Source of the DNA: a virus
Length of the DNA: 23,560 nucleotides
Virus record (IMG/VR): IMGVR_UViG_3300010883_000490
Coordinates: 1-23,560 of that record
Strand: one strand, 5' to 3'
Shown: piece after piece, positions 1 through 23,560 of the stretch
Layout: each line of letters begins with the position of its first letter
Position numbering within the stretch: position 1 is the stretch's first letter
Notes under the pieces: generated by a model
Told to the model about the DNA's origin: nothing
What the model saw: only the letters and a program-made list of their open reading frames with translations
The model's database searches: none
Position numbers and translations under genes: made by a program

Positions 1-166
1 CTTTAAGCTCATCACGCATAGATTTTTTACGAGAATATCTCATATTCTCTAGATTAATCATATGTGCACTATAGCCAGCACCGTTAAATGTAGGAGACTT
101 AAATTTAAATTTAACCTCATCAGCAGCTGCTGAAGTTATAATGAGTGCGATAAGTAATGCCTTCAT
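1..166 (-). CDS. csgF: CsgF-like curli secretion protein, N-terminal part (cut by window edge)
   Basis: Partial gene; 55 codons are visible and the 3' end lies outside the window. The first 15 or so residues (MKALLIALIITSAAA, then DE) form a good Sec signal peptide with an A-x-A type cleavage site, so the product should be exported. The mature start reads VKFKFKSPTFNGAGYSAHM, matching the F-x-F-x-x-P-x-F-x-G pattern at the mature N terminus of CsgF. In bacteria that segment inserts into the CsgG outer-membrane pore. CsgG/CsgF homologues are known in some T4-like marine phages. The neighbour csgG would be expected just beyond the left edge. The gene has its own late-type promoter 5 nt upstream, and its promoter overlaps the stop codon of the upstream holin-like gene. 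The family call rests on a short pattern seen by eye. Confidence 0.6.
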   Translation of the reverse strand, partial: MKALLIALIITSAAADEVKFKFKSPTFNGAGYSAHMINLENMRYSRKKSMRDELK

Positions 167-170
167 ATAG

Positions 171-428
171 TTATTTACTTGTTCTCCGTGTATTATTAGG
201 TGGTTTTTCCTCAGTAATAAGATTTATTTTCATGGTGAGTCTTATCATATCGTTATCTAACATACGAACCTTATCTATTAGACCTATTAACTTACCAGTA
301 GTCTCTTCAATTACAGGTTTTATTTCAGTAGTTACCCATTTCCATATGTAATATACGAAGTACCCTAATCCGCAAGCTGCTATGACTGGAAAGCCATATT
401 TGCTTATCATATCCACTACCGAATCCAT
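171..428 (-). CDS. Small single-span membrane protein, holin-like (second of a tandem pair)
   Basis: 85 residues: one hydrophobic segment at about residues 12-30 (FPVIAACGLGYFVYYIWKWV), then a charged, probably coiled-coil tail with regularly spaced hydrophobics (LIGLIDKVRMLDNDMIRL). This architecture (short N terminus containing YGFP, one membrane span, amphipathic helix) resembles small BhlA/UviB-type holin-like phage proteins. It is paralogous to the gene just upstream, sharing the K-x-GFP motif, the span and the LI-x-LI/V-x-K/R-I/V-x-x-x-x-x-D tail. The ATG overlaps the upstream TGA (TGATG), so translation is probably coupled. A holin role is inference; it could equally be an antiholin or a pore linked to the adjacent CsgF-like protein. 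Confidence 0.6.
   Translation of the reverse strand: MDSVVDMISKYGFPVIAACGLGYFVYYIWKWVTTEIKPVIEETTGKLIGLIDKVRMLDNDMIRLTMKINLITEEKPPNNTRRTSK
172..179 (-). promoter_or_regulatory. T4-type late promoter (AGTAAATA) for csgF-like gene
   Basis: The minus strand reads AGTAAATA, then 5 nt, then the ATG at 166. It shares the TAAATA core of the T4 late promoter and overlaps the upstream gene's stop codon. Confidence 0.6.
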
Positions 429-709
429 CAGTCTTTACGTGAGTCCTCTTTTCCGTCAGCTGCAGCTAACCTTTCTAAATTTGGCTTTTTATTAAATGCT
501 ACTGATATAAGCGTGTCGATTTTAACTATATCATTATTCATAGTATCAATTCTATTTACCAACCCTGTAATAAGATTATTAAGACTTTTAATGGAACCAG
601 TTAGCTCATTTAAAATAAATTTAAGAATAATAAAGATAAAGAATCCTGCGATAAGTGCACCTGCAATAGGAAAGCCTACCTTTTCAGCTACTTGTAAAAA
701 TTCATTCAT
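428..709 (-). CDS. Small single-span membrane protein, holin-like (first of a tandem pair)
   Basis: 93 residues: a hydrophobic segment at about residues 13-33 (FPIAGALIAGFFIFIILKFI), followed by an amphipathic helix (residues about 35-68) and a charged C terminus. It has the same plan as the next gene, so the two are probably a duplication that diverged into partners, as seen in some holin/antiholin pairs. A late-type promoter ACTAAATA lies 6 nt before the ATG, placing it in the late class as expected for lysis. It is divergent from the DUF3307 operon across a 53-nt gap. No lytic enzyme is visible nearby, so the lysis role is inferred from topology alone. Confidence 0.6.
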   Translation of the reverse strand: MNEFLQVAEKVGFPIAGALIAGFFIFIILKFILNELTGSIKSLNNLITGLVNRIDTMNNDIVKIDTLISVAFNKKPNLERLAAADGKEDSRKD

Positions 710-715
710 TTAAAT

Positions 716-723
716 TATTTAGT
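716..723 (-). promoter_or_regulatory. T4-type late promoter (ACTAAATA) for holin-like pair and csgF-like gene
   Basis: The minus strand reads ACTAAATA, then 6 nt, then the ATG at 709. It touches the -35 box of the divergent plus-strand promoter at 723-750. Confidence 0.6.
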
Positions 724-750
724 TGAAAAGTAGATTTTACTCTATATAAT
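723..750 (+). promoter_or_regulatory. Sigma70-like promoter for the QueF operon
   Basis: TTGAAA at 723-728 and TATAAT at 745-750 with a 16-nt spacer, 12 nt before the first ATG of the operon. It is a near-consensus host-type promoter and differs from the TAAATA motif of the structural genes, suggesting early expression of the five-gene operon. Confidence 0.55.
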
Positions 751-762
751 AATAGTAGACGC

Positions 763-1143
763 ATGAGTCAGTTAATACTACATTTGATCGGAGACTATCT
801 TCTTCAGTCAGGTTGGATGGCAGCTAATAAAGCAAGATGCCATTTTGCCGCATTTACACACGCGTTAGTTTACTCTACACCATTCTTATTACTACAACCT
901 TCTCTTAATGCTTGGCTTGTTATATTCAGCACGCATTTAATTATTGATAGGTATAGTTTAGCTAAGCATGTTGCAAAGCTAAAGAACTTTCTTGCACCAA
1001 GAAGTCATTGGCCTCAAAACGGAGACTTATCTCATTTCGGTTATTGTAAGAAGACACCTGAGTTTCTTGCTATGTGGTTGCTTATTATTACTGATAATAC
1101 GTTGCATTTAATGATTAACTTCTTATCATTGAAGTATCTATGA
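763..1143 (+). CDS. DUF3307 family membrane protein
   Basis: 126 residues with several hydrophobic segments (about 30-48, 48-62 and 99-120). The pattern HLIGDYLLQSGWMAANK at residues 7-23, a histidine-containing helix near residue 33 (THALVYSTPF), FSTHLIIDRYSLAKHVAKLKN near 55-75 and IITDNTLHLMINF near the C terminus are the hallmarks of DUF3307, a family of unknown function common in phages and bacteria. The conserved His and Asp residues inside or beside the membrane segments could bind a metal, but no activity is established. First gene of the plus-strand operon; its TGA overlaps the ATG of the formyltransferase (ATGA), implying coupled translation. Confidence 0.75.
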   Translation: MSQLILHLIGDYLLQSGWMAANKARCHFAAFTHALVYSTPFLLLQPSLNAWLVIFSTHLIIDRYSLAKHVAKLKNFLAPRSHWPQNGDLSHFGYCKKTPEFLAMWLLIITDNTLHLMINFLSLKYL

Positions 1144-1718
1144 AGAAATGGATAGTTTTATTCTCACAGACAGGAAGCGAGGTCGTTGATCTCGCTTTAC
1201 ATTTCGATAGGTGGCCGGATATTATAGTTACTAGTAATAGTGATGTGTCGAAGTGGCATCCTCAAATACGTGAACTTCATGAAAGAGGATTATCTAGCTT
1301 CAGTGGTATATCTAGGATCAAAGTGGTTAGTAATATTGAAGCAAAAACTGCTAACTTCTTTCACGGTGTAGCAAATATAGATTCGTTTATTACACTACAT
1401 GGATGGTTACGCATTGTACCGGAAAGTATTTGTAATATGTACACAATTTATAATGGACATCCGGGACTTATTACTGAATACCCCGAGTTAAAAGGTAAGG
1501 ATCCACAAGAGCGTATGTTTAATAACGGTAGCTACACTTACTATGGCAGCGTTGTTCATAAAGTGGTACCTGAGGTTGATAGTGGAGAGATAGTTTATGA
1601 AGTAAAACGATTTAACACCATGAAAACGCTAGATGAAGTATATACAGGGTTAAAAAGTACTTCTTTATCAGCATGGATTGATTTCTTACAAACAACAGAT
1701 ATAATTAAAAGATGCTGA
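1140..1718 (+). CDS. PurN-like formyltransferase, possible preQ1 formyltransferase (DpdN-type)
   Basis: 192 residues of the formyltransferase fold used by PurN. The catalytic triad is recognisable: N105 and H107 in YNGHPGL, and D147 in PEVDSGEIV, at nearly the same positions as N106/H108/D144 of E. coli PurN. LHGWLRIVP (86-94) replaces the PurN AGFMRILSP strand. The N-terminal phosphate-binding GNGSNLQ of PurN is not conserved here (QTGSEVV), which argues against glycinamide ribonucleotide as the acceptor. It lies two genes upstream of queF, whose product preQ1 carries a primary amine. A formyltransferase making 7-(formylamino)methyl-7-deazaguanine in phage DNA (named DpdN) has been proposed in the literature; this gene fits that role by context. 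Formyl transfer from 10-formyl-THF is well supported, the acceptor is inferred. Confidence 0.75.
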   Translation: MKKWIVLFSQTGSEVVDLALHFDRWPDIIVTSNSDVSKWHPQIRELHERGLSSFSGISRIKVVSNIEAKTANFFHGVANIDSFITLHGWLRIVPESICNMYTIYNGHPGLITEYPELKGKDPQERMFNNGSYTYYGSVVHKVVPEVDSGEIVYEVKRFNTMKTLDEVYTGLKSTSLSAWIDFLQTTDIIKRC

Positions 1719-2272
1719 TATCATTCTCCGGAGCTCAAAGTACTGGTAAGTCTACGTTACTTAATATTTTAAAGGATAATAATCCTGATATTTTTATTGT
1801 AGATGAAGTAACTAGAAAGATTAAACGTAAGTTTAATATGCCTATTAATGAGGATGGAGGTGATCTTACGCAATATATGATTATGAATGATCATATAGAA
1901 AACGTATACCGTAAGACGTATGCTGAGCATACTATCTTAGATAGGTGTGCAGTTGATGGTATTGTATATACAGATTGGTTAGGTAGACAGGGTAAAGTAA
2001 GTAAGGTTATATATGATGCTGCATTAAAAGTTTATGATCATTTAGTAAATAAGTATGATGTGGTATTTTATACTAATCCGCATGACGTACCGTTGGTAGA
2101 TGATGGTGAGCGGTCAGCTGATATAAATTTTAGGAATGATATTATTGAGCTGTTTGAAGGTTATTTACCTGATCTTAATAACGTTGTTACATTATCAGGT
2201 ACGGTAGAAGAAAGGTTAAAAACTGTAAAAGAAACTCTTGAAGAAAGAGGGTTAGATATTAAAATTAAATAA
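1712..2272 (+). CDS. P-loop nucleoside/nucleotide kinase-like ATPase (NadR/AAA_28 type)
   Basis: 186 residues. A Walker A motif lies at the very N terminus (GAQSTGKST, residues 7-15), followed by VDEVTRK (about 30-36), an ILDRCAVDGIVYTDWL segment (about 75-90) typical of the NadR kinase/Ttd14-like group, and a late VVFYTNP strand. These are compact P-loop kinases acting on nucleosides, nicotinamide riboside or similar small substrates. The start overlaps the end of the formyltransferase by 7 nt, so it belongs to the same operon. In this context it might phosphorylate a modified base precursor or take part in NAD metabolism (QueF uses NADPH), but neither can be read from sequence. Confidence 0.7.
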   Translation: MLISFSGAQSTGKSTLLNILKDNNPDIFIVDEVTRKIKRKFNMPINEDGGDLTQYMIMNDHIENVYRKTYAEHTILDRCAVDGIVYTDWLGRQGKVSKVIYDAALKVYDHLVNKYDVVFYTNPHDVPLVDDGERSADINFRNDIIELFEGYLPDLNNVVTLSGTVEERLKTVKETLEERGLDIKIK

Positions 2273-2275
2273 GTT

Positions 2276-3205
2276 ATGGCATTAAAAGAATTAGATAATA
2301 GTAATATTAGCAAGCATTTGGGGCAATCGTCTCAATATAAGGATACGTACGATTCAGAGCTTCTAGTAAGAGAGCCTAGAGCGTCTAATAGAACGCATCT
2401 AGACATAGACGATGATAATCTACCTTTCGATGGAGGTGATACTTGGAACGCATATGAAGTATCTGGACTTACAGATCACGGATTACCTGTAGTAGGTATT
2501 GCAAAGGTTTTTATTCCTTGTAATAGTGAGTTTATCGTTGAGTCTAAATCCTTTAAGCTATACTTTAACTCCTTTAATATGACTAAGCTCGGCGCAACCC
2601 AAGCGGAGGTATTAAAGACTATTGAACTAAATGCGCAATCAGATCTTACAGAGTTACTTGAACGTAATGTTGAAGTAAGAGTTGATACTAACGAGCATGT
2701 ACTTAGCGAAGTTACATCTGCAAACGATGAATGGGGTCATAACTACCGTGAGTTTAGTCATATTACTCTTGAAGAAGAGTATCCTATTGACGATTTGGAG
2801 TTTACTGTCTATCAAGAGACTCCAGAATTACTCGTAACTGTTCAGAATGATGTAGATGTAGTACGTTATCATAGTGCACTGCTTAAGTCTAACTGTCGTG
2901 TAACTTCACAACCTGATTGGGGTGATGTGTATATTGAGATTGAAGGAGATAAGGCTGTAGATCCTATCTCACTACTTAAATATATTGTCTCTTTTAGAGA
3001 TGAATGTCACTTTCATGAAGAGATTTGTGAGACTATTTACAAACGTTTATATGATATCCTTAAACCAGATAAGCTGGCTGTAAGATGTTTATATGCTCGT
3101 AGAGGTGGTATTGATATTAACCCTGAACGATATTCAGATGTTAGTATGCGACATTTTACCTTACATGATGTTACAGTGCCTCATGTAAAGACACCTAAGC
3201 AATAA
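2276..3205 (+). CDS. queF: NADPH-dependent 7-cyano-7-deazaguanine (preQ0) reductase, long form
   Basis: 309 residues, matching the long, two-module (E. coli YqcD-type) QueF. The QueF motif ESKSFKLYFNSFN is at residues 89-101 in the first half. The second half carries the catalytic cysteine C207 and D214 in SNCRVTSQPDWGDVYI, F246-H247-E248 (the substrate-binding FHE), and YARRGGIDINP at 273-283. QueF reduces the nitrile of preQ0 to the aminomethyl group of preQ1 in the cytoplasm, using two NADPH. All key residues are intact, so it should be a true reductase rather than an amidino-transfer variant. It follows the kinase by 3 nt. In phages 7-deazaguanines are commonly put into DNA by DpdA transglycosylases for protection from restriction; the alternative is support of host tRNA queuosine. 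Confidence 0.9.
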   Translation: MALKELDNSNISKHLGQSSQYKDTYDSELLVREPRASNRTHLDIDDDNLPFDGGDTWNAYEVSGLTDHGLPVVGIAKVFIPCNSEFIVESKSFKLYFNSFNMTKLGATQAEVLKTIELNAQSDLTELLERNVEVRVDTNEHVLSEVTSANDEWGHNYREFSHITLEEEYPIDDLEFTVYQETPELLVTVQNDVDVVRYHSALLKSNCRVTSQPDWGDVYIEIEGDKAVDPISLLKYIVSFRDECHFHEEICETIYKRLYDILKPDKLAVRCLYARRGGIDINPERYSDVSMRHFTLHDVTVPHVKTPKQ

Positions 3206-3218
3206 CTGGAGTTCAGTA

Positions 3219-3944
3219 ATGGTAATACCACATGATAAAATTCAAGAAATATACGATAAGTATATTAAGATAAATTATACTGAGGAATATAAGAATCGAT
3301 ATGTTCCTCTACCTTTAGAAAAGAACAATAAAAATTGGAAGTGGGAGGATAAGGATCTTCCGCGGATACTATCGTTATTAGAATTTGAACGGTATATTAA
3401 AAAATATGATTTTCAGATAGATAAGTTACTAACGTTCAATGCAGAAGGACCTAATCAACCACAAGATCCGGAGATTGAATATTTGCGGGGGAGACACAAG
3501 CAGAGGTTAAATGTAAACTACGAAGACAATTCCGAAAAATATGATTTGCATAACTTATGCTTATCTAATAATGATTTTGATTTTGTTTGCCTTAGTCAAA
3601 CACTCGAACATGTATATGATCCTTTGTTATGTCTCAAAAATATTAAAAAATACATGTCACCAGGTGGCTATTTATGGATCAATGTACCGGCATGTAATTT
3701 ACCTCATAGTGAACCGTATCATTTTTATACTGGGTTTACGTCTATGGGGCTTGCCGCGATATCATATCAAGCAGGGTATGAAATTATGGAAATAGGGCAA
3801 TGGGGCAATACGGAGTACTTGGGCCGGTTATTTGGTATTACTGGTCCAGAGTGGTGGGCTGATTATAGAATGCTACAAAATCCGGGGTTAAATGAAATTA
3901 GGCGACCTGTTATAACTTGGGCGTTACTAAAAAACAAACAATAA
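3219..3944 (+). CDS. Class I SAM-dependent methyltransferase-like protein with degenerate motif I
   Basis: 241 residues. The C-terminal half of a Rossmann methyltransferase is visible: YDLHNLCLSNNDFDFVCLSQTLEHVYDPLLCLKNI (split here at about residues 108-142) and then KKYMSPGGYLWINVPACN, the usual post-motif IV/V pattern of Methyltransf_11/23-type enzymes. The glycine-rich SAM loop (GxGxG) expected before it is absent; instead there is LLTFNAEGPNQPQDPEIEYL (about 69-88). It closes the operon behind queF and ends 1 nt before the convergent minus-strand gene. By context it could methylate preQ1 or a derived base (a DpdM-like role), but DpdM is described as having an unusual fold, so equivalence is uncertain. 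It could also be a methyltransferase for another small molecule, or an inactive homologue. Confidence 0.6.
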   Translation: MVIPHDKIQEIYDKYIKINYTEEYKNRYVPLPLEKNNKNWKWEDKDLPRILSLLEFERYIKKYDFQIDKLLTFNAEGPNQPQDPEIEYLRGRHKQRLNVNYEDNSEKYDLHNLCLSNNDFDFVCLSQTLEHVYDPLLCLKNIKKYMSPGGYLWINVPACNLPHSEPYHFYTGFTSMGLAAISYQAGYEIMEIGQWGNTEYLGRLFGITGPEWWADYRMLQNPGLNEIRRPVITWALLKNKQ

Positions 3945-3945
3945 G

Positions 3946-4311
3946 TTAATCTATCTTTAAGGAATTAGGTTTAGTCTTACGAATATATACTTCACCATAC
4001 ACTTCTAATTTACCAGTCTCTTCTTGAAACTTCTTCTGAGACATTGTTCTCCAATTCTTTAGTCCCTTGTATATCTCCTCAGCTTTATTTTCTACATACT
4101 TTACATCATCATAGTGCTTCTCGCACTCAGCGTACGGTCTCGCTTTAGCATTAAAGTGATAGAACGATGGTAGTGCATAACCACCCTTCTTCTTACTTGC
4201 TGCTGCTGTTTTAGCAGCTCCCTGCTTACGCTTCTCAATAAACTTAATAAATAATTTCTCAGCCGAAGTAACAGTATCTTTAAATGCTTCAATAAGTCTT
4301 AAAAACTTCAT
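3946..4311 (-). CDS. Hypothetical late protein downstream of the capsid gene
   Basis: 121 residues from the ATG at 4311. A longer in-frame ORF reaches back to 4446, but its extra codons run through the capsid gene's end and a terminator, and 4311 lies exactly 5 nt after a perfect TATAAATA, so 4311 is chosen. The N terminus MKFLRLIEAFKD is a short amphipathic helix containing L-I-E, an (I/L)-x-E site as cut by T4-type prohead protease; it resembles capsid-targeting peptides of T4 internal proteins. A basic stretch (KRKQGAAKTAAASKKKGG, about 27-44) follows, then a mixed domain rich in Tyr, Lys and Glu. I do not recognise the family. A packaged head protein is an inference from the N terminus, basic segment, location and late promoter. 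Confidence 0.65.
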   Translation of the reverse strand: MKFLRLIEAFKDTVTSAEKLFIKFIEKRKQGAAKTAAASKKKGGYALPSFYHFNAKARPYAECEKHYDDVKYVENKAEEIYKGLKNWRTMSQKKFQEETGKLEVYGEVYIRKTKPNSLKID

Positions 4312-4316
4312 AAAAT

Positions 4317-4324
4317 TATTTATA
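4317..4324 (-). promoter_or_regulatory. T4-type late promoter, perfect TATAAATA
   Basis: The minus strand reads TATAAATA, then ATTTT, then the ATG at 4311. It lies just beyond the capsid terminator, so the small downstream gene has its own transcript. Confidence 0.8.
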
Positions 4325-4334
4325 CCATATAACA

Positions 4335-4374
4335 GAAAAAACAGTAGGACTTTCGTCCTACTGTTCTTTTTTTT
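4335..4374. terminator. Bidirectional intrinsic terminator after the capsid gene
   Basis: Perfect 10-bp stem ACAGTAGGAC / GTCCTACTGT (4341-4350 and 4355-4364) with a 4-nt loop, GAAA on the minus strand. On the minus strand the stem is followed by a run of Ts (4341-4336 complement); on the plus strand by TTC and eight Ts (4367-4374). It should end the capsid transcript and also stop plus-strand read-through from the queF operon. Confidence 0.9.
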
Positions 4375-4396
4375 AGCTTGATAGTTGTATCTTTTT

Positions 4397-5854
4397 TTAG
4401 AAGTATACAGACTGAGATGCTGGAGTAAACGCCTCACCAAGTCCATTCACTAGTATAACATGATAGTAGAGATCCGCCCCGAATATATTATCGACGACGC
4501 CATAACGTGTAAGCAAGCCTACACGTGGAGCGAAGTCATTCGGGCCGATTGTTCTCTGTACCATTACAGGAATGTACGGGCAATAAATGATACCAGTATC
4601 GTAGAATTCTGGACCCTTGTAACCAAGGAGTGCATATTCAATGCCAGAAGTACCACCACTATAATAGTTAGGGTTATACTCACTGGTGTTTTGAACTTCA
4701 GTACGGGTATCACGGTAAACGTTAAATCTTCCACCAATTGAACCAACCTTGGCAATACCAACAGGTTGTGTATTCACGTCACCTTGAACAGGTACCCACT
4801 GAAATTCAGGGAGCATTTCAAGAATCGCGCATACACGAGGAGTTCCAACAATAAAGTTGGCAGCTCCTCTTCTGTTACGTACAGCAATACGATTGGCCTC
4901 AATGATTAATCTCTGATAGAAATCACGATTACGCTCTACTAACCAACGACCATCTGCAGAAGCAGGTGACCAGGTAGAGAAACGTTTATGCCCTAGGGCA
5001 GATTGGATCATTCTCATGAGCATTTCACGATCGATCTCAGCTTGGATCTCATACGACATAGCGTTTGTGATCTCAGCGTCAACATCGATTCCGTTCATGT
5101 TCTTGAGGTCTTGCTCGAGTTCAACCGACCAGCGCGCGCCTAAACGACGTGTACCAGCTTCAACGGCTGTTTTCTCGAACTTAACCTCCATTTGAGGAAT
5201 GTTTCCAGTGATTTCGAAAGCAGAAAGTATCTGAGCTACACCTTTGTCCTGATTAGCAAATGCCCATGTTGAGGCATCGCCAGTTTCAGTACCAGATAGT
5301 TCACTAGACGCAGCACCTGTGAAGCGGGTATCAAGTAATTGATAACCTGCTTCAGAACCTGTATCAGCTCCAGCGCCCCCGGTATAACCGAGGCCGTTGC
5401 CGCCTGCTCCTGCTGTTGTTTTACCATCAGTTCCGGTACCGAGATACTCAGACTGATAGGCATAACGAAGTGCAAAAGCAAGTCCGACTGGACCTGACAT
5501 AGGCTGGACACCTACGATCTCATTAGTGATAAGCTCAGGAAACGTACGACGAATCATCGGGATTAAGACTTTTGGTAGACGAGCATCACCTTGTGCATAA
5601 GTATCACCAGAACTAGCCTGGTTAGATGGGTTGTATTGTCCGCCAGCGTTGCCACCAAGGGCTCCGCCACCGTTACTACTACCTTCTTCTATGCACCACT
5701 TTTCCTGGTTCTCTAAGAGAACAGCAGTATTTAAGCGGGTATGGTCATCGTCAATAGCCTTAACGCTATCAGATGTATAATCAAGAACCGGAGCCCACTT
5801 CTCTAGAAGTACGTCCGCTCTATCTCTATCAATAAATGATTGTGGTTTATTCAT
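4397..5854 (-). CDS. 23: Major capsid protein, gp23-like
   Basis: 485 residues (T4 gp23 has 521). Recognisable T4 gp23 blocks: IPMIRRTFPELITNEIVGVQPM with the following SGPVGLAFALR (about 98-130), a GARWSVELEQDLKNMNGIDVDAE segment centred near 245-265 that continues into the DREM helix, and GYKGPEFYDTGIIYCPYIPV followed by GLLTRYGVVDN near the C terminus. It forms the head lattice after maturation. A likely prohead protease site is I55-E56-E57|G58 (the I-x-E rule), which would remove a 57-residue propeptide, comparable to the 65 residues removed in T4. A Gly/Ala-rich segment (about 59-75 and 145-170) is probably surface loop. It lacks a TAAATA promoter of its own and follows the scaffold gene after a 90-nt leader with two hairpins, so it is probably transcribed with gp22. 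Confidence 0.95.
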   Translation of the reverse strand: MNKPQSFIDRDRADVLLEKWAPVLDYTSDSVKAIDDDHTRLNTAVLLENQEKWCIEEGSSNGGGALGGNAGGQYNPSNQASSGDTYAQGDARLPKVLIPMIRRTFPELITNEIVGVQPMSGPVGLAFALRYAYQSEYLGTGTDGKTTAGAGGNGLGYTGGAGADTGSEAGYQLLDTRFTGAASSELSGTETGDASTWAFANQDKGVAQILSAFEITGNIPQMEVKFEKTAVEAGTRRLGARWSVELEQDLKNMNGIDVDAEITNAMSYEIQAEIDREMLMRMIQSALGHKRFSTWSPASADGRWLVERNRDFYQRLIIEANRIAVRNRRGAANFIVGTPRVCAILEMLPEFQWVPVQGDVNTQPVGIAKVGSIGGRFNVYRDTRTEVQNTSEYNPNYYSGGTSGIEYALLGYKGPEFYDTGIIYCPYIPVMVQRTIGPNDFAPRVGLLTRYGVVDNIFGADLYYHVILVNGLGEAFTPASQSVYF

Positions 5855-5886
5855 AATTTAATTAATTTTCCTTTCTTTTCGACCTA

Positions 5887-5926
5887 CTTGGGACTAAATC
5901 CCAAGATACTCAGGTGACAAACACCT
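5887..5926 (-). promoter_or_regulatory. Two small hairpins in the capsid gene leader
   Basis: Stem 1: AGGTG/CACCT at 5912-5916 and 5922-5926 with a 5-nt loop. Stem 2: CTTGGGA/TCCCAAG at 5887-5893 and 5899-5905 with a 5-nt loop. Both lie in the 90-nt gap between scaffold stop and capsid start, and neither is followed by a T-run in the minus direction, so a terminator is unlikely. An AAGGA lies about 15 nt before the ATG, rather far for a Shine-Dalgarno. A role in mRNA processing or stability is possible. Confidence 0.45.
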
Positions 5927-5944
5927 CATTGTTCGGGGTTAAAA

Positions 5945-6787
5945 TTACTTCATTCGCTGTAATTCCGAAAGATATGGGTTAATTACCGGAGCGATCTTCT
6001 CTTCGATAACTGTAGGAGCGTTAGCTTTTACTTTACGATTTGTAAATGCCTCCTCCTTAATTACATCAATTCTTTCTTGCTCTTTCTTATCAAATAACCG
6101 AGCCGTGTAATCAAAATTCTCTTTAATAAAGGTTGGTGACTTATCACCTAAAACTTTTCTAAGATACCCTCTCTTCTTTTCTGGTAATCCAGAAGTCTTT
6201 CGCTCTAAGAATAGATCGGATCGTGTAGTATTGTAAGCTTCTTTAAGAAGGTTGTTCTCTTTCTCAACTTCATTAAGTCTTGCAGTAAGATTATCAATAG
6301 TATTCTTACCCTCCATAACAGCGCCTTTAACTGACTCTTTCATTAATGAAGAGTCAACAGCTAATACATTTCTTAAGTTACTAAGAACTTCAGAAGCTGT
6401 TCTATTTTTGGTTGCTTCTTCGATTGCTTGGACTGGAACAGCCTCGTCAATATACTCTTCAATATAATCTGAAATAGACTCTACTAAAGTTTCTTTAAAT
6501 TGTGTAGCACTACTGTTAATTTCATTTTCGTACCTCTTAACAACCTTTATAAGCTTAGTCGCATTACTGGTATCAACAGCTTCTACTACCCTCTTAAGCT
6601 TACCTGTATGGTCTTTATCAATAGCTGCTACCAACTCTTCTAACTTCTCAGCATAAAGCTCATCTTGGTTAGTTAAAGCTGCTTCAATAGATAATTCGAC
6701 CTTATCCTTGATCGCAGTTTCTATGGCATTAACAGAATCTTCTGTTAATACTTCTTGTAGTTCTTTTGGCAGTAATTCGTTATTCAT
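5945..6787 (-). CDS. 22: Prohead core scaffolding protein, gp22-like
   Basis: 280 residues (T4 gp22 has 269), highly charged and almost wholly helical with long coiled-coil stretches (about 20-115 and 160-200). Position between protease gp21 and capsid gp23 is the T4 order, and the C terminus PVINPYLSELQRMK is typical of gp22-like scaffolds. It forms the internal core on which gp23 assembles and is then digested by gp21; several L/I-x-E sites are present. There is no TAAATA motif just before the ATG; it begins 3 nt after the stop of the 47-residue core gene, whose promoter probably serves it. Confidence 0.85.
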   Translation of the reverse strand: MNNELLPKELQEVLTEDSVNAIETAIKDKVELSIEAALTNQDELYAEKLEELVAAIDKDHTGKLKRVVEAVDTSNATKLIKVVKRYENEINSSATQFKETLVESISDYIEEYIDEAVPVQAIEEATKNRTASEVLSNLRNVLAVDSSLMKESVKGAVMEGKNTIDNLTARLNEVEKENNLLKEAYNTTRSDLFLERKTSGLPEKKRGYLRKVLGDKSPTFIKENFDYTARLFDKKEQERIDVIKEEAFTNRKVKANAPTVIEEKIAPVINPYLSELQRMK

Positions 6788-6789
6788 AA

Positions 6790-6933
6790 TTAAAAGAGTG
6801 GTTTCTCTGATGCAGTATCGATTCTAGTTTTAATCTTATCCTCAATGACGCTCTTCAAATATTTATTCGCCTGAGCGTAATTTTTGTTGGAAAGTTCTTC
6901 TATAAATTTAGAAATTTTATTTTTTTCTTCCAT
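6790..6933 (-). CDS. Small prohead core protein (gp67/68-like), 47 residues
   Basis: A short gene reading MEEKNKISKFIEELSNKNYA through to SEKPLF, ending 3 nt before the scaffold gene. It is Lys/Glu-rich and helical (KFIEELSNKNYAQANKYLKS, then VIEDKIKTRI), resembling small prohead core proteins found next to gp21/gp22 in T4-like phages. The start is strongly supported by the late promoter ATTAAATA, 5 nt upstream, which overlaps the protease stop codon. It probably acts with gp22 in the prohead core; T4 gp67 is also small and charged. Homology to gp67 or gp68 is not provable by eye. Confidence 0.75.
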   Translation of the reverse strand: MEEKNKISKFIEELSNKNYAQANKYLKSVIEDKIKTRIDTASEKPLF

Positions 6934-6938
6934 ATTAT

Positions 6939-6946
6939 TATTTAAT
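6939..6946 (-). promoter_or_regulatory. T4-type late promoter (ATTAAATA) for core/scaffold/capsid unit
   Basis: The minus strand reads ATTAAATA, 5 nt, then the ATG at 6933. It is the nearest such motif upstream of the scaffold and capsid genes, which have none of their own. Confidence 0.65.
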
Positions 6947-7610
6947 GTAGTTTATTAATGAAGTTTAGAATTCTTTCAGTTAAAAATTTGTCTATATCTT
7001 TTTTAGGTAAAGATGATACACTCTTTTCAAATTTATCATACAATTCTTCGTATTTTCCATTATCAGCGAGTATCCATTGTTTTGATTCTAATATACCATT
7101 TACAAATGCTTTTGGATAATAAGGGTCCGCAACACAATCTATAGCAACTAACTTCATGTTTTTTACTGTATTGTGGGTTCTACCCTCTTCTAATGTTCCT
7201 AAAGCTCTTGTTGACATACCAACCTTTACACCATCATTTATAAGGGCACGTACAATTTGTCCACAAGGAGTTGTTAAAACTTTCGATTTACCGTAAAAAA
7301 CATTACCATCTTGTGTTATTTCAGTTACTATATGACAAGCTCTCTCAAGATCTACATCAGCTGAAGTTGGGTGATTTAATTCTCCCATAGCCCTTCCTGG
7401 AACAACCATTTCTTCATTATAACGAGCTACTTCTCTTACAAGCTCTTCCTTGGGATATAATCTATTATTTCGATTTACCCCCTCTGCCATCATATAAGGT
7501 CCCTTAATATAGAGGTTAGATGGCGAATTTTTATTAGTTTCTTCTTCGATATATTCGAACTCATCGGAGAGGTCTGGCCTTTCAACAACCAAATTAAGCT
7601 TAAGAGACAT
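6942..7610 (-). CDS. 21: Prohead maturation serine protease, gp21-like
   Basis: 222 residues (T4 gp21 has 212). The conserved protease core is clear: NRNNRLYP (47-53), GELNHP with catalytic H80, VGMSTRALG with the nucleophile S133, and AIDCVADPYYPKAFV (156-170), whose D158 is a candidate third residue. It cuts scaffold, capsid and internal proteins at (I/L)-x-E sites inside the prohead and then itself. The N-terminal extension before residue 30 and the helical C-terminal tail (185-222) are the parts usually trimmed. It has its own perfect late promoter TATAAATA 5 nt before the ATG and precedes the core, scaffold and capsid genes, as in T4. Confidence 0.93.
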   Translation of the reverse strand: MSLKLNLVVERPDLSDEFEYIEEETNKNSPSNLYIKGPYMMAEGVNRNNRLYPKEELVREVARYNEEMVVPGRAMGELNHPTSADVDLERACHIVTEITQDGNVFYGKSKVLTTPCGQIVRALINDGVKVGMSTRALGTLEEGRTHNTVKNMKLVAIDCVADPYYPKAFVNGILESKQWILADNGKYEELYDKFEKSVSSLPKKDIDKFLTERILNFINKLH

Positions 7611-7615
7611 ACATT

Positions 7616-7623
7616 TATTTATA
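7616..7623 (-). promoter_or_regulatory. T4-type late promoter, perfect TATAAATA, for protease gene
   Basis: The minus strand reads TATAAATA, AATGT, then the ATG at 7610, in the 30-nt gap after the nuclease gene. Confidence 0.8.
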
Positions 7624-7640
7624 CAATAGTCACGTAAAAG

Positions 7641-8078
7641 TCAAATTAATTCTTTCTCTGTTAGTATAATAAAAGTTAATCCCCGTTTGTTACCGTACTT
7701 TTTAGCTGCTTCCCACTTAGCTTGATTAATAACATAATTTTTTTGCTCGTATAATAGGTGTTGTTTTTTTCTATACTTTGTCTGAGGAGGCTTGGTTTGT
7801 TGAGATGGTTTAATCTCTACTAAGTATTTCTTAATATTATTTCCCTCTTTTATCACTACATAGTTATCAACAAAATATCTATGAACTCGACCATCCAAAG
7901 GACTAGTATACGGTACAATTACATTTTCACTACCCCACTTTAGTACGTTTTTATTATTATCGCAGAATCTAAAAAACTTTAATTCTAGACCCGACCTGTA
8001 TGTAGCCTTTGTACCTATAAACTTTTCTTTATTATTTGGTACAAACTCTCCTTGTCTCCATTTTGGTCTCTTTCTCAT
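7641..8078 (-). CDS. 4: Head completion nuclease-like protein, gp4-like
   Basis: 145 residues, close to T4 gp4 (150). It shows a TnsA-like PD-(D/E)XK pattern: RSGLELKFFRF (28-38, E32), HRYFVDNYVVI (66-76, D71) and YLVEIKPS (85-92, E88 and K90), followed by the basic QTKYRKKQ segment. T4 gp4 (also called gp50/65 in older maps) acts in head completion, probably trimming or protecting DNA at the portal after packaging. Its ATG overlaps the TAA of the gp13 gene (TAATG) and it has no TAAATA motif of its own, so it is translated from the gp13 transcript. Linkage with gp13 fits a job at head-neck joining. Confidence 0.85.
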   Translation of the reverse strand: MRKRPKWRQGEFVPNNKEKFIGTKATYRSGLELKFFRFCDNNKNVLKWGSENVIVPYTSPLDGRVHRYFVDNYVVIKEGNNIKKYLVEIKPSQQTKPPQTKYRKKQHLLYEQKNYVINQAKWEAAKKYGNKRGLTFIILTEKELI

Positions 8079-9229
8079 TACCCAACAAAGAATAAAACAG
8101 GATCATTATCACCCATACCCGGAGATGCTCCTTCAAGTAGTTTTTGCTCCAACTCTGCTTTCCTTGTAGAGCCTTCACCTAACATATCTGCATTTAGAGC
8201 GCCACCGCCTAGAAGACTGACACTACCAAACTTACCTCTTACTCTCCCTATAGTAATCATACTCAACGCTAGAGCATATTCATACACCCACTGCTCTTTA
8301 ATAATATCTCTAATAGGTCTCTCAAGATAGCATGATAGAACACCATAAAATCTCTCTAGTTTAGGCTGTGGATACATTCTTAAATACTGAGTACGTTCGT
8401 CGAAATGTATATCCTTCTTTATTGCTAGCATTTTCTCTCTGGTATCCATCCACTCTTTAAGTGAATACCAAGAAACTAAATCAAATCCGTAATTACCTAA
8501 TGCATAACTAAAATATGTCTGCTGGGCTAGGGTCTGCTCTAACGTAAATAGCGTATTAATACCAGAGGATGAACCTTGTTCAAAGTCTGTAACAGACATA
8601 ACTTTCCTATAATCCATTATATCATAATCATATACATTTTGAAAGGTAGTAGCATCAGTAGATTCACCTTCCAAAGATAGGGTCCTTCTTGTATTTTCTT
8701 TAAAGGTAGCGGATAAAGAACTATTAAACGAAGTAATACTACTATATAGAGTCTTATCAAATAATTCAAACTGCTCTATGCCATCTGTAAAAGTAGAAGA
8801 AAGAGCTGATGATGATGTAAACGTTGATGATAATAAAGAAGAAGTAGCTGTAAAGATAGGCTCTGGTGTTTCTCCATAAAATTCTATACTTGGGCCTCTA
8901 GGGTTTGTACCTGCTATTTTTTTGGCGTTACTATCAAGATCTGTATTAGCTAAAGTATACAACAGATCTAAACGAATACCTTTATTTGTTTCATACAAAT
9001 CAGAATCAAATATCATATACTCTCTGGTATATCCTGCGTATTTTGTAAAATATTCTACTGCAATTTGAATATTCTCCCTAAGTTGATCTGTATGAATCTC
9101 TAAAGAAATTAAGGGATATCCTAATGATCTTTTAATTCTATCACCTAATCTATCGAAAGTTTCAATCTTATTATTTAGATTTGTTGATAAAAAAGCTGAA
9201 AGAGGGGTAATTTCACACGCTAGAGCCAT
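8078..9229 (-). CDS. 13: Neck protein, gp13-like
   Basis: 383 residues (T4 gp13 has 309). The N terminus (LGDRIKRSLGYPLISLEIHT, about 28-47, then the DQLRENIQIAVEYF helix) and the C-terminal third (RFYGVLSCYLERPIRDIIKE, the WVYEYALALSMITIGRVRGKF helix, SLLGGGALNADML, ending DPVLFFVG) follow the gp13 pattern of a helical domain with the conserved GG-x-x-x-N and terminal FF-x-G. It forms the ring below the portal that closes the filled head. The extra length is a Ser/Thr-rich insertion (about 125-185, for example SSLLSSTFTSSSALSSTF). A late promoter lies 5 nt before the ATG. The match is by remembered pattern, but both ends agree. Confidence 0.8.
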   Translation of the reverse strand: MALACEITPLSAFLSTNLNNKIETFDRLGDRIKRSLGYPLISLEIHTDQLRENIQIAVEYFTKYAGYTREYMIFDSDLYETNKGIRLDLLYTLANTDLDSNAKKIAGTNPRGPSIEFYGETPEPIFTATSSLLSSTFTSSSALSSTFTDGIEQFELFDKTLYSSITSFNSSLSATFKENTRRTLSLEGESTDATTFQNVYDYDIMDYRKVMSVTDFEQGSSSGINTLFTLEQTLAQQTYFSYALGNYGFDLVSWYSLKEWMDTREKMLAIKKDIHFDERTQYLRMYPQPKLERFYGVLSCYLERPIRDIIKEQWVYEYALALSMITIGRVRGKFGSVSLLGGGALNADMLGEGSTRKAELEQKLLEGASPGMGDNDPVLFFVG

Positions 9230-9234
9230 ACCTT

Positions 9235-9242
9235 TATTTAGT
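9235..9242 (-). promoter_or_regulatory. T4-type late promoter (ACTAAATA) for gp13/gp4
   Basis: The minus strand reads ACTAAATA, 5 nt, then the ATG at 9229. It is divergent from the plus-strand late promoter at 9284. Confidence 0.7.
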
Positions 9243-9283
9243 CGTACGAAAATAAAAATACAGTAGAAAAAAATATGCTTTAT

Positions 9284-9291
9284 ATTAAATA
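9284..9291 (+). promoter_or_regulatory. T4-type late promoter (ATTAAATA) for a small plus-strand gene
   Basis: ATTAAATA, then TTGTT, then the ATG at 9297. The motif and 5-nt spacing equal those of the proven structural genes. Confidence 0.65.
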
Positions 9292-9296
9292 TTGTT

Positions 9297-9458
9297 ATGG
9301 CCCTTTCAGCAACAATAGTTCCTCCAGTAACTGGCGGTCACATGTCAGCAGCATACCTTTCTACGTTTATGACAGCAACTGTACCATCTAGCGGTACGTT
9401 GATACAAATCCTTGAAACAGGTCCAAGAATGGTATTAATCTTTGATGACGGTAATTAA
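9297..9458 (+). CDS. Small hypothetical late protein, 53 residues, against the head-gene strand
   Basis: Encodes MALSATIVPPVTGGHMSAAY, continuing to a C terminus ETGPRMVLIFDDGN and TAA. No family recognised. It has few charged residues and no signal peptide, and it looks like a compact beta-rich domain (TLIQIL...MVLIF strands). The gene is well supported by a late promoter at the standard 5-nt spacing and by its precise fit into the gap between gp13 and portal: its stop codon overlaps the portal stop codon on the other strand (9455-9458). It is the only plus-strand gene in a 9.5-kb minus-strand block. Unterminated transcription would run antisense into the portal gene. A small virion decoration or adaptor protein is conceivable, but this is a guess. 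Confidence 0.6.
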   Translation: MALSATIVPPVTGGHMSAAYLSTFMTATVPSSGTLIQILETGPRMVLIFDDGN

Positions 9459-11248
9459 ACCTCAGCAGCTAGATCAACTGGTTCAGCTGCGTCAGGGATT
9501 TCACCCTCTGTAGCTTCACCTCCACCAAACTCAGGAACGCCTCCATCAACACCAACATCACCTACAGCTACACCACCGCCTTCCCCACCCGCGCCAGGCT
9601 CTGCAGCAATACTTTCTGCAGAAGCAGCCTCTTTCCATGACGGTCCAGCGTTTTGTATTTGAGCTAATTCCCATTGAAGCTCCATATCTTTTCTTAAGAA
9701 CTCTCTATTAGCGAGAATATCTTTATCCTTCCAACCAAGATATTTCTTCTGCGCGTAAGTTGCAGAAACAAATTCGTTTCCAGCTAAACTACTATAGTTA
9801 GCAGCTTTTAGCTCAAGCTTTTGATTTTCTCTTAATTCGTAGAAGTTAGTAGGTACGTTAAAAACAATTTCTAAGTTAGTTTCAGTTATGTCGTACTTAT
9901 CGATAATACCTCTCATTTTTAAATGAGTGTAGAACCCTCTCTTCATACCCGCTGCAAATCTTTGTTGTTGTCTAACTACAAATTTAGCAAACTTAAGCTC
10001 TTCTCTTAGCATGGTAGATCCATCAGCTGAAGCTTGATCAGCAGGATCTAATCTTGTAGAAGGTACCTTAAGAGCTCTATATAACTTCTTAATAAAATAC
10101 ATTAAGTCAGATAGCTCACCAAGATTAGCACCGCCTGGTAGCTGAGTTACAGACGTACCTTCTGATCCCTGACGCTTTGCAAACCAAAAAGCATCGAGCA
10201 TTGATTGAGGGTTAAACTTGTTAACCACACTACTCTGATCATTATCGAATGTTTTCTTTGACCAGTAATTTTGAATTAACTTTCTTAAATATGCTTCAGC
10301 TTTAGGCGGTGCCATATTGCCTACATCTACGTTAAACACTAAACGTTCTGGGGCTCTAACTAGCCTATAAATGACTATAGCATCCTCAATAAGGGAGAGT
10401 TGACGGTAAGGCCTTCTAGCATTTTCTAAGAATGGGGTAACAAAGTTTTTTGTTTCATTATAAACACCCGAGTTGACATATACGATCTGATTCTCTTCCA
10501 TAGGAATCATCTCTGTCTTTTCTACCTTCGAAGGATCATTAATACTAAAAATAGGCTTTTTATATACATATCCCTTTACAAGCATGTTTTGAATGTTATT
10601 ATATACAGGGTCAATTATCTCTCCTGGTATATTAATAGCACCCAATATACCCTCATTTGTATAGTCCTCGTGTACTATCAACTCGAAGAACACTTCCCCC
10701 TCTACTAGTAACTGTCTAAAGAACGACCATCCTTTATTTTTAAGATCGAAGAACTCAATAAATTTACCAAACTCTTTATCAATCTCGTTTTTCTCATCAA
10801 CTGAAAGGTCAATACTATCGTATAATAATTTAGCAACATCACCACTATCATCTACATTGATAATTTCATCGCATATTTCATCTAAAGCATCCGACACCTC
10901 AGAGTATGCTGCCATTATTTTATAATCTCGTAATCTACCTGGCTTATCTGGTGATAAGTTAGCATACATTACATCTCCAAATGAAGTATCCTTACCGAAA
11001 TCACCTATTGGTGTAGAATTGTAAGGATTAGAAGAAGATACAGAAGACTTGACAAGTGCATCAGCTCTCCTCATCCCTGTTTGTTTAAATATCTTATACT
11101 TTGGATTTAAAGAATCGTCTTCAGTAGCACCAGCGTAAGGAAGACGATTCTGAATATATTGAACCAAGCTTCTTCCAAAGGTTGAAGAACGTCCATCATT
11201 TGCGACATAAGATTTATTTCGACTTGAAGATGTTGAAGAGTCAGCCAT
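9455..11248 (-). CDS. 20: Portal protein, gp20-like
   Basis: 597 residues (T4 gp20 has 524). The portal core is clear: LRDYKIMAAYSEVSDALDEI (about 106-125), the CDEIINV strand, GWSFFRQLLVEGEVFFEL (about 173-190), YVNSGVYNE, FLENARRPYRQLSLIEDAIV with VIYRLVRAPERLVF (about 275-310), and SADGSTMLREELKFAKFVVRQQQRF near 415. The dodecamer forms the head vertex through which terminase packs DNA and to which the neck attaches. The C-terminal tail (about 540-597) is a low-complexity Gly/Ala/Glu extension with GGEGGG-type runs, not part of the T4 core. A late promoter GATAAATA lies 8 nt before the ATG, and GTAGGT just before the ATG is a weak ribosome-binding candidate. Confidence 0.94.
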   Translation of the reverse strand: MADSSTSSSRNKSYVANDGRSSTFGRSLVQYIQNRLPYAGATEDDSLNPKYKIFKQTGMRRADALVKSSVSSSNPYNSTPIGDFGKDTSFGDVMYANLSPDKPGRLRDYKIMAAYSEVSDALDEICDEIINVDDSGDVAKLLYDSIDLSVDEKNEIDKEFGKFIEFFDLKNKGWSFFRQLLVEGEVFFELIVHEDYTNEGILGAINIPGEIIDPVYNNIQNMLVKGYVYKKPIFSINDPSKVEKTEMIPMEENQIVYVNSGVYNETKNFVTPFLENARRPYRQLSLIEDAIVIYRLVRAPERLVFNVDVGNMAPPKAEAYLRKLIQNYWSKKTFDNDQSSVVNKFNPQSMLDAFWFAKRQGSEGTSVTQLPGGANLGELSDLMYFIKKLYRALKVPSTRLDPADQASADGSTMLREELKFAKFVVRQQQRFAAGMKRGFYTHLKMRGIIDKYDITETNLEIVFNVPTNFYELRENQKLELKAANYSSLAGNEFVSATYAQKKYLGWKDKDILANREFLRKDMELQWELAQIQNAGPSWKEAASAESIAAEPGAGGEGGGVAVGDVGVDGGVPEFGGGEATEGEIPDAAEPVDLAAEV

Positions 11249-11256
11249 TACCTACA

Positions 11257-11264
11257 TATTTATC
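11257..11264 (-). promoter_or_regulatory. T4-type late promoter (GATAAATA) for portal gene
   Basis: The minus strand reads GATAAATA, 8 nt, then the ATG at 11248. This is the longest spacing in the set and leaves room for a short leader. Confidence 0.65.
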
Positions 11265-11270
11265 TAACTA

Positions 11271-12068
11271 TTAATAATAATCACCGTATATATCGGTATT
11301 ATTAGTACTCATATCAAAAACATCTTCTTTTGACACTACATCAATGTCGTAAGGCTCTTCTTCTGAAGGGTAAGTCTTACCTTGTGAAGTTAGTTGATCT
11401 ACAAGTGTTGTTGAAAGAGTACCACTAAAAGAATTATCGTAAATTTGCTCATTTACCTTCTCTGATGATAATCCATTTTCAAACGAGAAGTCATAGCGCT
11501 TGCCTCTCAATCTATAAACATAATGTCCTAAGACTGGGTTAAGTGCTGTAAGGTCTTGATCCATCCTTTCTGTAATTTCATAAAGAACAGACCCCCTATC
11601 ATTAGGTCTATCACAACCTAATACCGTTAAATCTATTACGTCGCCTGCCTTAGGTTCAATAGATTGTCCTACAGATGAATAATCAAAATATGCAGATGCT
11701 GCAGTTGTAAAGGTTTCTATATGAACATACGCAGTAAATTCATCACCAGCATCAAAACCAAATTTTGTTAAATTAATTGCACTATCATCTAGCTCAACAT
11801 ACATTTGAATACCAGATAAAGGCCCTTGGAACTTTTTGGTTGTGTCCTCACCATATAAGAGGTCTGCAGCAGATAAATTAAAAGTATTAATATAATAATC
11901 TATCGGTAACCCAAAATTATTAATAAGATCATTAAAAGCCTGGTCATAAACTAATTGCTCTGCTTGTAAATTAGACGGGTTAACAAGCTTTCCACATGCG
12001 GGTATAGCCGTAGCAGCTAGAACCTCTTCTGGTGTGCAATTTAACCTATTTTCATTACATACTGACAT
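11271..12068 (-). CDS. 14: Neck protein, gp14-like
   Basis: 265 residues (T4 gp14 has 256). The best signature is GLPIDYYINTFNLSAADLLY with GEDTTKKFQGPLSGIQMYVE (about 54-93), equivalent to the gp14 Y-V-x-x-D-x-LFGEDP-x-x-x-F block, followed by LTKFGFDAGDEFTAYVHIETF, equivalent to KFG-x-x-x-NDE. A later KAGDVIDLTVLG and FEITE-like strand complete the beta domain. It forms the lower neck ring between gp13 and the tail terminator. Acidic C terminus. The ATG lies 1 nt after the stop of the preceding small gene, with no TAAATA motif, so it is read from that gene's transcript. Confidence 0.85.
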   Translation of the reverse strand: MSVCNENRLNCTPEEVLAATAIPACGKLVNPSNLQAEQLVYDQAFNDLINNFGLPIDYYINTFNLSAADLLYGEDTTKKFQGPLSGIQMYVELDDSAINLTKFGFDAGDEFTAYVHIETFTTAASAYFDYSSVGQSIEPKAGDVIDLTVLGCDRPNDRGSVLYEITERMDQDLTALNPVLGHYVYRLRGKRYDFSFENGLSSEKVNEQIYDNSFSGTLSTTLVDQLTSQGKTYPSEEEPYDIDVVSKEDVFDMSTNNTDIYGDYY

Positions 12069-12069
12069 A

Positions 12070-12405
12070 TTACTTTTTGTTTAATACTCCACAACTATTA
12101 CCTTCTTCATCCGCATACATTTTACACTCTATATTAGAGTTTCCTAGGCTTTTTGTTTGTCCAGGTGCATAATCTACTTCATAATCTTTAAGTAGATGTT
12201 GAAGGGGTAATCCCATTAGTTTAATTTGAGACGCGGCACCTTTTAATAAATTATTTACATGGTGGTTTTTATGCGAATAATCTTTATTCTGGGTAGTTAA
12301 ATGCTTTTTATTAAAACCTACCCTATTAGGATCCTTATTACCTACTTTAAATTTTAAAAGCTCTTCTCCTTGATAGTATTCAAAAAATTTTTTAAAGCTT
12401 TTCAT
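12070..12405 (-). CDS. Hypothetical late protein with MKSFKKFFE N terminus
   Basis: 111 residues, basic, no family recognised. The N terminus MKSFKKFFEYYQGEE is a short amphipathic helix like those that begin many T4-like head-internal and late proteins (T4 internal proteins begin MKTYQEFIAE). The middle is rich in Lys, Asn and His (HLTTQNKDYSHKNHHVNNLL, about 35-54), and a C-terminal stretch has two cysteines (C94 and C105). A late promoter lies 5 nt before the ATG, downstream of a terminator, so this gene heads a transcript that includes gp14. A head-associated role is inferred from position and N terminus only. Confidence 0.65.
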   Translation of the reverse strand: MKSFKKFFEYYQGEELLKFKVGNKDPNRVGFNKKHLTTQNKDYSHKNHHVNNLLKGAASQIKLMGLPLQHLLKDYEVDYAPGQTKSLGNSNIECKMYADEEGNSCGVLNKK

Positions 12406-12410
12406 AAGTA

Positions 12411-12418
12411 TATTTATT
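12411..12418 (-). promoter_or_regulatory. T4-type late promoter (AATAAATA) for hypothetical/gp14 unit
   Basis: The minus strand reads AATAAATA, TACTT, then the ATG at 12405. It starts 4 nt after the terminator arm in the minus direction. Confidence 0.65.
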
Positions 12419-12422
12419 AAAA

Positions 12423-12450
12423 AAAGCCCGGAGGCACACCTCCAGGCTTT
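12423..12450 (-). terminator. Intrinsic terminator after the acidic nested-start gene
   Basis: 12-bp stem with one C/A mismatch (12423-12434 with 12439-12450), loop CACA. In the minus direction the stem GCCTGGAGG/CCTCCGGGC is followed by seven Ts. It ends the 13448-12477 transcript just before the next late promoter. Confidence 0.88.
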
Positions 12451-12476
12451 ATTTTATTGTTAAGCTTTGCTAATCT

Positions 12477-12971
12477 TTATTCGAAAGCGCTTTGACCGGC
12501 TTTAAGATTGCCGACTTTATTGTTTTTTCCGTCGTTATAATGTGTGTTCATTGCTGAACCTGGATCAACTTTTCCAGAAGCGCCTTTTGCAGCAGCTGCT
12601 CCTCTAGCTTTAAGATTACCGACTTTATTGTTTTTACCGTCGTTGTAGTGTGTATTCATTGCAGTGGGCGTACCCTCTTCATCTTCCTCACCTTCATAAT
12701 CTTCTGGTGCTCCGACTTCACCTTCTATGTCAAACTCATCTTCATCGCCGTCTTCATCGCCGATTGCAGCTTGAAGAACGTCGCAAAGAGCCTTTGCCAT
12801 GTCTTTGTCAATAGTAACGGTAATTTCATCTTCACCAGCCTCTGCATCTGTTTCTGCATCTGCTAATCCGAGTGCATCGAGATCATCTTCTGCTGCTTCA
12901 TCCGCAAACGGGAAGTTCTCATTAACCATTACCTTATCATAAAGTTTATCGAATACTGATTTAGTCGCCAT
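12477..12971 (-). CDS. Nested in-frame gene: C-terminal 164-residue form of the acidic protein
   Basis: Starts at the ATG for residue 160 of the longer ORF (MATKSVFDKLYDKVMVNEN). CCTAAATA lies 5 nt upstream, the same motif and spacing as the other late genes. The product would begin with its own helix module resembling the N terminus of the full protein, then the acidic domain and the two 19-residue repeats. The arrangement suggests two once-separate genes joined in frame, with the promoter now translated as SLNNF. The alternative is chance resemblance in AT-rich DNA. Confidence 0.5.
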   Translation of the reverse strand: MATKSVFDKLYDKVMVNENFPFADEAAEDDLDALGLADAETDAEAGEDEITVTIDKDMAKALCDVLQAAIGDEDGDEDEFDIEGEVGAPEDYEGEEDEEGTPTAMNTHYNDGKNNKVGNLKARGAAAAKGASGKVDPGSAMNTHYNDGKNNKVGNLKAGQSAFE

Positions 12972-13448
12972 AAAATTATTTAGGCTCTCCTTTGCAATTT
13001 TCTCTGTTTCTTTACCTTTTTTCTTATTTTTCTTATTAGCATGGTCATCCTTACCCGGATTTTTATCAGCCCAATTTGGAACGCCATCACCATCATCATC
13101 AGGCTTTTTACCACTTTCGTTATCCTCCTCGTCTTCCTCACCAACGATACCAGAATAGGCATTCCCCTTACCTGTAGGTAGTGGACCGTCACATCCTAAT
13201 CCAGGATCGTTATCATCACCGTAAGAATATCCGCGAATATTATAGCTGTTATTCTTTTTACCAATCTTAGTAATATCATTCTCTGATTCCTTAAAGCCGC
13301 CCTTTTCTTCTGGACCGCCTTGCTTCTCTAAATCAGCGCTTCCTATTTCACCGACCGGAATCTTTTGTTCAGTTACGACAACTTTATTGAAAACATCACT
13401 ATAAATATCTCCTAGATTAGTAAGATCTTTGTTTTGCGTTTTAGACAT
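12477..13448 (-). CDS. Acidic repeat-containing head-region protein with internal start
   Basis: 323 residues, no firm family. In order: helix DIYSDVFNKVVVTEQ (14-28); Gly/Asp-rich linker; DDDGDGVPNWADKNPGKDD (117-135), which fits the thrombospondin type-3 calcium-binding repeat pattern (DxDGDGxxDxxDxxP); a Lys-rich stretch (138-150); a second helix VFDKLYDKVMVNE (165-177) that echoes the first; a very acidic domain with DEITVTIDKDMAKALCDVLQ (207-226); and two identical C-terminal units AMNTHYNDGKNNKVGNLKA (263-281 and 299-317). It is upstream of gp14 and portal and has a perfect late promoter. The composition suits a prohead core or packaged head protein. An in-frame late promoter precedes codon 160, so a shorter product is likely too. 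Confidence 0.7.
   Translation of the reverse strand: MSKTQNKDLTNLGDIYSDVFNKVVVTEQKIPVGEIGSADLEKQGGPEEKGGFKESENDITKIGKKNNSYNIRGYSYGDDNDPGLGCDGPLPTGKGNAYSGIVGEEDEEDNESGKKPDDDGDGVPNWADKNPGKDDHANKKNKKKGKETEKIAKESLNNFMATKSVFDKLYDKVMVNENFPFADEAAEDDLDALGLADAETDAEAGEDEITVTIDKDMAKALCDVLQAAIGDEDGDEDEFDIEGEVGAPEDYEGEEDEEGTPTAMNTHYNDGKNNKVGNLKARGAAAAKGASGKVDPGSAMNTHYNDGKNNKVGNLKAGQSAFE
12499..12662. repeat. Two 56-bp direct repeats, period 108 bp
   Basis: Copies at 12499-12554 and 12607-12662 differ at a few mostly synonymous positions and encode the identical peptide AMNTHYNDGKNNKVGNLKA on the minus strand. Synonymous drift with peptide identity indicates selection on the protein. Confidence 0.9.
12977..12984 (-). 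promoter_or_regulatory. T4-type late promoter (CCTAAATA) inside a coding region
   Basis: The minus strand reads CCTAAATA, ATTTT, then the ATG at 12971. The spacer ATTTT is identical to that of the perfect promoter at 4317. Confidence 0.55.
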
Positions 13449-13453
13449 ACAAT

Positions 13454-13461
13454 TATTTATA
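13454..13461 (-). promoter_or_regulatory. T4-type late promoter, perfect TATAAATA
   Basis: The minus strand reads TATAAATA, ATTGT, then the ATG at 13448. It is divergent from the terminase promoter across a 32-nt gap. Confidence 0.8.
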
Positions 13462-13466
13462 CTAGA

Positions 13467-13474
13467 GATAAATA
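13467..13474 (+). promoter_or_regulatory. T4-type late promoter (GATAAATA) for terminase
   Basis: GATAAATA, TTTTAT, then the ATG at 13481 (6-nt spacing). Confidence 0.7.
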
Positions 13475-13480
13475 TTTTAT

Positions 13481-15175
13481 ATGCCTCAGCAAGATAATAT
13501 GTATTATATGGGTAATAAAAGCTTACCCAACGTTAATTGGAAGGGTGAATATACAAAAGACCAGGTAAGATCACTTTCTAAAGCTCATAAGAATATTCTA
13601 TATTTTGCTGAGAACTTTTTCTTTATTGTTAATCTTGATAGGGGACGTGAAAAAATTGAGTTATACAAGGCTCAAAAGAGAGCTCTTAGAAAGATGAGAG
13701 ACAATAGATTCTTTATTCAACTAGCTTCTCGTCAGATAGGTAAATCGACTATGATGACTATCTATATTCTCTGGCAGGCTATCTTTAATAGTGATCAGAG
13801 AATATTATTAGTAGCCAACAAAGAAGCTACAGCAATAGAAATCTTCCAACGTATTAGGATGGCATATGAAGAATTACCCAACTGGTTAAAGCCACCTGTA
13901 AAAGAATATGCTAAGACATCTATGACGTTAGAGAATGGATCGCGTATAGGTATTACTACTACTACCGGTACAGCAGCTCGAGGTCAATCCGTTAACTGCC
14001 TTGTTATTGATGAGATGGCATTTATTGAGCCTCACTTAGTAGAAGAGTTTTGGAAGTCTGTCTTTCCTGTTATTACATCCTCTAAAAAGTCTAAAGTCTT
14101 TGTTTGTTCCACTGCTAACGGTACTGATAATCTATTTTATAAGTTATATTCAGGTGCTGAGGCTGGTGAAAATGGTTGGGCTTATGATAGAATTTTATGG
14201 GATGAGGTTCCGGGTAGAGATCAAATATGGGCAAATAATACTAAGCAAGCAATTGGTTCTCGCGAGGCTTGGCTACAGGAATTTTGCTGCGAGTTTATAA
14301 ATTCTGGTGAATCCTCTATCGATGATGAGTTATTCGAAAAGATGCAAACGCAGGTTTGTGAACCTAAAATAGTTCTAGATGACGGTCATTATAAAATTTG
14401 GGAAGAAGCAGATCCCTCTAGAGTATACGCTGCTGGAGTAGATACAGCAGAAGGTGTAGGTGTTGATTCTTCTGTAGTTCAAATATTTGATATTACAGAT
14501 TTGAGAGATATTAAACAAGTCGCGTGTTATACTAATAATAAGATACCTCCTGCAGAATATACTAATAAAGTCTATTCTATTTTACGTAACTATGGTTCAC
14601 CACTTGCTTTAATTGAAAGAAATGGACCCGGAGCACAAGTGGTAGATAGATTAGCAAACGATTACGGGTACGAAAAGCTAGTATCATATGGAAATGCTAA
14701 AGCTCATAGAAAACAGGTAATGCAAGGTATGATAGCGCATACAAATACTAAATATAAAGGTGTTCTTAATATGCGGTATTATATTAATGAGGCGCGGTCG
14801 GTTACTATTCGGGATGCCGAAACGCTTAAAGAATTAAAATTGTTTGTTAGATACCCTAATGGTACTTGGAAAGCAAGGCAAGGGTATCATGATGATAAAG
14901 TAATGGCCACATTATATTCTCTATTCATATTAGAAAAAGAGATTACAGAGCGTTTCTTTGAAATAATAGAATTAGATGACATGGGTAAACCTCTTGTATT
15001 AGAACCTATGGATTACGGTATTCAATACTTTGAAGATGCGACTTCTATATATTCAGATAATGAAGTAGTGGGGTCAAATAATATGCTACCACCAGTTGTA
15101 TTTGGTATGGGTGATAATCAAGCGGAGGATGATATGGCAGAATTAGAAATGAATGGGTTTACCCGTCTTCAGTAA
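13481..15175 (+). CDS. 17: Terminase large subunit (packaging ATPase/nuclease), gp17-like
   Basis: 564 residues (T4 gp17 has 610). ATPase domain: Walker A SRQIGKST (83-90), Walker B CLVIDEMAF (173-181, D177 and E178), coupling motif VCSTANG (208-214). Nuclease domain (RNase H fold): D321 in AAGVDTAEGVG, E379 in LIERNGPGA and D471/D472 in GYHDDKVMA, matching T4 D401, E458 and D542. It docks on the portal, pumps DNA into the head and cuts it at headful. The T4 small subunit gp16, normally just upstream, is not visible in this window. Its TAA overlaps the late promoter of the next gene. Confidence 0.96.
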   Translation: MPQQDNMYYMGNKSLPNVNWKGEYTKDQVRSLSKAHKNILYFAENFFFIVNLDRGREKIELYKAQKRALRKMRDNRFFIQLASRQIGKSTMMTIYILWQAIFNSDQRILLVANKEATAIEIFQRIRMAYEELPNWLKPPVKEYAKTSMTLENGSRIGITTTTGTAARGQSVNCLVIDEMAFIEPHLVEEFWKSVFPVITSSKKSKVFVCSTANGTDNLFYKLYSGAEAGENGWAYDRILWDEVPGRDQIWANNTKQAIGSREAWLQEFCCEFINSGESSIDDELFEKMQTQVCEPKIVLDDGHYKIWEEADPSRVYAAGVDTAEGVGVDSSVVQIFDITDLRDIKQVACYTNNKIPPAEYTNKVYSILRNYGSPLALIERNGPGAQVVDRLANDYGYEKLVSYGNAKAHRKQVMQGMIAHTNTKYKGVLNMRYYINEARSVTIRDAETLKELKLFVRYPNGTWKARQGYHDDKVMATLYSLFILEKEITERFFEIIELDDMGKPLVLEPMDYGIQYFEDATSIYSDNEVVGSNNMLPPVVFGMGDNQAEDDMAELEMNGFTRLQ

Positions 15176-15181
15176 TAAATA
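15174..15181 (+). promoter_or_regulatory. T4-type late promoter (AATAAATA)
   Basis: AATAAATA, TAGGT, then the ATG at 15187; overlaps the terminase stop codon. Confidence 0.65.
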
Positions 15182-15186
15182 TAGGT

Positions 15187-15765
15187 ATGGCAAGAAACGC
15201 TACACAGCAATCTATTCTCAATAAATCTAGAGCTGATAAGTTCCTTTTAATTTTTGACGTACCGCCAATTTTAAAGGAATTTAGTTCAAAGTTTAAAAGT
15301 GATAATAAAACTATAGTACCAGATTCTGTACAATTTTCAATATATGGTACTGCAGTACCTGAAATAGTTGTACCTGCAGTTGAAAATAGATACGCTGGTA
15401 GTACCCTATATCTTTCATCTCATTCAAAAAACTCATACCCACCTGTTAGTGTTAAATTTAAAATAGATAATGAGTATAAAAATTACTGGGTTTTATATAA
15501 TTGGTTAAATCTATTACATGATCAAAAAGAGGGTAGGTATAACGCTAGAGAGATTAATGTTGATAAAAACTTTGCTGATTATCAAACAAATCTTACAATT
15601 AAGGGTAAGGATGAATTTAATAACGATAGAATTAAATTTACGTATACTAAGGCGTTCCCAACGTCTATTGATTCAATAGATTACGATTATCAAAATACAG
15701 ATGAGATAATTTCCGGGTTTACCTTCGTTTATTCACAACTTCACACTGAAATTGTAGATTTTTGA
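15187..15765 (+). CDS. Tail tube-like structural protein between terminase and sheath
   Basis: 192 residues. The C-terminal half has the tube-domain pattern: KNYWVLYNWLNLLHD (about 97-111), then IKFTYTKAFPTSIDSIDYDY and ISGFTFVYSQLHTEI, the beta strands that end gp19-like proteins. Early residues (FLLIFDVPP; AVPEIVVPAVENRYAGSTLY) fit the first strands and loop. It is one of three tube-fold candidates in this cluster. It lies where T4 has no tube gene, so it may be a tail terminator/completion protein (gp3- or gp15-like position), a tube initiator, or a minor tube variant. It has its own late promoter 5 nt upstream. Confidence 0.65.
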   Translation: MARNATQQSILNKSRADKFLLIFDVPPILKEFSSKFKSDNKTIVPDSVQFSIYGTAVPEIVVPAVENRYAGSTLYLSSHSKNSYPPVSVKFKIDNEYKNYWVLYNWLNLLHDQKEGRYNAREINVDKNFADYQTNLTIKGKDEFNNDRIKFTYTKAFPTSIDSIDYDYQNTDEIISGFTFVYSQLHTEIVDF

Positions 15766-15784
15766 GGTTTTTGGGCCGAATTTA

Positions 15785-15792
15785 AATAAATA
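15785..15792 (+). promoter_or_regulatory. T4-type late promoter (AATAAATA) for sheath
   Basis: AATAAATA, ATTTT, then the ATG at 15798. Confidence 0.7.
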
Positions 15793-15797
15793 ATTTT

Positions 15798-18515
15798 ATG
15801 GCTCAAAGAAAAATCAACTCACCTGGTGTTGAAATAAGAGAAACAGATTTATCTCTTATCGCACCACAGAATATAGGGACAAATTTTTATATTACAGGAT
15901 TTGCTCAGCAAGGACCTTTGGATGAAGTCTTAAAAATTACTACTAAGCAAGAGTTAGATCGTGTATTTGGTACTCCTACTAATTCAGCAGAAAGATATTT
16001 TTATTACTCTATAAGCGAATTACTTAATTCCCCAGGTAATGTTTACGCTTCTAGACTTCCATACGGTGCAGATAGCGGTGATGGATTTGGGTCCAAGTAT
16101 TCCGCGTTGGTATATCCAGTAAGATCGATTGCCAATCCAGCTGGTGGCGGTACTTTAAGCGCTTATGAACTTTCACTTAACTACACGCTGGCTAGCCAAA
16201 CAGGACCTGCTCTTTCAGGCACTAAATTTACATTTACTGGAGGTAACGGTCAACCAGTAAGTGTTGGATTTAACATTGCTGGTGAAGGTATGCATGTATA
16301 CGGTGGTGTCACTACTCAACCTAGTATTACAGCGACTATTGGCGCTGTTAATACAATAAAAGCTACAGTTTTAACAAACATTAAAACTGCAATTGATGCT
16401 GCTACAACACCCGGGACAAACAATGCAACTATTGCTAACTCAGTATTAACAATACCTTTAACCGGTCAGACTAGCGGTACTGCATCTTCAACACCTGGAA
16501 CTACAGCCCCTTATAATGACGATGTAACAGAATCCTTTTCATTCCTTATTCAATCCAATCAAGTAGTTACTACCAACTTAGATGTTCTCTCTGGTACGTA
16601 TGTATTAGGAGAGCCTACACACCTCGATCTTACTGAAAGTCAATATCTTAGCGCTGTTGAAGGTTCTGGCTATGATTGGTCTTCTACCGCGGGATTAAAA
16701 ACAGATTTTAATACAGTATCTGATCTTAGTGGAGCTGGTTTAGTTATACTTAATAAAGCACAAACGACTATTAATAGCCAGTTCGAAGGATACTACTTAG
16801 GTATTGCTGATAATACTAACATTAATCCAGATTCTAATTTCGATTCTATTGTTAATGTTAAAACAGTTGATGCTGCATTATCTAGTACGCTTACTTACAC
16901 AACTGTACCGAAAGGTGTATTACAATTTAGTTTATCTGCAACTCCACGCGGTACTGCCAACACAGTATCGGAGATAATGGAAAACCTAACTGATTATAAC
17001 ATTGATGGTAGAGAAGATGATGATGTTCTAAACATTGGAGTATTTAAACTTCGCAAATCGATCTACGCTAATGAAGCATTTAAACTCGATTATGTTCTTG
17101 AAGAAGGTATGGTAGGATCTGCTAACTATTATAGACAGCAACTTAATCCAACTGGAGGTCCTAATAATCCATTCTTCATTGAAACAAAAGACAGTTCTTC
17201 AAGAAACGTTAAATTACTAGTTAATCCGTATATTTCAAATTACTTTAATGGTTCAGATGCTATGGTAGATGGTAAGCCTACTAAGAAGTTAAGAGTTAAT
17301 ACTACTCAGTTAGAGGCTGTTGCCAATAATATATCTGGTATTGATAATACTAAATTTGCAGAGCTTAACACGCAGTTAGGTAAAGCTGAAAATCTTTACG
17401 CTGCTGGTGCCTTTGTTAATAGTAAAATCACAGATAAGAACTTAGGTGATATTCCTTCTAAAATTGATAGAGCTCTAGAAGGTGTAGAAAATGATGAAAT
17501 ATATGATATTGACGTTGTTGTAGAAGGTGGTATAGGTACTGTTTATGCAGCATCTTCCGCTGCTGAGACAACATACTACGATGAGTATAATACTAGTACA
17601 AAGCTATTAGGTGCAGTTAATGGATTACGCACTAGTAATGATATTGCTGGAGATGCAAGAGATTTAAGAAACAATTACTCTACAATCTTTAATAAGTTTG
17701 AGAAGTTCTGCACACCACCATTCCTTGGAGGTAAGAGAGGTGATTGTATCTTTGTAGCGGATGTATTACGTCAGATTCTCGTAACGGGCCAGGATACAAG
17801 AGTTCTTGATAACAAGTTAAGAAACTTCCAAACAGATGTTTACTGGCCGATTCGCCACCAGTTTGAGAATGAAAATACTTCTTATGCAGCGGTTTATGCA
17901 CAATGGCCGTTAGTATATGATAGTTTCACCGGTAGACAAATATTCATTCCATTCTCAGGCTTTGCAGGAGCTGCAATGGCCAGAACAGATGCTGCAACCT
18001 TCCCATGGTTTGCCCCAGCTGGATTTACTAGAGGGTTAATTCAATTCGCTAACGATCTTGCAGTTAGTCCTAACCAGAAGCAAAGAGATGAGCTTTACAA
18101 GGCTAATATTAACCCGGTAGCAAACTTCCCTAATCAAGGGCAAGTTATATTCGGTCAAAAGACACTTAGTAAGAAGCCAAGTGCATTTGATAGAATTAAT
18201 GTTAGAAGGTTGTTCTTAGCACTTGAAAGGCCTACTAAGAAAGTTTCTAGATTCTTCGTATTTGAACAGAATACAGAGTTTACTAGACAGAGACTTATTA
18301 ATACTTTAACCCCACTATTCGAAAGAGCGAGAAACAATGAAGGTATTTACGATTACTTGATTGTTTGCGATGAAAGAAATAACACTGCAGAGGTTATTGA
18401 CGCGAATGAATTAGTAGTAGATATCTACATTAAGCCGGTTAGAACTGCTGAGTTCATCTTAGTTAACTTTTACGCTACAAGAACTGACGCAAACTTCGAA
18501 GAAATCATCGGTTAA
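15798..18515 (+). CDS. 18: Tail sheath protein, gp18-like, unusually long
   Basis: 905 residues against 659 in T4. The N terminus SPGVEIRETDLS (8-19), GPLDEVLKITTKQELDRVFG (about 39-58) and the following SAERYFYYSISELLNSPGNV match gp18. The C-terminal core from about residue 636 is well conserved: PPFLGGKRGDCIFV, FIPFSGFAGAAMARTD, FPWFAPAGFTRG, INPVANFPNQGQVIFGQKTL, RRLFLALERPTKKVSRFFVF, ending in the strand VRTAEFILVNFYATRTDANF that links neighbouring subunits. The extra ~250 residues lie in the middle (about 110-400), Thr/Gly/Ala/Asn-rich, probably outward-facing insertion domains. It forms the contractile sheath around the tube. Confidence 0.95.
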   Translation: MAQRKINSPGVEIRETDLSLIAPQNIGTNFYITGFAQQGPLDEVLKITTKQELDRVFGTPTNSAERYFYYSISELLNSPGNVYASRLPYGADSGDGFGSKYSALVYPVRSIANPAGGGTLSAYELSLNYTLASQTGPALSGTKFTFTGGNGQPVSVGFNIAGEGMHVYGGVTTQPSITATIGAVNTIKATVLTNIKTAIDAATTPGTNNATIANSVLTIPLTGQTSGTASSTPGTTAPYNDDVTESFSFLIQSNQVVTTNLDVLSGTYVLGEPTHLDLTESQYLSAVEGSGYDWSSTAGLKTDFNTVSDLSGAGLVILNKAQTTINSQFEGYYLGIADNTNINPDSNFDSIVNVKTVDAALSSTLTYTTVPKGVLQFSLSATPRGTANTVSEIMENLTDYNIDGREDDDVLNIGVFKLRKSIYANEAFKLDYVLEEGMVGSANYYRQQLNPTGGPNNPFFIETKDSSSRNVKLLVNPYISNYFNGSDAMVDGKPTKKLRVNTTQLEAVANNISGIDNTKFAELNTQLGKAENLYAAGAFVNSKITDKNLGDIPSKIDRALEGVENDEIYDIDVVVEGGIGTVYAASSAAETTYYDEYNTSTKLLGAVNGLRTSNDIAGDARDLRNNYSTIFNKFEKFCTPPFLGGKRGDCIFVADVLRQILVTGQDTRVLDNKLRNFQTDVYWPIRHQFENENTSYAAVYAQWPLVYDSFTGRQIFIPFSGFAGAAMARTDAATFPWFAPAGFTRGLIQFANDLAVSPNQKQRDELYKANINPVANFPNQGQVIFGQKTLSKKPSAFDRINVRRLFLALERPTKKVSRFFVFEQNTEFTRQRLINTLTPLFERARNNEGIYDYLIVCDERNNTAEVIDANELVVDIYIKPVRTAEFILVNFYATRTDANFEEIIG

Positions 18516-18527
18516 TACAAAATAACA

Positions 18528-18535
18528 ATTAAATA
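18528..18535 (+). promoter_or_regulatory. T4-type late promoter (ATTAAATA) for tail tube
   Basis: ATTAAATA, ATATT, then the ATG at 18541. Confidence 0.65.
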
Positions 18536-18540
18536 ATATT

Positions 18541-19074
18541 ATGGCAACTACAATTCAAAACTTCTTCTCAAGGGCAGCCGAAAAGCAATTTGCAAGAGAC
18601 TTTTTATTCAGGGTTAAACAAATTAACGTTGAAGGGGTATCCTTTGACGGTGATTCAGATTTAGTTTACGCTAGATCAGCTCAGCTACCTGGTAGAAATA
18701 TAGAAAACAAGACAGTAAACTACTACGGTCAAACGTTTAATGTTCCTGGTAAGTCTACTTATCCAGGTTCAGAGGCTTATTCTATTGAATTCTTCCATGA
18801 TGAGAGCAATGAATTGAGAACTAAGTTTGAAGCAGCTTCACGAGCCGTATTTAATAACGAAACGTCAACTGGACAGTATGGGCTGCCTGGTGACGGTGAT
18901 CTTATTACTTTAGATGTAATAGATAAAGATTTAAATGTAATTCAAACTATACAACTTGTAGGTGCATCTATTAGAGATATTAATGCTATTGATTATAGTA
19001 TCGCTGACGGAACTGGAGAGATTTTAAATACTACTGTTACTTTTTCATATCATTTCTATAGAGACTTTAGTTAG
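18541..19074 (+). CDS. 19: Tail tube protein, gp19-like
   Basis: 177 residues (T4 gp19 has 163). It directly follows the sheath as in T4. Pattern: ARDFLFRVKQINVEGVSF (18-35), YARSAQLPGRNIENKTVNYY with GQTFNVPGKSTYPG (about 43-77), YSIEFFHDESNELRTKFEAA, and closing strands LVGASIRDINAIDYSIADGT, then VTFSYHFYRDFS. These are the strand order and loop seen in gp19/Hcp-type tubes, and the hexamers stack to form the inner tube through which DNA passes. Highest similarity to gp19 among the three tube-like genes here, so I take it as the main tube subunit. Confidence 0.9.
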   Translation: MATTIQNFFSRAAEKQFARDFLFRVKQINVEGVSFDGDSDLVYARSAQLPGRNIENKTVNYYGQTFNVPGKSTYPGSEAYSIEFFHDESNELRTKFEAASRAVFNNETSTGQYGLPGDGDLITLDVIDKDLNVIQTIQLVGASIRDINAIDYSIADGTGEILNTTVTFSYHFYRDFS

Positions 19075-19076
19075 AC

Positions 19077-19084
19077 CATAAATA
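19077..19084 (+). promoter_or_regulatory. T4-type late promoter (CATAAATA)
   Basis: CATAAATA, TACTAT, then the ATG at 19091 (6-nt spacing). Confidence 0.65.
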
Positions 19085-19090
19085 TACTAT

Positions 19091-19681
19091 ATGGCCAACG
19101 AAGCTAATGTATTCCTGCAAGCGTTTAGTACGGATCCTAACTTTTTTATATCACACCCCTTCCTTTGGAAGGTTAGTTTAGATACAAACGTTAGCGGTGC
19201 TATTAATTCTGCACTTAGTAAAGCTAATGAAAGTTGGAGTGCCTCAGTAAGCCCGAATACGTTAACCCGTAACGGTACTCTTCTAGTCGCGAGGCAGATG
19301 AATATCCCTCAAGAAGCGAGTGAGTTTACACCTATAGGTGTTGAAAATCGTGGAGGTTTCTTACCTGGTTATGGATTAGTTCAAAGAACTGACTTTCTTT
19401 CCAGGTCATTTACTTTAAATGTTTTAGAGACAGGTGATGATATAGAGCATGGATTCTTTAGACCATGGCTTATAGCACTAGGTATTGATGGGTTAACAAA
19501 TTTTGGTTTAAAGTCTAATATTACTGTTACTCAATACAATAACGACGGGTCAAAGCGTAAAGGTTATGTGTTTGAAGACGCATTCCCTACTGCTGTGGAA
19601 GGCTATAACCTAACTTACGAAGATGGTGATTTTATTGAGAAATCAATTACTTTTGCTTGTAAAAATTACAAACAACTGTAA
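19091..19681 (+). CDS. Second tail tube-like protein downstream of gp19
   Basis: 196 residues. It shows a tube-like strand pattern: PFLWKVSLDTNVSG, LVARQMNIPQEASEFTPIGV with the following GFLPGYGLVQRTDF (about 78-110, equivalent to the PGR...PG loop of gp19), SRSFTLNVLETGDDIEHGFF with RPWLIALGIDG, and final strands AFPTAVEGYNLTYEDGDFIE then KSITFACKNYKQL. The NW/RPW-type helix and late strands are as in the gp19/gp54 tube fold. A tube initiator or baseplate-proximal tube cap is plausible; it could also be a second tube subunit as found in some marine T4-like phages. The downstream chaperone gene has no clear promoter and is probably read from this gene's promoter. Confidence 0.65.
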   Translation: MANEANVFLQAFSTDPNFFISHPFLWKVSLDTNVSGAINSALSKANESWSASVSPNTLTRNGTLLVARQMNIPQEASEFTPIGVENRGGFLPGYGLVQRTDFLSRSFTLNVLETGDDIEHGFFRPWLIALGIDGLTNFGLKSNITVTQYNNDGSKRKGYVFEDAFPTAVEGYNLTYEDGDFIEKSITFACKNYKQL

Positions 19682-19688
19682 TTAATAT

Positions 19689-20435
19689 ATGCTAGGACTA
19701 GTTCTTCCTAACTCTAAGTCAGTTCTATTAAAATCGTTTACGTTTAAGAACTGTAATGAGCTTTATGGTATACGTGATAATAAATCTGCAGTTATAGAGT
19801 TCTTAGACGGTCTGTTTATTACTGCAGGTCTTAATATAATAGAAAAGTTTTACTGCCTTTTACATTTACGAGATTTATGTGTAGGTAATATTATTGAACT
19901 GAGAGACTATAATTTTGATGTATTGCGTATACAAGAAGAGTTACAGGAAATAGTAGATATTAAGAAAACAATTAAATTTGACAGTAATAGTATTACATTT
20001 AATTACCCTAAAAACTTTACTAGTAGTAGTATGTATAATGATAGTTTTATTGAAACTATTTTATTAGACGGTGAGGTTATAAACTATAATAAGCTAAGCT
20101 CAGAAGAAAAGAATTTAATTTTTAATTATCTACCTGAATCTATACAAACAGAAATTAAAAATTTCTATAAAAAACATATCAACCGATTAAAGATAGAGTT
20201 TACGATTAAAGATAAGAAATTAGTTTTAAGTTTAGATAGTGTACAGTGTGTGGAATTTTTAACGACTATGCTAGTTCCTATGAGCCCAGGTACGTATAGA
20301 GATTATATATTTATATTAAGTAAACGCATAAAGGATGTGTCTTTTATACAGCAAAGCACGTTTTTAGATATAAAGGATTACATGGATTTATATGTAAAAG
20401 AGGCTAAAGAAAATAAATCAGACTTGAATAATTAA
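19689..20435 (+). CDS. Baseplate hub/tail assembly chaperone-like protein (gp51/gp26 position)
   Basis: 248 residues, no signal peptide. It shares an arrangement with the next gene: an N-terminal helical segment (KSFTFKNCNELYGIRDNKSA, about 15-34), a middle helix IIEKFYCLLHLRDLCVGNIIEL (residues split at about 50-71) and a C-terminal helical domain (LSSEEKNLIFNYLPESIQTE, about 136-155). The FYCLLHLRDLCVG segment matches ICLLLRKQSLGDDV of the following protein, so the two look like distant paralogues. T4 places hub-assembly genes 26/51 before the hub and tape-measure genes 27-29, which is this position. I infer a hub or tail assembly chaperone. No strong late motif is seen before its ATG. Confidence 0.55.
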   Translation: MLGLVLPNSKSVLLKSFTFKNCNELYGIRDNKSAVIEFLDGLFITAGLNIIEKFYCLLHLRDLCVGNIIELRDYNFDVLRIQEELQEIVDIKKTIKFDSNSITFNYPKNFTSSSMYNDSFIETILLDGEVINYNKLSSEEKNLIFNYLPESIQTEIKNFYKKHINRLKIEFTIKDKKLVLSLDSVQCVEFLTTMLVPMSPGTYRDYIFILSKRIKDVSFIQQSTFLDIKDYMDLYVKEAKENKSDLNN

Positions 20436-20443
20436 AATATATA

Positions 20444-20451
20444 ATTAAATA
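20444..20451 (+). promoter_or_regulatory. T4-type late promoter (ATTAAATA)
   Basis: ATTAAATA, AATTT, then the ATG at 20457. Confidence 0.65.
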
Positions 20452-20456
20452 AATTT

Positions 20457-21188
20457 ATGTCCCAAATTTCAAGCGATCTTCTCAAAAAGTTAAAAGAGGT
20501 TAAAAATAATTTAAAAATAGCCATTACATCAGGTGAGGTAGTCTTTACTGCATTAACACTAAAACAGCAGAAAGATTTGCTTAGTACAGCGGTATCTGGA
20601 ATTAGAGGTGCGATCGAATTTCAAAAAGTATTAAACAAAACTATTATAGAAAACTCTGATACTGATAAAATCTTTACTATAGACCGAGCGAAAATATGTC
20701 TCTTATTAAGAAAACAATCCCTAGGGGATGATGTAAAAGTTGGTGAAGAGATTTTAAATATTAATAAAGTTATAGATAAGATTGATGGAGTGAAGAAGGA
20801 GTTTAAAATGGAGAGCAAAGCTACAGAAGATGGAGTTACTCTCAGCCTTAAAGTCCCCACTCTAAAAGAAGAGAATGCTGTTATTAGTAGGTGTTTAGTT
20901 GAACTAGATAAGGCTAAAGATTTAAATGAAACTAGTAAAGCCTTTGGAGTTATCTATTTATACGAGCTAATTAAATATATTGAATCGGTTAAAGTAGGAG
21001 AAGAGGTAGTGGTGTTTACAGACCTTAAAATAGCAGAGAGAGTAGAAATTATTGAAAATTTACCACTAACAGTTTATAAGCAATTATCTACTTTCTTTAA
21101 AGCATTTACCGCTTACGAAAATGAAATACTAACATTTGAAGAAAAAACAATAGTTATAGACCCGGTCTTTTTCGATACGGCTAATTAA
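20457..21188 (+). CDS. T4 baseplate hub protein-like (PF12322/gp26-type) chaperone
   Basis: 243 residues. The pattern VVFTALTLKQQKDLLSTAVS (about 29-48), FQKVLNKTIIENSD, then FTIDRAKICLLLRKQSLGDD (about 74-93) resembles the 'T4 bacteriophage base plate protein' family of hub assembly factors, which begin with a short strand, a K-Q-Q-K-x-L helix, and a later D-R-x-x-I/L-L-x-x-R-x-x-S-L-G helix. It is followed within 10 nt by the tape-measure gene and preceded by a paralogue-like gene, so it likely helps fold or load the tape measure or hub. The C-terminal part (about 165-243) is helical with a small Tyr/Phe-rich segment. Family call is by memory of the motif. Confidence 0.65.
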   Translation: MSQISSDLLKKLKEVKNNLKIAITSGEVVFTALTLKQQKDLLSTAVSGIRGAIEFQKVLNKTIIENSDTDKIFTIDRAKICLLLRKQSLGDDVKVGEEILNINKVIDKIDGVKKEFKMESKATEDGVTLSLKVPTLKEENAVISRCLVELDKAKDLNETSKAFGVIYLYELIKYIESVKVGEEVVVFTDLKIAERVEIIENLPLTVYKQLSTFFKAFTAYENEILTFEEKTIVIDPVFFDTAN

Positions 21189-21191
21189 ATA
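21184..21191 (+). promoter_or_regulatory. T4-type late promoter (ATTAAATA) for tape measure
   Basis: ATTAAATA, TTGTAT, then the ATG at 21198; overlaps the stop of the chaperone gene. Confidence 0.65.
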
Positions 21192-21197
21192 TTGTAT

Positions 21198-23051
21198 ATG
21201 GCAGATGGTATTGTAAGTAAATTATTTGGCAATAGCGGGGACTCTGAATCCAATAAGGAGAAGGTATCAAAAAACGTCATAGAATCTGAAGCTTCAACCT
21301 TTAATAGGAGTAAGCAAACAAAGCCTAATTTAACATCAGCTGAACGAAGGAGAACTTCTAATATTGCTGAAATTATATCTAAAATATTCTTAGATAATGA
21401 AAAAAAGCGAACAAAAGATTCATCTTTAAAAACAAAAATATCAAAAAAGGCTGATTCTCCTGCTGCAGCTGCTCAAAAGAAAGTTGATGGGCCTAAGAAA
21501 AAGAGCCTGGGAATGTTGGCTACGTTAGCAATCATAGCTGCTGCTGTTACAGCATTTGCAGCCTTTATATTTGACAATCTATCTCCTATAGGTCAGTTCT
21601 TAATGAAATCTATAAAATTTTTAAGACCGGTTATTGGTAGGATTACAAAGGTTGTTAAGGGTGTATTTAAGTTTTTTACTACTATAGGGGATGATCTTGT
21701 TAAGTTTCTCGGTAAGGGAGGGGGAATGCTTGGTAAAGCTGGTAAAGCACTCGGAGGTGTCGGTAAGTTTTTAGGAGGGTTGGCCAAAGGAATTGGAAGT
21801 AAAATATTAAAATTTGCGAGATTCATTCCTGTATTAGGATCTTTTGTAAGTTTTGGATTTGCTATAGCTAAATTTAGAAGTGGAGATTATTTTGGAGCTA
21901 TATTAGAGCTTTTATCCGGAATATTAAATTTAATACCCCTCGGTGCTACTCAAATATTATCAGGTATAATTGATGGATTTATTATCGCGCGTGAATTAAT
22001 GGGTGAGGGAGAAGGTGGTGGTTATAAAATGGATAATAAAATTAAAGAGGGTGGAAGCTTTTTAGGAAATATGATAAGTAGTATTGGTAATTTTATAAGT
22101 ACCAATCTAAGAAACTTCCCAATTATAGGAGGTATTATTCTTATGTACGAAGGAGCTAAGGAACTTTTAAGTGGTAATTTTCTTGAGGGGTTTAAGTTAT
22201 TAGGAAAAGGATTGCTTGCATGGATAGCTGGTGAAAAAGGTGCAGATCTTATTATACAAGGGTGGGGATTTATACTTTCATTATTTAAAGACATATATAA
22301 CGGAGACGCAGAAATAAGCTTTCCTTCGTTCGATACTATTGGGGAGATTATATTCAACATTGGTAGTATAATAGGTGGGTGGTTTACCGGTATGATTGAG
22401 ACGGTACAAGAATGGTTTGGTAATGTAAAAGAATGGTTTGTTGACTTATTCACATTCGATTTTGAGTTTCCTAAGCTTGAGGGTGTTTTTGAGTTTTTCG
22501 GTATGATTGGAGACTTTCTATTCAGCCTACCTGGAAAGGTGGTTGATTTTGTAAAGGGCGCTGCAACAAAGGCAGCTAAATTTGCTGATGACACAATTGA
22601 AAGTATACCAGTTGTTGGATCTGTATATAAAGCTGGAAAATCTGGACTAAGGAAAATTGGAGGCTGGCTTGGTTTCGGCGGAAGTGAAGAGGACACAGTT
22701 AAAGACACAGTTAAAGACGCAGTTGAAACATTAGAAGAGCCATTTGTTACTGAAAATAAGTTAGCAGAAGTTTTAAGAAGTCTTACCTCTAGTACCCAAA
22801 TGCTAGATCTAATAACTGTTGTACGAACTGTAAGAACACAATTAGAAACATTAACTACTTATAGTAAGCTTACAGAGCAAAATACCGATAACACAGTTAA
22901 AGCTATTAAAAATATAAAGATCGGTAATAGTTCAGTAATGCCGTTAGCAGGAAATGCTGGTCAAGGAGCTGCTAACAGTTCAGAGTCTTTATTAAATTCT
23001 AGAGCAGATTATTCTTTATCTCCTTATAGCTTAAACGTACCAAGTACGTAA
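21198..23051 (+). CDS. 29: Tail tape measure protein, gp29-like
   Basis: 617 residues from the ATG at 21198 (a TTG at 21192 would add two residues but lies inside the promoter spacer). T4 gp29 has 590 residues. Basic, Ser/Lys-rich N terminus (1-103); a hydrophobic segment at about 105-126 (GMLATLAIIAAAVTAFAAFI); then a long run of Gly-rich amphipathic and hydrophobic helices (about 127-490, for example LGGVGKFLGGLAKGIGSKIL); and a helical C terminus with a coiled-coil candidate (about 530-575). This Gly/Phe/Ile-rich layout is typical of tape measures, which set tail length and may form a channel in the host membrane. Position after the hub chaperones and before a gp48-like gene matches the T4 order 29-48-54. 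Confidence 0.8.
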   Translation: MADGIVSKLFGNSGDSESNKEKVSKNVIESEASTFNRSKQTKPNLTSAERRRTSNIAEIISKIFLDNEKKRTKDSSLKTKISKKADSPAAAAQKKVDGPKKKSLGMLATLAIIAAAVTAFAAFIFDNLSPIGQFLMKSIKFLRPVIGRITKVVKGVFKFFTTIGDDLVKFLGKGGGMLGKAGKALGGVGKFLGGLAKGIGSKILKFARFIPVLGSFVSFGFAIAKFRSGDYFGAILELLSGILNLIPLGATQILSGIIDGFIIARELMGEGEGGGYKMDNKIKEGGSFLGNMISSIGNFISTNLRNFPIIGGIILMYEGAKELLSGNFLEGFKLLGKGLLAWIAGEKGADLIIQGWGFILSLFKDIYNGDAEISFPSFDTIGEIIFNIGSIIGGWFTGMIETVQEWFGNVKEWFVDLFTFDFEFPKLEGVFEFFGMIGDFLFSLPGKVVDFVKGAATKAAKFADDTIESIPVVGSVYKAGKSGLRKIGGWLGFGGSEEDTVKDTVKDAVETLEEPFVTENKLAEVLRSLTSSTQMLDLITVVRTVRTQLETLTTYSKLTEQNTDNTVKAIKNIKIGNSSVMPLAGNAGQGAANSSESLLNSRADYSLSPYSLNVPST

Positions 23052-23052
23052 C

Positions 23053-23060
23053 TATAAATA
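23053..23060 (+). promoter_or_regulatory. T4-type late promoter, perfect TATAAATA, for gp48-like gene
   Basis: TATAAATA, 7 nt, then the ATG at 23068. Confidence 0.75.
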
Positions 23061-23067
23061 TATATGT

Positions 23068-23560
23068 ATGAAGAATATTGTAAAGGAAGGTGCATGGACC
23101 ACTCTACCTACAGGGTCTCAATTAAGAAATGAGACACCCAGAGTTAGAGTTACCCCTTACAAAATAAAGTCTACACAGCTTGCACAATCAATAAAAGGGT
23201 TTATTTCTGCAACAAAGCTAGATACAAAAGCCTTCTATGACGGATTATATGATGGTGAAGAAAAGGGTCATTACTACTTTCCTTACTTTGGTAGTGACTT
23301 TAGAAGTTTCACTACAGATTTTGCTGATACCTTATCCAATATAACAGATAGAGGTTCAGTTTCTATTGGTGAAACAGTAAATAAAATTGGCGGTGAACTG
23401 GCAGGAGCTGGAGCACAGGTTAGTGATTTTATGAAAAATATTAAGGCGGTCGGTGATGGCGGCGGGGGGCCTAGTGTAGGTACCTATATTGAAACACCCA
23501 AACTCTACCAATTTGCAAATACTGACGCGCCGCTTAATGTTACCTTTCCACTATTAAATA
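23068..23560 (+). CDS. 48: Baseplate tail tube cap-like protein, gp48-like (cut by window edge)
   Basis: 164 codons are visible without a stop; the 3' end is outside the window. The ATG at 23068 is chosen because the ATG at 23064 is out of frame and soon hits a stop. The N-terminal part is LPTGSQLRNETPRVRVTPYK and continues with a Phe/Tyr/Asp-rich block (GHYYFPYFGSDFRSF); a Gly-rich linker (GDGGGGPSVG) leads to TYIETPKLYQFANTDAPLNV then TFPLLN, which resembles the I-x-TP-x-x-Y-x-F...V-x-FPLLNT entry of gp48-like baseplate proteins. The T4 order 29-48-54 supports this. gp48 caps the baseplate hub and starts tube growth. Confidence 0.65.
   Translation, partial: MKNIVKEGAWTTLPTGSQLRNETPRVRVTPYKIKSTQLAQSIKGFISATKLDTKAFYDGLYDGEEKGHYYFPYFGSDFRSFTTDFADTLSNITDRGSVSIGETVNKIGGELAGAGAQVSDFMKNIKAVGDGGGGPSVGTYIETPKLYQFANTDAPLNVTFPLLN

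What the first reader, a model, noticed from the sequence alone, without database searches (positions are those of the whole stretch)
763..3944. QueF + PurN-like formyltransferase + methyltransferase-like operon: candidate pathway for formylated or methylated preQ1 in phage DNA
Seen: a tight plus-strand operon with overlapping or nearly abutting genes holds an intact long-form QueF (makes the primary amine preQ1), a formyltransferase with catalytic N/H/D but without the PurN phosphate loop, a small P-loop kinase and a methyltransferase-like protein. Known: phage DNA can carry 7-deazaguanines inserted by DpdA, including formylamino-methyl and methylamino-methyl forms of preQ1, for which a formyltransferase (DpdN) and a methyltransferase (DpdM) have been proposed or shown. 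Inferred: the acceptor of the formyl group here is preQ1 (free or in DNA). The P-loop kinase and DUF3307 protein are not parts of the known pathway and could be new components. If so, the phage resists host restriction by this modification.
Basis: partly seen in the sequence, partly recalled or inferred. Interest (0 to 1): 0.85.

Follow-up and report, generated by a model that had tools for sequence, protein, structure and literature searches.

The report
Phage formyl-preQ1 DNA modification cassette
This virus of bacteria carries part of a gene set that most likely swaps guanine in its own DNA for a formyl-tagged guanine look-alike that many DNA-cutting defence enzymes cannot read, and hundreds of related viruses carry the same set with an extra kinase gene that has not, as far as I could find, been linked to this pathway.

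Summary
The operon is real: DUF3307 membrane protein, formyltransferase (FT), P-loop kinase, long QueF, then a methyltransferase-like gene. A close relative (L002, 90% identical DNA) carries a DpdA 6 kb upstream; its predicted fold best matches tRNA-guanine transglycosylases. A cultured Flavobacterium phage has the order DpdA-FT-kinase-QueF beside FolE, QueD and QueE. In 192 distinct DpdA loci the order DpdA-(FT)-kinase-QueF recurs. FT always had DpdA and QueF where enough flank was available. FT keeps the catalytic N/H/D, replaces PurN's phosphate loop (SGNGSN to SQTGSE), and forms its own clade. So N-formyl-preQ1 in DNA is the best reading; it was not measured.

Two parts change. The methyltransferase is a passenger, inserted over the terminator after QueF; its one relative lies in a sugar cluster. 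The kinase is a core DpdA partner (181/192 loci); in four kinase-less loci a DUF3310 protein (T7 gp1.7 dGMP/dTMP-kinase family) fills the slot. With Gpt/Hpt-type phosphoribosyltransferases in 15 of 17 such records (0 of 8 controls), this suggests a guanine-recycling loop. The DpdA/formyl chemistry is of a known kind; the kinase and recycling link appear new.

The parts
763..1143 (+). Small membrane protein, DUF3307 (phrog_6676); lineage-specific companion, role unknown
   Evidence: Pfam PF11750 29.7 bits over cut-off 23; phrog_6676 6e-38; found only beside FT in the window's syntenic group
1140..1718 (+). Formyltransferase (DpdN-like candidate), 192 aa, proposed preQ1 N-formyltransferase
   Evidence: Formyl_trans_N; catalytic N105/H107/D147 invariant, SQTGSE in place of PurN SGNGSN; AF2 pLDDT 93, Foldseek PurN TM about 0.7 at 18-20% id; separate clade from PurN/PurU/Fmt/ArnA; always with DpdA and QueF where room allows
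1712..2272 (+). P-loop kinase, AAA_28/NadR-ribosylnicotinamide-kinase-like, 186 aa; core DpdA partner, proposed (d)GMP-type nucleotide kinase
   Evidence: AAA_28 1.5e-16; profile hits NadR 1e-5 and thymidylate kinase 3.5e-5; 181 of 192 distinct DpdA loci; DUF3310 replaces it in four loci
2276..3205 (+). QueF, long form, 309 aa: NADPH-dependent preQ0 to preQ1 nitrile reductase
   Evidence: QueF_N and QueF domains; TIGR03138 252 bits, 6e-75, below equivalog cut-off 293; Cys207, Asp214, ESKS motif invariant
3219..3944 (+). Class I methyltransferase-like gene: inserted in this phage, NOT part of the cassette
   Evidence: window matches L002 at 42-3204 and again from 3945; the 740 bp between replace 47 bp holding a terminator-like hairpin in L002; absent from the other loci searched; only relative L348 in a nucleotide-sugar cluster
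2..166 (-). Start of a CsgF-like curli gene, cut by the contig end; marks where the window stops short of the DpdA gene seen in L002
   Evidence: translation matches CsgF of L002:8563-9030
4397..5854 (-). Major head protein: context gene showing the cassette sits beside the T4-like capsid genes
   Evidence: phrog_138 1e-85

Best explanation
The window holds the downstream part of a phage DNA-guanine replacement cassette of the DpdA3 type. Steps: (1) GTP is turned into preQ0 by FolE, QueD, QueE and QueC (phage-encoded in larger relatives; not seen in this fragment). (2) QueF (2276-3205) reduces preQ0 to the amine preQ1. (3) A short TGT-fold transglycosylase (DpdA3; seen in a close relative, beyond the window's left end) exchanges guanine in DNA for the 7-deazaguanine base. 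(4) The formyltransferase (1140-1718) uses 10-formyl-tetrahydrofolate to put a formyl group on the aminomethyl nitrogen of preQ1, before or after insertion. (5) The kinase (1712-2272) is a core partner of DpdA, most likely a guanine-nucleotide (dGMP or GMP) kinase that helps recycle or supply guanine nucleotides. Shown: the genes, their order, their families, the DpdA fold and the co-occurrence. Inferred: the product (N-formyl-preQ1 in DNA), the order of steps 3 and 4, and the kinase substrate. The methyltransferase is not part of it.
For: L002, 90% identical over the operon, has a DpdA 6 kb upstream, 46% identical to the annotated DpdA of Flavobacterium phage immuto. Its model (pLDDT 95) gives TGT as the top 50 PDB matches. 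Immuto has QueD, QueE, FolE, MazG, DpdA, FT, kinase, QueF in one run. Where room allows, FT has DpdA in 45/45, QueF in 48/48 and kinase in 45/48 distinct loci. Large relatives: QueD 13/15, FolE 10/15, QueC 13/15. FT catalytic triad invariant, PurN phosphate loop replaced, separate clade. FT subfamily nearly absent from 84,980 prokaryote genomes: one hit, itself a DpdA-FT pair in a phage-like contig. Kinase in 181/192 DpdA loci, present with DpdA but without QueF or FT nearby in Campylobacter firehammerviruses, whose DNA is reported to have complete dG replacement by 7-deazaguanines (PMC10273834).
Against: No DpdA in the window itself (it is a fragment). No base was measured. The paper naming DpdN/DpdM (Cui 2023) was not held, so FT was not compared with published DpdN. 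A third of DpdA-kinase-QueF cassettes lack FT, so formylation is not obligatory. The kinase substrate rests on analogy. Loci were the best 80 per scan and are not phylogenetically independent.
Confidence: 0.72

Rival explanations
1. The formyltransferase is a divergent PurN that boosts purine synthesis, as in cyanophages; its closeness to QueF is incidental.
For: Best structural and sequence matches are PurN; cyanophages do carry PurN.
Against: TIGR00639 score 30.5 against cut-off 150.1; phosphate loop replaced with an invariant Glu; separate clade, branch 2.9; always with DpdA and QueF where room allows; a DpdA-FT pair in an unrelated phage contig.
Confidence: 0.06
2. The cassette makes queuosine or preQ1 for tRNA rather than for DNA, as suggested for phages with Que genes but no DpdA.
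For: QueF and the preQ0 genes also serve tRNA queuosine; KVP40 and pf16 carry such clusters without an annotated DpdA nearby.
Against: A short TGT-fold DpdA adjoins or accompanies the cassette; a formylated preQ1 is not a known tRNA precursor; kinase and FT are absent from the pf16 and KVP40 clusters.
Confidence: 0.08
3. FT formylates another amine (for example a nucleotide sugar or a protein) and shares the operon only for regulation.
For: Sugar N-formyltransferases share the fold; phages of this group carry sugar genes.
Against: FT tracks DpdA and QueF across distant phages; sugar enzymes match worse than PurN and have extra domains.
Confidence: 0.1
4. The kinase is an ATP-dependent helper of DpdA (DNA opening or processivity) rather than a nucleotide kinase.
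For: It adjoins DpdA even without QueF or FT; bacterial Dpd islands need other proteins beside DpdA (own knowledge).
Against: Conserved NadR-type DDGxRS motif and DRC/DRT motif; nucleotide-kinase matches; replacement by DUF3310 at the same place.
Confidence: 0.25

Closest known systems
Flavobacterium phage vB_FspM_immuto_2-6A DpdA/Que cluster (NC_055915)
   Same: DpdA, FT, kinase, QueF in the same order, with FolE, QueD, QueE, MazG and a Gpt-like PRTase
   Different: DpdA lies directly upstream of FT; in the window's lineage DpdA lies 6 kb away behind curli genes, and DUF3307 precedes FT; FT 42-47% and QueF 46% identical
DpdN, proposed dPreQ1 formyltransferase (Cui et al. 2023 NAR 51:9214, known from memory; paper not held)
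   Same: predicted to formylate preQ1 in phages that carry DpdA
   Different: could not be compared by sequence; the kinase link is not something I know to be described there
Campylobacter firehammerviruses (CP220)
   Same: DpdA 43-44% identical, directly followed by the same kinase; complete dG replacement by 7-deazaguanine derivatives reported (PMC10273834)
   Different: no FT or QueF nearby, no Gpt-like gene
PurN, GAR formyltransferase
   Same: fold and catalytic N/H/D
   Different: phosphate loop, insertion after HPGL, separate clade, scores far below the PurN cut-off
T7 gp1.7 nucleotide kinase (DUF3310)
   Same: a DUF3310 gene takes the kinase's exact place in four cassettes; T7 gp1.7 phosphorylates dGMP and dTMP (PMC12846349, PMC7693777)
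   Different: no sequence relation to the AAA_28 kinase was seen

Membership tests
DpdN (dPreQ1 formyltransferase) | formyltransferase fold with catalytic N/H/D | tested here: met
   N105/H107/D147 invariant; Foldseek PurN-type fold
DpdN (dPreQ1 formyltransferase) | encoded with DpdA and a preQ1 source (QueF) | tested here: met
   DpdA 45/45, QueF 48/48 loci with room; for the window itself DpdA shown only in relative L002
DpdN (dPreQ1 formyltransferase) | sequence match to published DpdN | not tested
   paper not held
DpdN (dPreQ1 formyltransferase) | formylated dPreQ1 in virion DNA | not testable with these tools
   needs mass spectrometry
PurN (GAR formyltransferase) | TIGR00639 equivalog score of at least 150.1 | tested here: not met
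   30.5 bits
PurN (GAR formyltransferase) | GAR phosphate loop SGNGSN/T | tested here: not met
   SQTGSE, Glu14 invariant
PurN (GAR formyltransferase) | clusters with PurN in a tree | tested here: not met
   split from all PurN with bootstrap 100, branch 2.89
QueF long form (preQ0 reductase) | QueF_N plus QueF domains, catalytic Cys and Asp, ESKS motif | tested here: met
QueF long form (preQ0 reductase) | TIGR03138 equivalog cut-off 293 | tested here: not met
   252 bits, E 6e-75; a divergent phage branch that keeps the domains and catalytic residues
DpdA (TGT superfamily), gene in relative L002 | TGT fold with two catalytic Asp motifs | tested here: met
   top 50 PDB hits TGT, E about 1e-7; LDNSIFE and DTSNP motifs conserved; the Pfam TGT profile does not reach it
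DpdA3 subfamily | complete guanine replacement | not testable with these tools
   inferred from kinship to the firehammervirus DpdA; subfamily name from memory
DpdM (dPreQ1 methyltransferase), for 3219-3944 | linked to DpdA/QueF across phages | tested here: not met
   absent from L002, L003 and the other loci searched; relative in a sugar cluster
NadR ribosylnicotinamide kinase, for 1712-2272 | TIGR01526 equivalog-domain cut-off 341 | tested here: not met
   15.2 bits; related only at AAA_28 level
(d)GMP-type nucleotide kinase, for 1712-2272 | phosphorylation of GMP or dGMP | not testable with these tools
   inferred from DUF3310 replacement

The most novel reading that the evidence does not exclude
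Phages that replace all of their guanine run a guanine-recycling loop: DpdA3 releases one guanine per base exchanged, a phage Gpt/Hpt phosphoribosyltransferase returns it to GMP, a dedicated kinase beside DpdA (AAA_28 type, or DUF3310 in its place) lifts the nucleotide toward GTP/dGTP, and FolE-QueD-QueE-QueC-QueF turn GTP into the next 7-deazaguanine. Pulling guanine away would also push the reversible exchange to completion.
Probability: 0.35. Interest if true: 0.75.

Novelty: new variant of a known kind. Interest (0 to 1): 0.56.

Why it matters
It extends formyl-preQ1 type DNA modification from a cultured Flavobacterium phage to hundreds of uncultured, largely T4-like phages, and separates core parts (DpdA, kinase, QueF) from optional ones (FT) and from passengers (methyltransferase). 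It names a specific, testable missing component, the kinase, and offers an explanation of how a phage could replace every guanine without flooding the cell with free guanine. The FT family is also a candidate enzyme for formylating an aminomethyl base.

Tried and rejected
Pfam TGT model against the window and relatives: no hit even in immuto, whose DpdA is annotated; resolved by structure. A profile of DpdA against PDB sequences: nothing. preQ1 riboswitch or other Rfam family near the operon: none in window or L002, only tRNAs in L001. Methyltransferase as DpdM: rejected. Kinase as a general QueF partner: rejected, since QueF clusters of KVP40 and pf16 lack it; KVP40 has only a remote match to the kinase profile elsewhere. 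Second kinase paralogues near QueD/FolE in large relatives are more divergent and not equally tied to DpdA. PRTase association is weak at short range: only 14 of 44 DpdA loci with 9 kb upstream show it nearby, so the claim rests on whole records. Cui 2023 could not be read.
Full report
WHAT THE WINDOW IS. The 23,560-base window is a whole IMG/VR record, a fragment of a T4-like myovirus: T4-like terminase and major head protein are identified, and the neighbouring large ORFs are in keeping with portal, sheath and tube genes (my reading). Its left end cuts into a CsgF-like curli gene, so anything further left is unknown for this record.

Five + strand ORFs run head to tail: DUF3307 763-1143, formyltransferase (FT) 1140-1718, P-loop kinase 1712-2272, long QueF 2276-3205, methyltransferase-like (MT) 3219-3944. 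FT has the catalytic N105, H107 and D147, invariant in 45 diverse relatives. It has SQTGSE where PurN has SGNGSN, with the Glu invariant. QueF keeps the catalytic Cys and Asp and the ESKS motif in all 24 sequences aligned.

THE MISSING DpdA. The window has none, but it is a fragment. A relative, L002 (40 kb contig, 90% identical DNA across 42-3204), carries a 273-aa protein 6 kb upstream of the operon, 46% identical to the annotated DNA-guanine transglycosylase of Flavobacterium phage immuto. Pfam's TGT model does not see either. An AlphaFold2 model with 37 relatives has pLDDT 95 and pTM 0.91, and its 50 best PDB matches are all tRNA-guanine transglycosylases, E about 1e-7. The motifs LDNSIFE and SxDTSNP are conserved; that they correspond to the two catalytic aspartates of TGT is my reading. 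Campylobacter firehammerviruses carry the same protein at 43-44% identity, and their DNA is reported to have complete replacement of dG by 7-deazaguanine derivatives (PMC10273834).

THE CASSETTE ACROSS VIRUSES. Immuto has QueD, QueE, a phosphoribosyltransferase, FolE, MazG, DpdA, FT, kinase and QueF in one + strand run. Scans of IMG/VR gave 314 FT, more than 540 DpdA and more than 540 kinase relatives; the best 80 of each scan were kept. Counting distinct loci with at least 3.5 kb of room, FT has DpdA in 45 of 45, QueF in 48 of 48 and kinase in 45 of 48; DpdA has kinase in 73 of 75, QueF in 71 of 75 and FT in 29 of 75; kinase has QueF in 58 of 58. Of 192 distinct DpdA loci, 109 read DpdA-FT-KIN-QueF and 63 DpdA-KIN-QueF; no locus departs from the order. 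On DpdA and kinase trees the presence of FT changes only about three times, against about 50 for shuffled labels: FT is an optional, clade-wise trait, so DpdA proteins of this family work with and without it. Among 15 large records, QueD is found in 13, FolE in 10 and QueC in 13; in one syntenic relative FolE, QueD and a QueE-like ORF lie together. FT is almost confined to viruses: in 84,980 prokaryote genomes only one match appeared, and it sits in a phage-like contig directly after a DpdA-like ORF.

FT IS NOT PurN. It scores 30.5 bits against the PurN equivalog cut-off of 150.1. Its model (pLDDT 93) superposes on PurN with TM about 0.7 at 18-20% identity. In a tree with PurN from E. coli, Acinetobacter, Listeria, cyanophages and a fecal phage-collection contig, and with PurU, Fmt and ArnA, the FT family is split off with bootstrap 100 and a branch of 2.9 substitutions per site. 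An invariant Glu where PurN binds the phosphate of GAR fits a substrate without phosphate, such as preQ1 (inference). The enzyme is a single domain, with none of the extra C-terminal domain of Fmt; whether it acts on the free base or on DNA cannot be told.

THE METHYLTRANSFERASE IS A PASSENGER. The window and L002 align at 42-3204 and again from 3945. The 740 bases between, which hold the MT, replace 47 bases in L002 containing an intrinsic-terminator-like hairpin (AAAAAAGCCGGCATTAATGCCGGCTTTTTT). The MT has no relative in the other cassette loci searched, none in annotated phages and only one in IMG/VR, inside what reads as a nucleotide-sugar and glycan gene cluster. It shows ordinary class I methyltransferase matches. 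DpdM, as I recall it, has an unusual fold.

THE KINASE IS CORE. In 50,697 annotated phage records its relatives at E below 1e-5 occur only in immuto and Campylobacter phages; in CP220 one copy directly follows DpdA with no QueF or FT near, and a second, more divergent copy lies beside a dUTPase. KVP40 and pf16, which have Que clusters without an annotated DpdA nearby, lack it there. Of the 192 DpdA loci 181 have it. The 11 without are informative. In four (L009, L024, L030, L065) a DUF3310 protein stands in exactly that slot; DUF3310 is the family of T7 gp1.7, a dGMP and dTMP kinase (PMC12846349, PMC7693777). L212 has a divergent AAA_28 kinase there. In L215 an ORF that I read as IMP dehydrogenase/GMP reductase-like lies nearby. 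L232 has FolE, an Hpt-like phosphoribosyltransferase, MazG, DpdA and a QueC-like ORF in one run. L062, L088 and L120 end shortly after DpdA or FT, and L317 has no kinase next to DpdA-FT. The kinase's best profile matches are NadR ribosylnicotinamide kinase and thymidylate kinase. A nucleotide kinase for dGMP or GMP is therefore my best guess, with an ATP-dependent DpdA helper as the main rival.

A RECYCLING LOOP? Exchange of all guanines releases one free guanine per base, and each 7-deazaguanine costs one GTP (established chemistry of TGT and the Que pathway). Whole-record searches find a Gpt- or Hpt-like phosphoribosyltransferase in 15 of 17 DpdA records (14 of 15 IMG/VR records and immuto; not G006, not CP220), including L002's contig, and a Gpt/Hpt-like one in none of 8 T4-like controls (Fisher one-sided 4e-5; the records are related, so this overstates the case). 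This supports, but does not prove, a phage-run guanine salvage loop that the kinase would serve.

WHAT IS KNOWN AND WHAT IS NEW. DpdA-based 7-deazaguanine in phage DNA is known (PMC6884629). Formylated and methylated dPreQ1 with DpdN and DpdM were reported in Cui et al. 2023, which I know only from memory and could not read here. The FT of the window is best filed as a DpdN-like candidate, not a proven member. The kinase as a core partner, its replacement by DUF3310, and the Gpt/Hpt link are not described in the papers I could read; I cannot exclude that Cui 2023 mentions the kinase.

LIMITS. No base was measured. The window's own DpdA is inferred from a relative. Scans kept only the best 80 loci. 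Kinase and recycling roles are inference.

Noticed in passing
L002:4051-9030 (minus strand); window 2-166: Curli-type cluster in a phage: CsgF, CsgG, a repeat protein that may be a curlin, an ORF that may be FecR-like, and a CHASE2-adenylate cyclase, lying between DpdA and the operon; the window's left end holds the start of the CsgF gene.
   Followed up: partly
L162:6691-9664: A pair of ORFs that look like the Planctomycetes-type DUF1549/DUF1501 proteins at the far end of the close relative's contig; unusual cargo for a T4-like phage and a possible host clue.
   Followed up: no
G003:145210, G004:96401, G007:18480, G014:43734; CP220:5407-5940: A second, more divergent kinase paralogue in the large relatives, near QueD/FolE, and in CP220 beside a dUTPase.
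   Followed up: partly
window:171-709 (minus strand): Two tandem, related small membrane-type ORFs, both phrog_18771, one with a weak holin match.
   Followed up: no
L215:7522-8589: ORF that reads as IMP dehydrogenase/GMP reductase-like close to DpdA in a locus without the kinase.
   Followed up: partly
L166:6917-7546: Vibrio phage 2.275.O has a COG1738 (YhhQ-type) transporter next to QueF; DUF3307 in the window could be compared with it as a possible transport protein.
   Followed up: no
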